64,000 nt of DNA, from contig NZ_JAUOEL010000001.1 of NCBI RefSeq assembly GCF_030540765.1, positions 434,001-498,000 on the forward strand. Direction: 5' to 3'. Below are positions 1-64,000 of this stretch, piece after piece. The position numbers and the translations under genes were made by a program. This stretch comes from Flavivirga jejuensis. Lineage in GTDB: Bacteria; Bacteroidota; Bacteroidia; Flavobacteriales; Flavobacteriaceae. The first letter of the stretch is position 1; every line of letters begins with the position of its first letter. Below the pieces are notes generated by a model. The model saw only the letters and a program-made list of their open reading frames with translations, was not told the DNA's origin and did no database searches.

Positions 1-327
1 TTGCTGAAACCCTTTGGTAAAGCTTTGATTGTAAATGTCTAAATCTGTTATATAATGTTTACTCGTTATATTACCAGTAGTACCAGAACTAGAGAACGTT
101 GTTTTAATGGTGTCTTTAGTACTCAGTATTTTATGAGATTTAAAGAACTGAATAGGTAAAAAAGGAATATCTTTTATAGTTTTTACATCGCTAGGATGTT
201 TATATAATAAATCACAAAAAGAACGATAAACGCTATTGTTTTCAAATTGGAATTTAAAAATTTGTAAAGCCAAACCTTCAAACTCAGTTTGATTATTAAT
301 ATTGAAAATGGAATTAGTGTCGATCAT
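1..327 (-). CDS. LuxE/PaaK-like acyl-protein synthetase (adenylate-forming), 3' end outside window
   Basis: Minus-strand frame open from an ATG at 327 to the window edge, so only the first 109 codons are seen. Residues 79-85 read SSSGTTG, the phosphate-binding loop of adenylate-forming enzymes, preceded by a 'FLPIQFFKSH' segment typical of the LuxE/PaaK branch. Such enzymes activate an acyl group as acyl-AMP; in flavobacteria this family often sits with lipid or polysaccharide tailoring genes, but no partner is visible here. The substrate cannot be inferred. The alternative is another member of the ANL superfamily. Confidence 0.62.
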   Translation of the reverse strand, partial: MIDTNSIFNINNQTEFEGLALQIFKFQFENNSVYRSFCDLLYKHPSDVKTIKDIPFLPIQFFKSHKILSTKDTIKTTFSSSGTTGNITSKHYITDLDIYNQSFTKGFQQ

Positions 328-340
328 AATTAAAATCTAA

Positions 341-420
341 AAACTCTCCGACCCTTGGGGCGGAGTTTCCAATTCACCTCTCCGAAGGAGAGGTCAGAAC
401 TGCCTTTTTTGTCAGTTCTG
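341..420. repeat. GC-rich intergenic dyad cluster
   Basis: Three imperfect or perfect dyads follow one another: an AAACTC..GGAGTTT arm pair at 341-368, ACCTCTCC-GAA-GGAGAGGT at 376-394, and CAGAACTG/CAGTTCTG at 395-420. They are far more GC-rich than the flanks. Similar pieces occur near 31510-31560 and 52126-52156, so this looks like a dispersed structured repeat rather than a single terminator. Confidence 0.55.
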
Positions 421-475
421 GGTGAGGTAAATACAAAATTCAAGAATTTTTTATTAGAAGACAAAAGTATAAAAT

Positions 476-508
476 AAAAAAAGCGTTACCATTGGTAACG
501 CTTTTTTT
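476..508 (-). terminator. Rho-independent terminator (bidirectional)
   Basis: GCGTTACC (483-490), loop ATT, GGTAACGC (494-501), flanked by A-run and T-run on the two sides. It lies 18 bp past the stop of the sorting-domain mini-protein on the minus strand and can also stop plus-strand transcripts. Confidence 0.85.
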
Positions 509-525
509 ATTTATGAATTGTGATT

Positions 526-867
526 TTACTTAATCACTAACTTTCTTGTTTCGCTAATTTTGTTTTCAGTAATTTTTAAAATATAAACACCTTTATTTAA
601 ATTTGAAATATTTAATTCTTTACCTGTTAGTACGATAGAATAAACTTTCTTTCCTAAAACATTAAAGAATTCAATTTTCTTGGTTAAATTGTATTTTGAT
701 GTTATATATATGTATGTTCTACCGCTTGTAGAAGGGTTTGGATATATAGATAAACCTTCTATATCTTGCGGTACAGGAGGTGTGTTAACATTGTTTTGAG
801 CAAAGCCAAATTGCGCAGTTGTAAATGTTAATACTAATAATAAAATGAATAAGTAGTTTTTTTTCAT
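526..867 (-). CDS. Secreted mini-protein made of a T9SS sorting domain only
   Basis: 113 residues: a signal peptide (about 1-24, ending FGFAQ), a linker of roughly 15 residues, and then a complete type-A type IX secretion C-terminal domain (SIYPNPSTSG, NVLGKKVYS, LNKGVYILKI, KLVIK end). Normally this domain is the tail of a large cargo protein; here no cargo is present. It may be a free sorting-domain protein, a remnant of a larger gene cut by recombination, or a small surface protein in its own right. The intact start, signal peptide, stop and terminator argue that it is expressed. Confidence 0.8.
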   Translation of the reverse strand: MKKNYLFILLLVLTFTTAQFGFAQNNVNTPPVPQDIEGLSIYPNPSTSGRTYIYITSKYNLTKKIEFFNVLGKKVYSIVLTGKELNISNLNKGVYILKITENKISETRKLVIK

Positions 868-1069
868 ACGTTCTTTTCGACATTATAAAGGTAATAAATA
901 ACAGCAAAAGTGATGCCAAAAAATTGTTAAAGATTTAGTTATTTGGTCGAAAGTTTAAATTACTGTAACTTGGTTGTTACTTTAATGTTATTAATTTTGG
1001 AATACCAATAAAACCGTATTATTAGTTTTATCTTTACTTTAAGAAATAAATATAATTTGTTGTTTAAGT

Positions 1070-1750
1070 ATGAAAAAGAATGATATTAAGATACTTTTAG
1101 TGGATGATGAGCCAGATATTTTAGAGATAGTTGGATATAACCTGTCAAATGAAGGTTATAAAGTTATTACTGCAGAGAATGGTGCTGAAGGTGTTAAAAA
1201 AGCAAAAAAGGAACAACCACAATTAATTATTTTAGATGTAATGATGCCTGAAATGGATGGTATTGAAGCTTGTGAATTAATTCGGAAAAACCCAGATTTA
1301 AAAAATAGTATCATTACTTTTTTAACAGCAAGAGGAGAAGATTACTCTCAAGTTGCAGGTTTTGATGCTGGTGCAGACGACTATATCACTAAACCAATAA
1401 AACCTAAAGTGTTGGTTAGTAAAGTGAAGGCGCTTTTAAGACGTTTTAAAGAGGAAGATATTGCCGATACTGTTAAAATAGGGAGTTTGGAAATAAATAG
1501 AGATGAGTATAAAATTATTTCTAAAGGGGAAGAAATTATTTTACCAAGAAAAGAATTTGAATTACTATCTTTATTAGCTTCAAAACCAGGAAAGGTTTTT
1601 AAAAGAGATGAAATTCTTGATGCAGTTTGGGGAAACGAAGTTGTTGTTGGTGGTAGAACAATCGATGTACACATTCGTAAATTAAGAGAAAAATTAGGAG
1701 ATAATAGTTTTAAAACAATAAAAGGAGTAGGCTACAAGTTTGTAGAATAA
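1070..1750 (+). CDS. PhoB/OmpR-family response regulator
   Basis: Receiver domain at residues 6-123 with acidic pair D12-D13, phospho-acceptor D56 (ILDVMMPEMDG), T86 and K108 (YITKP), followed by an OmpR-type winged helix to residue 226 ending in GRTIDVHIRKLREKLG and GVGYKF. It is a DNA-binding transcription factor switched by phosphorylation. The stop codon shares its last A with the ATG of the histidine kinase that follows, so the two are translationally coupled. The pair resembles PhoB/PhoR of phosphate control, but no pst or pho genes lie nearby, so the signal is left open. Confidence 0.9.
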   Translation: MKKNDIKILLVDDEPDILEIVGYNLSNEGYKVITAENGAEGVKKAKKEQPQLIILDVMMPEMDGIEACELIRKNPDLKNSIITFLTARGEDYSQVAGFDAGADDYITKPIKPKVLVSKVKALLRRFKEEDIADTVKIGSLEINRDEYKIISKGEEIILPRKEFELLSLLASKPGKVFKRDEILDAVWGNEVVVGGRTIDVHIRKLREKLGDNSFKTIKGVGYKFVE

Positions 1751-2793
1751 TGCAGACCAAATTTAAAAGATCATACAGGTTTTCGGTAAAGACATCATTT
1801 TTTATATCATTATATACAACACTCTTAGTGAGTGTTTTTTTATATTATTTAGATGTGTTTAAGTGGTATTATATGCTTATTTTTTTAGTAAGTGTTTATG
1901 CTTTTTCTTTTGTAATAATTCAATTTAGTGTAGAGCAATTTATATATAAACGTGTTAAGAAAATATATGACGATTTAACACTTTTAGAGTCGGCTAACAT
2001 AAATAAAGGAGCCATTACTACAGATATGCGAACACTTACTCAGGAGATTGATAAATTCGCTCGTGATAAAAAAATCGAAATCGAAACTTTAAAAGATCGT
2101 GAAAAGTATAGGAAAGAGTTTTTGGGAAATGTATCTCATGAATTAAAAACCCCTTTGTTTACGGTACAAGGATACATCCTTACGTTGCTAGATGGCGCTA
2201 TGAATGATGAGAAAATACGAGAAAAGTATTTAGAAAGAGCCAGTAAAGGCATTGAGCGATTAGGTTATATTATTAAAGATTTAGATATGATAACCAAATT
2301 AGAGGTTGGCGATTTAAGTTTAAATATAGAAGAATTTGATATTGTAGAGTTGGTTGAAAATGTATTCGAAATGTTGGAGATGAAAGCCAGCAAAAAAAGA
2401 ATTACGCTTACTTTTGATACAGATTATAACAATCAGGTGTTGGTAAAGGCAGATAAAGAACGCGTACAGCAAGTTTTAGCAAACTTAATTGTAAATTCTT
2501 TAAAATATGGTAGAGATAAAGGAACTACGGAAGTTAGTATTGAAAACTTAATAAAAAACAAGGTTATCGTTCGTGTTACAGATAATGGAGAAGGTATTGA
2601 GAATGTACATTTACCTCGTTTATTCGAACGTTTTTATAGAATTAATAAAAGCGGATCTCGTAAAGAAGGAGGCTCGGGGTTAGGGCTTTCTATAGTAAAA
2701 CATATTATAGAAGCGCATAACGAAAAAATATATGTAGAAAGCGAATTTGGGGTAGGTAGTGAGTTTTCATTCACACTCGAAAAGGTTGAATAA
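1750..2793 (+). CDS. Membrane sensor histidine kinase (PhoR-like)
   Basis: Two closely spaced hydrophobic segments (about 14-34 and 40-60) with almost no loop between them, a short linker, then a HisKA domain with H130 in NVSHELKTPL, and an HATPase domain with N box (LIVNSLKYG), G1 (DNGEGI), F box (FERFYR) and G2 (GGSGLGLSIV). It autophosphorylates and passes phosphate to the regulator encoded just upstream. The lack of a periplasmic domain suggests sensing within the membrane or through a partner. Its last 27 bases overlap the 3' end of the convergent glycosyltransferase gene. Confidence 0.9.
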   Translation: MQTKFKRSYRFSVKTSFFISLYTTLLVSVFLYYLDVFKWYYMLIFLVSVYAFSFVIIQFSVEQFIYKRVKKIYDDLTLLESANINKGAITTDMRTLTQEIDKFARDKKIEIETLKDREKYRKEFLGNVSHELKTPLFTVQGYILTLLDGAMNDEKIREKYLERASKGIERLGYIIKDLDMITKLEVGDLSLNIEEFDIVELVENVFEMLEMKASKKRITLTFDTDYNNQVLVKADKERVQQVLANLIVNSLKYGRDKGTTEVSIENLIKNKVIVRVTDNGEGIENVHLPRLFERFYRINKSGSRKEGGSGLGLSIVKHIIEAHNEKIYVESEFGVGSEFSFTLEKVE

Positions 2794-3822
2794 ATTCTTG
2801 AAATCTACACTGTAATCAAAAGATTTTAATCCTTTAAAGGAAGACATACTCTCTAATTTATTTAATGTGAAATCCTCTTGTTTGCAACTCGGGACTAACT
2901 TTAAATCCGTTAATCTTTTTGCTAAATATTCCTGTTCAAACTGACCTGGTGTAGGTATAAAAAAAGCTTTTTTATTCAGTTTTGCTAAATCCATAATGGT
3001 AGTATATCCAGATCTTGATATAATTAATGCACTTTGGTTAATAGTTTTTTCCAGTAAATGTGACGTCATAAAATTATAAACGGTCATATTCCCCATAATC
3101 TGTATAGTTTGTTCTTTTTCCATAATACCTTTTACAAAAATTACTTTTCCAGTATAATTCTTTAATTCTGAAAAAAGTTTTTCTTCAAGGAATGTACGTT
3201 GTGGTTCAGGTCCAGAAAGCAACACCATTAAATCGTTTTGAATTTTGTAACCCTTATTTTGAAACCTACTTAAAGGACCAATATACTCTAACGGAATATC
3301 AAATGACATGATGTGTCCAAGTTTGCCACTTAAATTAATGTCTTCTATAGTATCAGGAACCCAGCATACATCAAATTTCTTTATAATTTTTTGATGCATT
3401 TTAGTACTTAACCATGTTGTACTTCCTGTTAAAACATTTAATTGATGTGTTATAAAAACCGAGGGCACTTTTTTACTATAAACACCCAACCGATTATCAG
3501 AAATAATGCCTTTGATATTATGGGTTTCTATAATAGATTTAGTTGTTTTTTTCTCGGCTTTAATCGCTTTAAGAAGTTTAGGAGAATCCTTAATCATCTT
3601 TAATTTAAAAAGCTTTCCCTTTTTAGCATACGTAACATTGTAAGAAGGTAATTCTATAGATGAAAGGCAAGGGAATTCTTTCTGTAAAAGTGTTAAAGCA
3701 GTGCCATCACTAGCAATAATGGGTTCGAAACCATATTTTATCAATTCATAAATAATAGGAATACTTCTTGTGGCATGTCCTAAGCCCCAGTTTAAAGGTG
3801 CAACTAAAATTCGTTTTTTCAT
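2767..3822 (-). CDS. Glycosyltransferase-like protein (MurG/GT28-like fold)
   Basis: 351 residues with the N-terminal signature LVAPLNWGLGHATRSIPII and a second-half motif ISRSGYTTIMDLAKLNKKAFFIPTPGQFEQEYLA, the pattern of the GT-B C-terminal nucleotide-sugar binding site seen in MurG and related transferases. No signal peptide; probably cytoplasmic or membrane-associated. The acceptor and sugar are unknown. The gene is single, convergent with the histidine kinase gene and overlapping it by 27 bp, so transcription of one could interfere with the other. Confidence 0.75.
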   Translation of the reverse strand: MKKRILVAPLNWGLGHATRSIPIIYELIKYGFEPIIASDGTALTLLQKEFPCLSSIELPSYNVTYAKKGKLFKLKMIKDSPKLLKAIKAEKKTTKSIIETHNIKGIISDNRLGVYSKKVPSVFITHQLNVLTGSTTWLSTKMHQKIIKKFDVCWVPDTIEDINLSGKLGHIMSFDIPLEYIGPLSRFQNKGYKIQNDLMVLLSGPEPQRTFLEEKLFSELKNYTGKVIFVKGIMEKEQTIQIMGNMTVYNFMTSHLLEKTINQSALIISRSGYTTIMDLAKLNKKAFFIPTPGQFEQEYLAKRLTDLKLVPSCKQEDFTLNKLESMSSFKGLKSFDYSVDFKNLFNLFECE

Positions 3823-4104
3823 CTGTTTTGTTTCTTATTTTTAAAGATCAGATGTTATTTGTCAAGAATAATTTTTTGAATGGTATCGAATTTTTTAATG
3901 GTGTTCATTTTATAAATAATTTAGGGCGTGTATTTTGCATTACAAAAATCAAACTTTCTACACTATTTTTATTCAATTTATAGCATTAATTAAATTAAAA
4001 AATGATGTCATTGCAAGCCTCACGCAAGTTTTCAGTAAAATCAAAGATAAGCATATAAACACTCCCGTATATTTCCTTAATTTTACCAAAATTTTAAATA
4101 TATA

Positions 4105-4782
4105 GTGGGAAGCAAAAATAAACTCAGAAGATTTAAAGAAAACGAAACCTTTTCAAACGTATTTCAACCAACAAGAGAAGAGTTGGTTGCTGGTAATTAC
4201 GATTTAAAAGGTCATTGGAGAACATCAGTATTTAAAAATGAAAACCCTTTAGTTTTAGAATTAGGTTGTGGAAAAGGAGAATACTCTGTAGCGTTGGCAA
4301 AAAAATATCCGAATAAAAATTTTATAGGAATAGATATTAAAGGTGCGCGTTTTTGGAGAGGTGCTAAAACGGCCATTGAAGAAGGAATTTCAAATGTTGC
4401 TTTCCTAAGAACTCAAATAGAACTCATAGACCATGCTTTTGCAGAAAACGAAGTAGATGAAATTTGGATAACTTTTCCAGATCCACAAATAAAATATAAG
4501 CGGACTAAGCATAGGATGACTAATGAAGCATTTCTAAAACGCTATAAAAAAATATTAAAAACCGAAGGGGTTGTTAATCTGAAAACCGATAGTGAATTTA
4601 TGCACGGGTATACACTTGGATTACTGCATGGAGCGGGACATGAGGTGCTTTATGCCAATCATAATGTGTATAAACAAGAAGGCAGTCCAGAAGAAGTTAC
4701 AAGCATTCAAACGTTCTACGAATCGCAATATTTAGAACAAAACAAACCAATTACGTATATTCGGTTTAAAATCAAGCATTAG
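4105..4782 (+). CDS. trmB: tRNA (guanine-46-N7)-methyltransferase
   Basis: SAM-binding motif LVLELGCGKGEYS near residue 50, then FIGIDIKGAR and the catalytic/tRNA-binding stretch ITFPDPQIKYKRTKHRM, with the conserved C-terminal TFYE motif. The enzyme makes m7G46 in the variable loop of tRNAs. The start is a GTG at 4105: translation from there gives MGSKNKLRRF, the conserved N-terminus of flavobacterial TrmB proteins, and no in-frame ATG fits better. Its stop overlaps the GTG of the next gene, indicating an operon with the LysE-type exporter and the Atl protein. Confidence 0.93.
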   Translation: MGSKNKLRRFKENETFSNVFQPTREELVAGNYDLKGHWRTSVFKNENPLVLELGCGKGEYSVALAKKYPNKNFIGIDIKGARFWRGAKTAIEEGISNVAFLRTQIELIDHAFAENEVDEIWITFPDPQIKYKRTKHRMTNEAFLKRYKKILKTEGVVNLKTDSEFMHGYTLGLLHGAGHEVLYANHNVYKQEGSPEEVTSIQTFYESQYLEQNKPITYIRFKIKH

Positions 4783-5411
4783 TGAATATGACTTTTATCT
4801 TTATTTTGGGATTATTTGTAGCTTTAATAGGGGTTATTCCTCCAGGACTGTTGAATATGACAGCAGCTAAAATAAGTTTAAAAGAAGGGCACACAAGAGG
4901 GATTGTGTTTTCTATAGGCGTTTGCGTTATTGTTTTACTTCAAACCTATGTTGCTTCTGTTTTTGCAAGGTATTTAAGTAAACATTTAGAAGTTGTAGAC
5001 ATTCTACAACGTGTCGCGTTCGTTATTTTTATATTAATAACGATCTATTTTTTGCTTATTGCAAAATCAAATCCCAAACAACAAATTCAACCACAAATAC
5101 GTAGTAAGCATAGTCGGTTTTTTCAGGGTATGTTTCTCTCTGCAATAAATGTATTCCCTATTCCTTATCAAGCCTATATGACCATTACATTGGCCTCTTT
5201 TGGATGGATGTCTTTTGAACAAATTAGTATTATATCTTATGTGGCTGGAGCAGCTATGGGAACCTTTGTTATGTTATACATGTATATTTTCTTTTTTGAT
5301 AAAATAAAAGGAAAATCGTTTACATCTCAAAAAAGCATGAATTATGTAATAGGGGGAATAACAGGTGTTATCTCAATTATCACACTCATTAATATTATCA
5401 AGGAATTGTAG
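4782..5411 (+). CDS. LysE-family amino-acid/metabolite exporter
   Basis: 209 residues with five to six hydrophobic segments and the family N-terminus GVIPPGLLNMTAAKISLKEG (compare PGP-type motifs of LysE/RhtB exporters). It is an inner-membrane efflux permease; the substrate is not predictable. Translation could start at GTG 4782, overlapping the TrmB stop, or at ATG 4788 two codons later. Three base pairs separate it from the next gene, so trmB, this gene and the Atl gene form one transcription unit. Confidence 0.8.
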   Translation: MNMTFIFILGLFVALIGVIPPGLLNMTAAKISLKEGHTRGIVFSIGVCVIVLLQTYVASVFARYLSKHLEVVDILQRVAFVIFILITIYFLLIAKSNPKQQIQPQIRSKHSRFFQGMFLSAINVFPIPYQAYMTITLASFGWMSFEQISIISYVAGAAMGTFVMLYMYIFFFDKIKGKSFTSQKSMNYVIGGITGVISIITLINIIKEL

Positions 5412-5414
5412 ATT

Positions 5415-5744
5415 ATGAAACCAGAAACCTTGAATTTTTTTGATAAAGTTTACGAGGTCGCCAAACAGATTCCTTATGGTAAGGTGACTAGTTATGGGGC
5501 TATTGCTAACTATTTAGGAGCAGCAAGAAGTGCACGTATGGTAGGTTATGCCATGAACGGTTCTGGGAGTAAAGATGTCCCTGCACATCGCGTTGTGAAT
5601 AGAAAAGGCTTGCTAACAGGGAAACATCATTTTGATGGAACGAATCTCATGCAGCAATTATTAGAAAGCGAAGGCATTGAGGTCATAGACAACCAAATTC
5701 AGAATTTAGAAAGTGTCTATTGGGATCCATCAAAGGAATTGTAA
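5415..5744 (+). CDS. Alkyltransferase-like (Atl) protein, MGMT fold without the acceptor cysteine
   Basis: 109 residues matching the C-terminal DNA-binding domain of O6-alkylguanine transferases (IPYGKVTSYGAIA, ARMVGYAMNGS) but with PAHRV where active enzymes have PCHRV. The acceptor cysteine is therefore alanine, as in the Atl group, which binds and flips O6-alkylguanine and hands the lesion to nucleotide excision repair without removing the alkyl group. It complements the active MGMT domain encoded at 10670-11512. Confidence 0.85.
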   Translation: MKPETLNFFDKVYEVAKQIPYGKVTSYGAIANYLGAARSARMVGYAMNGSGSKDVPAHRVVNRKGLLTGKHHFDGTNLMQQLLESEGIEVIDNQIQNLESVYWDPSKEL

Positions 5745-5839
5745 TTATTTCCTAATTTATCAAAAATTTACAAATAATTACATATTGGTTTCTCTATCAA
5801 AAAACTGAATATCCATATAAATCATTTCAATTAAATGCC

Positions 5840-5889
5840 TTTAAAATCTAAACAATTCAGAGTATATTTGCATATTAGATTAAATCTAA
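5840..5889 (+). promoter_or_regulatory. Promoter and dyad in front of mrp-nifU
   Basis: TATATTTG at 5863-5870 matches the Bacteroidota -7 box, with TTTA at 5840-5843 exactly 19 bp upstream as the -33 box. Immediately after the predicted start lies a perfect dyad TTAGAT-TAA-ATCTAA (5875-5889), seven bp before the ATG. A repressor there would block transcription; the regulator is unknown, an Fe-S-sensing factor being a guess from the gene products. Confidence 0.6.
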
Positions 5890-5896
5890 AATAAGG

Positions 5897-7033
5897 ATGA
5901 AACTTAATAAGCAAGATATATTAAAAGCATTAGAATCTATTACTGTTCCAGGAGAAGGGAAAAATATGGTTGAAAGCGGTGCTGTAACTAATGTGATCAC
6001 TTTTGGAGATGAGGTTATTGTAGACATTACTATTACAAACCCTAGTTTGCAAGCAAAGAAGCGTACCGAGGTAGATATTTTAAAAACGATTCATGAGCAG
6101 GTTTACGAAAAAGCTAAAATTACGGTAAATGTAAAAGTGAATGCTCCAGCAACACCAAAAGCAAATGTAATTAAGGGAAACCCAATACCTGGAATTAAAA
6201 ATATAGTAGCAGTAGCATCTGGTAAAGGCGGTGTTGGTAAATCTACAGTGACAGCGAATTTAGCGGTAACACTAGCGAAAATGGGTTTTAAAGTTGGTGT
6301 TTTAGATGCCGATATTTATGGACCATCTATTCCTATTATGTTTGATGTAGAGGCTAACCGTCCTTTAGCAGTAAATATTGAAGGAAAGTCTAAAATGAAA
6401 CCTGTAGAGAATTACGGTGTTAAAGTATTATCTATTGGCTTTTTTACGCAACCTAATCAAGCTGTTGTTTGGAGAGGCCCTATGGCTGCTAAAGCGTTAA
6501 ATCAAATGATTTTTGATGCGCATTGGGGAGCTTTAGACTTTATGTTAATTGATTTACCTCCAGGAACGGGTGATATTCATTTAAGTATCATGCAATCACT
6601 TCCAATTACGGGAGCTGTTATTGTTAGTACACCGCAAAATGTGGCTCTAGCTGATGCTAAAAAAGGCGTTGCGATGTTCCAACAAGAGAGCATAAATGTG
6701 CCTGTGTTAGGAATTGTTGAAAATATGGCATACTTTACACCTGAAGAATTGCCTGATAATAAGTATTTTATCTTTGGAAAAGAAGGTGCTAAAAATTTAG
6801 CAGAAGATTTGAAAGTGCGTTTTTTAGGAGCATTGCCATTAGTGCAAAGTATAAGAGAAGCTGGTGATGTTGGTCGTCCAGCAGCATTGCAAACAGCAAC
6901 ACCATTAGAACAGGCTTTTGAGAAGCTAACGCAAAATATCGTTGAAGAAGTCGTAAGACGAAATGATGATTTGCCTCCTACTGAAGCAATAAAAATTACA
7001 ACCATGGCTGGATGTTCAGCTGTTAAAAAATAA
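5897..7033 (+). CDS. Mrp/ApbC/Nbp35-family Fe-S carrier ATPase
   Basis: 378 residues: N-terminal MIP18/DUF59 domain (about 1-90), then a P-loop domain with the deviant Walker A GKGGVGKST at about residue 111, DADIYGPSIP, and DLPPGTGD switch motif. It is a cytoplasmic scaffold or carrier that passes Fe-S clusters to apo-proteins. The usual CxxC of Nbp35-type carriers is not obvious; a single late cysteine sits in MAGCSAVKK at the C-terminus. The NifU-domain gene begins 3 bp after the stop, so the two are co-transcribed. Confidence 0.9.
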   Translation: MKLNKQDILKALESITVPGEGKNMVESGAVTNVITFGDEVIVDITITNPSLQAKKRTEVDILKTIHEQVYEKAKITVNVKVNAPATPKANVIKGNPIPGIKNIVAVASGKGGVGKSTVTANLAVTLAKMGFKVGVLDADIYGPSIPIMFDVEANRPLAVNIEGKSKMKPVENYGVKVLSIGFFTQPNQAVVWRGPMAAKALNQMIFDAHWGALDFMLIDLPPGTGDIHLSIMQSLPITGAVIVSTPQNVALADAKKGVAMFQQESINVPVLGIVENMAYFTPEELPDNKYFIFGKEGAKNLAEDLKVRFLGALPLVQSIREAGDVGRPAALQTATPLEQAFEKLTQNIVEEVVRRNDDLPPTEAIKITTMAGCSAVKK

Positions 7034-7036
7034 CGT

Positions 7037-7282
7037 ATGAGTACAGAGGAAGTTAAATTAAATGTAGAGAAGGCTTTAGAAGAAATTCGTCCATTTCTTC
7101 AAAGTGATGGTGGCGATATTTCATTGCTATCTATTGAAAAAAACGATACCTTAGTAAAAGTTCAGTTGCAAGGCGCTTGTGTAGGTTGTAGTGTTAACCA
7201 AATGACTTTGAAATCTGGTGTGGAAATGACTATTAAGAAGTATGTACCACAAATACAAGAGGTGATAAATATTCAAGTTTAG
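7037..7282 (+). CDS. NifU-like C-terminal domain Fe-S scaffold protein
   Basis: 81-residue stand-alone NifU C-terminal domain (Nfu type): EIRPFLQSDGGDISLL followed by LQGACVGCSVNQMTLKSGVE with the CxxC that holds a cluster between two subunits. It assembles and delivers Fe-S clusters, most probably with the Mrp ATPase encoded 3 bp upstream. Length and motif are complete for the family. Confidence 0.93.
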   Translation: MSTEEVKLNVEKALEEIRPFLQSDGGDISLLSIEKNDTLVKVQLQGACVGCSVNQMTLKSGVEMTIKKYVPQIQEVINIQV

Positions 7283-7299
7283 ATATTTGAGATAATAGT

Positions 7300-7674
7300 T
7301 TAAATAATTTTTTCTCGTCTAAAAAATGTGTCTAAATTATTAGCTATTTCAAAGCAATTTCTAACTTCAGAAACCTTATTGCAATACATAGAACCCATAT
7401 TAGATGATTTACATTGCAAGTCCTCTAAATTAACCTTTTCAGAATTTTTATTAATTTTTACACATTCTTTATAAAGATTATCAATAGTTTTTAAATTACT
7501 TGGATCTATATTATTTTTTAAAAGATATCCTTTTAAAAAATTCTCGATGGCATGTTGAGCATTTTTACAAACAGAGTAAGTTACAATATCTTCTTCAGGT
7601 CTAAATAATTCCTTATTGGCTTCATTTAATTTCTCAACAGCATCCTCAAATATTTTTTTAGCTTTAGTTTCCAT
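7300..7674 (-). CDS. HEPN-domain protein, orphan
   Basis: 124 residues, all helical in character, with the HEPN-like core YSVCKNAQHAIENFLKGYLL and a second half DNLYKECVKIN. HEPN proteins are often RNases paired with a nucleotidyltransferase antitoxin, but the R-x4-6-H catalytic motif is not visible (RNCFEIANN ends without histidine) and no MNT gene is adjacent, so it may be a non-catalytic helper. It is read opposite to nifU, with only 17 bp between the two stop codons. The assignment is by pattern only. Confidence 0.5.
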   Translation of the reverse strand: METKAKKIFEDAVEKLNEANKELFRPEEDIVTYSVCKNAQHAIENFLKGYLLKNNIDPSNLKTIDNLYKECVKINKNSEKVNLEDLQCKSSNMGSMYCNKVSEVRNCFEIANNLDTFFRREKII

Positions 7675-7712
7675 TTTAAATAATTTTAATTTTCTAATTC
7701 GTCTATAAGAAT

Positions 7713-7749
7713 TAAATACATCTGTTTCTAAAAGAAACAGATGTATTTA
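7713..7749. terminator. Perfect 16-bp stem, terminator-like
   Basis: TAAATACATCTGTTTC and its exact complement flank a 5-base loop (7729-7733). No recognisable live gene ends here: the HEPN gene starts 39 bp to the left on the minus strand, and only gene debris lies to the right. It may be the surviving terminator of a lost gene. Confidence 0.6.
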
Positions 7750-7757
7750 TAGAATTT

Positions 7758-7922
7758 TTACTAGTGGCCATGAATCCTGCAGGATTAAAAACAAATTTGC
7801 ATGCTGTAAAGCCAGGACATACAATTATTGTGGATACGGATGCCTTTACAAAAAAGAATTTAGAAAAAGCCCAATATGAATCAAACCCATTGGAAGATGG
7901 TAGTTTAGATAATTATTCTTGA
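7758..7922 (+). pseudogene. Fragment of 2-oxoacid:ferredoxin oxidoreductase alpha subunit (KorA)
   Basis: Plus-strand frame reads LLVAMNPAGLKTNL..VKPGHTIIVDTDAFTKKNLEKA..SNPLEDGSL then a TGA at 7920. This matches an internal part of the gamma/alpha region of 2-oxoglutarate or pyruvate:ferredoxin oxidoreductase (VAMN.., IIVDTDAF, NPLEDGSL). The rest of the roughly 600-residue protein is absent on both sides. It is a relic, with no start codon context. Confidence 0.7.
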
Positions 7923-8083
7923 TTTTTGATGTTGAAGTCGCATTTTTAATTCTGTGGGCAGTCGTTTTTAAGGATGTCGGGTTTGTAGCTTTAATTGAAA
8001 TAGTCATATTCCTTTTCATTTTAGGATTGGGATTGTTGTATGCATGGAAAAAAGGCGCATTAAAACAGGAGAGATTTTCTTAA
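7922..8083 (+). pseudogene. C-terminal half of NADH-quinone oxidoreductase subunit A (NuoA)
   Basis: Frame shifted relative to the KorA piece: IFDVEVAFLILWAVVF, VALIEIVIFLFILGLGLLYAWKKGALK, then TAA at 8081. IFDVEVAFL.PWA and the YAWKKGAL end are the hallmark of NuoA helices 2 and 3. The N-terminal half is missing and the fragment begins inside the stop codon of the KorA piece, showing a recombination or deletion joint. The source organism line once encoded complex I here or the piece was imported. Confidence 0.72.
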
Positions 8084-8294
8084 AAAGCTCTTAGAGCATA
8101 ATGGTCTTGAGGTTATAACTGAAGAAGAACCCCAATTATACACAGTTGCAGTTACTAGTATGATTTTTAATCCTACCATTTGGATATTCGAACGTAAGTT
8201 AAAAACTTTTGATGGTCATAAAGTTACCCAAGATTATTGGAATCAAAAAACGGAGAAAACACATCCTCAATATTGGAATAACGGAAAAAAATAA
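8070..8294 (+). pseudogene. C-terminal fragment, possibly of a class I methyltransferase; rest of gap to 8531 empty
   Basis: Frame with RDFLKKLLEHNGLEV, EEEPQLYTVAVTSMIFNPT and a tail KVTQDYWNQKTEKTHPQYW ending at TAA 8292-8294; it overlaps the NuoA frame. The LLEHNGLEV..PQLYTVAV pattern resembles the end of SAM-dependent methyltransferases, but this is uncertain. No start is available. From 8295 to 8531 I see only a 50-codon minus-strand frame without start (8318-8467) and the ferredoxin promoter, with TATTTTTG near 8477. Confidence 0.4.
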
Positions 8295-8531
8295 CGCTGT
8301 TATTGTAAATCGATAGTTTAAGAATCAATACAATTTTCAAGACAAAGTATATTTAAATCATCCAAATGCAAGCTGTTTTGAACGGTTTTTTCGTTTATTT
8401 TAACGAGTTTACCTGTTAATCCTATTAAGTCTATAAAATTTATAGGAATTAAAATATGCCATTCTAAAATTTAGTTATATTTTTGCAATTCTTTTTAAGA
8501 TTAAAAAAAAGTATAAAAAATTAGATTAATA

Positions 8532-8861
8532 ATGGTTGATATTAATATTAAGATAACGGATAGAGAAGGTACACAGCATAGTATACTTGCTCCAACAGAC
8601 ATGGCCATGAACCTTATGGAGGTTGTGAAATCTTATGAATTAGCTCCCGAAGGAACTATAGGTGTTTGTGGTGGGATGGCCATGTGTGCATCATGTCAAT
8701 GTTATGTGTTAAGTGAAACTGAGTTACCAGAAATGGGCGACGATGAAGAAGCCATGCTATCTGAAGCTTTTGATGTAAAAAAGAATAGTCGTTTAGGTTG
8801 TCAAATACAAATGACGCCAGAGATGGAAGGTCTTGAGGTTGAGTTGGCACCAGAAAGCTAA
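8532..8861 (+). CDS. [2Fe-2S] ferredoxin (adrenodoxin type)
   Basis: 109 residues with ligands C46-x5-C52-x2-C55 and C90 (VCGGMAMCASC and GCQIQ), the spacing of vertebrate/ISC-type plant-like ferredoxins. It is a soluble electron carrier, of the kind that supports Fe-S assembly or oxygenases. The nearby mrp and nifU genes fit an Fe-S role. The acidic body (many D/E) is usual for docking to reductases. Confidence 0.9.
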   Translation: MVDINIKITDREGTQHSILAPTDMAMNLMEVVKSYELAPEGTIGVCGGMAMCASCQCYVLSETELPEMGDDEEAMLSEAFDVKKNSRLGCQIQMTPEMEGLEVELAPES

Positions 8862-8864
8862 CTA

Positions 8865-8884
8865 ATTCCTGCGAAAGCAGGAAT
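8865..8884. terminator. Hairpin ATTCCTGC-GAAA-GCAGGAAT after ferredoxin
   Basis: Perfect 8-bp stem with a GAAA tetraloop, 3 bp after the ferredoxin stop. It resembles the ATTCCCGC/GCGGGAAT hairpin at 22913-22932, so it may belong to a dispersed hairpin family that also serves for 3' end formation. The remaining 215 bp up to 9100 show nothing clear. Confidence 0.6.
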
Positions 8885-9100
8885 CTCATCATTATTTTAC
8901 CTGACTATCTTTATTGGTCTCAATTGCAGTTAATAAGGATATGCTTTAGCGTGTTTTGCTTTTAGCTTCTAAAAACTTTTGATACGAATTCACACGAATT
9001 CAGTTTTACCATGTTTATTTTTTTGTTTGGGGATATCACGAAGTAGACTTTCAGTTTACCAAAACGAACTTGTGGTTTATTTGAAAAATTCGTGAATGTT

Positions 9101-9742
9101 CTAGTGGATTGTATGCTCTTCAATCGTTCTAAATGTCAAATTTATTCTGGGTGAATGTATTAATTTTGTTGGGGGTAATCGGTGTAACCAATTTGTTTGA
9201 GTGGTTCCTTTCATCACTAGTAAACTGCCGTGTTCTAAAACCAATGTTACTTTTTCTTTAGTTTCTTTATGCTTAAAAGCAAATTTCCGTTCTGCTCCAA
9301 AACTTAAAGAAGCAATAGCTCCATTCTTTTTTAAGTCTTTTTCGCCATCGCTATGCCAAGCCATGCCTTCATTGCCATTGTGATAAAGATTTAGTAAGCA
9401 AGAATTAAATGTTTCTCCTGTTTTCTGTTCTACTTTCGTTTTTAATTCCAATAATTCTTTAGTCCATGGTAACGCCAGTTTTGTGGTTTTCGAATAGGTG
9501 TATTCAAAAGGTTTTTCGCCATACCAAGCCACTTTTCGTTTAGTAATTATCTTCTTGCCAAAGATTATAGCCTCGTCATTTCGCCACGCAATATTATTTA
9601 ATAAGGATTCTAAATATTGGTTTGCCTCGTTTTGATTTAACAGTTTACCATGATAATTTACTACTCCGTTTTTTGGAAGTAGATTTTTTGTAGCGTCAAT
9701 TTCTATATCAAACAATACCATATTTCCATTTTTTATATTCAA
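9101..9742 (-). CDS. alkB: AlkB-type 2-oxoglutarate-dependent DNA repair dioxygenase
   Basis: 213 residues with the Fe(II) ligands in WHSDGE and NWLHRLP, and the 2-oxoglutarate-binding end RINLTFR. It removes 1-methyladenine and 3-methylcytosine by oxidation. It is the last gene of a four-gene alkylation-repair operon and overlaps the preceding Ada-type zinc-domain gene by 35 bp; an alternative start at Met8 (9721) would reduce the overlap to 14 bp. Induction is probably through the AraC/Ada-like first gene of the operon. Confidence 0.92.
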   Translation of the reverse strand: MNIKNGNMVLFDIEIDATKNLLPKNGVVNYHGKLLNQNEANQYLESLLNNIAWRNDEAIIFGKKIITKRKVAWYGEKPFEYTYSKTTKLALPWTKELLELKTKVEQKTGETFNSCLLNLYHNGNEGMAWHSDGEKDLKKNGAIASLSFGAERKFAFKHKETKEKVTLVLEHGSLLVMKGTTQTNWLHRLPPTKLIHSPRINLTFRTIEEHTIH

Positions 9743-9953
9743 CTCTCATACAATGCCCACAAGGACGGAAATTGTTTTTTAATGCTTCTTTTTCGGTTGA
9801 AAAAAACACACGATTTTCCCGTTTCATTCGCATGCCCGACTTACAATTCAATCTGCCGTAAATCTTTAAATTTTTATTGCCTCCAAAAAGAATCTGCTCC
9901 GTTTTGATTTTGGCTCTCAAATCGGTATCCGAAATGTCATTATGTTTTATCAA
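9708..9953 (-). CDS. Stand-alone Ada metal-binding domain protein lacking the acceptor cysteine
   Basis: 81 residues corresponding to the N-terminal zinc domain of Ada: KIYGRLNCKSGMRMKRENRVFF and FRPCGHCM. In E. coli Ada the zinc is held by four cysteines, the first of which (in YCRPSC) accepts the methyl group from phosphotriesters. Here that position is glycine (IYGRLNC), leaving three of the four ligands. So it is probably not a phosphotriester repair enzyme in the usual way; it may bind DNA or metal only. It sits between the 2OG oxygenase gene (2 bp gap) and alkB (overlap). Confidence 0.8.
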   Translation of the reverse strand: MIKHNDISDTDLRAKIKTEQILFGGNKNLKIYGRLNCKSGMRMKRENRVFFSTEKEALKNNFRPCGHCMRVEYKKWKYGIV

Positions 9954-9955
9954 AA

Positions 9956-10669
9956 TTAACTTATTGCATCGTGAAAAATAATGCCCAAAGTATGTCTTTC
10001 ACCATGATATAACTCACTTACCCCGTGTTTTATATTTACTCTATAGTATCCTCTCTTTCCTTTTACAGGTCTAAAATTGGTTGTAAAAATAAGCATATCT
10101 CCTTTTTTAGGCTTTAGTACAATGGCTTTAGACTGTGCTCTTGGTGTTTGTTGTGTGAGCACGAATTCCCCACCTTCAAAATCAACATCAGGTTCGTTTA
10201 AAAACAATACGGTCTGAATTGGGAAATACACATCTCCATATAAGTCCTGATGTAAGGTATTGAACCCGCCTTTGCTATATTTCAAGATTAAAGGGGTCGG
10301 TTTTAGTTGATTATTCTTGTGACATAATTCCTGTAATTCATTAAATGTATTTGGAAATTGTTTGTCGATTTTTAAAACTTTCATCCACAAATTGGCTACT
10401 GGTGCTAATTTTGGATATATCTGCTCCCGTAATGTTTGAATTGTTTTTGGTAACGGATAATCAAAATATTTATATTCGCCTAAACCAAACCGATAACGTT
10501 CCATCACAACGGTTTTTCGATATCCAATAGGCTCATCATACAAATTGATTAACTCTTTGCATTGTTTTTCAAAAATTAATTTTGGCAGAATGGCATATCC
10601 TTTTTCATGCATATTCGTAGCGATTTCATTCCAATCAATGGCTTCAATTCTTGTAATTAAATCTTCCAT
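9956..10669 (-). CDS. 2OG-Fe(II) oxygenase of the alkylation-repair operon
   Basis: 237 residues; Fe(II) site HQDLYGD with distal H in IKHGVSE and R in the ERHTLGIIFH end. It resembles the prokaryotic 2OG-Fe(II) oxygenases of the PF09859 type that often sit beside ada and alkB. Its exact substrate is unknown; the operon suggests oxidative repair of alkylated nucleic acid or protein. It starts immediately after the stop of the Ada-like gene (adjacent bases) and is followed after 2 bp by the zinc-domain gene. Confidence 0.8.
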   Translation of the reverse strand: MEDLITRIEAIDWNEIATNMHEKGYAILPKLIFEKQCKELINLYDEPIGYRKTVVMERYRFGLGEYKYFDYPLPKTIQTLREQIYPKLAPVANLWMKVLKIDKQFPNTFNELQELCHKNNQLKPTPLILKYSKGGFNTLHQDLYGDVYFPIQTVLFLNEPDVDFEGGEFVLTQQTPRAQSKAIVLKPKKGDMLIFTTNFRPVKGKRGYYRVNIKHGVSELYHGERHTLGIIFHDAIS

Positions 10670-11512
10670 TTACCCATTGATTTTTGAAGCTTCCCAGCCT
10701 ATTATTGCTGTTTTTCGCGTGTTTCCCCACATATAACCACCAATATTTCCTGTGGATTGAATAACTCTGTGACAAGGAATTAGAAAGGCTACAGGATTAT
10801 TTCCGATAACTGTTCCAATGGCTCTTGATGCTTTAGGTTTATCAATTTTTTTTGCAATTGAGCCATAAGTCGATAGGTTGCCCATTGGTATTTTTAAAAG
10901 AGTTTCCCATACTTTTAGCTGAAAAGGGGTTCCATTTAAATGTAATTTTATTTGATTGAGTTTACTCCAATCATGCTGGAATATAAATAAAGCATTTTGT
11001 TGCGTTGTATCAACAACTTGATTGTAATTGGCATTTGGAAACCTGTCTTTTAGTTTTTTTAATGCATGATCCTTGTTATCGAAAAATTCTATATGACAAA
11101 TTCCTTTTTGAGTGGATGCTACGATGATATTTCCAAACGGACTTTCTGCAAAACTGTAACTTATAGAAAGGTTCTCGCCACCATTTTTAAATTCGCCAGG
11201 GGTCATTCCTTCTATATTGATAAACAAATCGTGCAAACGACTTGTACCTGATAGCCCTGTTTGGTGAGCCGTGTCAAATAATGTGGCCTGCTTGTCTTTT
11301 AGTAACTGTTTTGCATATTCAATACTTATATATTGCATAAACTTTTTAGGACTCACGCCTGCCCAATCTGTAAAAAGACGTTGGAAGTGATATGGGCTTA
11401 AATGTACGCTTTCGGCAATGTCATTTAAAGAAGGTTGTTCTTTAAAATTTACTTTAATATAATCTATGGCTTCTGCAATCCGATTATAGTTAATGTGGTC
11501 TTGTTCACTCAT
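10670..11512 (-). CDS. AraC-type activator fused to O6-alkylguanine-DNA alkyltransferase (Ada without zinc domain)
   Basis: 280 residues: AraC HTH domain (about 10-105, SPYHFQRLFTDWAGVSPKKFMQ), then a complete MGMT module with the acceptor cysteine in IPCHRVIQ and the helix VWETLLKIPMGNLSTYGSIA. It repairs O6-methylguanine in a suicide reaction and probably activates the operon. In full-length Ada the trigger is methylation of the N-terminal zinc domain, which is missing here and encoded two genes downstream without its acceptor cysteine, so the signal must differ. First gene of the four-gene unit ending at 9101. Confidence 0.9.
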   Translation of the reverse strand: MSEQDHINYNRIAEAIDYIKVNFKEQPSLNDIAESVHLSPYHFQRLFTDWAGVSPKKFMQYISIEYAKQLLKDKQATLFDTAHQTGLSGTSRLHDLFINIEGMTPGEFKNGGENLSISYSFAESPFGNIIVASTQKGICHIEFFDNKDHALKKLKDRFPNANYNQVVDTTQQNALFIFQHDWSKLNQIKLHLNGTPFQLKVWETLLKIPMGNLSTYGSIAKKIDKPKASRAIGTVIGNNPVAFLIPCHRVIQSTGNIGGYMWGNTRKTAIIGWEASKING

Positions 11513-11531
11513 TTTTTTAGGCTTTGTGTTA

Positions 11532-11539
11532 CAAAAGTA
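11532..11539 (-). promoter_or_regulatory. -7 box of the ada-like operon
   Basis: Minus strand TACTTTTG, a full match to TAnnTTTG, 20 bp before the ATG at 11512. A TTTT stretch stands 19 bp upstream in the -33 position. No clear dyad is seen. Confidence 0.5.
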
Positions 11540-11663
11540 TCTTGCTTTTGAAAATCATAAAACCCGATTCTTGCTAAACATGTTTTTTTAGTTTGAGATG
11601 CTGTTTTTAAAGTTGAGTTAAACGTTACGTATAAAATACGTTTCAACGTGTTGTTGCATATTG

Positions 11664-12191
11664 TTAGTATGCTTTTTCGATTGCGTAAATTATATTATCC
11701 TGATTATGTTCATCTTTTTTGCCCTCAATAAGGGCAAATCCGTTTTTCTCTAATAATTTTTTGGAACTTTCATTTTCTCTATGAGTGTAGGCTTCTATAA
11801 AATTCAAATGCAGTTCTTTAAAACCTAAATCTAACACATTTTTCAAAGACTCGTTCATTATTCCTTTTCCTTGGGATTTTGGACTTAAGTCGTATCCAAC
11901 CTCTGCTATTTTTTTGTCTTCTGAAAAATTCCATAGACAGATACTGCCAATCATTTGGTCACTATTTTTTTCTGTTATGACCCAATAGTAAAGAGTCTGA
12001 TTTTCAATGCCGCGATTGATTTTTGAAATAAATCCCAGTGCTTTTTCTTTTGATTCTGCACTTGGTCTTTTTACAAACTTATTTACTTCTTTGTCTGAAC
12101 GCAAATAAGAAATTATTTCCCAATCAGATTGTTTCAATCTTCGTAACAATAGTCGTTCGGTTCTTATGTTGGGAAAATGATTTTGTTCCAT
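11664..12191 (-). CDS. GNAT N-acetyltransferase, RimJ/RimL type
   Basis: 175 residues beginning IRTERLLLRRLKQSDWE, with the acetyl-CoA loop LSPKSQGKGIMNESL and the family end KLLEKNGFALIEG. Proteins of this class acetylate N-termini of ribosomal proteins or small amines; the target cannot be told. Single gene read on the minus strand, about 150 bp from the ada operon. Confidence 0.85.
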   Translation of the reverse strand: MEQNHFPNIRTERLLLRRLKQSDWEIISYLRSDKEVNKFVKRPSAESKEKALGFISKINRGIENQTLYYWVITEKNSDQMIGSICLWNFSEDKKIAEVGYDLSPKSQGKGIMNESLKNVLDLGFKELHLNFIEAYTHRENESSKKLLEKNGFALIEGKKDEHNQDNIIYAIEKAY

Positions 12192-12362
12192 TCTATTCTT
12201 TTTTACTGACGCAACTAATTTAATAAAAAGGCATGAGTTTTCTAATCGGAAATTCAGATGTTATTGTGTTTATGCTGTATTGTCTAAAGTATTACCTAAG
12301 CAGGTTAGTTTTTCGTTATAATCTGTTTAAATGTCATTACTAGAGCATTGTTCAACCGTTTT

Positions 12363-13022
12363 TTAATGTTTTTCGAAATGAGTCCCATTCAGTTCTTTAT
12401 TCAGTTGTTCAATTTTTTCATTCAGATTTCTTTTCGTTAGTAAAAATTCTTTCGTATCGATACTTTCGGGATTTAGGTTTTTCATTTTCTTTTTCAAGTA
12501 AGACCTTTTAACGGCTAATACATACTGTTTAAATTCGGCTTCTCTTTTTTGAACCAATACTTTTGATTCTGAATAGTCTTTTTCTGGAATATTAGAAAAA
12601 TGTTCTTTTCCACGTTCTTCTTCTGGAATGTATTGATTGAATTGATATGTTGGTTTTCTTCTGATTATTTGTTGAAATGAGTCAGAGTGTATTGTTATGG
12701 TACCTTGCTGAGTTTCTATTATCCATTCGATTGAGTGGTCAAGAGTAGATTTAGAAATTTCATAAATCTCTAGTCCATTCACGAAATCCATTATAAAGTT
12801 TATTTTAAATAAAGTTACATTTTCAAAAATTAAAGTTGCTGGTGATATCCAAAATGTATATGGCATTCCTTCAACTTCTGGTTCGTTCCATTTAAAAATA
12901 TAATCTAAATCTAAACTTACCTTATCGTCAAACTTAAGAGCGTAAATTGGACAATCGTGCCAACCCATTTCTTCGAAGTCATTATGTGACCAAATCCACT
13001 TTTCTAACTTATATGTTTTCAT
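12363..13022 (-). CDS. Protein of unknown function (219 aa)
   Basis: No family recognised. The N-terminal two thirds are rich in aromatic residues (GWHDCPIYALKF, LDLDYIFKW, MPYTFWISPATLIFENV) and look like a beta-rich cytoplasmic fold of the kind seen in immunity or small-molecule-binding proteins; the last third (about 165-215) is charged and helical, probably a coiled coil. No signal peptide or membrane segment. Its neighbours are unrelated, so context gives no function. Confidence 0.6.
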   Translation of the reverse strand: MKTYKLEKWIWSHNDFEEMGWHDCPIYALKFDDKVSLDLDYIFKWNEPEVEGMPYTFWISPATLIFENVTLFKINFIMDFVNGLEIYEISKSTLDHSIEWIIETQQGTITIHSDSFQQIIRRKPTYQFNQYIPEEERGKEHFSNIPEKDYSESKVLVQKREAEFKQYVLAVKRSYLKKKMKNLNPESIDTKEFLLTKRNLNEKIEQLNKELNGTHFEKH

Positions 13023-13114
13023 TTATGTTTAAATGCTTGTCAACAGGTTATATGTACATATTAGCCTTTAATTATTTCGAGATAACAGGTGTTTTGCATC
13101 TCAAAACCGTATTT

Positions 13115-14014
13115 TCAACTAGTCACATAATCAATCAACTTTCTAGGGCCTTCAAGTATGGTTTTTACAATTTGAAGCGTGCCATCTTCTTTGGTAGCAA
13201 TATGCCATTTTATGAGTGATATTTTACCATGCTCTATTTCAATACCCGTAATACTTCGTGGGTGTACACAGCTCCCATCATTAAAAAAAGCAATATCCCC
13301 AGTTTTTGGAAAACGAGGCCTGTGTGTATGACCAACAATGGTTAATAAATTGTTGTTCTCACTAATCCATTTTTTAGTTCGGCGCTCTACTTTTATAAGT
13401 TCTTTGTAGTTTTTTGCAGGACTTGTTGGGTCTGCAATTCCCATAACATTTAATGGTTTCCAAAGAATACGTACCATAAACCGACTCCATTTCCAAAATA
13501 AAAAATTCCACCAATCGGCTTGATGACCGTGTGTTAAAAACACTTCCTGTTCTGTTAAACTATGTTTTAAAACAATGCCTTCATGGTATGTAATACCTTT
13601 AAACAGCTCAACATGTTTACCCGTTTTTGCATCAAAATAAGTAGATAAATGCTTCTTTACATAATCAGGATTTCTGTAAACCATATCGTGGTTTCCCCAT
13701 ATCATATGTAATTTATCCGCTTTATGAAACTGTTTCATAAGCATAAACACATTTTTATGAGCGTTCAATATAGAATTAAAGGACAGGTTTTCCCAAAGCT
13801 CGTCACCATCACCAATTTCACAATATTGAAAACCTTCTGCATAATAATGCTTTAAAGCATGAAAGTAGATATTTCTATTTTTAGCAAAATCATCAGCAAA
13901 ACTATTATCACCGCGATGACAATCACTAAATAGAATGAACTTACTATCATCATCAAAGTTGATAACTTTAGCATTTTTATAAGCCTTGTCTAATCTCTTT
14001 TTGGATGAAAACAT
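13115..14014 (-). CDS. Calcineurin-like metallophosphoesterase
   Basis: 299 residues with the full metal-site motif set in order: FSDCHRGD, IGDGDELW, WGNHDM, THGHQADWW and VGHTHRPRF. It hydrolyses a phosphomonoester or diester with a two-metal centre; the DxHxG motif is altered to DCHRGD. It resembles the UDP-2,3-diacylglucosamine hydrolase side of the family only in a general way. Read alone, downstream of a terminator that separates it from the outer-membrane protein gene. Confidence 0.85.
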   Translation of the reverse strand: MFSSKKRLDKAYKNAKVINFDDDSKFILFSDCHRGDNSFADDFAKNRNIYFHALKHYYAEGFQYCEIGDGDELWENLSFNSILNAHKNVFMLMKQFHKADKLHMIWGNHDMVYRNPDYVKKHLSTYFDAKTGKHVELFKGITYHEGIVLKHSLTEQEVFLTHGHQADWWNFLFWKWSRFMVRILWKPLNVMGIADPTSPAKNYKELIKVERRTKKWISENNNLLTIVGHTHRPRFPKTGDIAFFNDGSCVHPRSITGIEIEHGKISLIKWHIATKEDGTLQIVKTILEGPRKLIDYVTS

Positions 14015-14030
14015 GAAGTAAATGTAAACA

Positions 14031-14057
14031 AAAAGCGTTTCAATCTGAAACGCTTTT
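14031..14057 (-). terminator. Terminator after the 14083-15111 gene
   Basis: Perfect 12-bp stem AAAAGCGTTTCA/TGAAACGCTTTT with loop ATC. It lies 26 bp past the stop of the outer-membrane protein gene and isolates it from the phosphoesterase gene. Confidence 0.85.
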
Positions 14058-14082
14058 CTAGGTTATGGAGCAAAAAAAGGAA

Positions 14083-15111
14083 TTAATGGAATGCGTATTG
14101 CAATCCAAAAGTTAAATTATAGTTCTGTTTTAGTTGAATACCGTTTAAATCTTGATAAAGTGGAGTGGTATATTCTGCCGCAAAACGTAAGCCTTTTAAA
14201 CCACCGTTAACAACTAAGTAGTTAAGGCCAAAACCGGAATTTATATAAGTTCCGCCAGAGTTTACAGTATCCGCAGTAGTTACCATCATGGGGTTTAGTA
14301 AATCGCTGGCACCATCAATTTTATCAACAAGGACACCTTCTAATCTTATAGAAGCGCTCAAATTACCACTTGCCTTTACAGCAACCCAGTTATTGAAATT
14401 ATAACGATTACCGAATTTATAGTCTTGGTCGTTATCGTTAATGTTTACCATTCCAGTTAGTTGATGTCCCCAGGAAAATTTATCGCACTGTGCTAAATAA
14501 GTTAATCCTAGTTTGGCGCCAAATGATCCAGTTCCTGTTTGCATAGGGTAAGGAAGTTGTACGGCATTGTCCATTGACGTAGGAAGTACGCTCTTTTCTT
14601 CAATACTACCTGTTGGAATAGAAACGCCTATTTGAGCATGCAGCGCTTTTTTATTTTTATTAAAAATACCGTATAAGGCATTTACAGAAACATCACCCAG
14701 ACCATTTGTATTTGTTGAAAATTCATTACCATTACCCATTTGTAAGTTCATATCATTTTCTAAATAGTTAGCCATAACCATCAACGTTATTTTATCAGAT
14801 GGTGCATACATTAAGCCTAGCATGTGCATATTCATTATCATATCTTGTGGAGCTACCGTATAATTAATAAAAGCATCTGCGTTGGTAACATCATCAGTCC
14901 CTTCTCTAAGTTGCCTCATATCCATAGTCATGAAACGGTATGAAACCATAAATTCGCCTTTATGGTGCACATGATCTCCCATAACAGAAATGGGTGCATG
15001 CCCATCAGGTCTACCAGAAGACCATAAATTTGAATCAGATTTAGGATGCTCTTCTTGTGCAAAAGTTATTGTAGTTGCAATGCATAGCATTGCTATTAAT
15101 ATATTTTTCAT
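14083..15111 (-). CDS. Outer-membrane beta-barrel 'transporter' family protein
   Basis: 342 residues with a signal peptide (cleavage after TTITFAQ), a histidine- and methionine-rich start (GHAPISVMGDHVHHKGEFMVSYRFMTMDM) and many alternating strands ending in an aromatic residue (GLQYAFH), the picture of a barrel. Related flavobacterial proteins are annotated only as transporters and tend to lie with copper- or metal-stress genes; the His/Met-rich region is consistent with metal handling but this is inference. The small cysteine protein gene 76 bp upstream is probably co-transcribed. Confidence 0.65.
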   Translation of the reverse strand: MKNILIAMLCIATTITFAQEEHPKSDSNLWSSGRPDGHAPISVMGDHVHHKGEFMVSYRFMTMDMRQLREGTDDVTNADAFINYTVAPQDMIMNMHMLGLMYAPSDKITLMVMANYLENDMNLQMGNGNEFSTNTNGLGDVSVNALYGIFNKNKKALHAQIGVSIPTGSIEEKSVLPTSMDNAVQLPYPMQTGTGSFGAKLGLTYLAQCDKFSWGHQLTGMVNINDNDQDYKFGNRYNFNNWVAVKASGNLSASIRLEGVLVDKIDGASDLLNPMMVTTADTVNSGGTYINSGFGLNYLVVNGGLKGLRFAAEYTTPLYQDLNGIQLKQNYNLTFGLQYAFH

Positions 15112-15187
15112 AATAAGTTATAAATTGTATAAATAGCTTGAGTTCTTGCAGAAATTCTTCTGAAGAAATTTAAAATAAAAGGAAGTA

Positions 15188-15559
15188 TTATATCAAATCT
15201 GGAGGTTGGAAGGCACTATAATTATAATCGAAATAATATAGTTTTTGATAAGGAAATCTTGTTTTTTTTGAAGCTAATTTAAACGTTTGAAATGTTTTTA
15301 TTTGGAGGATTTCTACGAATCCGATAGGGTAATTTTCCAGAGAGACACGTAATGAATTAGAATCGTTTTCCTGTTGTTTTTCAATTTCTTTTACTAAATA
15401 ACATTTACCATGACATTGAAGTTCTGGTTTGTCTTTGTTAATACACAAAAACTCAGCAATATAATCTTGATTCAGTAGATACTCAACATAAGGTTGAATA
15501 GGTCGTAACATAGCAACCGTATATAATAAAACAAAAAACAACGCTGTTAGTTTATGCAA
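15188..15559 (-). CDS. Small secreted or membrane-anchored cysteine protein (CINKDKPELQCHGKC type)
   Basis: 123 residues, one hydrophobic N-terminal segment (KLTALFFVLLYTVAML), then the pattern C-INKDKPELQ-C-HGK-C followed by a variable tail. Homologous small proteins occur in many flavobacteria without known function, commonly near copper-related genes. The three cysteines could bind metal. Probably in an operon with the outer-membrane protein that follows. Confidence 0.6.
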   Translation of the reverse strand: MHKLTALFFVLLYTVAMLRPIQPYVEYLLNQDYIAEFLCINKDKPELQCHGKCYLVKEIEKQQENDSNSLRVSLENYPIGFVEILQIKTFQTFKLASKKTRFPYQKLYYFDYNYSAFQPPDLI

Positions 15560-15695
15560 TGACTAAGTTTTTAGCAAATATATGATTAGATGCTAAATTG
15601 TGCTAAAACTTGCGTGTAATTTCTCTTAATATTTTAATATTACTGTATTGATGTTTTTTCAGCTGTGCTAAAAAAGACAATTTATAGACTTTTTA

Positions 15696-15950
15696 GGAGT
15701 CTGTTTAAAAAGTGTCATTCTGAATCCAATGAAGAATCTCTAAAAAAAAACATTAATGTTTTGATTTTTAATTGAATAAGATTCTTCAGTCGTACCTCCT
15801 TCTGAATGACACTAACCTTTTGCAAACATAGGATGATACCCCAATTACGTCATTTCATACGCTAGTTAAAATTTTTAACACAGGTCTCTGAATGACACTA
15901 ACCTTTTGCAAACATAGGACGACAAAGTTCATCACTTTCTAGACAGCTCC
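15696..15950. mobile_element. MITE-like repeat, copy 1 (255 bp)
   Basis: Terminal inverted repeats: GGAGTCTGTTTAAAAAGTG at the left and the complement of GGAGCTGTCTAGAAAGTG at the right. Inside, arms GTGTCATTCTGAA (15712-15724) and TTCTGAATGACAC (15800-15812) form a second inverted pair around GAAGAATC/GATTCTTC. A segment from 'CTGAATGACAC' through 'CAAACATAGGA' is present twice, near 15803 and 15890. No coding capacity. The same element recurs at 29293-29730. It fills most of the 404-bp gap 15560-15963. Confidence 0.75.
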
Positions 15951-15963
15951 TTTTTAAATTAGT

Positions 15964-18900
15964 CTATTTTCTGTACAAAGGATCTGCTCCAATAGTACCA
16001 ATTAAACTGTTTATATATGAATCGGATTTAACTTTATTATATGACGCTTTTGCTGACTCCAAACGATCTTTAATATTCATTTCTGTAACTAAACTATCAT
16101 TATTAGGGTTAGATATAAACGCTTCCAAATACATTATTTGAGAATCATAAAAACGAATATCTTTTTGTTGTTTTAATAATAATCGTTCTTTATACCAATC
16201 ACTGTTTAATATATAATCCCTATCAAAGAATTTCCGCAATTCGGGATCACTGATACTTTTGCCCTCATAAGACCCATAAGCCATAATATGTAATAGAATT
16301 TTAAGTGGAGGTATCGCTGCTTTTATGCTTCCATCTTCAAAATAGCTTAGCGCCACTTTTTGTTGCGCTTCGACAATGTTTTTTATTCCATCAACATAAT
16401 CTTCCAAACCTTGTAATTCTGGTTTCAGCATACGCTCATTAAAAACGGCAGTTGGTTCATCAAACAAACGATTTAAACATCTTAATGAGAACGTTTTAGT
16501 AATTCTATAACCTAAACGGCTTGCTAAAATAGTTTCACCATTATGATTAAAATCTTCAATTTTTTCTAAAGATCCGTTAGTTATTAGCTTTTTAGGATCT
16601 CTATCTTCTGGCTCTAATCGTGCCCAAATTTCTGGAATAAGTAAACTTACATCATGATCTATTTTATTTTCTGCACCAACATAACCAGCTGCTGTACTAA
16701 AACCATTTGATTCTGTTAAAATATGTGATAACAAAGCGTTATTTAAATCGGTTGTTGGAGTTAACATATTGAATGGCGCTTTTGTTAAAGCACCTTCCGA
16801 TCCTGCTCCTGTTGTTGATGGCGATTTACCTGTTAAACTACAAATAAAATCCATAAATAATTCTGGTGTTTCCTGATAGTGAATAGGATTATACACTGCT
16901 AAAGGGCGAATACCTGCTACTTTATCTACAGGATTATTTCTTCTACCAGGTAAAACGGCATTTACTACATGAATTACAGGTTCTCCTAATTTTATTTTTC
17001 TAATTAAGCGCACGCCTATATCTGCCAAATAAGTTGCTTCAGTTTCATTAACAAATAGATTTGGTTCTAAATAACGAGGGTTTTTTGTTGGACCATCACT
17101 TATAATCCTAGTGTGTGAAGGCAATACAAATAATTCTTCTTCATTAGTACTGTTTACTATACTTGTTATAAAATCTTTAACGGGTTGCGTGTATTTATCA
17201 AAATTAATGGTGTCTTCGTAAATTTCGATAGCATCCTTTTTCTTTAGCAGTTCGTAATTTGTTAAAAAGCGACCATTAGAAACGATGTCTAATTCGGCAT
17301 TCTTATCGTAACCTCTCACAACAGCCTCGTCTGGTCTTTGAAATAAATGTGCTTCGCAATTAGTAAGTACTTTTACACTTTTATTATCAAATTCTGGATT
17401 CAAGTTTTTAAACTGATGTCTTGGCAATGTGATTGATGCCGTAATATCATCTTCCGTTTGAATTTTTTCACTTGGTGAAAAATCAGATCTTAACTTATTA
17501 AGCATCCAGTTTCCCTTTTGATTAAAACCGATGCGTACATAACTACCAACTACGGGTGTATTATTATGTAAAAGCCCTGTGCCATTTTCTCCATTGATAA
17601 TTTCCACAGACATGTAATCTTTCCAGTTTAAGACGCCGTGAGCTTGTCTGTATAATCGCTTTACAAACAGGACTAAAGAACGGATGTGTACTGGAATACT
17701 TTTTAAAAAGACGTTGAATTCATCTGAGTTTTCTTCAGAAGGAATTAGCAATTTTACTGCAGAACTTAAGGTTCTTTCTTCACTTAAAAAGGGTCTTGAT
17801 TTTGGTCTGTTAGGGTCTTTTATTTTCCATCTCGTAGAATAATTGAATTCTATAATTTCGTCAGCTTTTTTAAAATCTTCATCTATATTTTGAATATTAA
17901 AAGTACTATAGGTAATGGCATTTTGCATAGATTTAGAAATCTCAGATTTGCCACCACCAGATACAGTACAAGGTTTATGGCAGAAAATACCCTCTGCAAA
18001 CGTATCAACAATACGCCATAAATTAATCGATTTATGCTTTTCTAACCTAAATTTATTTCCAGTAGGATGGACGTAGGTTTTATGAGGAGACAATAGTAAC
18101 TTTTGCTCTTTGTTATTATGTGTCCATGTAATATTATTTGTATTGATGTTTACATACGCAAATTCAGGAATGTAGATTATATTAGGATATTTTTTATCTA
18201 TGGCATAGTTTTCTGGTTTTACGTCTATGCTGTCTCCTAATAGCTCTTTTACTTCTTCAAAATTATGACGATAATTATGGTATTCGGAGTAGTCCTTCCC
18301 ATCTAGTGTGTCGCCCATAACCCTTCTTGCAAAAGCGATTGCTCCGCCAGCATGTTCTTCTTCAACCAAGCCAAATAAATTAGCAGAGTAACTTATTTGC
18401 GTTTTAATTTCTTTTTTTGAGTAGCCGTAATAATTATCAGCAATAAGAGTTACTACGATGCCTCTATCATCTCTACAGGTAATTTTAAAAGCACTGCCGT
18501 CGTTATATAATTCATTTTCGTTTTCCCAACACATGCCATCTCTTTTTTGGCGATCTGTAGCAGCATCGATATTAGGTAACCCAAGCTCTTTTTTCTTTAA
18601 GGTTTTTAATTGAGGTGCTAAAATGATACATCCTGTATGACCTGTCCAATGTTCAATATCTAATGCCGCGTCATTTTGCGCTAAATTTGGATTGCCTGCA
18701 TTTCCAAAAATAGATTCAACAAAGTCTAAATTACTAACTAAGCTACCTGGTGCAAAAAAGCGAACTTCTAAAGATTTTTTAGAAATGATTCCTTTTACTT
18801 CAGGACAAACAGTGGGTCTTAATAACATAGATACCATTGTTTTTGCTTTGTCTTTTTGATTGGATGTAAATGGTAATGTTTTTAATTCATCAGAAGGATT

Positions 18901-19410
18901 GAAAGCCGCATTTAAAAAGTGCGCTAAAACAATTTTTGGAACTTCTTTTTTATCTAAAGGGACAGGTAGATTTCCTTCCACAATATGAAAGGTCCCTTTT
19001 GTTGTTCTTTTATCATGCAAGGGATTGTTTAAAATACCTTGTTTTACTCTATTGGAAGTAATAAGATCGCTTTTAAAAGAATTTCCGTTTGGAGGTAAAC
19101 TTACTTCTCTGGCTTGTCCTTTTTTTGATAAAACCAATGTGTTATTTGGTAATATATAGGATTTGTTTATGGAAACGTCTTTTAAATAGTCATTTAAAAA
19201 ATTTTGAATTCTTGAATCGACAGGTGAGTGATGACTTGCTAAAAGCCTTGATTTTTCTTGTAAACTTTTTATTAGGCCACTCGTTAACTTTTCAAATTTT
19301 GGGTTGCAAAATTTTTCTGTACTATCTTCTTTATCTTTATAAGTTGGTTGTCCTAAAGCCGCTAATTGTAAGTTGATAAATTGAATAATATCTTTTCTTG
19401 ATTCTTGCAT
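15964..19410 (-). CDS. 1148-residue protein resembling pyrophosphate-type PEP carboxykinase
   Basis: Length (about 130 kDa) and motifs fit the PPi-dependent PEPCK family known from Entamoeba and Propionibacterium, which interconverts PEP + CO2 + PPi-linked phosphate and oxaloacetate. Visible signals: a glycine-rich loop SGGGKSEISK at 484-493, AIAFARRVMGD around 357-366, and LTGKSPSTTGAGSEGALTKA around 859-878. No signal peptide or membrane segment; cytosolic. The ORF is intact. A different ancient kinase or carboxykinase-like family is possible; I have no alignment. Single gene bordered by the MITE and a terminator. Confidence 0.5.
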   Translation of the reverse strand: MQESRKDIIQFINLQLAALGQPTYKDKEDSTEKFCNPKFEKLTSGLIKSLQEKSRLLASHHSPVDSRIQNFLNDYLKDVSINKSYILPNNTLVLSKKGQAREVSLPPNGNSFKSDLITSNRVKQGILNNPLHDKRTTKGTFHIVEGNLPVPLDKKEVPKIVLAHFLNAAFNPSDELKTLPFTSNQKDKAKTMVSMLLRPTVCPEVKGIISKKSLEVRFFAPGSLVSNLDFVESIFGNAGNPNLAQNDAALDIEHWTGHTGCIILAPQLKTLKKKELGLPNIDAATDRQKRDGMCWENENELYNDGSAFKITCRDDRGIVVTLIADNYYGYSKKEIKTQISYSANLFGLVEEEHAGGAIAFARRVMGDTLDGKDYSEYHNYRHNFEEVKELLGDSIDVKPENYAIDKKYPNIIYIPEFAYVNINTNNITWTHNNKEQKLLLSPHKTYVHPTGNKFRLEKHKSINLWRIVDTFAEGIFCHKPCTVSGGGKSEISKSMQNAITYSTFNIQNIDEDFKKADEIIEFNYSTRWKIKDPNRPKSRPFLSEERTLSSAVKLLIPSEENSDEFNVFLKSIPVHIRSLVLFVKRLYRQAHGVLNWKDYMSVEIINGENGTGLLHNNTPVVGSYVRIGFNQKGNWMLNKLRSDFSPSEKIQTEDDITASITLPRHQFKNLNPEFDNKSVKVLTNCEAHLFQRPDEAVVRGYDKNAELDIVSNGRFLTNYELLKKKDAIEIYEDTINFDKYTQPVKDFITSIVNSTNEEELFVLPSHTRIISDGPTKNPRYLEPNLFVNETEATYLADIGVRLIRKIKLGEPVIHVVNAVLPGRRNNPVDKVAGIRPLAVYNPIHYQETPELFMDFICSLTGKSPSTTGAGSEGALTKAPFNMLTPTTDLNNALLSHILTESNGFSTAAGYVGAENKIDHDVSLLIPEIWARLEPEDRDPKKLITNGSLEKIEDFNHNGETILASRLGYRITKTFSLRCLNRLFDEPTAVFNERMLKPELQGLEDYVDGIKNIVEAQQKVALSYFEDGSIKAAIPPLKILLHIMAYGSYEGKSISDPELRKFFDRDYILNSDWYKERLLLKQQKDIRFYDSQIMYLEAFISNPNNDSLVTEMNIKDRLESAKASYNKVKSDSYINSLIGTIGADPLYRK

Positions 19411-19567
19411 AATATTTTAAACTTTTAATGCTTTGCTATTCTAAAGGGTTTATTTTATAAAGCAAAGTTACTATGCCAATTATTAAAAAAACCTGCCAAA
19501 TATCAGTTAATTATAAAATTTAGCTATTTTTTGCTGCAATCAAGAACGTTTAAATTGTGTCAAAAAA

Positions 19568-19602
19568 AAATCCTTTTAGAAGCATCTAAAAGGATTTTTT
19601 TG
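19568..19602 (-). terminator. Terminator after glutaryl-CoA dehydrogenase gene
   Basis: TCCTTTTAGA (19571-19580), loop AGCA, TCTAAAAGGA (19585-19594), flanked by A and T runs on either side, so it works both ways. The stop of the acyl-CoA dehydrogenase gene is 60 bp away. Confidence 0.85.
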
Positions 19603-19662
19603 TTTGAAACAACCCGAAATTCGAGTTTATTTTTAATATACCACGATCAATTATATGGAGGT

Positions 19663-20841
19663 TTATTTAAAAGCATTTAAACCAGTAACATCCATACCTG
19701 TAATAAGTAAATGGATATCGTGTGTGCCTTCGTAAGTAATCACACTTTCAAGGTTCATAGAATGGCGCATAATGCTGTACTCTCCTGTAATTCCCATACC
19801 ACCAAGCATTTGTCTGGCTTCTCTGGCAATATTAATGGCCATGTCTACATTGTTGCGTTTGGCCATAGATATTTGTGCCGATGTGGCTTTACCATCATTA
19901 CGTAAAACACCAAGCCTCCAGGTTAATAGCTGTGCTTTGGTGATTTCGGTAATCATTTCTGCTAATTTTTTTTGTTGTAATTGAAATTGACCAATAGGTT
20001 TTCCAAATTGTATGCGTTCTTTACTATAACGTAAAGCGGTGTCGTAACAATCCATGGCTGCTCCAATAGCTCCCCAGGCAATACCATAACGCGCAGAATC
20101 TAAACAGCCAAGTGGTGCACCTAAGCCAGATTTATTAGGGAGTAGATTTTCCTTTGGTACTTTTACATTGTCAAAAATAAGCTCACCTGTTGCCGAGGCA
20201 CGAAGCGACCATTTATTATGAGTTTCTGGGGTTGTAAAACCTTCCATACCACGCTCAACAATTAAACCATGAATACGTCCAGTTTCATCTTTTGCCCAAA
20301 CAACTGCAACTTGGGCAAAAGGTGCGTTACTAATCCACATTTTGGCACCGTTTAAAAGATAATGATCACCCATATCTTTAAAGTTTGTAACCATGCCTCC
20401 TGGGTTGCTTCCATGATCGGGTTCTGTTAAACCGAAACAACCAATCCATTCACCACTTGCTAATTTTGGTAAATATTTTTGACGCTGCTCTTCGTTACCA
20501 TATTTCCAAATAGGATACATAACCAATGAAGATTGCACTGAAGCTGTGCTTCTAACTCCAGAATCCCCACGTTCTATTTCTTGCATGATTAAGCCATAAG
20601 AAATTTGGTCTAAACCAGCACCGCCATATTCCATAGGGATGTATGGTCCAAATGCGCCAATTTCTGCTAATCCATTAATAATTTGCATTGGGAATTCTGC
20701 TTTTTGCGCGTAGTCCTCAATAATTGGAGAGACCTCACGTTTTACCCATTCACGGGCGGCATCACGCACTAATTTATGTTCATCTGTGAGTAGCTCATCT
20801 AGATTATAATAATCAGGAGCTTCAAATAAGTCTGGTCGCAT
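19663..20841 (-). CDS. Acyl-CoA dehydrogenase, glutaryl-CoA dehydrogenase type
   Basis: 392 residues with the full acyl-CoA dehydrogenase fold: FGLTEPDHGSNPGG (FAD/substrate loop), WISNAPFAQ, ARYGIAWGAIGAA and the active-site base in TYEGTHDIHLLITG. STASVQSSLVMYPI and the YEGTHDIH motif are those of glutaryl-CoA dehydrogenase, which oxidises and decarboxylates glutaryl-CoA in lysine/tryptophan breakdown. Read alone on the minus strand. Confidence 0.8.
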   Translation of the reverse strand: MRPDLFEAPDYYNLDELLTDEHKLVRDAAREWVKREVSPIIEDYAQKAEFPMQIINGLAEIGAFGPYIPMEYGGAGLDQISYGLIMQEIERGDSGVRSTASVQSSLVMYPIWKYGNEEQRQKYLPKLASGEWIGCFGLTEPDHGSNPGGMVTNFKDMGDHYLLNGAKMWISNAPFAQVAVVWAKDETGRIHGLIVERGMEGFTTPETHNKWSLRASATGELIFDNVKVPKENLLPNKSGLGAPLGCLDSARYGIAWGAIGAAMDCYDTALRYSKERIQFGKPIGQFQLQQKKLAEMITEITKAQLLTWRLGVLRNDGKATSAQISMAKRNNVDMAINIAREARQMLGGMGITGEYSIMRHSMNLESVITYEGTHDIHLLITGMDVTGLNAFK

Positions 20842-20950
20842 AAGGTCTAAATTTAATTGTGTTTTAAAATAAAATAATTAATAAAAATGCTGTTTTTTTA
20901 TCAATTTAGCATTTTAAGTGCCCAAATTTAATTAATTCATGTCGATTCGA

Positions 20951-21703
20951 TCACATTTTTAAGTAAAAATCTTTAGTAAGATTTATATAATTTTTGGTGT
21001 ATTGATGTCTTGAGGTTTCAATAACTAAATCATTCATTTTTATAACGCTTTTTTGTTTGTTGGCAAAAGAAAATTCAATTAAGCTTCTTTTAACCTCAGA
21101 AGTTGGAGTGCCTTTTATATGTAGTATGCTATTTGGAGTAAGTTTGGATTTTGAAGCCAAATCGATAAACTTTTCTTCCTCTTTAAATGGGATAATTACT
21201 GAAAAGATACCGTCTTCTGATAATAATTTTGACACGCTTTCAATTAGATGATTAAAAGGCATGGCGTCGTAAAATCGTGCTGTTTTTCGCGCGTTAGACA
21301 TTAATTCCTCTTCTTCTGGGAGAGATGGCGAAGCCAGAGAGGGAGAAAAAAAAGGAGGGTTGGAAATAATGAGATCGTATTTATCTTCAATCTCATCAAC
21401 AAATTCTTCAAGTGCAGCATGGTAACAAAATAACCTATCTCCCCAAGGCGATTGTTCAAAATTGTCAACACATTGTTCGTAGGCACTATCATCAATTTCG
21501 AGCGCATCAATAACTTCTGCATGGCTTCGTTGTGCTAACATAAGCGATAGAACGCCTGTACCTGCACCAATATCTAATATTGAAAACGGGTTGTTTTTAA
21601 TTGAAGCCCAAGCGCCAAGTAACACGCTGTCTGTACCAATTTTCATGGCGCATTGTTCTTGGTTTACGGAAAATTGTTTAAAAACAAAAGGTTTTTTAGA
21701 CAT
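20951..21703 (-). CDS. trmN6: tRNA1(Val) (adenine-37-N6)-methyltransferase
   Basis: 250 residues: FKQFSVNQEQCAMKIGTDSVLLGAW, SAM motif ILDIGAGTGVLSLMLAQ and catalytic NPPF in DLIISNPPFFSPSL, the order of the YfiC/TrmN6 group. It methylates N6 of A37 in tRNA-Val1. The gene stands alone; the divergent four-helix protein gene starts 146 bp away. Confidence 0.87.
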   Translation of the reverse strand: MSKKPFVFKQFSVNQEQCAMKIGTDSVLLGAWASIKNNPFSILDIGAGTGVLSLMLAQRSHAEVIDALEIDDSAYEQCVDNFEQSPWGDRLFCYHAALEEFVDEIEDKYDLIISNPPFFSPSLASPSLPEEEELMSNARKTARFYDAMPFNHLIESVSKLLSEDGIFSVIIPFKEEEKFIDLASKSKLTPNSILHIKGTPTSEVKRSLIEFSFANKQKSVIKMNDLVIETSRHQYTKNYINLTKDFYLKM

Positions 21704-21849
21704 GAAGTTATTTTTTAAATTTAAGGCAATAGTATAAAATAAAAAGGTGTAATAAAGTAGAAATTATAAAAGTATATTAAAATTAATACTAAATGTAGCC
21801 GTTTGTTCTATAATTAACGTATATAAAAATAGTGGCTTAATTAAAGAAA

Positions 21850-22299
21850 ATGAAAAAAGAAAATAAAATTTTAGTAAAATTGAAAGATGTTTTTTTAATG
21901 AATGAAGTCATCGAAAAAGTCTATACAAAAGCATGCGAAAAAGTTTCTAACACAAATATAAAAGCCTTTTTAAAAGAAAAAAGCTTAGAGCGATATAGTT
22001 TTGGTAAAATGTTGCAAAATGAAATTGAAGAGTTCGATACAGATGTTGAAGATCCAATAATGTCAAAAAGACGATATCATCTTTATATGAGAGACTTTAA
22101 TAATTTATTAAAACTAGAGAATACTGGTGATTTGCTCAATTCTATTTATAGAATTGAACTATTATGTATAGAAAAATATAACGAATTACTTAGAGAAATT
22201 AATTTGTCTTTATCCCTTTGCAGATTATTGGTAAAACAACAGGATAAAATTCAATATGGATTACGTTTAATAAAAAAAGAAATGATCGATATTTATTAA
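21850..22299 (+). CDS. Four-helix-bundle protein, DUF2383/PA2169-like
   Basis: 149 residues, wholly helical, with the arrangement of ferritin-like DUF2383 proteins: helix 1 with repeated small and charged residues, LKEKSLERYSFGKMLQNEIEEF, a MSKRRYHLYMRDF turn, and RIELLCIEKYNELLREI. Function of this family is unknown, some members being stress-induced. The gene ends 19 bp before the convergent rimM stop. Confidence 0.5.
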   Translation: MKKENKILVKLKDVFLMNEVIEKVYTKACEKVSNTNIKAFLKEKSLERYSFGKMLQNEIEEFDTDVEDPIMSKRRYHLYMRDFNNLLKLENTGDLLNSIYRIELLCIEKYNELLREINLSLSLCRLLVKQQDKIQYGLRLIKKEMIDIY

Positions 22300-22318
22300 T
22301 TTTTTAAATATCAACTAT

Positions 22319-22843
22319 TTACAAATATAAGTCGATTAGCCCTTCTGGTGTTTCAACCAAAATAGTTTTATTCTCTCTATCTACTTTTACTATAAACTCA
22401 TCGTTCATCGGGATTAAAATCTCAATACCATTATTGTCTATTTCAAAAAGTGATTGTGCTGTAGAATCGTTAATAGATTTCAAGAGGCCTACTTTTCCGT
22501 AATTTACATCCTCAATGCTAAAGCCAATAACCTCGTGAAAATAGAACTTGTTGCCTTCAAGTTTTGGAAGTAAGTCGAGGGGTAAATATAGGTCACATTT
22601 CATTATCGCATCTGCATCTGCTTCTTCATCAACATCTTCAAACTTAATACGTAATAATTCTGATTTATGGAGCTGTGAATGTTCAATAAAAAAAGGCACA
22701 AGATTATTCCTTAAATTTAAAAAAATGGCATCTAAATTCTCATAAATTTCAGGTTGGTCTGTGTCAAGTTTAGCTAAAACTTCACCTTTAAAACTGTATT
22801 TCTTTACAATTTTACCTAAGTAAAAACAATCTTCTTTTTGCAT
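22319..22843 (-). CDS. rimM: Ribosome maturation factor RimM
   Basis: 174 residues: N-terminal beta-barrel (LGKIVKKYSFKGEVLAKLDTD) and a C-terminal PRC-barrel (YFHEVIGFSIEDVNYGKVGLLKSI.. LIPMNDEFIVKVD). It binds S19 and helps mature the 30S head. It follows rpsP with 173 bp between them, the space being filled with three hairpins that may set how much transcript reaches it. Confidence 0.93.
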   Translation of the reverse strand: MQKEDCFYLGKIVKKYSFKGEVLAKLDTDQPEIYENLDAIFLNLRNNLVPFFIEHSQLHKSELLRIKFEDVDEEADADAIMKCDLYLPLDLLPKLEGNKFYFHEVIGFSIEDVNYGKVGLLKSINDSTAQSLFEIDNNGIEILIPMNDEFIVKVDRENKTILVETPEGLIDLYL

Positions 22844-22912
22844 GACAAATGATTTTTTTTGTCATTCCCGTGTAGACGAGAATCTTTTAAAGTTTATCAC
22901 AAATTTTATGAG

Positions 22913-22994
22913 ATTCCCGCTTTTGCGGGAATTATTTAATCAAACTTGTAAAAGTTTGATTAAATAAAAAACTCCGATAAAAATATCGGAGTTT
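22913..22994 (-). terminator. Three successive hairpins between rpsP and rimM
   Basis: Read from rpsP: AAACTCCGATA/TATCGGAGTTT (22969-22994) with a T-run, a typical terminator 22 bp after the rpsP stop; a perfect 14-bp stem ATTTAATCAAACTT/AAGTTTGATTAAAT (22934-22965); and ATTCCCGC-TTTT-GCGGGAAT (22913-22932). The first should stop most transcripts, the others could act as processing sites or further terminators. Confidence 0.75.
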
Positions 22995-23016
22995 AAAAGT
23001 ATAAAAAAATCTTTTT

Positions 23017-23535
23017 TTATTCTTCTTCGTTTGAAGCTTCTGTTTCAGCAGCAGGAGCCTCTTCTGGAGCAGCTTCCTCTTCAACAACAGGAGCAGCTGC
23101 AGCAATACGTGCTTCATTAGCAGCTTTTTCAGCTTCTAACGCTTTTGCTTTAGCTTCAGCCTCAGCTTTAGCTAAATCATCAGTTTTAGCACCAACTTTA
23201 CTAGCTTTTTCTTCAGCCCAAGCATTAAACTTAGCTTCTGCTTGCTCTTCAGTTAAAGCACCTTTTCTAACACCACCTGCAAGGTGATTTTTTAGTAAAG
23301 CTCCTTTATAAGATAAAATAGCTTTAGCTGTGTCAGTTGGTTGTGCACCGTTCTGTAACCATTGTACAGCACCATCAATGTTTAATTCTATGGTAGCTGG
23401 GTTTGTGTTTGGATTGTAAGCACCTAATTTTTCTAGGTATTTACCATCTCTTTTTGAACGAGCATCTGCTGCTACGATCCAGTAGTAAGGTTTTCCTTTT
23501 TTACCGTGTCTTTGTAATCTAATCTTTACTGGCAT
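23017..23535 (-). CDS. rpsP: 30S ribosomal protein S16 with long acidic C-terminal extension
   Basis: Conserved S16 core in residues 1-80 (MPVKIRLQRHGKKGKPYYWIVAADARSKRDG is its start region) followed by about 90 residues rich in alanine, glutamate and lysine that are absent from E. coli S16 (82 residues). Such tails are usual in Bacteroidota. S16 binds 16S rRNA early in 30S assembly. A -7 box TATCTTTG (minus strand, 23583-23590) is placed 48 bp before the ATG. Confidence 0.95.
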   Translation of the reverse strand: MPVKIRLQRHGKKGKPYYWIVAADARSKRDGKYLEKLGAYNPNTNPATIELNIDGAVQWLQNGAQPTDTAKAILSYKGALLKNHLAGGVRKGALTEEQAEAKFNAWAEEKASKVGAKTDDLAKAEAEAKAKALEAEKAANEARIAAAAPVVEEEAAPEEAPAAETEASNEEE

Positions 23536-23582
23536 AATAATTAATTATTTGAGGTTCTCGACCTCGGTTATTAATGAGGGCG

Positions 23583-23590
23583 CAAAGATA
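23583..23590 (-). promoter_or_regulatory. -7 box of rpsP
   Basis: Minus strand TATCTTTG, full match to TAnnTTTG; the -33 region is AT-rich without a clear TTTG. Confidence 0.55.
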
Positions 23591-23645
23591 CTATATTTTT
23601 TTAATTATTAATGCATTATTTTATTTAGAAATAACTTAAGGTATC

Positions 23646-24707
23646 CTAAAATAATAAGCAAACAGGAGTGGGTAGATCTATAGCATGCAGAAATGTAAGT
23701 TTTCCATTTTCTGGATCAATTTTAAATACCGAAATATTATTACTTTTTTTATTTGCCACTAGTACAAATTTACCTGTAGGATCTAAGGTGAAATTTCTAG
23801 GCCAATCACCATGAACACTTATATTTTGTATTTTTTCAATAGTACCATTAGATGGATCTCTTTTAAAAACAGCGATGGTATTTTCACCTCTGTTCGATCC
23901 ATACAGAAAACGTTCATCTTTAGATAAGTGAATATCTGCACAATAACTTTTACCATTATAATTTTCTTTTAAAGTAGCGTCGGAATCGATTTCTATAAAA
24001 CCATTAGCCGTTTTTTTAACAGATGTAATGGAATTTCCATATTCATTAATAATATAAATAAATTTCCCATCATTACTTAATGAGAAATGTCTTGGGCCTG
24101 GGTTCCCAGTGGTTTTTACAATAGCATTAGAAACTAGATTATAAGCATTGTTTTTTAATTGATATTGGTAAACGGCGTTCATACCCAGATCGGCCACATA
24201 TAATTGATCTTTATAAAATTGAGCGGAATGTGCATGGGCGTTTTTTTCGCCTGTATTATGATCAAAAACTTGTGAAGCTTCATTTAAACTACCATCTTTA
24301 TTTATAGAGTAAATGGAGATATTCCCTCCAGTGTAATTTGATACAACAGCTTTGTCTCCAATGGCATTCACTGATACATGACATGGCCCTTTGCCATTGC
24401 TACTAACGGTATTTATAAATTTTAGTTTTCCATCCGATTCAACTTTAAAGGAAGAGACAGCAGATGTGCTACCTTCTCCAGCAGCATATATGTATTTTTT
24501 ATTTGGAGAAAATGAAATGAATGATGGGTTTTGTGTGGCTACTGCTAGCATTTTATCACTTAACTCACCAGTCTTAGTATTAAATTGAAGCCGATAAATA
24601 CCTTCACTAGCACCATCGGTATAGGTGCCTACATATAAAGTTGTATTTGGATTTGTGCAACTCAATAAGCATATAGGAATCCAGAGTAGGTATGACTTAA
24701 ACTTCAT
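23646..24707 (-). CDS. Lactonase-family beta-propeller lipoprotein (6-phosphogluconolactonase-like)
   Basis: 353 residues; signal peptide with lipobox ICLLSC so the mature protein is probably a surface or periplasmic lipoprotein. The body has seven repeated blades with LYVGTYTDGASEGIYRL, GKGPCHVSVN, GPRHFSLSNDGKFIYIINE and GDWPRNFTLDPTGKFV, as in the YbhE/Pgl lactonase family (PF10282). A cytosolic 6-phosphogluconolactonase role is unlikely with a lipobox; it may act on other lactones or be structural. Confidence 0.8.
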   Translation of the reverse strand: MKFKSYLLWIPICLLSCTNPNTTLYVGTYTDGASEGIYRLQFNTKTGELSDKMLAVATQNPSFISFSPNKKYIYAAGEGSTSAVSSFKVESDGKLKFINTVSSNGKGPCHVSVNAIGDKAVVSNYTGGNISIYSINKDGSLNEASQVFDHNTGEKNAHAHSAQFYKDQLYVADLGMNAVYQYQLKNNAYNLVSNAIVKTTGNPGPRHFSLSNDGKFIYIINEYGNSITSVKKTANGFIEIDSDATLKENYNGKSYCADIHLSKDERFLYGSNRGENTIAVFKRDPSNGTIEKIQNISVHGDWPRNFTLDPTGKFVLVANKKSNNISVFKIDPENGKLTFLHAIDLPTPVCLLF

Positions 24708-24876
24708 TATAAAATATTTTAGCCTCTAAAGTAGAATAATTTATTGAACTATAAAAGATTGCTTTTGTTTAAAACTGTTCATAACTTTCACTTCAATAAG
24801 TTATAATATTCTGTATTTTTATGGACTTCGTTTAATAATTATAAACGGCTTAACACCAAACATCTAAATATAAAAA

Positions 24877-27800
24877 ATGTATTTAATTTTCGATACAGAA
24901 ACAACTGGATTGCCAAAACGTTGGGATGCACCCATTACAGATACTGATAATTGGCCTAGATGTATTCAAATTGCATGGCAATTGCATGATGCTATGGGAA
25001 ACTGTATCGAGCATCAAGATTATTTAGTAAAACCAGAAGGGTTTAATATTCCTTACGATGCGGAGAAAATTCATGGTATTTCTACCGAATTGGCACAAGA
25101 ACAAGGTATTCCTTTAGCTGAGGTTTTAGAAAAATTTAATGAGGCTTTGGGTAAAACCAAATTTGTTGTTGGACAAAATGTAAAGTTCGATTTAAATATT
25201 ATGGGTGCCGAATTTGTTCGTGGTGATGTTGAAAACCCGTTACAAGAATTACCTGTTTTAGATACTTGTACAGAACATACGGCAAGTTTATGCCAGATTC
25301 CAGGAGGACGTTATGGTAAATTTAAACTGCCAACACTTACCGAGTTACACGAGTATTTATTTAAAAAACCTTTTGCAGAAGCTCATAATGCAACAGCCGA
25401 TGTAGAAGCAACTACGCGTTGCTTTTTTGAGTTGGTTCGTTTAGGAGAATATACAAAAGAACAGCTAGATGTAGCACCTGATTATTTTGAGAATTTTAAC
25501 GAAGCCAATCCAAAAGAAATTGAGCTTATAAAACTAAAGCACGTTAATCTTAAACAAGAAAGTGCTAAAATTCTTGAACGTCTTAAAAGTCTTAAGGAAG
25601 AAGCGATTTCCTCAACAGATATTGAGAAAAACGTATCAGCTTTAGCGGATGTCGATTTTGTGCATCTTCATAATCACTCACAGTTCTCAGTATTACAATC
25701 TACCATTAGTGTGGTTGATCTGGTAAGCTCTGCTGCCGAGCATAACATGCCTGCGGTTGCTTTAACCGATCATGCAAATATGATGGGTGCTTTTCACTTT
25801 GTGAACGCAGTAAACAATCATAATAAATCTGCTAAGAAAAAAAACGAAGAAGCTACAGAAAAAGGAGAAACACCAACAGCCAAACCTATTAAGGCTATTA
25901 TAGGTTGTGAGTTTTTTGTTTGTGAAAACCATAAGGATAAGAGTAGAAAGGACAATGGTTATCAGATAGTACTATTGGCTAAAAATAAAAATGGCTATCA
26001 TAATTTAGCGAAATTATCATCGCATGCTTTTGTTAATGGATTCTACTATCTACCAAGAATTGATAAAGAATTAATAAAAGAATATAAAGAAGATCTTATT
26101 GTACTTACGGGAAATCTATATGGAGAAGTTCCAAGTAAAGTACTAAATATTGGCGAAAACCAGGCAGAAGAAGCACTGCTTTGGTGGAAAGAACAATTTA
26201 AAGATGATCTATACATTGAATTAATGCGCCACGATCAAGAGGATGAAGATCGTGTAAATCCTGTGTTAATTGAATTTTCCAGAAAGCACGATATAAAATT
26301 AGTAGCTTCAAATAATACCTATTATTGTAAAAAAGATGATGCGAATGCACATGATATTTTACTGTGTGTAAAAGAAGGTGAAAAACAAGCAACACCGATA
26401 GGTCGCGGACGAGGATATCGTTACGGACTGCCAAATCAGAATTATTATTTTAAGTCGTCAGACGAGATGAAAGCCTCGTTTAAGGATGTTCCTGAAGCGA
26501 TTATTAATATTCAGGAGGTTGTTGATAAGGTGGAAGCTTACGAGTTGGCGCGTGAGGTTTTATTACCTGCGTTCGATATTCCAGATCGATTTATGCATGA
26601 AGAAGATAAGGTAGATGGTGGTAAGCGTGGTGAAAACGCCTATTTACGTCATTTAACTTATGAAGGCGCCAAAAAACGTTATGGTGAAGATTTATCAGAA
26701 GAAGTAATAGAACGTCTCGATTTTGAGTTAAGTGTTATTGAAAACACAGGGTATCCAGGGTACTTTTTAATTGTTGAAGATTTTATTCGCGAAGCTCGAA
26801 ATATGGATGTGTCGGTAGGTCCAGGGCGTGGTTCTGCGGCTGGTTCGGTAGCAGCATATTGTTTATGGATTACCAATATAGACCCTCTTAAATACGATTT
26901 GCTTTTTGAGCGTTTTTTAAATCCAGATCGTATTAGTATGCCCGATATTGATATTGATTTTGATGACGAAGGAAGAAGTCGGGTCATGGATTATGTTATT
27001 GATAAATATGGAAGCAATCAAGTAGCACAAATTATCACCTATGGTACCATGGCTGCTAAATCTTCCATTCGAGATACAGCACGTGTATTAGATTTGCCAT
27101 TATTTGATGCAGATAAGATTGCGAAACTTATTCCAACAATGTCTAAGCTCGGAAAGATTTTTGGGTTAAATGAAAAGGAATTAAGTAAAAAGTTTCGTGC
27201 TGAAGATTTAGAAAAAGTTAATCAACTTATAAATATTTCTGAAGGGTCAGATTTAGAAGCAGAGACCGTTAATACAGCAAGAGCCTTGGAAGGTTCGGTT
27301 AGAAACACAGGAATCCATGCCTGTGGCGTTATAATAACGCCAGACGATATTACTAAGTTTGTTCCTGTATCTGTAGCTAAAGATTCCGATTTATATGTAA
27401 CGCAGTTTGATAACTCGGTTGTTGAGGATGCGGGCTTATTAAAAATGGATTTCTTAGGATTAAAGACTTTAACTTTAATAAAAGATACTGTTAAGATTGT
27501 AAAAGCAAAACATGATATTTTATTAGATCCAGAGACTTTTCCTTTAGATGATAAAGAAACATATGCTTTATTTCAACGTGGTGAAACAGTTGGTGTATTC
27601 CAGTATGAATCTCCTGGAATGCAAAAGCACCTTAGAGATTTAAAACCAACTGTTTTTGAAGATTTAATTGCGATGAATGCCCTGTATCGTCCAGGACCCA
27701 TGGAATATATTCCAAGTTTTGTTCGTAGAAAGCATGGTGATGAGGATATCGAGTACGATTTGCCAGCGATGGAAGAATACTTGAAGGAAACGTATGGTAT

Positions 27801-29265
27801 TACGGTCTATCAAGAGCAAGTGATGTTATTGTCTCAAAAATTAGCTGGGTTTACAAAAGGTGAGGCGGATGTATTGCGTAAAGCAATGGGAAAAAAGCAG
27901 ATTGCGGTACTTGATAAAATGAAGCCAAAGTTTGTGGAGCAGGCAAGTGCTAATGGACATGACGCGAAAGTGCTTGAGAAGGTTTGGAAAGACTGGGAAG
28001 CCTTTGCGAGTTATGCCTTTAATAAGTCGCATTCAACCTGTTACGCATGGATAGCTTATCAAACAGCTTATTTAAAAGCACATTACCCAGCAGAATATAT
28101 GGCTGCAGTACTCTCTAATAATATGAACGATATCAAACAGGTTACCTTCTTTATGGATGAATGTAAGCGTATGAAATTAGATGTACTGGGACCAGATGTG
28201 AACGAATCGTTTTATAAGTTTTCTGTAAATAAAGACTATGCCGTGCGTTTTGGTATGGGAGCTATAAAAGGAGTTGGTCATGGAGCGGTTATGACTATTG
28301 TAGACAATAGAAAAGAAGATGGGGCATATAAATCTATTTTTGATTTAGCGAAACGAATCGATTTAAGAGCTGCGAATAAAAAAGCTTTTGAAAATTTAGC
28401 ATTAGCTGGAGGTTTTGATTGTTTTAGTGACACCCACAGGGCACAATATTTTCATAAAGAGGGTGATGGTATTACCTTTTTAGAAAAAGCAGTTAAATAT
28501 GGAAGTAAACATCAAGAAAACGAGAACTCAGCACAAGTAAGTTTATTTGGTGCTGCAAGTGATGTGCAAATAGCAGAACCAGAAGTGCCACCATGTGAAG
28601 AATGGGGGACTATGGAGAAATTAGCTCAAGAACGCGAAGTTGTAGGGGTTTATATCTCTGGTCATCCATTGGATGATTTTAAAACGGAAATGAAAACTTT
28701 TTGTAATGGGAACATTGCCATGTTCAATAATTTAGAACCTTATGTAAATAGAGAAATTGTTTTTGGTGGTGTCGTAACCGATGTGCAACACCGTGTAAGT
28801 AAACAAGGAAAAGGATGGGCGTTATTTGTTATAGAAGATTATACCGATAGTTTTGAGTTTAGGATTTTTGGTGAAGAATATTTAAAGTTTAGACACTTTT
28901 TAATGAAGAATAACTTCGTGTTTGTAAAATCGTTTGTACGCGAAGGCTGGGTTAATAAAGATACAGGCAAGAAGAGCGATCCAAGACTGCAGTTTAATAA
29001 TTTTCAATTGTTGCATGACGTGATGGAGAATTATGCTAAAAAATTATCTATTCAACTTAATATTAACGACTTGAAAGAGGAAACTATCTTGCGTCTAAAA
29101 GAATTATTACAAATGCATCCAGGAAACCAGATGCTTAATTTTGTGGTTTATGATACTAAAGAAAAAATAAAAGTACAAATGCCTAGTAGAAGACAAAAGG
29201 TGAAGGTGTCTCAAGAATTACTTAGTGAATTGGAGAGTCAAGATGTGTTGTATAAGTTGAATTAA
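24877..29265 (+). CDS. dnaE: DNA polymerase III alpha subunit with N-terminal DnaQ-type exonuclease
   Basis: 1462 residues: DEDDh exonuclease domain (IFDTETTGLP at 4-13, HNATADVEATTR near 172) fused in front of PHP (VHLHNHSQFS from about 262), polymerase palm with PGRGSAAGS and PDIDIDF (catalytic D690 and D692), tau-binding and OB-fold regions (REIVFGGVVTD near 1297). The replicative polymerase, with its proofreading nuclease on the same chain as in other Bacteroidota. Single gene in plus orientation between the lactonase gene and the second MITE copy. Confidence 0.95.
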   Translation: MYLIFDTETTGLPKRWDAPITDTDNWPRCIQIAWQLHDAMGNCIEHQDYLVKPEGFNIPYDAEKIHGISTELAQEQGIPLAEVLEKFNEALGKTKFVVGQNVKFDLNIMGAEFVRGDVENPLQELPVLDTCTEHTASLCQIPGGRYGKFKLPTLTELHEYLFKKPFAEAHNATADVEATTRCFFELVRLGEYTKEQLDVAPDYFENFNEANPKEIELIKLKHVNLKQESAKILERLKSLKEEAISSTDIEKNVSALADVDFVHLHNHSQFSVLQSTISVVDLVSSAAEHNMPAVALTDHANMMGAFHFVNAVNNHNKSAKKKNEEATEKGETPTAKPIKAIIGCEFFVCENHKDKSRKDNGYQIVLLAKNKNGYHNLAKLSSHAFVNGFYYLPRIDKELIKEYKEDLIVLTGNLYGEVPSKVLNIGENQAEEALLWWKEQFKDDLYIELMRHDQEDEDRVNPVLIEFSRKHDIKLVASNNTYYCKKDDANAHDILLCVKEGEKQATPIGRGRGYRYGLPNQNYYFKSSDEMKASFKDVPEAIINIQEVVDKVEAYELAREVLLPAFDIPDRFMHEEDKVDGGKRGENAYLRHLTYEGAKKRYGEDLSEEVIERLDFELSVIENTGYPGYFLIVEDFIREARNMDVSVGPGRGSAAGSVAAYCLWITNIDPLKYDLLFERFLNPDRISMPDIDIDFDDEGRSRVMDYVIDKYGSNQVAQIITYGTMAAKSSIRDTARVLDLPLFDADKIAKLIPTMSKLGKIFGLNEKELSKKFRAEDLEKVNQLINISEGSDLEAETVNTARALEGSVRNTGIHACGVIITPDDITKFVPVSVAKDSDLYVTQFDNSVVEDAGLLKMDFLGLKTLTLIKDTVKIVKAKHDILLDPETFPLDDKETYALFQRGETVGVFQYESPGMQKHLRDLKPTVFEDLIAMNALYRPGPMEYIPSFVRRKHGDEDIEYDLPAMEEYLKETYGITVYQEQVMLLSQKLAGFTKGEADVLRKAMGKKQIAVLDKMKPKFVEQASANGHDAKVLEKVWKDWEAFASYAFNKSHSTCYAWIAYQTAYLKAHYPAEYMAAVLSNNMNDIKQVTFFMDECKRMKLDVLGPDVNESFYKFSVNKDYAVRFGMGAIKGVGHGAVMTIVDNRKEDGAYKSIFDLAKRIDLRAANKKAFENLALAGGFDCFSDTHRAQYFHKEGDGITFLEKAVKYGSKHQENENSAQVSLFGAASDVQIAEPEVPPCEEWGTMEKLAQEREVVGVYISGHPLDDFKTEMKTFCNGNIAMFNNLEPYVNREIVFGGVVTDVQHRVSKQGKGWALFVIEDYTDSFEFRIFGEEYLKFRHFLMKNNFVFVKSFVREGWVNKDTGKKSDPRLQFNNFQLLHDVMENYAKKLSIQLNINDLKEETILRLKELLQMHPGNQMLNFVVYDTKEKIKVQMPSRRQKVKVSQELLSELESQDVLYKLN

Positions 29266-29292
29266 AGGATTTCCTTATTGTTACATTATATA

Positions 29293-29730
29293 AAAAGAAG
29301 CTGTCTAAAAAGTGTGATTCTGAATATTACCGAGAAACAAAATATATTTTGTTTCGAAGGTAGCAGCAAAGTTGTGAAAAATCTCTGAAAACCTTAATGT
29401 TTTTGATTTTTAGATAAATAAGATCTTTCGCTTTGCTATCATTGATGTTTTTTATAAGTGATTGGTTTTTAGTTGTTTGTCGTTCAGGGCACAGCGAAGA
29501 ATCTTTATAATTAATCTCTAAAGATTCTTCAGTCGTACCTCCTTCTGAATGACACCCAATTACGTCATTCCCTCCACTTGAGAAATTTTTGGTCTAATGC
29601 CTCTGAATGACACAAACCTTTTGCAAACATAGGATGACACTCCAATTACGTCATTTCATTCGCTAGTTAAAATTTTTAACACAGATCTCTGGATGACAAA
29701 GTTCATCACTTTTTAGACAGTCTCTTTTTT
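29293..29730. mobile_element. MITE-like repeat, copy 2 (about 438 bp)
   Basis: Terminal inverted repeats AAAAAGAAGCTGTCTAAAAAGTG on the left and the complement of AAAAAAGAGACTGTCTAAAAAGTG on the right. The right 120 bp are nearly identical to copy 1 (CTGAATGACAC, CAAACATAGGATGA, AATTACGTCATTTCAT, CGCTAGTTAAAATTTTTAACACA). The centre differs and carries an extra GTTCAGGGCACAGCGAAGAATC piece. Non-coding; occupies the gap 29266-29746. Confidence 0.75.
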
Positions 29731-29746
29731 AATTTAATATTTTATC

Positions 29747-31339
29747 CTATTTACAAGAAGCTAGCTCTTTGCAAAACGTCATTAGATCTTCTGGGGTATT
29801 TTTAAATGTTTTGTTTTCTGCTTTTTCTATTAAAGCTGGGCATCCTTTAGCAAGTTTAACCAGATTCTTTTTAAAACCAAATACATATCCTGTTGATAAA
29901 GTAGATTTACCTTTTTCACTACCAGGAGTAAAGATCACAGGCTCTTCATTATTAAAATGATATAAATTGATTTTGTCTGATTCAAATAATACTTTACAAA
30001 GTTTTTCTGCAGCTCCACTTAATAACATTTGAGCTGAAACTGCATTGTTATTGCCATTTTTTACACCAGATTCTTTGAACATTACATTCTTATAATGTGT
30101 ACCATCAACAAATAAAACTTCATTAAAATCTTTAGCATTTTCGACTTTAGTGCCTACTGGGGTACCGTTATCTGCATACTGTACCGTTCTTATTTCATAG
30201 GCTATTTTCTTAACATCTTTAGTTTCTATATCTACTAAAATGGTATCTCCAACTTTAGAAATTAAATAAGCTTTAACTAATTCTAATTTAGTATTTGAAC
30301 CAGATGCTTCTTCAGCTTCAGGGGCTTCTTCAATATTAGTAAGGTCTTCGGTTATAACCTCAAAATGTCTGGTGTTCGTTTCGTTTATTTCAAACTTCTT
30401 TAATAATTCATCAGATATGCGAATAAAGTGTTTGCCATGAGATTTATCATAATCGTTTTCAATTAACTTTTCAGCATACTCTTTAGCTTTTTCTGGCATA
30501 TCTAAATAGTAATACATTTTAGCAATATTATAATAGCTAGCATATCTCATTTTAGCCATCTTTTTCTTTGTTCCAACGTATTTTGGTATTAAGCTATTAA
30601 AATAATCTATTACAGGTTCTAGCTCTGTCTTTAAACCAGAAACGGGTTGGTCATATTTCATTTTGGCAAAAGCAGCTTTCATAATACCATAATTTTCCAT
30701 GTGTTTTTGATATTCTGGATGCTTTTTGTTACCTAGAATCCAAAAGACTACAGTATTATAGTTAGCTGGAACATAGCCATAAGTTGTATTTAAATTACTA
30801 TTTATTATATTTAAAATGCTCTTTTTATGCTTTGAAGTGTATTTGTTTCGTATATTATAACGGTTATTATTATAATGATTTTGTGCAGCTTTGTAAGTTG
30901 AAAATGAGTTGCTTTCGTAATGATCATTCTCAGAAAAATCTCTATTATAATTGTTTTCTATAACCACAGCATTACTAATCGATAAACTAGCAGAAGAAGT
31001 GTATGGGATATGTACTTTGTAAGTATAACTCGTAGAAGTTACTTTACCGTCTTTGTCTTTTTTCTCATGCTTGGTTTTTCTTATATCAACTTCACCTATT
31101 TGTGTGCCATTAAAATTATAGTTGATGTCTAAAGTGCCATTTGATTTTACTCTGGAGAACCCTGATAAGGATATAGCTCTTATGTTAGAAGAATAAGTTC
31201 TTTTACTATTATCTAATATAGGTTTTGAAGGTAATTTAATATAAGAAACACTAACGTATTCTCTATCTAAATTGGCATTTTGTGAAAATGAAATTGCATA
31301 GATTAACAATGCAAAAACAAGAGTAGTTGTTTTGTTCAT
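29747..31339 (-). CDS. Secreted protein of unknown function (530 aa)
   Basis: Signal peptide to about residue 19 (YAISFSQ), then a long region with no recognised domain; about 260-310 has a TPR-like helical pair (YYNIAKMYYYLDMPEKAKEYAEKLIEND). The C-terminal part (about 355-525) is beta-rich with a conserved-looking CPALIEKAENKTF..EDLMTFCKELASCK cysteine end. No T9SS tail. Probably periplasmic. Function unknown. Confidence 0.65.
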   Translation of the reverse strand: MNKTTTLVFALLIYAISFSQNANLDREYVSVSYIKLPSKPILDNSKRTYSSNIRAISLSGFSRVKSNGTLDINYNFNGTQIGEVDIRKTKHEKKDKDGKVTSTSYTYKVHIPYTSSASLSISNAVVIENNYNRDFSENDHYESNSFSTYKAAQNHYNNNRYNIRNKYTSKHKKSILNIINSNLNTTYGYVPANYNTVVFWILGNKKHPEYQKHMENYGIMKAAFAKMKYDQPVSGLKTELEPVIDYFNSLIPKYVGTKKKMAKMRYASYYNIAKMYYYLDMPEKAKEYAEKLIENDYDKSHGKHFIRISDELLKKFEINETNTRHFEVITEDLTNIEEAPEAEEASGSNTKLELVKAYLISKVGDTILVDIETKDVKKIAYEIRTVQYADNGTPVGTKVENAKDFNEVLFVDGTHYKNVMFKESGVKNGNNNAVSAQMLLSGAAEKLCKVLFESDKINLYHFNNEEPVIFTPGSEKGKSTLSTGYVFGFKKNLVKLAKGCPALIEKAENKTFKNTPEDLMTFCKELASCK

Positions 31340-31596
31340 AAGTATAGTTGTTTGGGGTTTGATTATTGCTATAGCAATACCAAATATAGAATTTATTTCG
31401 ATGAATCAAAATTTATTGATAGGGTTACGGATATTCAATTTTGAGAAGTTTGTAAGACGCATTCAAAATTGTAAGTTGAATTAATTCAGATAAAATATTG
31501 ATCTACCGTATAATACCTCGACTCTTGGGGTGGTCTCTATTATTGGGGTCAGGGCTTGCTCTGAGGTCTAATATCTTTTTATTAAAAAGGGGGGGC

Positions 31597-31700
31597 GCTA
31601 ATACATTTCCAAAATAGTTCTTGGTTAGGGAGTATTCAATAATTTTAAAGTTTCACCAATAATTATTTTCAATATGAATGGTGAATTGGCCTTCTGCTTC
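31597..31700 (-). pseudogene. Decayed copy of part of the SRPBCC gene at 33233-33679; only clear content of gap 31340-31999
   Basis: About 100 bp align with 33427-33530 at roughly 85 percent identity by eye (ATACATTTCCAAA, GTATTCAA.AATTTTAAAG, CACCAATA, ATGAATGGTGAATTG). Translated, it gives QFTIHIENNYW-stop-NFKIIEY against QFTIHFENNYWWTFKIVEY, so a TGG has become TGA and a one-base indel breaks the frame. The rest of the 660-bp gap holds a GC-rich dyad piece (about 31510-31560), an AGGAATT-type small hairpin near 31819-31834 and the promoter region of the LamG gene. Confidence 0.75.
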
Positions 31701-31999
31701 CACTGCTTCTAGCTAAAATTTAAACACTATTGCTAACAAAATATCATTAATTCTAAATAATTAACACCACTATTTAGTGAGATAACTAAAATGTCAACAT
31801 TAAATATTAAAAAATCTATCCTAAATTTTTAGGAATTCGTGATTAACGTCCTACAATTGCTGTAAGATAAAATATTTAAATCGATAAAAAAAAACACCTA
31901 AAATGTTGTCTGTGTGCGCGTTACTGTTGTTAGTCTAAAAAAAAACACGATGATTCCTTTTTTAAATAATTTACATACATGAAATTTTAAAAACTATTT

Positions 32000-33058
32000 A
32001 TGATGAAAAAATTACTAAAAAAATTATCTTTTGTTGCAATCTTATTTTTAACATTTGCAACTGTACAAGCACAAACACCTGTAGTGCATTTAAAGTTTGA
32101 TAACAATTTAAATAACGACGGAAGTGGTAGTTTAGCCTTTGAAGTTGGTGGTGCTAATAGTGCTGGGGTTACAGTACCTTACAGCGCTAATAATATAGAA
32201 GGCAGCGCTGCTATAAATTTTACTCTTATTGGTGATGACACAGATCCCTCATATAATTTAATTCAAAATGGAGGTGGTTTTGATGCTCAAATTAGGAGTA
32301 CGACCAACTCAAGTATTACAGGTAGCGATGCTCGTACTGTATCTGCTTGGGTTAGATATGATGATAGACTTGATACAACCAATGGATCACATACTATAGT
32401 GAACATGGGAGACCCTGCTGCTCCTGGTGGTTCTTATGGAAGAACCACATTTACGTTTGCTGCTGCCAATAATGAAATTCAATTAGGTGTATCTGGGGCT
32501 AATCTTAAGCATTTTTATACAAATGGAGAAGATATTGAAGATCTTGGCTGGCACCATGTAGCATATACTTATCCTAGTGCTGGAACGTTAGGAGACATTG
32601 TATATTATTTAGATGGTGTTGCAGTTGATGACAATGACGCTGGAGGAGGCGGTAATGAAAATATTGTGTTAAGTACAACTGCGGACAAAATCTATATAGG
32701 CACCAGAGGAAATAATACTACAAAGTGGTTTGATGGTGGTGGAATAGACGACGTTAGAATTTTTGACGTTGAGCTTACGGCTGCACAAATGTTAAATGTT
32801 TACAATGAAAATGTACTTAGTATAGCTGGTTTTGCTTTTGGCGAACTAAAAGCATACCCTAATGAGGTAGTTGATTTTTTACAAATTGAAACTGCAAGCA
32901 ACAACTCTTTAGAAATTAATGTATTTGATATTACGGGAAAAGCTATAATAAAAACTTCTGGTAATTCTGTAGATATGAGTAGTTTAAATTCTGGTTTATA
33001 TATTGTTAAAGTTAGAGAAGATAATAAAGTAGCTAACTTAAAAATTCTTAAAAAGTAA
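32000..33058 (+). CDS. Secreted LamG/jellyroll-domain protein with T9SS sorting tail
   Basis: 352 residues: signal peptide (end ATVQAQ), one LamG-like concanavalin fold (VVHLKFDNNLNNDGSG.., TVSAWVRYDDRL, WHHVAYTYPSAGTLGDIVYYLDGV, IDDVRIFDVELTAAQ, about 30-270), then a type A sorting domain (LKAYPNEVVDFLQIE, NVFDITGKAI, LNSGLYIVKV, NLKILKK end). Exported by the type IX system, probably to the surface, where it may bind glycans. Single gene with its own terminator. Confidence 0.88.
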   Translation: MMKKLLKKLSFVAILFLTFATVQAQTPVVHLKFDNNLNNDGSGSLAFEVGGANSAGVTVPYSANNIEGSAAINFTLIGDDTDPSYNLIQNGGGFDAQIRSTTNSSITGSDARTVSAWVRYDDRLDTTNGSHTIVNMGDPAAPGGSYGRTTFTFAAANNEIQLGVSGANLKHFYTNGEDIEDLGWHHVAYTYPSAGTLGDIVYYLDGVAVDDNDAGGGGNENIVLSTTADKIYIGTRGNNTTKWFDGGGIDDVRIFDVELTAAQMLNVYNENVLSIAGFAFGELKAYPNEVVDFLQIETASNNSLEINVFDITGKAIIKTSGNSVDMSSLNSGLYIVKVREDNKVANLKILKK

Positions 33059-33087
33059 TTAGAGCTTATTTTTCATAATTTATACTG

Positions 33088-33127
33088 AATATCCTGTTGT
33101 ATTTAAATATATAACAGGATATTTTTC
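33088..33127 (+). terminator. Terminator of the LamG gene
   Basis: AATATCCTGTT (33088-33098) and AACAGGATATT (33113-33123) with a T-run behind, 30 bp after the stop. Confidence 0.85.
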
Positions 33128-33232
33128 ATTTCTTAAATAAGAGACAAATTTAATATTGCTGTGTTTTTGCCAAACATGAAGTAATAATTTTCATAATTCA
33201 ATATCTTTCTGGTTATTTGAATTATAGAAAGT

Positions 33233-33679
33233 TTATTTATTGGTCTCTAAAAAGCCTTTTAAACTATTAGTAATATAATGATCCCAAGTAGTAGAGCATA
33301 TTTCGTAACAATTAATATTTGGGGTAAGTCCAACTTGATGAAAATTAATTAAAGTTTTTCCGTTTTGCTCTTCAATTTTCCAATGTAATACGTGCCCTAT
33401 CCATTCTTTATTAAAATCAGGTTCACCGCCAATACATTTCCAAACGAGTTCTTTGTTAGGCGTGTATTCAACAATTTTAAAGGTCCACCAATAGTTGTTT
33501 TCAAAATGAATGGTGAATTGCCCTCCTGCTTTAAATTCGGTATTGCTTGTTTTGCTCCACCATAAATGTAGGTTCTCATTTAAAGCAGAAAAGACTTCTT
33601 TAGCGTTAACATTAACTTCTAATTGCTTTCTGTAATTTATTATGTCCTGCTTGTCTACTTCTTTTGTGTTATTAAGCAT
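33233..33679 (-). CDS. SRPBCC/AHSA1-domain protein (second in ArsR operon)
   Basis: 148 residues of START-like fold: ARKEVFSALNE-like start (NVNAKEVFSALNENLHLWWS), FTIHFENNYWWTFKIVEY and WIGHVLHWKIEEQNGKTLINFHQVGL. These domains bind hydrophobic ligands; in this operon type they travel with ArsR-like repressors. Its start overlaps the ArsR stop by 8 bp, so it is translationally coupled. A decayed partial copy of this gene lies at 31597-31700. Confidence 0.82.
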   Translation of the reverse strand: MLNNTKEVDKQDIINYRKQLEVNVNAKEVFSALNENLHLWWSKTSNTEFKAGGQFTIHFENNYWWTFKIVEYTPNKELVWKCIGGEPDFNKEWIGHVLHWKIEEQNGKTLINFHQVGLTPNINCYEICSTTWDHYITNSLKGFLETNK

Positions 33680-34001
33680 CTTTTGAATTATTTAAAAAGT
33701 CTTCTAAGTTTTGTAGTGAGTTATCCCAGAATTGCGTGTAAAACTCTACCCATTTGCTAACCTCTTTTAAGGGTTTTGCGTTGGCATAACAAAAACGTTC
33801 CCGACCGTTTGTATTAATATTTACCAAACCAGCTTCTTCTAAAGTTTTAATATGTTTGGTAACACCTTGTCTGCTAATGTCAAACTGACTGGATATTTGG
33901 GTAATAGATAAAGCGGAAGTCGCTATAACTAAGGCGTGAAAAATATCACGCCTTGTTGGATCTGCAATTGCTTTAAATAATTTAGTTATTTTATCCTGCA
34001 T
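33672..34001 (-). CDS. ArsR-family winged-helix regulator
   Basis: 109 residues: LFKAIADPTRRDIFHALV, ITQISSQFDISRQGVTKHIKTLEEAGLVN and the wing GRERFCYANAKPLKEVS. No metal-binding cysteine pair of the ELCVCDL type is present, so it belongs to the non-metal group that is paired with SRPBCC proteins. Middle gene of a three-gene overlapping unit; the dyads at 34448-34505 are its probable operators. Confidence 0.9.
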   Translation of the reverse strand: MQDKITKLFKAIADPTRRDIFHALVIATSALSITQISSQFDISRQGVTKHIKTLEEAGLVNINTNGRERFCYANAKPLKEVSKWVEFYTQFWDNSLQNLEDFLNNSKDA

Positions 34002-34422
34002 TTACTAGCTCTTTTAAGTAACCGGATAGTCCGTTTATACAATTGTCCCAACCACCGTTAAAGCTTTCAAACATTTTTACGGCAGTTTCTCCTTCATAAT
34101 TCGAAATGCCAGAATGTTCCAGATATAATTTGGTGCCACCTTCGGTTGGTTCTAACAACCAAGTTACTGTAGTTTCTACTTTTATTTCGGCAACAACCCA
34201 AGTATAAACTAATTTATAAGGGTTAGATTCTTTAACCTCTCCGCTAATGGTTGTACAACCTTTTTCGTTTGCTTCAGAGGTAAAAGTGTATTGGTACCCT
34301 TTTTGAGCCTTAAAATCGGCTTGAATAAACCAAGCTGAGATTTCTTCAGCTTTAGAAATGGCATTCCATACTTTGTCTATGGAGTGTTTAAATACCTTTT
34401 CTTTTTTAATAACATCATTCAT
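33991..34422 (-). CDS. SRPBCC/AHSA1-domain protein (first in ArsR operon)
   Basis: 143 residues, KVFKHSIDKVWNAISKAEEISAWF and GGTKLYLEHSGISNYEG..AVKMFESFNGGWDNCINGLSGYL, typical AHSA1-like members with the C-terminal GW..CLEGL helix. It is the first gene; its stop overlaps the ArsR start by 11 bp. Two SRPBCC domains around one regulator suggest ligand handling linked to gene control. Confidence 0.85.
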   Translation of the reverse strand: MNDVIKKEKVFKHSIDKVWNAISKAEEISAWFIQADFKAQKGYQYTFTSEANEKGCTTISGEVKESNPYKLVYTWVVAEIKVETTVTWLLEPTEGGTKLYLEHSGISNYEGETAVKMFESFNGGWDNCINGLSGYLKELVNAG

Positions 34423-34447
34423 AATTATTCTGTTTTTTGATTAATAT

Positions 34448-34505
34448 GCAACTTGTCGGTTGCTAAACTAAAACAAATATTCTTTATATGCAACTATTTG
34501 GTTGC
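34448..34505 (-). promoter_or_regulatory. Two operator dyads flanking the -7 box of the ArsR operon; gap 34423-34754
   Basis: GCAAC-TTGTCG-GTTGC at 34448-34463 and GCAAC-TATTTG-GTTGC at 34490-34505, centres 42 bp apart (four helical turns). Between them on the minus strand lies AATATTTG (34474-34481), one mismatch from the -7 consensus. The 332-bp gap also has a plus-strand TAATTTTG (34708-34715) before thioredoxin; nothing else clear. Confidence 0.65.
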
Positions 34506-34754
34506 TTTTAAATGAATTTACATTTATATAAAAGGTGAAAAAGTTTAAACTTAACTTAAAGAATACATTGTTCTTATACGAAAAATAAGGACGAAAAGCT
34601 TGTCTGTATATGGCTGTATATGTGCTCTTAAGCTGAAAATAACTCTAAACAATACGGTTATAGGCAAAACAAATTGTTGGTTTGTAAGCTTTCGTGAAAA
34701 TTTTGACTAATTTTGTGTTATTAAAAATAAAATACGAATTAAAACATAAATATT

Positions 34755-35072
34755 ATGGCATTAGAGATAACAGATGCAACGTTTGAAGAAACTGTATTAA
34801 AAAGTGATAAGCCAGTATTGGTTGACTTTTGGGCTGCTTGGTGTGGACCTTGTAGAATGGTTGGACCAATTATTGAAGAAATTAGTGGGGAATACGATGG
34901 TAAAGCTGTTGTTGGTAAAGTCGATGTAGATGCAAATCAAGAGTTTGCTGCAAAATATGGTGTTCGTAATATCCCAACTGTTTTGGTTTTTCAAAACGGA
35001 GAAGTTGTTGGAAGACAAGTTGGTGTAGCTCCAAAAAATGCATATACAGAAGCAATAGATTCGCTTTTGTAA
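34755..35072 (+). CDS. trxA: Thioredoxin
   Basis: 105 residues, complete thioredoxin fold with active site WCGPC at about 31-35, the buried aspartate (VDFWAAWCGPC) and cis-proline in RNIPTVLVF. Cytosolic disulfide reductant. It has its own terminator; the protease gene behind is probably separately promoted or by read-through. Confidence 0.95.
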   Translation: MALEITDATFEETVLKSDKPVLVDFWAAWCGPCRMVGPIIEEISGEYDGKAVVGKVDVDANQEFAAKYGVRNIPTVLVFQNGEVVGRQVGVAPKNAYTEAIDSLL

Positions 35073-35106
35073 AAAAGTATAGAAAAAATATAGAAAAAGA
35101 AAATTG

Positions 35107-35138
35107 AAAAGGTTTGTCATTATGGCAAACCTTTTTTT
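35107..35138 (+). terminator. Terminator of thioredoxin
   Basis: AAAAGGTTTG, loop of 9, CAAACCTTTT then a T-run, 34 bp after the thioredoxin stop and just before the ClpP-like gene start. Confidence 0.85.
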
Positions 35139-35145
35139 ATTTTAG

Positions 35146-35703
35146 ATGAAAATTAAAAATATGAGTGAACAAATAAAATTGCAAGATGCTATTGATAGCA
35201 AATTAATAGAAGAACGCAAAGTGTTTTTGTGGGGGCAAGTTGATGATGCTTCTGCCAAGCATGTTATAGAACGTTTAATGTATTTAGATGCTTTAGATAC
35301 TAAGGATATTCATTTATATATTAATAGCCCTGGTGGCTATGTAACTTCTGGTTTTACTATTTACGATTGTATGAAATCTTTAAAAAGTGATGTGTCAACA
35401 ATTTGTACAGGATTTGCAGCATCTATGGGATCTTTAATATTATCTGCAGGAGAGAAAGGAAAACGTTTTATACAACCTCATGCACGTGTTATGATTCATC
35501 AGCCTAGTGGTGGCGCACGTGGACAAGCTAGTGATATAGAAATTACAGCCAAAGAAATTATAATTACTAAAGAGCTAAGTGCTCAAATATTAGCTGATAA
35601 TTGTGGGCAAACTTTTGATAAAATAATGAAAGATTTTAATCGCGACCATTGGATGGGAGCCGATGAGTCTACTGCTTATGGTATTGTTGACAAGGTTTTA
35701 TAA
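35146..35703 (+). CDS. ClpP-family serine protease
   Basis: 185 residues with the ClpP core: INSPGGYVTSG, GFAASMGSLILSAGEKGKR (catalytic Ser in ASMGS) and HARVMIHQPSGG (catalytic His), Asp later. The N-terminus MKIKNMSEQIKL gives a second start at Met6 (35161). No obvious propeptide. It may be a second ClpP paralogue rather than the housekeeping one, because clpX is not next to it. Degrades proteins with a Clp ATPase. Confidence 0.87.
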   Translation: MKIKNMSEQIKLQDAIDSKLIEERKVFLWGQVDDASAKHVIERLMYLDALDTKDIHLYINSPGGYVTSGFTIYDCMKSLKSDVSTICTGFAASMGSLILSAGEKGKRFIQPHARVMIHQPSGGARGQASDIEITAKEIIITKELSAQILADNCGQTFDKIMKDFNRDHWMGADESTAYGIVDKVL

Positions 35704-35731
35704 TATTGCTTAGTAGTTTAAAGAGATTATA

Positions 35732-35760
35732 AAAAGGTTTGCATTACAGTAAACCTTTTC
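35732..35760 (+). terminator. Terminator after the ClpP-like gene
   Basis: AAAAGGTTT/AAACCTTTT around a 10-base loop; almost the same stem as the thioredoxin terminator 625 bp before. Confidence 0.75.
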
Positions 35761-35781
35761 TGGTTTTAAAAAGTGGTCTTT

Positions 35782-38346
35782 ATGAAGAGTTTTTTATGTT
35801 TTTTGTGCTTATTAACTATTTTTTCTTGTGAAACCAAGCAAGAGAAAAAGTCGCTTTTGTCTAAAGGTATTTCATTAGATTTAGCAACGTATAGAAAAAC
35901 ACAAGTAGAAGACGTAATTTATAACTTAACCTTTAATATTCCTTTAAAGAAAGAAGGTTCTATAGTTTCCGAGTTAAAGTTGAACTTAAAAATTAAAGAT
36001 TTAGAGCACCCATTGTATTTAGATTTTAATGAAAAAAAATCTTTTATTAAAAGTGTAACTGTAAATGGAACTACAATCGATGTTCATCATGAAAAAGAAC
36101 ATCTTATTATTTCAGAAACATATTTAAAGCTAGGAGCTAACACTATAGATATATCGTTTATAGCAGGTGAATTATCGCTTAACAGAACCGAAGATTATTT
36201 GTATACTTTACTAGTGCCAGATAGAGCGAGTACATTGTTTCCTTGTTTTGATCAGCCTGATATAAAGGCCAACTATGTATTAGATATTACAGCTCCCAAA
36301 ACGTGGGAAGTATTATGCAGTTCTAAATTAGATTATAAAGAAGATAAACAGGATGATACAAAATATGTGTTTTGTGAATCGGATAAGATGAGTACATATT
36401 TATTTTCTTTTGTGGCTGGCGTATTTAATAAAACGATGCAGAATTTGGGATCGTTTGATATGACTATGATTTACAGAGAAAATAATGAAGCTAAGCTTGA
36501 ATCTAGTATAGACGAAATTTTTAAATTACATGAAGCATCTGCTAATTTTTTAGAAGATTATACACAAAAAGATTTTCCGTTTCAAAAAATGGATTATGCC
36601 AGCATACCAGGTTTTCAATATGGAGGCATGGAGCATGTTGGTGCTATTCAGTATAAAGAAGCATCCCTTTTTTTAGATGAAAGTGCCACTTTAAATCAGA
36701 AGTTGAATAGAGGGAAATTAATAGCCCACGAAGTATCGCATATGTGGTTTGGTAATTTGGTAACCATGAAATGGTTTGACGATGTTTGGCTAAAAGAAGT
36801 CTTTGCGAATTTTATGGCCGATAAAATTGCAAATCCTACATTTCCTGAAGTTAACCATAGGTTAGAGTTTATGTCTCAGCATTATCCGAGTGCTTATAGT
36901 GAAGATCGAACAAAAGGCGCATCTCCAATTCGTCAAAATTTAGATAATTTAAAAAATGCAGGGTCACTTTATGGTAACATTATATACCATAAAGCACCTA
37001 TTATGATGCGGCAGTTAGAAGCAGCTATAGGAGAAGATAATTTTAAAAAAGGCTTACGCAATTATATACAAAAATTCGAAAATAGTAATGCAGATTGGAA
37101 CGATTTGATTCACTTGTTAAATGCAGAAACAACGATCGATTTAAAGCAGTGGAGTCAGGTTTGGGTTACCCAATCTGGGCGGCCTATAATTACAAATAAC
37201 ATTACTTATAAGGATGGTAAAATTGAAACTTTTGAAATATCTCAAAAGGCAGAAGACGGAAGTCAAAATATTTGGACACAAACCTTTAATATTGGCTTAG
37301 TTTACGAAGACACAACACTTGTAAAAACAGTGCGTTTAAATGATAAGAAGATGTCACTAAAGGCTGTTATAGGTTTGCAAAAACCAAAGACAATTGTTTA
37401 TAATTACGATGCTTTTGGTTATGGTGTTTTTCCCATTGATGTTGAAAACCTAGCAATACTCCCTACAATTAAAAATAATGTGGCTAGAGGCTATGCATAT
37501 ATTAATTTATATGAAAATATGCTTACGAACACAGTAACTCCTACAGACACTTTTTACTTGCTTTTAAAAGGGATAGAGAATGAAACAGAAGAACAGATCG
37601 TTAATCTTATCTCAAGAGCGTTATCATCGGTTTTCTGGAACTACCTTACGGATCAAGAACGCTTTGATGCGCAACAATATATGGAACCATTATTACGAAA
37701 TATGCTAAGTGAAAATTTAGATGCTGGACTAAAAAAAACAGTGTTTAATTTATATAAAGGAATTGCTTATTCAATAAATGGAAAATTGTTCTTATATGAT
37801 GTTTGGACTAAAAAAATAAAGCTTAAGGGGTTAAATTTAAATGAAAGTGATTTTACAAGTATTGCGTCACTATTAGCAATCTATAATCATGAAAAGACAG
37901 ATGAAATACTAAGCATTGCTAATGCAGAAATTACGAATCCAGATACTAAAAAACGCTTTGAATATCTATTACCGTCACTATCAAATGATGATAAAGTTAG
38001 GGACGCTTTTATGACATCTTTTTTTGAGGCAAGTAATAGAACAAAAGAATCTTGGGTGTTAAGTGCTTTAAGCAATATACATCATCCATTACGTCAAAAA
38101 GTGGCAGAAAAGCATTTACAAACATGTTTAGAAGTATTAGAAGACATACAGTTAACAGGAGATATCTTTTTTCCAAAGAATTGGCTTAATAATACTATAG
38201 GAAGCTATTCGTCTAAAAAAGCGTTTCATGTGGTAGAAACATTTTTAGCAGAAAATCTAGACTTTAGCCCTGTACTAAAAAATAAGTTATTACAAAGTGC
38301 AGACGGATTATACCGAGCTCAAAAAATTAAGAACTCAAAGGAATGA
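35782..38346 (+). CDS. M1-family zinc aminopeptidase, lipoprotein
   Basis: 854 residues from ATG 35782 (a GTG at 35773 is possible but less likely). Signal peptide with lipobox (LLTIFSC), N-terminal beta domain, substrate-binding GGMEH in place of GAMEN, zinc site HEVSH with H316/H320 and E339 (HEXXH-x18-E) in WLKEVFANF, then a helical C-terminal region. An exported aminopeptidase tethered to a membrane, used in peptide uptake. The DUF58 gene overlaps its stop by 4 bp. Confidence 0.9.
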   Translation: MKSFLCFLCLLTIFSCETKQEKKSLLSKGISLDLATYRKTQVEDVIYNLTFNIPLKKEGSIVSELKLNLKIKDLEHPLYLDFNEKKSFIKSVTVNGTTIDVHHEKEHLIISETYLKLGANTIDISFIAGELSLNRTEDYLYTLLVPDRASTLFPCFDQPDIKANYVLDITAPKTWEVLCSSKLDYKEDKQDDTKYVFCESDKMSTYLFSFVAGVFNKTMQNLGSFDMTMIYRENNEAKLESSIDEIFKLHEASANFLEDYTQKDFPFQKMDYASIPGFQYGGMEHVGAIQYKEASLFLDESATLNQKLNRGKLIAHEVSHMWFGNLVTMKWFDDVWLKEVFANFMADKIANPTFPEVNHRLEFMSQHYPSAYSEDRTKGASPIRQNLDNLKNAGSLYGNIIYHKAPIMMRQLEAAIGEDNFKKGLRNYIQKFENSNADWNDLIHLLNAETTIDLKQWSQVWVTQSGRPIITNNITYKDGKIETFEISQKAEDGSQNIWTQTFNIGLVYEDTTLVKTVRLNDKKMSLKAVIGLQKPKTIVYNYDAFGYGVFPIDVENLAILPTIKNNVARGYAYINLYENMLTNTVTPTDTFYLLLKGIENETEEQIVNLISRALSSVFWNYLTDQERFDAQQYMEPLLRNMLSENLDAGLKKTVFNLYKGIAYSINGKLFLYDVWTKKIKLKGLNLNESDFTSIASLLAIYNHEKTDEILSIANAEITNPDTKKRFEYLLPSLSNDDKVRDAFMTSFFEASNRTKESWVLSALSNIHHPLRQKVAEKHLQTCLEVLEDIQLTGDIFFPKNWLNNTIGSYSSKKAFHVVETFLAENLDFSPVLKNKLLQSADGLYRAQKIKNSKE

Positions 38347-39272
38347 ATTTACAAGCAGAATTAAATAAAACAGACGGTTTTAAAAACTTGGAGTTACTAG
38401 CTAAGCAAGTTGTGGAAGGCTTTATTGCGGGGATACATAAAAGTCCGTTTCATGGGTTTTCGGCCGAATTTGCAGAACATAAAATTTACAATCAAGGAGA
38501 GAGTACACGCCATATAGATTGGAAGCTATTTGCTAAAACAGATAAGCTTTACACCAAACGCTACGATGATGAAACCAATTTACGGTGCCATATCATTATA
38601 GATAATAGCAGTTCAATGCATTACCCAAAAATGGATTCGTTTTCTATCGATCATTTAAATAAAATAGGGTTTTCAGCTTTAGCTTCGGCATCTTTAATGC
38701 ATATATTAAAAAAACAACGAGATGCTGTTGGTTTAAGTATTTATAGTGATAATTACGATTATTACGCTCCAGAAAAAGGTAGCGAACGCCATCATCAAAT
38801 GTTATTAAATCATTTAAGCGATGCTGTAATTTCTAAACCTATAAATAAAGAAACAGAAACGTATAAGTATTTACATGAAATAGCAGAAAAGATTCATAGA
38901 CGCTCTATGATATTTTTGTTTACAGATATGTTTCAAACATCAGAAGACGATGTGAAATTGTTTGAGGCCTTACAACATTTAAAATATAACAAGCATGAAG
39001 TGATTTTGTTTCATGTATTTGATAAAGAAAAAGAACTGATATTTGATTTCGATAATAAGCCAAAGCGTTTTATTGATGTTGAAACAGGGGAATATATTAA
39101 TTTGTATGCCGATACTATAAAAGATAATTACAATAAAGCCGTGAGTCATTATTTTGACGCTTTAAGATTAAAATGTGCGCAATACAAGATCAAATATGTG
39201 GAGGCAGATATTAATAAGGATTTTAATAACATTCTCACTACCTACATGGTAGAGCGGCAAAAGTTTGTATAG
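38343..39272 (+). CDS. DUF58 domain protein (von Willebrand A-like)
   Basis: 309 residues: QGESTRHIDWKLFAKTDKLYTKRYDDE, the DUF58 signature, followed by a vWA MIDAS-like HIIIDNSSSMHYP and MIFLFTDMF. No membrane segment in this member. DUF58 proteins usually act with MoxR AAA ATPases in assembly of membrane or envelope complexes; no moxR gene is near. Start overlaps the peptidase stop by 4 bp, so co-translated. Confidence 0.85.
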   Translation: MNLQAELNKTDGFKNLELLAKQVVEGFIAGIHKSPFHGFSAEFAEHKIYNQGESTRHIDWKLFAKTDKLYTKRYDDETNLRCHIIIDNSSSMHYPKMDSFSIDHLNKIGFSALASASLMHILKKQRDAVGLSIYSDNYDYYAPEKGSERHHQMLLNHLSDAVISKPINKETETYKYLHEIAEKIHRRSMIFLFTDMFQTSEDDVKLFEALQHLKYNKHEVILFHVFDKEKELIFDFDNKPKRFIDVETGEYINLYADTIKDNYNKAVSHYFDALRLKCAQYKIKYVEADINKDFNNILTTYMVERQKFV

Positions 39273-39394
39273 ACCCTCACTGAATTTTATGCTGAGGTAG
39301 GCTAAAAGACAAGTGTGATGATTACAGTTAAAACCCTAATACGAGGTCTTGAATAATTCTTTTTAAAATAATTTTTAAAAAACTTGAGAAAACA

Positions 39395-39425
39395 TTTGAG
39401 ATATAGAAAAAGGCGTGTATATTTG
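39395..39425 (+). promoter_or_regulatory. Promoter of tRNA-Asp
   Basis: TTTG (39395-39398), 19 bp, TATATTTG (39418-39425): an exact match to the Bacteroidota consensus TTTG-N19-TAnnTTTG, ending 17 bp before the tRNA. Confidence 0.85.
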
Positions 39426-39442
39426 CAACCGCAATGAGCAAC

Positions 39443-39516
39443 GGTCTGGTAGTTCAGTTGGTTAGAATGTCGCCCTGTCACGGCGAAGGTCGCGGGTTCG
39501 AGTCCCGTCCAGACCG
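39443..39516 (+). tRNA. tRNA-Asp (anticodon GTC)
   Basis: 74 nt cloverleaf: acceptor GGTCTGG/CCAGACC, D arm with GTTGGTTAG, anticodon loop CCTGTCACG, T arm GCGGG-TTCGAGT-CCCGT, discriminator G. CCA is not encoded. It has its own promoter and terminator and marks the left end of the putative island. Confidence 0.97.
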
Positions 39517-39529
39517 CGAATAAATTGCT

Positions 39530-39569
39530 AATCGCTTAGAAATCAATATGATATCTAAGCGATTTTTTT
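39530..39569 (+). terminator. Terminator of tRNA-Asp
   Basis: AATCGCTTAGA and TCTAAGCGATT with a 13-base loop and T-run, 14 bp after the tRNA. Confidence 0.85.
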
Positions 39570-39679
39570 ATGTGTAACAAATTCTGCACGCGACAATTAT
39601 AACTGTTTGATTTTCATTGCTTTGGTGGGTGGAGCGTAAATCTTGGGGACAACTTTAAAAAGTTATAACTTTGACTTGA

Positions 39680-39772
39680 TTTAAAGACTTTAAAGCCTTG
39701 GACATTACCTTAGCAAATTATCTACTACCAGAAGGTCTATTAGACTATTTTGATATAGGAAGAACGGATTAA
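39680..39772 (+). pseudogene. IS-transposase N-terminal fragment (ISAon1-like); gap 39517-39890
   Basis: Frame FKDFKALDITLANYLLPEG then LLDYFDIGRTD and TAA. The ANYLLPEGLLDYFDI pattern resembles the small N-terminal protein of ISAon1-type transposases of Bacteroidota. No start, no remaining transposase, no inverted repeats seen. The rest of the 374-bp gap shows only the tRNA terminator and a weak upstream region of the next gene. Its position right behind the tRNA fits a disrupted mobile element. Confidence 0.4.
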
Positions 39773-39890
39773 TTATTAAAAGAGACTGGTCTTTAGTAGT
39801 TAATGGAACACGAATTACTTCAGAATTCGCGTCTTTTTTTTAAAGTATCATTAGATAACGAAACTGTATGCAGTTCTAAAACCATAAAAT

Positions 39891-41060
39891 TTGAATACAG
39901 AGAATCTTTTTTTCAATCTAAATCCTATTAATTTTTTTATCATCTCTGGTCTTGTCCAGAATTTTATATTATCAGGAATTTTATTTTTCAAAAAGGGTAA
40001 CCGACCAATGGCTAGTATAATATTATCCTTAATTCTGGTCGTTGTCACTCTCCATTTAGTCTATTTAATGGTTTTAGACACAAATCTTGATAATCTATTC
40101 CCTGGCACATTATATATGCCGTATTCATTTTTATCGGCACTTGGCCCTCTAATTTATTTTTATGTAAAAGCGCTTACCAATATTAATTTTAATATTGTAA
40201 AAACTGATTATTGGCATTTTGTTCCTGTAACAATAGAAATTCTTATGCAAGTATTTAATATTCTTTATGGCATAAAGAACAATCAGATTTTTTACAATAC
40301 CCCCTTCTATTTTTATGGCTCCCTTATTCTTTATTTTTGGACGGCAGGTTCAATGTTTCATTATATTAACCTTTCTCTTAACGTTATTGGAAAACATGAG
40401 AATTGGGCGTTGAAGAATTTCTCCAACCTGAGAGATATTACATTAAAATGGTTGCAAAAATCAATAATCTATTTTAGATTATTATGGATAATTTGGGTTC
40501 CTTTTATTATAGTATTCCAGTTATTTTTTGGATTGCAGTTACAGTACATTTATATTGTTCTGGCACTTTATGTACTATTATTGGCATTGACCTATCTTAC
40601 CTTTTGGATAGGATTGGAGGGTTTTGGACATGCTAAAACCATGGCCTTTAGACCAAATATCGGGGTTAAGGAAAATAAGAATTTCGGTTCGCTGTCACAA
40701 TCACAGCTAGAAACTTATATTGCAAGTATGGAGCGTTTTATGAAGAAAGATAAAGTTTATCTAGATGAAAACTTAAATCTTAGAGAATTTGCTTCACTTC
40801 TAAATTTAGACCCAAACCTTGTTTCTTTTATATTGAATGAACATATAAAAAGTAACTTTCACGATTTTGTAAATAAATACAGAATTGAGGAAGTAAAAAG
40901 CCAATTGTACAATCCAGCAAAAAATAATATTACCTTATTGGGCATTGCGCTTGATTCGGGGTTTAATTCAAAAACTACATTTAACAGGGTCTTTAAGAAA
41001 ATGACAGGAAGCACCCCGTCCGAATTCCGAAAAAATATAGAAAGTAGCACTAAAAAATAA
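39891..41060 (+). CDS. Membrane-embedded AraC-family regulator
   Basis: 389 residues starting at TTG 39891 (no better start). About 1-240 contain six to seven hydrophobic segments, a 7TM-like sensor part; the C-terminal 100 residues form an AraC HTH (LREFASLLNLDPNLVSFILNEH, ALDSGFNSKTTFNRVFKKMTGSTPSEFR). Such proteins sense a signal in or outside the membrane and control neighbours. The likely target is the secreted hydrolase gene 78 bp downstream. Confidence 0.85.
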   Translation: MNTENLFFNLNPINFFIISGLVQNFILSGILFFKKGNRPMASIILSLILVVVTLHLVYLMVLDTNLDNLFPGTLYMPYSFLSALGPLIYFYVKALTNINFNIVKTDYWHFVPVTIEILMQVFNILYGIKNNQIFYNTPFYFYGSLILYFWTAGSMFHYINLSLNVIGKHENWALKNFSNLRDITLKWLQKSIIYFRLLWIIWVPFIIVFQLFFGLQLQYIYIVLALYVLLLALTYLTFWIGLEGFGHAKTMAFRPNIGVKENKNFGSLSQSQLETYIASMERFMKKDKVYLDENLNLREFASLLNLDPNLVSFILNEHIKSNFHDFVNKYRIEEVKSQLYNPAKNNITLLGIALDSGFNSKTTFNRVFKKMTGSTPSEFRKNIESSTKK

Positions 41061-41138
41061 GTGCCATCCTTCATTATGGTGCGCAAGGCACTCTATTTTA
41101 TAGTTGTTTTGTTCTTAGTTAATTAAAAACAATAAACC

Positions 41139-42161
41139 ATGTATAAAATTGTAATTGGACTTTTACTATTTAACACCGTTTTCTGTTTAGGACAAGAAGC
41201 AAACGTAAATAAGAAAGATGTTCTTATGCAGCAAATAGTATCTCCCCCTTCTCAACAGGAAATTCATGAAACACTCATTAACCTTAGGCAAAAGGACTTA
41301 TTGCCTAAAGATATTGTAGTGCATGATTCAATTATTTTATCTAATATGAACAAGCTTTTCATACTTTCCCATACTGTAGAAGGTAATAAACATTATGGAG
41401 CAGTTATTGTTCCTAAACATTCAGAAAAGCTTAAGTTACCTGTTATCATTTTTGCAACAGGAGGAGATGGCATACATACTGAATTTGATGTGAGTCAAGA
41501 CTTTAATCACAAAGCAATTCAATTCCCTAATTATTTAGGTGAAAAATTGGATAAGGAATTTATAGTGGTCATTCCATCATTTAGAGGACAACAACTCATC
41601 ATTGATGGCAAAAAATACCAGTCTGAAGGGAATATAGGGGATGCCTTTGATGGAGCTACTACTGATGCTTTGGCATTTTTGAATGTAGTACTTGAGATCT
41701 TTAATACTGCTGACGAACACCGTATTGCTATCTTCGGAGGAAGTAGAGGTGGTACAGTTTCTTTATTGGCATCGGCAAGAGACAAACGAATAAAAAAGAC
41801 AGTGGTCGTTGCTGCTCCAACAGATATGGCAGCTCTTTATGACTTGTACCCACAACAATTTAAGTTGTTATTTTTCAATTACCTACTGAACGGTAAAATT
41901 TCGGAGATACAAGCAAGGAAAAGGTTCATTGCGAGTTCCCCTATCTATTTTACAAAAGAACTGTCTTTCGTACAACTACATCATGATGAAAACGACCCTT
42001 TTGTACCTGTGTCTTTTGCTGGAAACCTGATTAAAAAAATGGAACAAGATAAGACGAAGTTTTGTTCCTACTTTTATAATGAAGGCATTCATGGTTTTTG
42101 GGATAACGAAAATTATTGGAAACGTGTTCAGGAATTTTTGGGCTCTTGGATAAAAGAATAA
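41139..42161 (+). CDS. Secreted alpha/beta-hydrolase
   Basis: 340 residues with a signal peptide (VFCLGQ), nucleophile elbow GGSRGG around 205, acid in DENDPFVP and histidine in EGIHGFW, a full prolyl-oligopeptidase-like triad. Periplasmic esterase or peptidase; substrate unknown. Located after the membrane AraC regulator and probably controlled by it. Confidence 0.8.
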   Translation: MYKIVIGLLLFNTVFCLGQEANVNKKDVLMQQIVSPPSQQEIHETLINLRQKDLLPKDIVVHDSIILSNMNKLFILSHTVEGNKHYGAVIVPKHSEKLKLPVIIFATGGDGIHTEFDVSQDFNHKAIQFPNYLGEKLDKEFIVVIPSFRGQQLIIDGKKYQSEGNIGDAFDGATTDALAFLNVVLEIFNTADEHRIAIFGGSRGGTVSLLASARDKRIKKTVVVAAPTDMAALYDLYPQQFKLLFFNYLLNGKISEIQARKRFIASSPIYFTKELSFVQLHHDENDPFVPVSFAGNLIKKMEQDKTKFCSYFYNEGIHGFWDNENYWKRVQEFLGSWIKE

Positions 42162-42208
42162 CCAAAAAAACTTTTGAATGTTTTGATTAGCACTTAAATA
42201 AATGCATA

Positions 42209-43318
42209 TTATACTTTACTAATAGTATGAATGCTAATTTCATTATGTTTTCCTTTTAATAATACCTTTCCTAAGAATTTAGAGGACAAGTACCTTTCAA
42301 TTTTTAGATTTTCCAATAATTTTTCAGATATCAATAAAGAGACTTTATACGTGTTACATTCACTCTGTATACGGGCAGATGTATTGATGACATCTCCATG
42401 GTATGCTAATTCTTTTTTTACAATACCAACTTCTGCGACCATTAAAGTACCTCCATGTAACCCTGCTTTGAATATTGGTGTAACGCCATATTTTTTCATG
42501 TAGTATTCTTTTTTAGTGTGTAGTTTATGGGTGAATGCAAAAAATAATTCTACACAATTATTGTTCACCAATCCTTTTTTGTATGGCCAACTTATCACGG
42601 CTTCATCACCTACATATTGATATATTTCAGCATCATATTTCGGAACGACTTCATTTAAATCTAAAAAGCAATCTTGAATAAGTTGACTATATTTTAAATG
42701 CCCAAGTTCTTCTGCATAGGTGGTTGAGGATTTTAAATCGAGAAACATAAAAATGCGTTTTTCCTCTTTAGGTTCCCTATATTTTCCGAATAGCATTTTA
42801 AGAAAGACACCTTTACCAAATTTATCATTGGCTATCTTAATAAATGAAAACACTATGGAAGCAATAAACGTATATATAATAGCGGCTCTAAAAATTAAGC
42901 TACTTCGCCACCATCCAAACTCAATATTAAGCTCTAAGCCTAAAGCTGTATTAGCAATACTCCTTACAAAAGTGGAAATAAAGACTATAAACAAGAAATA
43001 AAGAAAGGTGCTTAAAAAAATATTAAACCCCATAGAAAATCTTTTTGAAAAATATTTTTCCAAACCAAATTCTATATTGGCATAGATGACCCCCATTAAA
43101 AAGCCAGAAAGGGCAAATAGCATAACCTTTATCCTTAAATCGGCATTTATATCCAATCCGTTTACTTCTTTTATCGAACTGTCCTCAAAAATGCCATAGT
43201 ACCTAAAAACAGCAAAAAAAGCCATCGCAATAGTCCAGAATGAAACCGATTGCCAAAGAGTTCTTGTGTACTGCTTCATGAGTTTAATCCAATCGTTTAT
43301 TTTGAGCTGATTAATCAT
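42209..43318 (-). CDS. Class III adenylate/guanylate cyclase, membrane type
   Basis: 369 residues: four hydrophobic segments in the first 175 residues, then a class III catalytic domain with the two metal-binding aspartates in FLDLKSSTTYAE and YVGDEAVISW, and HGDVINTSARIQSEC near the end. Makes cAMP or cGMP from inside the membrane. The base-specifying residues cannot be assigned by eye. Single gene, 71 bp after the exporter operon. Confidence 0.85.
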   Translation of the reverse strand: MINQLKINDWIKLMKQYTRTLWQSVSFWTIAMAFFAVFRYYGIFEDSSIKEVNGLDINADLRIKVMLFALSGFLMGVIYANIEFGLEKYFSKRFSMGFNIFLSTFLYFLFIVFISTFVRSIANTALGLELNIEFGWWRSSLIFRAAIIYTFIASIVFSFIKIANDKFGKGVFLKMLFGKYREPKEEKRIFMFLDLKSSTTYAEELGHLKYSQLIQDCFLDLNEVVPKYDAEIYQYVGDEAVISWPYKKGLVNNNCVELFFAFTHKLHTKKEYYMKKYGVTPIFKAGLHGGTLMVAEVGIVKKELAYHGDVINTSARIQSECNTYKVSLLISEKLLENLKIERYLSSKFLGKVLLKGKHNEISIHTISKV

Positions 43319-43389
43319 TCTTAATAGTTGTATTTAACTTTATGCTTCATAGTCTATATTGGGTTTTTTAGTCTTCAATATGTAAATTG

Positions 43390-44508
43390 TTATACTTGTT
43401 TTTTATAGCTCCATACTGCCAATCCATTAAAAATAAAGGCTAAAATAAAGGTATATAGAAATTCAAATCGGATGTTCCAAAAGCCACTACCTTTCATTAA
43501 TACCTTTCGGCTAACGGAAATAAAATGAGCCAAAGGATTTCCAATGGTCAATTGTTGCGCCCATTTTGGCATACTATCTATGGGTGTGAAAAGCCCAGAC
43601 ATCAACACAAAAATGATAATGAAAAAGAAGGCTATAAAAATGGCTTGCTGTTGCGTATCTGCAAAGTTAGAAATGAGTAAACCTAGTCCTAATACAGCAA
43701 TGATATTAAGCGTTGTATAGCCAAAAAGCAAGAGTAGGTTTCCTAGTATAGGAATATTGAAAATTAATTTGCTGGCAATAATGCCTACTGTAAAAAGAAC
43801 CAAGCCTATACATAAAAATGGAATTAATTTCCCTAAAATAAATTGCCATTTTTTAAGCGGTGTTACATTAATCTGTTCAATAGTACCTACTTCTCGTTCT
43901 CGTACAACATTCATCGCCGAAAGTATAATGGTTAATAATGCGGTAAGTTGGGCTAGAATACCTGGAGCCATAAAATGGGTGTATTTTAACTCAGGATTGT
44001 ACCAGTACCTCGAGGAAATGGTGGTGTTACTTTGCTTTGATATGGAAATATCAGGTATTACTTTCTGAATCAGTTTTGCATTGAATGACGCAACGATCGC
44101 TTTTAAGTAGCCCGATCCTACTATGGCCTGTTGCCCATTAGTAGCGTTAACCAGCAACTGTATCTTAGGTTGTTTACCATTTATGTAATCATTTTCAAAA
44201 TTAGGCGGAATCTCTATGACAATATCACTTGTGTTTTCTTGTAAATAAAAGTAGGCTTCATTGGTATTAAAAGAAGTAGCGACAAGTGTTATTCTATCAT
44301 TGGCTATTATTTTATGGTTGAGTGTTCTTGAACTCTCACTTTGATCCATATCCACAACTACTACGTTTACATTTTTAACTTCATTGGAAGCTGCATTTGA
44401 CAATACAATGAGTTGAACGATTGGCAATACAGTCATCATAGGCAAAATAGCCTTGTTACGTATAATCTGTATAAATTCTTTTTGTATGATATATGCTAAA
44501 ATGTTCAT
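43390..44508 (-). CDS. ABC exporter permease (YbhR-like), last gene of exporter operon
   Basis: 372 residues of ABC-2 type: one N-terminal helix, a large periplasmic domain, then five helices; FILGKLIPF and REREVGTIEQINVTPL mark the family. With the next gene it forms the heterodimeric membrane part of the exporter. Its start shares its first base with the last base of the previous gene's stop. Confidence 0.88.
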   Translation of the reverse strand: MNILAYIIQKEFIQIIRNKAILPMMTVLPIVQLIVLSNAASNEVKNVNVVVVDMDQSESSRTLNHKIIANDRITLVATSFNTNEAYFYLQENTSDIVIEIPPNFENDYINGKQPKIQLLVNATNGQQAIVGSGYLKAIVASFNAKLIQKVIPDISISKQSNTTISSRYWYNPELKYTHFMAPGILAQLTALLTIILSAMNVVREREVGTIEQINVTPLKKWQFILGKLIPFLCIGLVLFTVGIIASKLIFNIPILGNLLLLFGYTTLNIIAVLGLGLLISNFADTQQQAIFIAFFFIIIFVLMSGLFTPIDSMPKWAQQLTIGNPLAHFISVSRKVLMKGSGFWNIRFEFLYTFILAFIFNGLAVWSYKKQV

Positions 44509-45620
44509 TATTCTAGTCGTATTTTAAAATTCTTTAAAGCCAAGGCTAGTAATACAATGGTCATTCCTAATAAAATTGCTATTTCAATCACAACGGATTG
44601 AAAACCAACACCACGTAGCATCACAGCTTTTAATATTTCAATAAAATAAGTGGCGGGAACTACAATACTTCCGATGACTTGTAAAACTTGAGGCATGCTC
44701 GAAAAAGGAAAAATGAACCCAGATAAAATCATTGTTGGTAGCATTAATCCCATCATAGAAGTAAGCATGGCCTGTTGTTGTGTTTTTGCCTTGGTAGAAA
44801 TAAATATACCTAAGGACAAGGCCAGAATTACGTATAATAAACAACACAGTAATAATAGGATGAGACTTCCCAGTAAGGGTACTTTAAAGACAAAATGACC
44901 AATAATAAGTACCAGAATAGCATCTATAAATGAGAGTAGCGCATAGGGCGTTACTTTACCTAAAATGATAAGTAAAGGCGGTAGGGGCGAAACCAATAAA
45001 ATTTCCATTGTGCCTAATTCTTTTTCCCGAGTTATAGCAAGAGATGTAAGCATTGCCGAAATAATAAGCAAAATAAAAGCAATGGTTCCTGGAATGAAAT
45101 TATAAGCACTTATCAACTGAGGGTTATATAGCATTCTATCTTCTACAGTAATCAAAAAAGGATTTTCTATTTGTTGTAATTTGTTTTTCTGAAAGCTTTG
45201 AATCAACCTTGTAGTATATTGTACCAAAGTATTTGCTTTATTGGGATCTGACCCGTCCGCAATCAATTGAATAGTTAACGGATTATTTCCATAAAAATCT
45301 GAAGAAAAATCTTTAGGAATTACCATAACCAGAGCTACGTTACCTTCTTTAAAACCACTTTCTATATCGGCTTCTGACGTTAATACTTTATTGAGTGTAA
45401 AATGTCCTGAACTTTGTATATGTTGTATGAGTTGTATACTAGTTTCGTCTTTGGCATAATCTAATACATCTATAGAAGCATCTTTAAATTCGGTACTAAC
45501 AGCATACCCGAAGAGGAGCACTTGTACAATGGGTATTCCAAAAAGAATAATTAGCGTACGTTTATCACGAATAATGTGATATAATTCTTTTTTTACAAAT
45601 GCTTTGAATATTTTGAACAT
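44508..45620 (-). CDS. ABC exporter permease (YbhS-like)
   Basis: 370 residues, same architecture and paralogous to the following gene: PIVQVLLFGYAVSTEFKD, TREKELGTMEILLVSPLPPLLIILGKVTPY. Boundaries overlap by one base with both neighbours, so the whole unit is tightly translated. Partner permease of the same exporter. Confidence 0.88.
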   Translation of the reverse strand: MFKIFKAFVKKELYHIIRDKRTLIILFGIPIVQVLLFGYAVSTEFKDASIDVLDYAKDETSIQLIQHIQSSGHFTLNKVLTSEADIESGFKEGNVALVMVIPKDFSSDFYGNNPLTIQLIADGSDPNKANTLVQYTTRLIQSFQKNKLQQIENPFLITVEDRMLYNPQLISAYNFIPGTIAFILLIISAMLTSLAITREKELGTMEILLVSPLPPLLIILGKVTPYALLSFIDAILVLIIGHFVFKVPLLGSLILLLLCCLLYVILALSLGIFISTKAKTQQQAMLTSMMGLMLPTMILSGFIFPFSSMPQVLQVIGSIVVPATYFIEILKAVMLRGVGFQSVVIEIAILLGMTIVLLALALKNFKIRLE

Positions 45621-46345
45621 TAGCGTGCTAGTTTTAAAAATACTTCGTCCATAGATGTTGCCTCGAATTGTTGCTTTAAATTATGTGGTGTGTCCAATGC
45701 TTCAATTTTTCCTGCAACCATAATAGAAACCCTGTCACAATATTCTGCTTCATCCATATAATGTGTCGTAACAAAAACGGTACGCCCTTTTTCAGCCACC
45801 TGATAAATGGTTTCCCAAAACTGCCTGCGCACTCTAGGATCTACTCCTCCCGTGGGTTCGTCAAGAAAAACAATCTCTGGGTCGTGCACCATAGATATGG
45901 CAAATGCCAAACGTTGTTTCCAACCCAATGGCAAGGATATAACCAATGATTTAGATACTTCTGTTAACTCCAATTCTTCTAGTATTTCTGTGGTTTTTTC
46001 TTTTATCTTTTTCCTTGAAAGCCCATAGATACCCCCATAAAACTGAATATTCTCAACAACGGTCAAGTCATCATACAGGCTAAATTTTTGAGACATATAG
46101 CCGATGTTTTTTTTGATTTTTTCAGGTTCGGTATCTACGTTGAATCCCGCAATTTTCCCCATACCTTCTGTAGGTTTGCTTAAACCAATCAACATTTTTA
46201 TAGCTGTGGTCTTACCAGCGCCATTAGCACCTAAGAATCCAAATATCTCCCCTTTTTTAACTTTAAAAGTAATGGCGTTAACAGCAATAAAATCGCCAAA
46301 ACGCTTGGTGAGTTTGTCTACTTCTATGGCAAAAGGTGTGTTCAT
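45620..46345 (-). CDS. ABC exporter ATPase, second half of a split YbhF
   Basis: 241 residues: Walker A GANGAGKTTA, Q loop MSQKFSLYDDLT, degenerate signature SLPLGWKQRLA, Walker B VFLDEPTGGVDP and H loop FVTTHYMDE. The SLPLGWKQ signature is that of the second domain of E. coli YbhF. It pairs with the ATPase encoded 5 bp upstream. Confidence 0.9.
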   Translation of the reverse strand: MNTPFAIEVDKLTKRFGDFIAVNAITFKVKKGEIFGFLGANGAGKTTAIKMLIGLSKPTEGMGKIAGFNVDTEPEKIKKNIGYMSQKFSLYDDLTVVENIQFYGGIYGLSRKKIKEKTTEILEELELTEVSKSLVISLPLGWKQRLAFAISMVHDPEIVFLDEPTGGVDPRVRRQFWETIYQVAEKGRTVFVTTHYMDEAEYCDRVSIMVAGKIEALDTPHNLKQQFEATSMDEVFLKLAR

Positions 46346-46350
46346 TTTTC

Positions 46351-47262
46351 TTAATTAACAGGTTGGCTTATATCTAAAAATATATCTTCAACTGTAGGTT
46401 GAATTGTTTTTGCTGTATTATCTGAAAACCCCGCAATTTTTAAATGATACTCTATTTGAGAAGCCTCATACGGTTCATTGGTAATCAGGTGTAAATTTTC
46501 TCCAAAAGGCAATACGCTTTCTGTAAAATTCTGTACTCGTAGATAGTTTAATAACCTATACGTTTCTGTAGAATTAATAGAAAACAGCGGTTTTTCAAAA
46601 TTGGAAATCATCTGCTGCGGCGAATCAATTTTTAGAATTTCTCCATTTTGAATAAGGGCTATTCTATCGCACAATGTGGCTTCGTCCATATATGGTGTGC
46701 TTACCAAAATGGCAATTCCTTTGGTTTTTAGTTTCTTAAGCATGTCCCAAAATTCAACACGACTTACGGCATCGACACCTGTGGTAGGTTCATCTAAAAA
46801 TAAGACTTCGGGTTTATGAATTAAAGCACAACACAATGCCAGCTTTTGTTTCATACCTCCCGAAAGTTTACCTGCTAATCTCTTTTTAAAGGGTTCTATC
46901 TGAACATAAATATCCTTTATTAAATCATAGTTGTCTTCTACTGTCGTACCAAATATGGTAGCAAAAAAGGATAGGTTCTCTTCGATGCTTAAATCTTGAT
47001 ACAAAGAAAAGCGTCCTGGCATATAACCTACTTTTTTACGTATTTCTTTGTACTCGTTTACAATTGGGTGTCCTGCAACAGTTCCTTTGCCTTTATCGGC
47101 AAGTAAAAGTGTTGTTAGTATTCTAAAAAGTGTTGACTTTCCTGCACCATCGGGACCAATAAGTCCAAACAATTCGCCTTTACCCACGGTAAAGGACACA
47201 TCGTTCAAAGCTAGCACATCGCCATATTTTTTTGTGATATGTTCTACTGTGATTGCATCCAT
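46351..47262 (-). CDS. ABC exporter ATPase, first half of a split YbhF
   Basis: 303 residues: Walker A GPDGAGKSTL, signature KLSGGMKQKLALCCAL, Walker B VLFLDEPTTGVDA, H loop replaced by STPYMDE, so it may be catalytically impaired. The last 80 residues are a C-terminal extension with no clear domain. Start overlaps the HlyD stop by one base. Confidence 0.9.
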   Translation of the reverse strand: MDAITVEHITKKYGDVLALNDVSFTVGKGELFGLIGPDGAGKSTLFRILTTLLLADKGKGTVAGHPIVNEYKEIRKKVGYMPGRFSLYQDLSIEENLSFFATIFGTTVEDNYDLIKDIYVQIEPFKKRLAGKLSGGMKQKLALCCALIHKPEVLFLDEPTTGVDAVSRVEFWDMLKKLKTKGIAILVSTPYMDEATLCDRIALIQNGEILKIDSPQQMISNFEKPLFSINSTETYRLLNYLRVQNFTESVLPFGENLHLITNEPYEASQIEYHLKIAGFSDNTAKTIQPTVEDIFLDISQPVN

Positions 47263-48170
47263 TAGTCTCTGTTTTTATTAGAAAAAATGACTTCTGCTGG
47301 CATTCCTATTTTAAGCAATCCATCGTTTTTTACTTCTACATCTAACGCATAAACCAGGTTAACTCGTTCCTCTTTGGTCTCAATGCTTTTTGGCGTAAAT
47401 TCAGCTTCATCTGCAATCCACGTAACGGTACCTTCCAGTTCTGTATAACTATCCTCATCACTATCTATTAATACAGTCACCTTATCATTTAATTTCACTT
47501 TTTGAAGTAACAGAGCGCTCGTATATGCTTTTAGTTTTAAAGTGTTTAGATTGGCGATTTTATATAATGGTCTCCCTTGATTTACCAGTTCGGCGACTTC
47601 GACAAAAGTGGATAATACGGTACCTTCTATCGGGTTATTAATCTCATGGTCGTTTATTTTATTTCTCAAAATCGCAATTTGTGCTTCTAAAGGTTTTCGC
47701 TCTGATAAAATGCTGCGATTGGCAATATTAATCTGTCTGGTGGTTGAACTTATTTGCTGGTCGACCACCTCTATTTCGCCATTATAATCATCGAGTTGTT
47801 TTTGGGTTGCTGCCTTTTTTGCTACTAGATTTTGGGTTCTGTTCCGTTCTCTATCTAAATTGCTTTTTCGTTTTAATAAAATAGCAATTTCTGGAGCCGC
47901 TTCCTGTAATTTAAAGTCTAAAGCTTCTAATTTTGCAATGACTTGTAACTTTTCTAAATGCAATTGTGTTGTATCTATTAAGCCTACATTAATCCCTTTT
48001 TGAAGTTTCATGCCTTCCTTTATATTGAATTGTAGTAACTCGCCATTTCCTTTGGCACTAATAGTTACTGAAGTGGCTTCAAAGTTTCCGTAAGCATCGG
48101 ATTTTTCGGAGTTTCCGCAAGAAAGCAGCAATACGACAACGAAGATGGCGGTTATTGATTTTATTTGCAT
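47262..48170 (-). CDS. HlyD-type membrane-fusion lipoprotein of the exporter
   Basis: 303 residues from Met at 48170 (the frame extends to an ATG at 48188 inside the TolC gene, less likely). Lipobox VVLLLSC, biotinyl-lipoyl-like half domains around EATSVTISAKGNGELLQF and NNPIEGTVLSTFVEVAE, and a long coiled-coil hairpin between. Joins the inner-membrane ABC part to the outer-membrane TolC protein. The frame overlaps the preceding gene, so it is coupled. Confidence 0.88.
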   Translation of the reverse strand: MQIKSITAIFVVVLLLSCGNSEKSDAYGNFEATSVTISAKGNGELLQFNIKEGMKLQKGINVGLIDTTQLHLEKLQVIAKLEALDFKLQEAAPEIAILLKRKSNLDRERNRTQNLVAKKAATQKQLDDYNGEIEVVDQQISSTTRQINIANRSILSERKPLEAQIAILRNKINDHEINNPIEGTVLSTFVEVAELVNQGRPLYKIANLNTLKLKAYTSALLLQKVKLNDKVTVLIDSDEDSYTELEGTVTWIADEAEFTPKSIETKEERVNLVYALDVEVKNDGLLKIGMPAEVIFSNKNRD

Positions 48171-48174
48171 AATA

Positions 48175-49449
48175 TTATAATTTTCCAAATAGGGTTAAAT
48201 AATTTACTTGTAATTGTTGTATTTGTATTTGATGTAATTTTAGTTGTTGGCGCGCAGATAATTCGGCATTGATTTGAATGAGGTAATCATTGGCTTTTAT
48301 AACTCCTTCTTGTAACTGTACTTGTGTTTGCGCTAAAATATCTTTTTGAAGTGCTGCTATTTGATTATCCTTTTTCACTTGTTCCTCTAAAGCGACTATT
48401 TTTTCTTGGTATTCCTTTTGCTGTGAAACAATATTAAATTCGAAAGTTTCTTTATTTACTTGTACTTGCTTTACTTGTATCTCTATTTTTTCGCGCTCTT
48501 TTTTAGCTTTGCCCCAATCTAGAATGTTCCAGTTTAAACGAACCCCTCCTAATGCATAGGTCGCATTTGAAACATCGGAAAAATTAACAGGATTCGGATA
48601 TCCAACACCTCCTTGGGCAAATAGCGAAACTTTAGGCTTTCTATTAGCATCTATGGTCTTTCCCTGTGCTTGCAATAGCTTTTTTTTAGAATCATAATAA
48701 ACTTGCTCTGGTCTTGAAATGTTTGGAAGGTTATCCATTAAAACCATTTCGGGAATCTGTAGTATTGTATTTTCTGAAAGGTTCGTTCCTAAAAGTGTAT
48801 TAAGCACTCCTAAATAGGCTTTTATGTCTCCAGTAAGCCGTCCGTCTTCCGATTCTAGTTCCAGCTTGCGAACTTTTAATTTTGAAAGTTCACTTTCTAA
48901 AACTGTTCCATTATCAAAACCAACTTGCAATGATTCTATATTGGTACTAATATCGTGTATAGAGGTATGCAGCAATGATTGGTGTTGGCGTGATAATTTA
49001 ATGACAAAAAAGAGTGCATTCACTCTATCTTTTAGATTGCGAAGCGACACATTAAGTTCTTGTTGATGTACTTCCAACGATGCAACTTCAATATGTTGCC
49101 GAGCCTTGGTTAAACCGCCATCATAGATATTATAGTTAACGTCTACATATCCTTTATAACTCTCCAAAGGAAGGTCTATATTCACAGGTCCTCCAGCCAT
49201 TCCAAAGCTTAAGTTTTCAGATTGTAATTGCCCTGTACCATTAAGGCTAATGGTAGGTAGTTTTCCTTTTTTTATAATGTCTGTATTGGTTTTGGAAACT
49301 TCATTTAACAGCCCTTTATTTAAAAGGAGCGGATAATTTGCCTCTACTTTTACATAGGCTTCCTTCAGGGTTATAATAGACGCGTTTTGTGCGCTTGTTT
49401 TTATACTGAAGCAGAGTATCACAAAGGCTATGATTGTTTTTTGAAACAT
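48175..49449 (-). CDS. TolC-family outer-membrane channel protein of the exporter
   Basis: 424 residues with signal peptide (KTSAQNASI) and the repeated OEP structure of long helices (LEEQVKKDNQIAALQKDILAQTQVQLQEGVIKANDYL) and short strands. Forms the outer-membrane tunnel. It starts 1 bp after the tetR stop region, so tetR is the first gene of the same operon. Confidence 0.88.
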   Translation of the reverse strand: MFQKTIIAFVILCFSIKTSAQNASIITLKEAYVKVEANYPLLLNKGLLNEVSKTNTDIIKKGKLPTISLNGTGQLQSENLSFGMAGGPVNIDLPLESYKGYVDVNYNIYDGGLTKARQHIEVASLEVHQQELNVSLRNLKDRVNALFFVIKLSRQHQSLLHTSIHDISTNIESLQVGFDNGTVLESELSKLKVRKLELESEDGRLTGDIKAYLGVLNTLLGTNLSENTILQIPEMVLMDNLPNISRPEQVYYDSKKKLLQAQGKTIDANRKPKVSLFAQGGVGYPNPVNFSDVSNATYALGGVRLNWNILDWGKAKKEREKIEIQVKQVQVNKETFEFNIVSQQKEYQEKIVALEEQVKKDNQIAALQKDILAQTQVQLQEGVIKANDYLIQINAELSARQQLKLHQIQIQQLQVNYLTLFGKL

Positions 49450-49450
49450 T

Positions 49451-50062
49451 TTATACTTTTATTGAATTAATTATAAAATTCGCGACTTCTATTTTACGCT
49501 CATCTAACAGCTTTTCAAACGGAAGGTCTTCCATATTTGTAACTGCTTTGAGTAGGGGGGCTCCAAGAAACGGAAAAGCATTTAGGGCAATTATATTGAT
49601 GAATAACTGCTCGGCATTGGTGGGTTTTAGATGTCCATTTTTCACTTCGTCGTCTAGTTGTTTCTTAAATTTTTCAAGGTTAGGAAGCCCTATTTCCTTT
49701 TTTATATTTAAGATGAATTCTGGATTTCTGTTAAGTTCCTGAAAAATAAAACCTGGCATATATGGATGTTCCATAATAAATGAAATATGGTTAAAAGTGA
49801 AATTTCTAATCTTCTCTTCAATAGATAAATCATCATTCAAAATTTCACCAAGATGTGTTGTCATCAATTTAAATGCATTTTTAAATACTGCTTCAAACAA
49901 AAGTTGTTTACTCCTATAATAATAATGAAGCATTGCCTTATTGATACCAGCTTCATCTGCTATTTCTTGCATTCTAGCACCATCCATTCCTTTAAGCTGA
50001 AACACACTTTTGGCAGCTTCTAATATGAGGTTTTCAGTAGTTGTATTTTTTTCTTTTGTCAT
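49451..50062 (-). CDS. TetR/AcrR-family repressor of the exporter operon
   Basis: 203 residues: N-terminal HTH in 8-55 (ILEAAKSVFQLKGMDGARMQEIADEAGINKAMLHYYYRSKQLLFE is its span, seen in pieces), C-terminal ligand domain without family assignment. It is the leading gene of the seven-gene unit tetR-tolC-hlyD-ABC-ABC-permease-permease, as with CecR and YbhGFSR in E. coli. Probably autoregulates through the dyads at 50067-50091, and a ligand exported by the pump would release it. Confidence 0.9.
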   Translation of the reverse strand: MTKEKNTTTENLILEAAKSVFQLKGMDGARMQEIADEAGINKAMLHYYYRSKQLLFEAVFKNAFKLMTTHLGEILNDDLSIEEKIRNFTFNHISFIMEHPYMPGFIFQELNRNPEFILNIKKEIGLPNLEKFKKQLDDEVKNGHLKPTNAEQLFINIIALNAFPFLGAPLLKAVTNMEDLPFEKLLDERKIEVANFIINSIKV

Positions 50063-50066
50063 TATT

Positions 50067-50101
50067 AACTATTTGGTTTAACTTTTTGGTTGATAAATAT
50101 A
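50067..50101 (-). promoter_or_regulatory. tetR operator pair and -7 box
   Basis: Plus-strand AACTATTTGGTT (50067-50078) and AACTTTTTGGTT (50080-50091), centres 13 bp apart with one T between. On the minus strand TATATTTA (50094-50101) is the -7 box; the predicted transcript start falls inside the second dyad and the tetR ATG is 4 bp past the first. A bound repressor would cover the start point. Confidence 0.75.
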
Positions 50102-50182
50102 TAAAAAAACTAAAAATAGGAATTTTACTTTAGCCTGTTGTTAGTTTAAATTCATTCATGTGAAGCAACGGTTTATAATTTT

Positions 50183-51304
50183 TTAGTTTTTTTTATTGAT
50201 AGGAATTATAATCTGTCTGAAACGATCGCTATTCTTTGGTTTGATAGCAAAATAAATCTGAGTGTGGTTTTCCAGATCAATATCAGAAGTATTATATCCA
50301 AGTATATTATAAGAATCTTCATTCCATGAAGATACTATCCCACCTGGAGCTGGTATACTGGAATACCATCCATTTTTATGAATATCATCAAAGGCATAAT
50401 GCACTTCAAATTCTAACTGGCCTTCATTTTTATCCCGAGACCAGCCAAGAATAAATTCATTATTAATATTATTATAAGTTCCTGTAAGTGTACAAATTTG
50501 TTTAATGTTCTCATCATTTTCATCCCTGTAAAATTCAAATCGGTCAAAATAAAAAGCTGAAGAATTTGTAGCAAAATCTCCCCAAATATAAAACCTGGTT
50601 AAAGCATCAAAATAATTGAAGTCTTGTTCGTTTGTTGGGTATTGCTTTACTCCTTGTTCTATATTACCGTTATCACCTCTATTGTGAGTAGGGCGAAAAT
50701 CAATAATTACTTGTTGCCAGTTGCCACCAGCAGATTCAAGATTAAAATAATGATGATAATGTCCGCCTCCAGATTCTGCACTACTAGGATTTCCATTCCT
50801 GGCACGAAAATATGTGCCAAAATGTAGGTTTGGTTGACCAGTGACCTTTCTTTCTATCCCTTCAGGTAATTTGATCCAAAATCGCAAACGATTATATGTG
50901 TTTTCTTTCCATTCTTGCCCTTCATCTATATGTTGTCTTGTCCAATGCCAGACATAATCAGTTTGCGAGTAATTATACATTTGCAGATATAATGGCCCAC
51001 TGGTCATTATAGCCTTTAATGATTTGTCGCCAGAAACCGAATAACTGGATGATAGCTCTGTTTTCCCTATGCTTTTTGAACTATTAGGGTAAATATTAAA
51101 AAGGTATTTGTGTTGATCTTGTGGTTGATTAGGATTTATAATGATAACTCCATCTCTTTCAAAATCTGAAAGAATAACAGATTCTTTAATTTCTTGACCA
51201 GTAGAATTATCTGGGATGTTTGTACTAATTATATTAATCTCATTAGAACTACAGGAAGTAAAAAATAATAATAACAAAAGTAAGAGTACATTGTAAGTAC
51301 GCAT
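50183..51304 (-). CDS. Secreted lipoprotein with carbohydrate-binding-like beta-sandwich
   Basis: 373 residues, signal peptide with lipobox LFFTSC. The mature part has strands in the style of jelly-roll modules (ILSDFERDGV, SYSVSGDKSLKAIM, YNRLRFWIKLPEG, NWQQVIIDFRPTH, FYFDRFEFYRDEN), about 45-255, followed by a second beta domain to the end. Similar domains bind polysaccharides, but no polysaccharide-utilisation genes are near. Its upstream region is a decayed second tetR with an intact promoter/operator, which may now control it. Confidence 0.65.
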   Translation of the reverse strand: MRTYNVLLLLLLLFFTSCSSNEINIISTNIPDNSTGQEIKESVILSDFERDGVIIINPNQPQDQHKYLFNIYPNSSKSIGKTELSSSYSVSGDKSLKAIMTSGPLYLQMYNYSQTDYVWHWTRQHIDEGQEWKENTYNRLRFWIKLPEGIERKVTGQPNLHFGTYFRARNGNPSSAESGGGHYHHYFNLESAGGNWQQVIIDFRPTHNRGDNGNIEQGVKQYPTNEQDFNYFDALTRFYIWGDFATNSSAFYFDRFEFYRDENDENIKQICTLTGTYNNINNEFILGWSRDKNEGQLEFEVHYAFDDIHKNGWYSSIPAPGGIVSSWNEDSYNILGYNTSDIDLENHTQIYFAIKPKNSDRFRQIIIPINKKN

Positions 51305-51312
51305 GGTAATTG

Positions 51313-51520
51313 GTGTTTTTGGGGTTAAATATTAATTATTTAATTCAAGTTTTTAAAAATAGATTTTAAACTATTGCTTCCTTTTGTAATGGTATGATGT
51401 TCTATTAATTGAAACTCATATGCAATATTCTTTTATTAGTATCCATCCTTTACATTAAAACATACTTTTTAGCTTTTAAACATTAAGTTTTTAGTGATTA
51501 TATTTCTTGTTTTTTACTAT
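51313..51520 (-). pseudogene. Decayed second copy of tetR
   Basis: Aligns without gaps to the start of the live tetR: the position of ATG is ATA at 51520, then about seven stop codons, with surviving traces KS-MF-KG, INR, HYKRKQ, FKIYF against KSVF-KG, INK, HYYYRSKQ, FEAVF. The similarity runs about 65 codons, up to the start of the lipoprotein gene. The 5' flank (operators and -7 box) is conserved. No function as protein. Confidence 0.7.
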
Positions 51521-51524
51521 AATA

Positions 51525-51559
51525 AACCAAAAGGTTTAACCATATGGTTAACAAATATA
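51525..51559 (-). promoter_or_regulatory. Conserved operator pair and promoter before the decayed tetR
   Basis: Plus-strand AACCAAAAGGTT (51525-51536) and AACCATATGGTT (51538-51549), both perfect dyads, 13 bp apart with one T between; -7 box TATATTTG on the minus strand at 51552-51559, 3 bp from the second dyad exactly as at the live tetR. It points toward the lipoprotein gene 220 bp downstream. Confidence 0.75.
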
Positions 51560-51705
51560 CTAAAAAACTAATAATGATAATTTTTTACTTTGAAAATTTT
51601 CGATTAATCAATATTTATATTGAAGAAAAATGACTCTTAATGTCTATAAAATATAAGCTAAGGTCTCTTAGAATTAAATAATATTATCAACTCATTTTCG
51701 TTTTT

Positions 51706-52035
51706 CTAAGTTATTAGTTTGAATTCAACTATTTCTAATTCATTACCATTTTAGATTAAGGATAGTTGGTACTGACCTACATAAAACTTTCTTGTGGTAA
51801 TCAATTTAAATGATTGTTTTCTGTTTATTAAAGATGTTGATTCTGCTAAATAATCTTTCTCACTAATTTTAAATACTTTTTTCGATAATGAGCTATTAGC
51901 TTTTTGATAATACACGCCATATTTAAGTCTGATTTTTGAATTTTTCCTATCTGTATTTATAAGTTTGAACGAAAACTCTAAATATTTTCCAATTTTAACA
52001 ATTGGAGTGAGAATTTTAAAGTCAATTATTTTGAT
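51706..52035 (-). pseudogene. C-terminal remnant of an AlkD-type DNA alkylation repair protein; gap 51305-52214
   Basis: Frame IDFKILTPIVKIGKYLEFSF..RLKYGVYYQKANSSLSKKVFKISEKDY..NRKQSFKLITTRKFYVGQYQLSLI, stop TAA, then in the same frame NGNELEIVEFKLIT and stop. Flavobacterial AlkD-like proteins end with such a RKQSFK.ITTRKF.G.HQLSLIVNG segment, so one sense codon became a stop and the N-terminal HEAT part is lost. The remaining sequence to 52214 contains a hairpin (52126-52156) and nothing else clear. Confidence 0.7.
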
Positions 52036-52125
52036 TTATCAATAGTATCAAAACCAAATAGTTCCATTTTATTCCATTCAGTACAGAAAATTTGATTTTA
52101 AAATACGTTCTTATTAAAATTAGGA

Positions 52126-52156
52126 GCAACCTCTCCTGGGCAATCGGAGAGGTTGT
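52126..52156. terminator. Strong hairpin GCAACCTCTCC/GGAGAGGTTGT
   Basis: 11-bp stem with one G-T pair and a 9-base loop, 59 bp past the stop of the SRPBCC lipoprotein gene (minus). Resembles the ACCTCTCC dyad at 376-394, so it may be a repeat family member that works as terminator. Confidence 0.6.
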
Positions 52157-52214
52157 TAAAAAACTCTTTGGAATATATGTTTTTAAGAGCCGAACCCATT
52201 TATTCTTGTTTTGA

Positions 52215-52826
52215 TTATTCTATATAATTCTCAATAATCTTACCATCAAATTTTGCGATTAATTGTTCTGCCATATCGTCAAAAACATCTACTAAAGTTG
52301 TTTTATTCATTTCCAACATTTCTTGATTTTCATGATTAAAATGCATATCCCAGGTTAGTATTGTTTTATCTCCTTTTGCTTCTAGTGTGGTTAGAGAAAA
52401 ATTTTCAGTAAACCCAAACTCGGTTGCCTCTTTTTTGCTTGAAGCCCAACCTAAATCTGTTTCTTGCCAAACTACTTTTTCGGTATGAATTATACCTTTT
52501 TCACCTTCCTCAATTGGTTTAAAGTAGCAAGTGTATGAAGTGCATTTCTCGTTTTTTGTTTCTGTTTCTACTTTTTCTAAACCAGCACTAAATTTAGGCA
52601 TATTTGCAGGGTCGCCAACTAAATTATACACTTCTGAAGTTGGCTGATTTAATTCTAAAACCATTCGATTCCTTAAAGGGCTATTTACAAAACTACTTGC
52701 TTTAGGATAAGTTAATATTGCTTTTTTTTCTGTTTTAGTTGTTTGCTTTTCACTCATTTTTACTTTGTTTTGACCATTGCAACTTATCATTAATAAGATT
52801 ACAGGTATCATTAATAATTGTTTCAT
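52215..52826 (-). CDS. SRPBCC-domain lipoprotein
   Basis: 203 residues: lipobox LLMISC, a short charged linker, then a polyketide-cyclase/START-like domain (LELNQPTSEVYNLVGDPANMPKFSAGLEKVE, GWASSKKEATEFGFTENFSL, LTWDMHFNH). A minus-strand -7 box TACTTTTG is present at 52853-52860. Probably binds a hydrophobic ligand in the periplasm. No partner gene. Confidence 0.7.
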   Translation of the reverse strand: MKQLLMIPVILLMISCNGQNKVKMSEKQTTKTEKKAILTYPKASSFVNSPLRNRMVLELNQPTSEVYNLVGDPANMPKFSAGLEKVETETKNEKCTSYTCYFKPIEEGEKGIIHTEKVVWQETDLGWASSKKEATEFGFTENFSLTTLEAKGDKTILTWDMHFNHENQEMLEMNKTTLVDVFDDMAEQLIAKFDGKIIENYIE

Positions 52827-53120
52827 TTTATATCTTTTAAGTTAACTTGATACAAAAGTAAATTGGGGGAGTGACAACCCTATGTCAACTAGGATTAAGT
52901 AATTCGATAAAATAATTTGAAAGATTAAAATATTTCTGATAATTAAAGTTTTGTGTGCTTGTATTTGATTCTAAAATTAAACTCTCTAACTTCATTCCAT
53001 ATCTTCAACATGATATGTAAATAGAAATAACCTTCTTAGTTTTAATACACGAAATTTGTTAGCAAAAGTTTCTGTCTATTGCTTTGCAACAGTATCATAG
53101 ACAGCGCTGATAATATTTAA

Positions 53121-53465
53121 TTATTGTTCTATATCTAATAAATCAATTTTATCATGTGGTTCAAGAGGATTTGAATATGCAACAATTACATAATTTTTAA
53201 GTCTTCGTTCTGCTTCACATAAAATATTTAGTTGTTTATTTTGCAGAACTGCTGATTTAAAAAGTGAACAAAGTCCATTCTTACTTTTCTTATGTTTACA
53301 ATTAGAACCTTTGTAAATGGCAATATTTGCCCCCAGCATTTCTGTTAGAATATTAGTTTCCTCAATAATCTGCTTATTGGGTTCAGCAAGTTCACTCAAA
53401 TCAACAAAACCTCGGATTTCTTCTGGTAGCCAAGAAGGATAAAAATTATTCTCAACATTTTGCAT
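53121..53465 (-). CDS. Small protein of unknown function (114 aa)
   Basis: 114 residues, not recognised. Middle part carries a CKHKKSKNGLCSLFK stretch with two of four cysteines, perhaps a metal site, and a C-terminal LCEAERRLKNYVIVAY. No signal peptide. The gene is isolated (262 bp to the next gene, 295 bp to the previous), and sits in the fragment-rich island. Confidence 0.5.
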   Translation of the reverse strand: MQNVENNFYPSWLPEEIRGFVDLSELAEPNKQIIEETNILTEMLGANIAIYKGSNCKHKKSKNGLCSLFKSAVLQNKQLNILCEAERRLKNYVIVAYSNPLEPHDKIDLLDIEQ

Positions 53466-53726
53466 TATTGTTAATTTGTTTTATTTCTGTGATGTGTTTC
53501 AGAATGTTCGGTTTGTTACTGAACTAAATATAAATATTTTGCTTTTATTTTTCGTTTAAATGCAAATTTTATACTTGGCGGACTTTGTAAATAAATATTC
53601 TCAGGACTTTCTGTTTAGCGCAAAAATCTTATGTTTTTTAGCTTAGTTCTTCTTAATTTGAATGGGATCCAAAGTGTTCATGCGAAGGCACTTCATTTAA
53701 CTAAAAAATGCCAATCTTGAAATATG

Positions 53727-54332
53727 TCAGCTCGTTTCAGCGAGCTTTTTTACGATGATGCTTACGTGTTTAGAAGGATATTGGTCTAATTCCAAGTGTT
53801 TACATTCACAATTAGAATTCGATATTATATTGAGGATTTCTGTTATTCCAACGGATCCATAACAAAATTTTTCGTTGTGCCAAGTATCAATATGTTCGCC
53901 AATCGTATCGCCGAAAGTGAATAATAAAATTCCATCTGGCTTGAGTAAGTTGCAAAGTTTTTCAACCACTGGTTTATGACTTTTAATGGGCAAATGAAAG
54001 ATACTATCCCAAGCCACAATTAGGTCAAATTTCTCATTTGTTTCCCATTCGACTATGTCTGCTAGCTCAAAATTGATATTAGAATGCTGAGCTTTTGCGA
54101 GTTCAAGCATTTTATGGGAAATGTCAATTCCTTTTATAGTAAATTTGGCTTCTAAAATCTTGTTTATTATTCTGCCTCCGCTGCCACACCCAACATCAAG
54201 GGCATTGTCTTTTGATGAACAAAATTGAATAGCTTTATCGACCATTGAGAGTCCGTATTCAGATTGTAGCATTTCGTCATTCCATTTTTTGGCAATGTTG
54301 TCGTAGCTTTTCGCAAGGTCTATATTGTTCAT
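53727..54332 (-). CDS. Class I SAM-dependent methyltransferase
   Basis: 201 residues: NALDVGCGSGGRIINKI (SAM motif I), FTIKGIDISHKMLELA, FDLIVAWDSIFHLP, LLKPDGILLFTFGD. A small-molecule methyltransferase (family PF13649/08241 type) of unknown substrate. Minus strand, single. Confidence 0.82.
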   Translation of the reverse strand: MNNIDLAKSYDNIAKKWNDEMLQSEYGLSMVDKAIQFCSSKDNALDVGCGSGGRIINKILEAKFTIKGIDISHKMLELAKAQHSNINFELADIVEWETNEKFDLIVAWDSIFHLPIKSHKPVVEKLCNLLKPDGILLFTFGDTIGEHIDTWHNEKFCYGSVGITEILNIISNSNCECKHLELDQYPSKHVSIIVKKLAETS

Positions 54333-54379
54333 TTTTTAGTAATATATTTTTTTGTCTTCTCTTGAAACATAGCTGCAGG

Positions 54380-54454
54380 TCAAATAGATATACTTTCTTT
54401 TGTATTGGCTAATGTGCCATCAAAATCTAAAACAGACGTATTATAGATTTCATT
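54380..54454 (-). pseudogene. N-terminal fragment of a HAD-superfamily hydrolase
   Basis: Minus-strand frame NEIYNTSVLDFDGTLANTKES then stop; DFDGTL is the HAD motif I with the catalytic aspartate. No start codon and no continuation of the 200-residue fold. Lies in the 182-bp gap before the methyltransferase gene start. Confidence 0.6.
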
Positions 54455-54514
54455 AGGGTGGCGTTTTTTTCAATAAGCGTATAGCTTTGTATAATTACTC
54501 GGTTGCTGTAGCTG

Positions 54515-54880
54515 TCAACTTTTTGAAGTCAGTTTTTCAATTCCCTCTTCTACAGAACCAACAAAATTTACTTGTCCGAGCTTATTGCTTTCAAAGATAA
54601 AATCTTTTAGACTCTTACTTTCTATAGTATTAAAATCCCCAACTATGGCAATTTTGAAATCGTAAGTCGAAAATTTCTGTAAAATTTCACCTGCTATTTT
54701 TGTTTTTAACTCAAAGAAATGGGGTGTCAAATTATTTTTGGTTACGATTATGTTTTCAGCACCTTTATATCGACAGTTCATTAATATTTCTACAGCATCT
54801 TGAGCATTCCTTATCTCAACTTGGTCAGATGACAATTTAGCTATTTGAATGCCTTCGTTTTCGATAATTTCTATATTCAT
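54515..54880 (-). CDS. DUF4180 domain protein
   Basis: 121 residues: AQDAVEILMNCRYKGAENIIVTKNNLTPHFFELKTKIAGEILQKFSTYDFKIAIVGDF spans the DUF4180 signature in parts. It is a small protein found in many bacteria with STAS-like features and no known function. The DUF2938 gene ends 6 bp before its start, and the AraC gene is further upstream, giving a likely operon AraC-DUF2938-DUF4180. Confidence 0.8.
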   Translation of the reverse strand: MNIEIIENEGIQIAKLSSDQVEIRNAQDAVEILMNCRYKGAENIIVTKNNLTPHFFELKTKIAGEILQKFSTYDFKIAIVGDFNTIESKSLKDFIFESNKLGQVNFVGSVEEGIEKLTSKS

Positions 54881-54886
54881 ATTGAT

Positions 54887-55375
54887 TTAATTTTTGAATG
54901 TGTACTTTATAAGTACCGTACAAAGATATAAACCAATGCCATAAATAAAATGTGCCATAAAACTTTTCAAGCGCACAGTATTTGGGTCTGGCAGGTTTGA
55001 GCAAGCTACTCCAAAGCCAAAAGCGGGTTGCATTATAAAAAAAGGAGCTACTATGGTGGCTAATCCAATTACCAATGCTGGAAATAAAGTTGGCTTATCA
55101 AACCATCCTTTACCATAAATAGCAAACATTAAAAAAGCAAAGGTTATCCCAATAGCGTAATGTGATATCCAACCTAGTAATAGTTCATTTTTTATGGGCG
55201 TCGCATTCATAATTTTGTCATGATAAAATTGCCCATTGAACATATGACCAATCCACCTTCCCACAAAAGCATAGTTGAGAGATTTTATATGAAAGAAACT
55301 AAGGATATAACCCCAAAGATCCATAGCCAAGGTCGCTCCAATTCCCGTAAGGAATACTTTTAATAGTATATTCAT
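54887..55375 (-). CDS. DUF2938 membrane protein
   Basis: 162 residues, four hydrophobic segments and the conserved GATLAMDLWGYI, RWIGHM and PAFGFGVACSNLPDP motifs of DUF2938. Function unknown; often beside AraC regulators. Probably cotranscribed with the DUF4180 gene 6 bp away. Confidence 0.82.
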   Translation of the reverse strand: MNILLKVFLTGIGATLAMDLWGYILSFFHIKSLNYAFVGRWIGHMFNGQFYHDKIMNATPIKNELLLGWISHYAIGITFAFLMFAIYGKGWFDKPTLFPALVIGLATIVAPFFIMQPAFGFGVACSNLPDPNTVRLKSFMAHFIYGIGLYLCTVLIKYTFKN

Positions 55376-55489
55376 GTTGCTTAGTTTTTTTGTGATTTTT
55401 TAAGCAGTTGCGATTCATTTACAAAAGCTATTCAAAATTAGCTTCTATACCCATTATGGAGATAGGATAAAATTCAAAACAGATAGGAT

Positions 55490-56344
55490 TTATTTAAAGT
55501 TGTTCCGAAACATATCGGGAGTATATCCTGTATATGTTTTAAATAATCTGATGAAATGCGAAACATCATCATATCCTAAATGAAAAGCTATTTGATTAAT
55601 TTGATTTGAAGTGGCAAGGAGATTCCGTTTTGCTTCTAATATGATATGCTCTTTAATCATTTCTGAACAAGTAATGCCTAGTGAAGTTTTGGTAATGGTG
55701 TTCAATTGATACTGCGACAAATTCATCATATCGGCATATTGAACCACTTTTTTCTTGGTGTAAATATGTTCTGCTAAAAGCCCCATGAATTCCTCAAGGC
55801 GTTCTTGCATATAAAGCGTTCCGTTAGTTGATAGAGCATTGGAGCGATGACGAACAAGTTGAGTCAATAAGATAATCATATTTGCCTTTATAACCTCTTG
55901 ATACCCTTCTTCTTTCAACATGTACTCATTAAAAATATAATCCAATAACGAATACAATTTATTAAAGCTGTCGGCTTCCAATTGATAAAAATTTTGACTA
56001 CTAGCCCTCTGTAAAAAATGCTTTTCCGATTTGTTTTGAGTTGTATATAAATCAGTACTAAAGTTGATTAAATAACCTTTGCTTTTTGAGTCTAACTGAA
56101 GTTGATGTACTTGACCAGGTCGCAAGAAAAACAATGAATAATCGGCTATATCAAAAGATTTAAAGTCTATATTATGTTTGCCCTTTCCCTTTTGTAATGC
56201 TAACATAAAGTAGTAAGCGTGTCTATGAAGTGATTCTATAAGTGGTTTTCCATTGAGGATATCCGCAAGGCTTTTTATCCAAAAATTTTCAGAAAAATTG
56301 GACTCTGTATAGGGGGTTATTTTTCTTACTGGGATTTTTTTCAT
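55490..56344 (-). CDS. AraC-family regulator with cupin-like sensor
   Basis: 284 residues: N-terminal cupin-type ligand domain (SLHRHAYYFMLALQKGKGKHNIDF, LFFLRPGQVHQL) and a C-terminal HTH (MNLSQYQLNTITKTSLGITCSEMI, LGYDDVSHFIRLFKTYTGYTPDMFR). Candidate activator of the DUF2938-DUF4180 genes 114 bp downstream. Confidence 0.85.
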   Translation of the reverse strand: MKKIPVRKITPYTESNFSENFWIKSLADILNGKPLIESLHRHAYYFMLALQKGKGKHNIDFKSFDIADYSLFFLRPGQVHQLQLDSKSKGYLINFSTDLYTTQNKSEKHFLQRASSQNFYQLEADSFNKLYSLLDYIFNEYMLKEEGYQEVIKANMIILLTQLVRHRSNALSTNGTLYMQERLEEFMGLLAEHIYTKKKVVQYADMMNLSQYQLNTITKTSLGITCSEMIKEHIILEAKRNLLATSNQINQIAFHLGYDDVSHFIRLFKTYTGYTPDMFRNNFK

Positions 56345-56517
56345 TTCAACTTTAAACTCTTAAAGTAATGTTATATTCCTATTTAAATTATAAATCATTG
56401 CCTGTAGCCCACACGTTTTTTGATGGATGCAATTTCTATGTATTGATAACTTTTTTGGCAGGATCAAGTATTAAGTACTGAAAAAAAATGAAAGACAAGT
56501 TTTAATTATTCCCATTA

Positions 56518-56730
56518 TTAGTTTGCTTTCCAGTCCGATTCTTCCAATTCAAATAGTTCATCTACCTTGATATTGAATATGGAAGCGATCTTGAAGGCCA
56601 ATGCTGTTGATGGAACAAAGCGCCCTTTCTCTATGGCATGAATAGTCTGACGCGTAACATTAACTTTTTCAGCCAAAGCTGCCTGTGACATATCATTTCT
56701 TGCCCGCTCTACTTTGATAAGATTTTTCAT
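56518..56730 (-). CDS. XRE-family HTH regulator (YozG/YgzD type)
   Basis: 70 residues, almost only an HTH: ARNDMSQAALAEKVNVTRQTIHAIEKGRFVPS and a tail INKVDELFELEESD-like (FNIKVDELFELEESDWKAN). Overlaps the stop of the membrane protein gene by 4 bp. In such pairs the regulator controls its membrane partner; operators are seen at 57129-57170. Confidence 0.9.
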   Translation of the reverse strand: MKNLIKVERARNDMSQAALAEKVNVTRQTIHAIEKGRFVPSTALAFKIASIFNIKVDELFELEESDWKAN

Positions 56731-57119
56731 TCTTTAAACTTAAGAATAGTGAAACTTATAAATGCAACCAGTAAACAAACCAGTGTAAACCAGTAGGAAG
56801 AAATAGCCCCATCTTGATTGCCGTCAGGGTACGTAGTAATGTAATTTGTAATAGTACCAGCTATACAAGTGAACACAAAACCTATTGCCAACGATTTGAA
56901 TTTCAAATATCTGATTCTCTCATCCGCCATAGGACGACCAGAGAAAAATAAGAACAACAACCCCATGCCTAAAAGACCAATTAGACTCTCTACAAACCAA
57001 TTTCCATTTTTTACCACTTCGAAAATTAGTGCTCCAATTGCCAACAAAATGAAGGCAAGACCTAAATAAAAATTTCCCCTAATAAACCAGGAAACCAATG
57101 ATTGACGATTTGTTTTCAT
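56727..57119 (-). CDS. Four-helix membrane protein linked to XRE regulator
   Basis: 130 residues with four hydrophobic segments (about 15-35, 40-60, 75-95, 107-127) and a GRPMADERIRYLKFKS loop that recalls DUF2178-like proteins. Function unknown. First gene of a two-gene unit with the HTH regulator. Confidence 0.75.
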   Translation of the reverse strand: MKTNRQSLVSWFIRGNFYLGLAFILLAIGALIFEVVKNGNWFVESLIGLLGMGLLFLFFSGRPMADERIRYLKFKSLAIGFVFTCIAGTITNYITTYPDGNQDGAISSYWFTLVCLLVAFISFTILKFKE

Positions 57120-57128
57120 ATTTATAAA

Positions 57129-57170
57129 ATTGTAAATTATACAATAACAAATGTAAACTATAATTTACAT
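57129..57170 (-). promoter_or_regulatory. Promoter with two dyads before the membrane protein/HTH pair
   Basis: Minus-strand TACATTTG (57148-57155) is a full -7 match, with TTGT about 20 bp upstream. Dyads ATTGTA-AATTA-TACAAT (57129-57145) and ATGTAAA-CTATAA-TTTACAT (57151-57170) lie on the two sides. They fit autoregulation by the XRE protein. Confidence 0.6.
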
Positions 57171-57219
57171 ATAGACAAGTTTGTAATAACAAAAATAAAT
57201 ATAACAATTAAAAAAAAAT

Positions 57220-57303
57220 TTATAAACAGACTGCGTTATTTGTAAAGTTCTCTACAATTTTTTCTGATTTATTGCCATTTAGGATTAAGGATAGTAAGCG
57301 GAA
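57220..57303 (-). pseudogene. Second short AlkD-type C-terminal tail
   Basis: Frame FRLLSLILNGNKSEKIVENFTN then stop; 25 bases (57272-57296) match the 51742-51766 region of the first remnant with three differences (ATTGCCATTTAGGATTAAGG). Probably a piece of the same gene family left by recombination. The surrounding gap 57171-57379 shows nothing else. Confidence 0.4.
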
Positions 57304-57379
57304 GTAAATACATCACTAAAATATTCCATTCGTTATATTTATTATTTTAGTATCCTTAATTAAAGTTGGGTCATTCTAA

Positions 57380-58783
57380 ATGAAATCTAATAAAACAAGA
57401 AAAGAGTATATTAAACGGGTAAATTACGTCTTAGATTTCGTTGAAAAGAATCTTGATACGGATTTATCTCTAGAACGACTATCAAAGAAAAGTAATTACT
57501 CATCTTTTCATTTTCATAGAGTTTTTTCCATCATTGTTGGTGAAACAATAAATGAATATATAAACAGGAAACGAGTAGAGCGTATTGCATCTATTCTGCT
57601 TGTAAATACAAGTACACCTATAAAAGAACTTGCCTATAATTATGGATTTAATAGTGAAAGTTCCTTTTCAAGAACATTTAAAAAATATTATAGAGTTAGC
57701 CCTACAAGGTTTAAGTCTGAAGGAAAAACAATACTTCGCAAGATTGGTATAGTCCCTTTCACAACTGAAAAATATATTCGTAGCATTGATAACATTAAAA
57801 AGTGGATTGATATGAATGCGCGAATAACCGTAAAAGAATTAGAAGAGATAAAACTTGCTAGTATAATGCATATTGGAGAATTTGATAAAATTGGCAATAT
57901 GTATCAAAGATTAATGAAATGGGGGCACACAAAAAAAGTATTGCCTACTTCGGATTTTAAAGCAATAACCATTTATCACGACAATCCTAATGTTACTCAA
58001 ATTTCAAAAGTGAGATATAGTGCATGTGTAAGAGTTAGCAAGGATATAAATGCTGAAGGAGAAATTAGACCCTTTACAATCCCAAAAGGGAACTATGCTG
58101 TTGGCAATTTTGAAATTGAAGCAAACGATATCTCAAAAGCATGGGAAAGCATGTCGATTTGGGTAATAGAAAACAATTATAACTTTAGAGATGGGGTTTA
58201 TTTTGAAGTATACCTTAATGACCATAAAACCCACCCTGAACAAAAATTTATAATAGACATTTGTATTCCTATTGAAAAATTTAATAAAAGTAATGAGGTA
58301 TCAAATAATGAAAATCTATCTAATTGTAAAAACCAAACTAAACAAGGTCAGGTACATGTGGATTATCATCAATTGATAAACTACATGAAAGAAATAAAAA
58401 TGTTTTTCGATAAAGAATATCAGACCGTTTTTAAACTAGGAGCCATTTACAATGGGAATCCTGATTTCTCCTATTTCTCACTAACAACTGAGGAGTTAAA
58501 AAGGCTAAAATTAAAGTTTGTCATTATTTTTAATCACAAAAAGATGTGCTTTAATATTTGTTTATCTGGCCAAAACAAAAGCATTCGAAAAAAGTACTGG
58601 AAGCTATTCAAAGGAAGTAGTTGGAACAAGTATCATTTAGCAGAATCAATTGATGATAGTCTGTCGATTATTGACTACACAATAGTCGAAGAACCTAATT
58701 TTGATGATACCACTATTTTAATAAAACAAATTGAAACCGAATCATTCAAATTCATTAATGAAATTAGAAATATCCTTGAATAA
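57380..58783 (+). CDS. AraC regulator fused to GyrI-like and a third C-terminal domain
   Basis: 467 residues: AraC HTH in 1-115 (YSSFHFHRVFSIIVGETINEYINRKRVER, YGFNSESSFSRTFKKYYRVSPTRFK), a GyrI-like ligand domain in about 145-305 (VKELEEIKLASIMHIGEF, IPKGNYAVGNFEI, FEVYLNDHKTHPEQKFIIDICIPI), then about 320-467 with MKEIKMFFDKEYQTVFKLGAIYNG and FNHKKMCFNICLSGQNK..YWKLFKGSSWNKYHLAESID, which resembles the free-standing DUF7000-like proteins. A multi-domain drug- or metabolite-sensing regulator. Targets unknown. Confidence 0.85.
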   Translation: MKSNKTRKEYIKRVNYVLDFVEKNLDTDLSLERLSKKSNYSSFHFHRVFSIIVGETINEYINRKRVERIASILLVNTSTPIKELAYNYGFNSESSFSRTFKKYYRVSPTRFKSEGKTILRKIGIVPFTTEKYIRSIDNIKKWIDMNARITVKELEEIKLASIMHIGEFDKIGNMYQRLMKWGHTKKVLPTSDFKAITIYHDNPNVTQISKVRYSACVRVSKDINAEGEIRPFTIPKGNYAVGNFEIEANDISKAWESMSIWVIENNYNFRDGVYFEVYLNDHKTHPEQKFIIDICIPIEKFNKSNEVSNNENLSNCKNQTKQGQVHVDYHQLINYMKEIKMFFDKEYQTVFKLGAIYNGNPDFSYFSLTTEELKRLKLKFVIIFNHKKMCFNICLSGQNKSIRKKYWKLFKGSSWNKYHLAESIDDSLSIIDYTIVEEPNFDDTTILIKQIETESFKFINEIRNILE

Positions 58784-58879
58784 ATCATACAAATAATCTT
58801 AGATGTAATCATTTGCAACTCTAGTCCAGAAAGAATCTTTGATTAAAATGTTAAGTTTGTAAAACCTTGTTTAAATTAA

Positions 58880-58904
58880 TAAAGGCGGTCAATTTAACCG
58901 CCTT
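58880..58904. terminator. Bidirectional terminator between the AraC-GyrI and rsgA genes
   Basis: AAAGGCGGT, loop CAATTTA, ACCGCCTTT; convergent genes on both sides end close by. Confidence 0.85.
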
Positions 58905-58923
58905 TATTACATTCTTATTGCTC

Positions 58924-60003
58924 CTACTGGTATCTATCCTTTTTCTTATGCTTCATGACATTTTTGACCATCTTTCCAAATATTTTATCTTTTTGTCTTT
59001 TTTCAAAAATAGTAGAAGTATAATGTTCCTGTTCTCTTTCGAGCTTCATAAAATTTTCATAGACATTTTCATCTAGTTCACCAGAATCAAGAGCGCTTGT
59101 TACAGCACAACCTTTTGTGCTAATATGATTACAATCATTAAACTTACAATGTTTCTTTAATTCAGTAATCTGTTCAAAAGTACTTGCCAATCCATTTGGA
59201 CTATCAATAATTCCCACTTCTCTCATGCCAGGGTTGTCTATTAAGATTCCTCCTGTTTCCAAAACAATAAGCTCCCGATGAGTCGTTACATGTTTTCCTC
59301 TATCTATACTATTGCTTATCCCATTAGTTTTCATCAGATCTTTTCCTGTTATGTTATTGATTAGGCTTGACTTACCTACGCCAGATGAACCAAGTAAACA
59401 GTAAGTTTTACCAGTTTTAATTATTGACTTTACATCATCTAACCCTTCCCCAGTTAAATTACTTAGCGTGAGTAAAGGTGTGTTCTTAATTCTCTCTTTC
59501 ACTTGAGAAATTATTTTAGCCCTTTCATTTTCATCCACAAGGTCTACTTTACTGAAAATAATTATGGGTTTAATGGAACTAGAGTTGCAAATAGTAAGAT
59601 ATCGCTCAAGTCTGTTTATACTAAAATCTCGATTTAGGGATTGAACAATCAATCCGAAATCTAAATTCGAAGCAATAATCTGTTTTTCACCTTTTCTTCC
59701 CACAGTTTGTCTTACCAATATGGTCTCTCTCGGATAGACGGCATGAATGAGCCCCTTATTGGTGTCATATTCTATTAATGCGACCCAATCACCAACAGCA
59801 GGAAAATCCATACTACTTTCAGCAGTGTATCTTAAATTTCCCAGCAGTTCAGATTCCACCTCTCCTTGTTCAGTTAAAACAATGTATCTTTCTCTATGTT
59901 GTAGAATTACACGACCAACCAAAAAAGAATCTAATTGATTTTCAAATTTATAAGTATTTAATATTTGTTTGAAGCCTAAATCTTCAAGGTTTATATGTTT
60001 CAT
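58924..60003 (-). CDS. rsgA: Ribosome small-subunit-dependent GTPase A
   Basis: About 359 residues from Met at 60003 (an upstream ATG at 60036 would add 11). Circularly permuted GTPase: OB-fold N-terminus, NxxD-type FSKVDLVDEN, then P-loop LLGSSGVGKSSL, and the C-terminal zinc knuckle C-x5-C-x-H-x5-C (HCKFNDCNHISTKGC). It checks 30S maturation. Placed in the island, so it may be a second copy beside a core gene. The GNAT gene upstream is probably cotranscribed. Confidence 0.92.
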   Translation of the reverse strand: MKHINLEDLGFKQILNTYKFENQLDSFLVGRVILQHRERYIVLTEQGEVESELLGNLRYTAESSMDFPAVGDWVALIEYDTNKGLIHAVYPRETILVRQTVGRKGEKQIIASNLDFGLIVQSLNRDFSINRLERYLTICNSSSIKPIIIFSKVDLVDENERAKIISQVKERIKNTPLLTLSNLTGEGLDDVKSIIKTGKTYCLLGSSGVGKSSLINNITGKDLMKTNGISNSIDRGKHVTTHRELIVLETGGILIDNPGMREVGIIDSPNGLASTFEQITELKKHCKFNDCNHISTKGCAVTSALDSGELDENVYENFMKLEREQEHYTSTIFEKRQKDKIFGKMVKNVMKHKKKDRYQ

Positions 60004-60067
60004 TTGTTTTATTAATTGAAGTGATACAAGTGGCACGATAGTTATCCATCATGCCATAATTATACTC

Positions 60068-60607
60068 TTACCAATAACGAGTATCATTAATTGCTTCTAC
60101 ACAATATGTTTTGCCAGTAATTGGTTTTATTTCATGGTTTTCTAGTGATTGGGCAATCCAGCATTTAGGACAACCTATTGTTAAAGGGGCTTGAATAATT
60201 TTTGTTGATATAGGTTTATAACCTACTTTGGAATAAAAACGAATATCTCCATATGTGGTAACAATTTGGACACCACCATTTCTTAAAACACCATGCGCAT
60301 ATTTAATGAGGTTTGTGCCTATTCCTTTACCCCGTGCAGTTGGTTTTACGGCAATAGGTGATAATAGCCATGCATTAGTATGATTTTGCTTAAAGCGCAA
60401 TTTTGAAAAAATTACGCAAGCGGAAATTACACCTTCATGCATACTTATGAAAACTTTTAAGTATTGATTACTTGTGTTTTCAAGTAAATCCTTAGCAAGT
60501 TTTCCTATTAAACTTCCTTCTTTTTTGTCTTCCTCAAAAGGAAATGTTTCTGCAAATAGTTGAATGATTTCTTGGTGCCGTCCACCTTGATATATTGAAT
60601 TTTTCAC
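60068..60607 (-). CDS. GNAT N-acetyltransferase
   Basis: 179 residues with acetyl-CoA site AVKPTARGKGIGTNLIKYA and YGDIRFYSKVGYKPI, the YhbS-like pattern of small GNAT enzymes. A GCPKCW cysteine pair is present near residue 150. Substrate unknown. The gene is 31 bp before rsgA's upstream ATG. Confidence 0.85.
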   Translation of the reverse strand: MKNSIYQGGRHQEIIQLFAETFPFEEDKKEGSLIGKLAKDLLENTSNQYLKVFISMHEGVISACVIFSKLRFKQNHTNAWLLSPIAVKPTARGKGIGTNLIKYAHGVLRNGGVQIVTTYGDIRFYSKVGYKPISTKIIQAPLTIGCPKCWIAQSLENHEIKPITGKTYCVEAINDTRYW

Positions 60608-61160
60608 TTGTTTTAATCTTAGTTATTATATATGAATCGCTTTTAGCTCCAAAACCATGATGCAAGGGAAAATTCCAAGTATAAAATAAGCATATTAGTA
60701 ATTAACAACTAATGCGTATTTCTGTTTTTTAATTTAAAATAAGGAATGTAACCTTGATGCAAGACGGTAGAAGCTCCGTTGCATAGGAAAAATAAGGGAG
60801 GTTGACAGTAATGAATTAATTGACTAATTCAAACAACTGTCTTTTATACCAACTCCTTAGTGTCGAATATGAATTGAGGAAAGTTTCTCATAAGAGGCAA
60901 AAATATAAAAAATTAAGGAAAACTTAAAGTGAGTTGGAGTAATATTTAATAGGGCAAATTTTTGCTTTTTTAAATTTGAAGGGTGTAGCATTTTGTTAAA
61001 TTTCTTCAAATTTGTATTGTTTTGTGACATTACAAATGATATATTTGCCTTTAGAAAGTTATTTTGACATTATAGAAATCATATAAAAGTTCACAAATTG
61101 TTAACATTAGTTTGTGAATATTAGTGAGTATTAGGTCTTAAATATGTCCTAAAAATATAA

Positions 61161-61182
61161 GGTTCGGATTCCATCCAGACCG
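61161..61182 (+). repeat. Degenerate partial copy of the tRNA-Asp 3' end (putative att site)
   Basis: 22 bases match the tRNA-Asp 3' end at 39495-39516 with four differences (GGTTCG.., CCATCCAGACCG), and AAATTGCTAA follows both (39522-39531 and 61185-61194). Same orientation, only the 3' part of the tRNA is present. This is the arrangement left at the far end of a tRNA-integrated element. It lies in the 1.2-kb gap 60608-61839. Confidence 0.6.
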
Positions 61183-61197
61183 AAAAATTGCTAAAAG

Positions 61198-61226
61198 AAA
61201 GCTCTGAGGAATTAGGGCTTTTTTTG
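61198..61226 (+). terminator. Hairpin with T-run after the tRNA fragment
   Basis: AAAGCTCT, 8-base loop, AGGGCTTT then T-run. A transcript end exists here though no gene precedes it, as if a tRNA or small RNA gene had stood there. Confidence 0.55.
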
Positions 61227-61360
61227 GAAATTTAAAGAAGTTGTGTTGTCCTAGAGAAATCTAGGAAGTAGTAATACCAAGTAAATTTGGTATTCCAATG
61301 AGAAGCTTTCCTTTTTTCTTTATAGAAGATTGGGATGCTTTTTTATTTTATAATAGTTAC

Positions 61361-61441
61361 ATTATCTACATTATCTACATTATCTACATTATCTACATTA
61401 TCTACATTATCTACATTATCTACATTATCTACATTATGTAC
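61361..61441. repeat. 9-bp tandem repeat (ATTATCTAC), eight perfect units plus a variant
   Basis: Eight uninterrupted copies of ATTATCTAC at 61361-61432, then ATTATGTAC (61433-61441); the preceding AATAGTTAC is a degenerate unit. A minisatellite that can change copy number by slippage. It adjoins the end of a broken minus-strand reading frame. Confidence 0.95.
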
Positions 61442-61684
61442 GTTTTCTAAACAGTGTTGTGTTTCCTAAAACATTATCAATTTCGGTTGAGAAAAGATTA
61501 CATTCTGTGTAAAATTCATGGATCAGAGATTTTTTAAGTCAGTTCGGTCGATTCGTTTTTTGTCAACAATTGAATCAGTCAAAAGTTTAAAATCAGTTAC
61601 CATTCTGTGAGAATGGTCTAAATATCTTTGTTCTCCGTCTTGAGCTAAATTCCTAACAATTGAACTATCGTTTTGACTATATTT
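61434..61684 (-). pseudogene. Frameshifted fragment of an unknown protein
   Basis: Minus-strand frames: SQNDSSIVRNLAQDGEQRYL..SHRMVTDFKLLTDSIVDKKRIDRTDLK, then after a run of A's the frame continues as SLIHEFYTECNLFSTEIDNVLGNTTLFRKRT and stop. One base is missing in the A-run. No start codon. Its stop codon lies in the last repeat unit. From 60608 to 61160 I see only intergenic AT-rich sequence with a TATATTTG box at 61040. Confidence 0.5.
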
Positions 61685-61793
61685 TTAATTGAAGAGTATG
61701 TGGTTACCATTGTTAGCTTTAGTTATTCTTATTTCCCTATTTTATCTTAAAAAATCCCATTTATTAACCCTCCAATAATTTAACAAAACTTTA

Positions 61794-61835
61794 TTAGTTG
61801 CATATGCAACTAACTATAGTGGTAAACTATATTTG
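61794..61835 (+). promoter_or_regulatory. MarR operator palindrome and promoter
   Basis: TTAGTTGCATATGCAACTAA is a perfect 20-bp palindrome at 61794-61813, covering the -33 position; TATATTTG at 61828-61835 is the -7 box. The start codon ATG at 61840 lies only 4 bp after it, so the transcript probably begins at the start codon itself. Confidence 0.8.
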
Positions 61836-61839
61836 CAGA

Positions 61840-62304
61840 ATGAAAAAAGAAGAGGTACATGTAGATTTTGAAAACTCCATTGCTCCCTGGTTAGGTAAAA
61901 CGGCTAAGGTTATTGAATACCATTTCCAGGAAAAATTCAACGATGCTAATCTTGATCTTACGAAAGAACAAATGGTTGTGTTAAAAAAACTTCATTATGA
62001 CGATGGTCTAAGCCAAAATGACCTGGCTTTTTTAACCCTTAGGAATAAATCATCTTTGACTCGATTATTGTCTAAAATGGAAAAGAAAGGTTATATCATT
62101 AGACAACAAAGTAACGTTGATAAACGGGTAAATAAAGTTTTTTTAACCCAAAAGGGAAGAGACACCTTTGTTTTAGTCAAACCTGTTGTAAAAGAAATGA
62201 TGGCCAAAATAGAACAGAATATTACCGATTCCGAAAAGAAACTAATTATAAATATGCTGAAAAGAATTCAAAGTAATTTTGGTCCGCAAGTTAAATCCCT
62301 TTAA
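61840..62304 (+). CDS. MarR-family repressor of the RND operon
   Basis: 154 residues from ATG 61840. The reading frame extends upstream to TTG 61798, but that lies inside the operator, so the shorter start is chosen. Winged helix with VLKKLHYDDGLSQNDLAFLTLRNKSSLTRLLSKMEKKGYIIRQQSNVDKRVNKVFLT. It probably represses the adaptor and pump genes that follow and itself; a drug or phenolic ligand would release it. Confidence 0.92.
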   Translation: MKKEEVHVDFENSIAPWLGKTAKVIEYHFQEKFNDANLDLTKEQMVVLKKLHYDDGLSQNDLAFLTLRNKSSLTRLLSKMEKKGYIIRQQSNVDKRVNKVFLTQKGRDTFVLVKPVVKEMMAKIEQNITDSEKKLIINMLKRIQSNFGPQVKSL

Positions 62305-62314
62305 TCTACTAAAA

Positions 62315-63430
62315 ATGAGAAAAATTATATCTATTGTTTTAGGAGTCTTACTATTAGTAGCTGCCTTTACTGTTGCTAAATATTTGATTGATAATAAAAA
62401 GAAGCCTAAACCAAAATTTGAAAAAGTTGTTAAAACAGTTTTTGTTGAGGAAGTAAAGAATGTTGAGATCCCCATTGTTATTACAGCTAGTGGTAATTTG
62501 ATAGCAAAACGCAAAATAGATTTATACGCAGAAGTTCAGGGCGTATTAAGGCCATCAAACAAAGAGTTTAAAGCTGGTACTTCATATAAAAAAGGAGCGT
62601 CTGTGCTTAGAATAAATAGTGAAGAATTTTATGCCAATCTTCAATCACAAAAAAGTAGCTTTTATAATAATCTTATAGCTATTATGCCCGACATTCGTTT
62701 GGACTATCCAGACGATTATCAAAAATGGGAAACTTACCTTAGTAATTTCGATATCAATAAATCAATTCCAGAATTACCAAAAATAAGTTCTGAAAAAGAA
62801 AAGTATTTTATTTCAGGACGAGGTATTAACACGGCGTACTACAATGTTAAAAACCTTGAGGTTAAGTTAGGTAAATACAATTTAAGAGCACCATACAATG
62901 GTGTTGTAACAGAGGCGTTGGTAACCCCAGGATCATTAGTTAGAGTTGGTCAGAAATTAGGAGAATTTATTGATCCAAGTGTTTTTGAAATGGAAGTATC
63001 TGTTAATGCTGAGTTTGCAGATTTACTTAAAGTTGGAAATACAGTAAAGCTTCATAACATGGAGGAAACAAAAGAATATTCAGGAAAAGTTATTAGGGTT
63101 AATGGTAAAGTAGATGCAACGTCCCAAACCATAAAGGCTTATATAGAAATTGCGCATCAGGATTTAAAGGAAGGGATGTATCTAGAAGCAAACTTAACAG
63201 CAAAAAGTGAAAGTAATGCCATAGAAATTTCCAGAAAGTTATTAGTAGATAATAAACAATTATATGTTGTTCGGGATTCTGTTTTAGATCTTGTAGATGT
63301 AACTCCAGTTTATTTTTCAGCAGAAAGTGCTGTTATTAAAGGTTTAGAAAATGGGACATTAATAGTGTCTAAACCTATACCAGGGGCTTATGATGGGATG
63401 CTAATAAAAATCTTTCAAGACAAGAATTAA
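62315..63430 (+). CDS. RND efflux periplasmic adaptor (MFP)
   Basis: 371 residues from Met 62315 (an upstream start at 62279 overlaps the MarR gene). Signal/anchor helix at about 4-22, barrel-sandwich halves (GNLIAKRKIDLYAEVQGVLRP and YNLRAPYNGVVTEALVTPGSLVRVGQKL), short coiled coil and beta-barrel domain. Joins the AcrB-like pump to an outer-membrane channel. 10 bp after the MarR stop, so one operon. Confidence 0.92.
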   Translation: MRKIISIVLGVLLLVAAFTVAKYLIDNKKKPKPKFEKVVKTVFVEEVKNVEIPIVITASGNLIAKRKIDLYAEVQGVLRPSNKEFKAGTSYKKGASVLRINSEEFYANLQSQKSSFYNNLIAIMPDIRLDYPDDYQKWETYLSNFDINKSIPELPKISSEKEKYFISGRGINTAYYNVKNLEVKLGKYNLRAPYNGVVTEALVTPGSLVRVGQKLGEFIDPSVFEMEVSVNAEFADLLKVGNTVKLHNMEETKEYSGKVIRVNGKVDATSQTIKAYIEIAHQDLKEGMYLEANLTAKSESNAIEISRKLLVDNKQLYVVRDSVLDLVDVTPVYFSAESAVIKGLENGTLIVSKPIPGAYDGMLIKIFQDKN

Positions 63431-63433
63431 GAC

Positions 63434-64000
63434 ATGAGAAAGCTTTTAAATTATTTTATAAAATTCCCTGTAGCTATAAATGTATTAATCCTTGCCTTTA
63501 TAGTTTTTGGTATCATTGGGGTTAAATCCATGAAATCGTCTTTTTTTCCCTTAGTCGATTCAAAATTAATACAGATCAGCCTGATATATCCAGGAGCTTC
63601 TCCTGCAGAAATGGAAGAAGGCGTTGTTTTAAAGATCGAAGACAATTTAAAAGGTATTATTGGTGTAGACCGTGTCACTTCTGTATCTAGTGAAGATGCT
63701 GCAACCATTAGTGTAGAAACTATAAAAGGAAAAAATATCGATGTGGTTTTAGCAGATGTTAAGAATGCAGTCGATAGGGTGCCATCATTTCCAACAGGTA
63801 TGGAACCTCCTATTATTGCAAAGATTGAAAACGTAAGGTCTACTATAAGTTTTACATTAAGCGGTGACAATATTCCGTTAACAACCTTAAAGCAGTATGC
63901 CAGAGAAATAGAAAACGATTTACGAGGCATTGATGGAATTTCTCAAGTGGATATTTCTGGTTTTCCAGAGGAAGAAATTGCTATTTCTGTTAGAGAAAAC
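63434..64000 (+). CDS. RND efflux pump (AcrB-like), 5' part only
   Basis: First 189 codons visible, running off the window. N-terminal helix (MRKLLNYFIKFPVAINVLILAFIVFGIIGVKSMKSS seen in part) and the PN1 start (ISLIYPGASPAEMEEGVVLKIEDNLKGIIGVDRVTSVS). An inner-membrane proton-driven exporter of drugs or metabolites. Adaptor gene ends 3 bp before. No outer-membrane partner visible; it may follow the window. Confidence 0.93.
   Translation, partial: MRKLLNYFIKFPVAINVLILAFIVFGIIGVKSMKSSFFPLVDSKLIQISLIYPGASPAEMEEGVVLKIEDNLKGIIGVDRVTSVSSEDAATISVETIKGKNIDVVLADVKNAVDRVPSFPTGMEPPIIAKIENVRSTISFTLSGDNIPLTTLKQYAREIENDLRGIDGISQVDISGFPEEEIAISVREN

Follow-up and report, generated by a model that had tools for sequence, protein, structure and literature searches.

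Can a gene come under the control of a repressor through a dead copy of that repressor's own gene? The question is raised by a locus in the window, the whole analysed stretch of 64,000 nucleotides of Flavivirga jejuensis DNA, in which a lipoprotein gene lies behind a promoter and operator (site B) whose tetR gene has decayed. On the minus strand, the order is site B, the decayed 5' half of tetR, the lipoprotein gene, a second promoter and operator (site A), the live tetR and the exporter genes to 44508 (Table 1). The exporter genes are on the same strand as the live tetR and probably form an operon with it.

Table 1. Features of the locus, in positions of the window
Feature	Position	Strand	Basis or remark
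Exporter genes: outer membrane efflux protein, HlyD-type adaptor, two ABC ATPases, ABC-2 permease	44508..49449	-	
Live TetR-family repressor, 203 aa	49451..50062	-	PF00440
Operator A, dyads AACCAAAAAGTT and AACCAAATAGTT, single A between	50067..50091	-	
-7 box TATATTTA of the live tetR promoter (site A)	50094..50101	-	
Lipoprotein gene, 373 aa	50183..51304	-	lipobox-like FTSC, read by eye
Predicted 5' mRNA leader of the lipoprotein gene (about 243 nt), made up mainly of operator and tetR relic	51305..51547	-	-7 box and relic alignment
Decayed tetR 5' half, codons 1 to about 67	~51331..51520	-	gapped alignment
Operator B, dyads AACCATATGGTT and AACCTTTTGGTT, single A between, centres 13 bp apart	51525..51549	-	
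-7 box TATATTTG of site B	51552..51559	-	sigma-A type TAnnTTTG

A second copy of the tetR promoter and operator

Read on the minus strand, site A consists of TATATTTA, TC, operator A, four nucleotides and the ATG of tetR, and site B of TATATTTG, TT, operator B, four nucleotides and ATA (51520-51518). An earlier note, made from the DNA of the window, had aligned the two regions base by base, with dyad centres 13 bp apart and the start-codon position 4 bp further on, and this geometry is indeed the same at both sites. The -7 box that it had placed 3 bp from the dyad is present, at a distance of 2 bases from the outer dyad at both A and B. Its description of both B dyads as perfect holds for the half-sites, as all eight half-site bases of each dyad match AACC/GGTT, but only the dyad at 51538-51549 is a full 12-base palindrome. 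The similarity between A and B begins about 30 bases 5' of the -7 boxes (at 50131 and 51591) and extends to about codon 67 of tetR; a looser alignment continues with many gaps into the lipoprotein gene, and this extension is probably noise. Site B is a second copy of the promoter and operator of the live tetR.

The sequence that follows site B is a tetR pseudogene, homologous to tetR and in register with site B, with start and frame lost. The earlier note had called this coding sequence wrecked, and the start codon has in fact changed from ATG to ATA and several stops and indels are present. The relic reaches almost to the lipoprotein gene; its 3' end at about codon 67 is approximate, as the alignment input was the leader and the first 240 bases of tetR only. 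Against these 240 bases of the live tetR, the relic has a gapped local score of 111, which none of 2000 dinucleotide shuffles reached (maximum 75, z 9.7), and the relic of F. aquimarina KCTC 52353 (G004) scores 104 in the equivalent test (maximum 80, 0 of 2000, z 8.3). For the coding part of the A/B pair alone, the score is 139 versus a maximum of 106 over 960 other stretches of the window. A blastn comparison of the F. aquimarina region with the window pairs the F. aquimarina site B with 50126-49981 (73%, 148 columns, E 2.6e-12), which corresponds to site A and the first ~27 codons of tetR. Of 82 coding columns conserved in the family, 58 are retained in the relic. The two Flavivirga tetR genes align with the relic at scores of 122 and 111 and the best of 29 other orthologs at 108; for the F. 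aquimarina relic these scores are 116, 104 and 101. The slightly better Flavivirga scores are compatible with an origin of the relic as a duplicate of the local tetR, without being proof of it.

Just upstream of site B, at 51612, the F. aquimarina sequence diverges from the window and from there pairs only with scattered pieces of 53.1-55.6 kb; given this divergence 5' of B (51612-53132), the upstream flank is a site of gene turnover. On the minus strand, 51720-52040 contains about 94 stop-free codons between stops and resembles a fragment of a further decayed gene; a Pfam search of this stretch gave no match at E 1.

Distribution of the operator and of the locus

The live gene is assigned to the TetR/AcrR repressor family by its match to PF00440 (TetR_N helix-turn-helix; 53.9 bits against a cut-off of 24, E 1.5e-14). 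In gene content, the locus resembles CecR (YbiH)-YbhGFSR of Escherichia coli, where a TetR-family gene likewise accompanies ABC exporter genes. The best NCBIfam match of the adaptor is PRK03598 (secretion protein HlyD; 96.2 bits, below the cut-off of 393), which we take to be the model of YbhG. The CecR operon, as outlined in PMC7190983, combines the TetR-family gene with genes for a membrane fusion protein, an ATP-binding component and membrane components. Unlike in CecR-YbhGFSR, tetR of the window is followed by an outer membrane efflux gene, and its product, at only 16.8 bits, scores below the cut-off that applies to the CecR model (365).

Orthologs of tetR are present in 65 of 397 Flavobacteriaceae genomes (E 1e-35), and the operator pattern TTAACC-N4-GGTT-A-AACY-N4-RGTT was defined from them. 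In the orthologs, the tetR start is preceded by TAnnTTTG and, just behind this box, by two AACY-N4-RGTT dyads at a distance of 13 bp. Site B is built alike, except that its regulator gene has died and the gene behind the operator codes for a lipoprotein. The 397 genomes contain 39 exact operator sites, 38 of them no more than 90 bases 5' of a tetR ortholog (in G244 read on the opposite strand); the only exact site with no tetR ortholog behind it is site B, whose tetR is the relic. This agrees with the earlier note, which had placed the lipoprotein gene behind the operator of the exporter's repressor: site B has the exact family-wide form. Sites with one mismatch precede tetR in 16 of 23 cases. 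Downstream of four of the seven one-mismatch sites away from tetR (L047, L056, L058 and L059), nothing tetR-like was found in frames read by eye; the other three (G374:C52, G221 and G402) were outside this reading. An operator site with no more than one mismatch is present at 53 of the 65 orthologs, and the 12 that lack one include the live tetR of the window: site A has 2 mismatches in its own genome (G000) and also 2 in F. aquimarina, versus 0 for site B of the window and 1, counted from the sequence, for site B of F. aquimarina.

The bare two-dyad pattern is not rare by composition, and it is its association with tetR rather than its count that carries the argument: in the genome of the window, each strand has 7 matches to a reversed control pattern versus 2 to the degenerate two-dyad pattern, and control matches are present in many genomes (7 and 4 in G000). 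Judged by this association, the two-dyad operator is the predicted autoregulatory site of the TetR orthologs across the family; for an exporter repressor that is common in flavobacteria (65 of 397 genomes), this defines the likely operator. Over residues 28-60, the live TetR does not differ from the ortholog L011, whose operator matches the pattern exactly; by its residues, the helix-turn-helix is of the family type, which makes binding of the live TetR to site B likely.

A second operator copy was searched for in about 1.5 kb, with 3 mismatches allowed, at 56 loci (54 from relatives in 42 genomes, plus L001 and L005, the F. aquimarina site B lying on another contig), and a separate one was found in the locus of the window (L001) only. 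The remaining double matches are one array read on both strands, with the exception of L069 (G244), where overlapping operator arrays, read on opposite strands, precede tetR and may form a divergent promoter.

Within the genus, 2 of 12 genomes, the one of the window included, have tetR at E 1e-20 (the second is F. aquimarina) and three have the lipoprotein at E 1e-10: that of the window, F. aquimarina (93%) and F. algicola Y03 (G002; 39%, L008 9927-11126). Among the drawn 397 family genomes, only the genome of the window has the lipoprotein at E 1e-30, and a search of GTDB r220 contigs with an alignment of three lipoprotein sequences returned the same two relatives only. A DNA search of the 12 Flavivirga genomes with the B region gave matches in nine, but the region as a whole is present only in the genome of the window and in F. 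aquimarina, all other matches being short and weak (E 2.4e-4 or worse). The arrangement of site B, relic and lipoprotein gene was thus found in two genomes only; F. algicola has no such operator over 17 kb of sequence surrounding its lipoprotein homologue.

In F. aquimarina, site B, the relic and the lipoprotein gene are at the end of one contig and tetR with site A and the exporter genes at the end of another. The first contig end cuts an NHL-like gene and the second a similar tail; the two contigs probably join, with two extra genes between the lipoprotein gene and tetR. A long palindrome after the F. aquimarina lipoprotein gene (L006 11140-11225, seen by eye) is a possible terminator.

The lipoprotein gene and its presumed promoter

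The lipoprotein has no Pfam or NCBIfam match at E 0.01; a DUF4858 match at E 0.08 belongs to one of the three aligned lipoprotein sequences, not to that of the window. Comparison with solved structures gave nothing significant (best E 0.24), and the structure model, which has low confidence (mean pLDDT 46.9), gave no fold match at E 0.001 or better. The C-terminal third is modelled as a better-supported beta domain, the rest with low confidence.

Between the window and F. aquimarina, the lipoprotein gene has a dN of 0.029 and a dS of 0.124 and looks to be under purifying selection, so that it should need a promoter. The Bacteroidetes sigma-A motif TAnnTTTG is matched by TATATTTG (51559-51552), the box of site B, and this is its only occurrence within the 396 bases upstream of the lipoprotein start (51305-51700, minus strand). 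The F. aquimarina counterpart of the box is CATATTTG, and a search of the 500 bases 5' of that genome's lipoprotein start gave no further TAnnTTTG. With the box at -12 to -5, the position given for Flavobacterium psychrophilum in PMC9723704, the transcription start at B would be expected at about 51547. The B dyads would then span about -2 to +23. This is a usual place for an operator that acts by steric block. A terminator scan of 49400-52300 with a crude consensus has a single match, at 52122-52137, and therefore none between the lipoprotein gene and tetR.

On balance we lean towards a reading in which the captured promoter of the dead tetR drives the lipoprotein gene and the live TetR controls site B alongside the exporter. 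A duplication of tetR, complete or of at least the promoter and 5' half, would have placed a copy upstream of the live tetR and exporter genes, the coding part of this copy would have died and the lipoprotein gene would have come to lie directly behind the relic, with the promoter of the dead gene becoming the lipoprotein promoter. The live TetR would still bind B, cover the transcription start and repress the lipoprotein gene together with its own operon and the exporter, until one common inducer ligand releases both. The neighbouring repressor is probably what targets site B, and co-regulation of lipoprotein and exporter by it is plausible on the sequences compared; the coupling may either have been selected or be a mere leftover.

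Promoter capture, in which a gene comes under the intact promoter left by a decayed neighbour, is a general phenomenon. It leaves a relic leader in front of a live downstream gene, as is likewise found at B; unlike in the general case, the promoter captured at B also has the operator of an adjacent paralogous repressor that has survived. The B locus neatly illustrates the known processes of duplication, decay and promoter capture. What is unusual is the origin of the one exception to an operator with otherwise a single target: a dead copy of the regulator. In the part of the literature searched, no title or abstract opening dealt with this operator or with the capture, in bacteria, of the operator of a dead repressor. 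Should the live TetR control B, the locus would be a readable example of a single-target regulator gaining a target, one that would have arisen through the decay of a tetR copy and not through the evolution of a new site.

Retention of the switch and rival explanations

That selection kept the switch while the protein decayed, as the earlier note had suggested, is not established by the comparisons made here. The note had proposed to compare the decay of dyads and coding remnant in related genomes; one such genome is available, F. aquimarina, and there the rates are indistinguishable: 3 of the 35 bases of box and operator differ between the two genomes (8.6%) versus 16 of the 214 bases of the leader (7.5%, plus 7 gap columns), with a Fisher p of 0.74 that has low power at 35 bases. 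These rates are compatible with neutral drift. Two of the changes in F. aquimarina, the first T of the -7 box to C and one dyad G to A, affect bases that are invariant in 29 of 29 family loci, and the switch may therefore be weakening there; the new dyad base A is also present in operator A of both genomes.

For the older branch, the consensus was taken from the loci of 29 relatives, the best-scoring of the 65 orthologs, with columns conserved in at least 95%, and a column was counted as kept if either relic copy keeps the base. Retained are 23 of 24 promoter and operator columns and 17 of the 18 in the dyads, versus 59 of 82 columns of the relic coding sequence, 10 of which are deleted in both copies. 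For promoter and operator together, the difference from the coding sequence has a one-sided Fisher p of 0.009 (binomial 0.004), or 0.084 (binomial 0.053) when the deleted columns are set aside; for the dyads alone the values are 0.034 (binomial 0.021), with a binomial p of 0.138 without deleted columns. Copy by copy, with two thresholds and both treatments of gaps, the two-sided Fisher p for the dyads is between 0.034 and 0.51 (0.034 to 0.14 with deletions as losses, 0.11 to 0.51 with deletions excluded). Retention of the switch on the older branch is suggestive at most.

Site B may also be a passive leftover of a duplication accident that perhaps drives the lipoprotein gene but whose control by TetR is unselected and unneeded, the operator decaying like its surroundings. 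We give this close to an even chance: the equal change rates between the two genomes, the altered -7 box of F. aquimarina and the copy-by-copy dyad values all suit it, while the older-branch figures argue against it, as does the dyad change in F. aquimarina, which yields a base that operator A carries too. Rather unlikely, in our view, is that only the promoter was kept, for a lipoprotein that needs the -7 region, and that the short dyads survived by chance. The apparent purifying selection on the lipoprotein and the lack of a second TAnnTTTG in the 396 bases upstream are in line with this, and 18 conserved dyad columns are few for a test of decay; however, the dyads lie at and beyond the expected transcription start, a place in which they would not be preserved by promoter function alone, and it is the -7 box itself that has changed in F. 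aquimarina.

A role of B for the tetR and exporter genes themselves, as a second, distal autoregulated promoter whose transcripts read through the lipoprotein gene or as an extra site that titrates TetR, appears improbable. B is on the same strand, has the canonical -7 box that A lacks and is separated from tetR by no match of the terminator scan, but that scan is a crude consensus, and F. aquimarina has the palindrome after the lipoprotein gene and, if its contigs join as proposed, apparently two further genes in between. That the B dyads are a chance match with no tetR relic behind them is scarcely credible. The number of control matches would allow it, and nhmmer with 31 tetR coding blocks, starting at codon 10, did not recover the relic; against it stand the shuffle tests of the coding part in each of two genomes, the blastn match and the exact geometry of dyads, -7 box and start position. 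Going beyond the favoured reading, capture of the dead tetR promoter with control by the live TetR, the operator of a dead repressor could be seen as a ready-made part that wired the lipoprotein gene (and here perhaps, by read-through, tetR and the exporter) into the exporter regulon, with B now the tighter and stronger TetR-controlled promoter of the two; we consider this doubtful.

Site A has changed as well. In the genome of the window, 21 of the 24 conserved promoter and operator columns are kept at A versus 23 at B, and in F. aquimarina 22 versus 21. The final G of the -7 box, present in 26 of 29 family loci, is an A in site A of both Flavivirga genomes. In both, operator A has drifted from the family form (its first dyad ends in AGTT) and the tetR frame is intact; given the drift of its operator, the live TetR may have drifted too. 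The synonymous divergence of tetR between the two genomes is 0.27; the next two exporter genes have values of 0.07 and 0.08, and the lipoprotein gene has 0.12. With its high value, tetR may have a separate recombination history.
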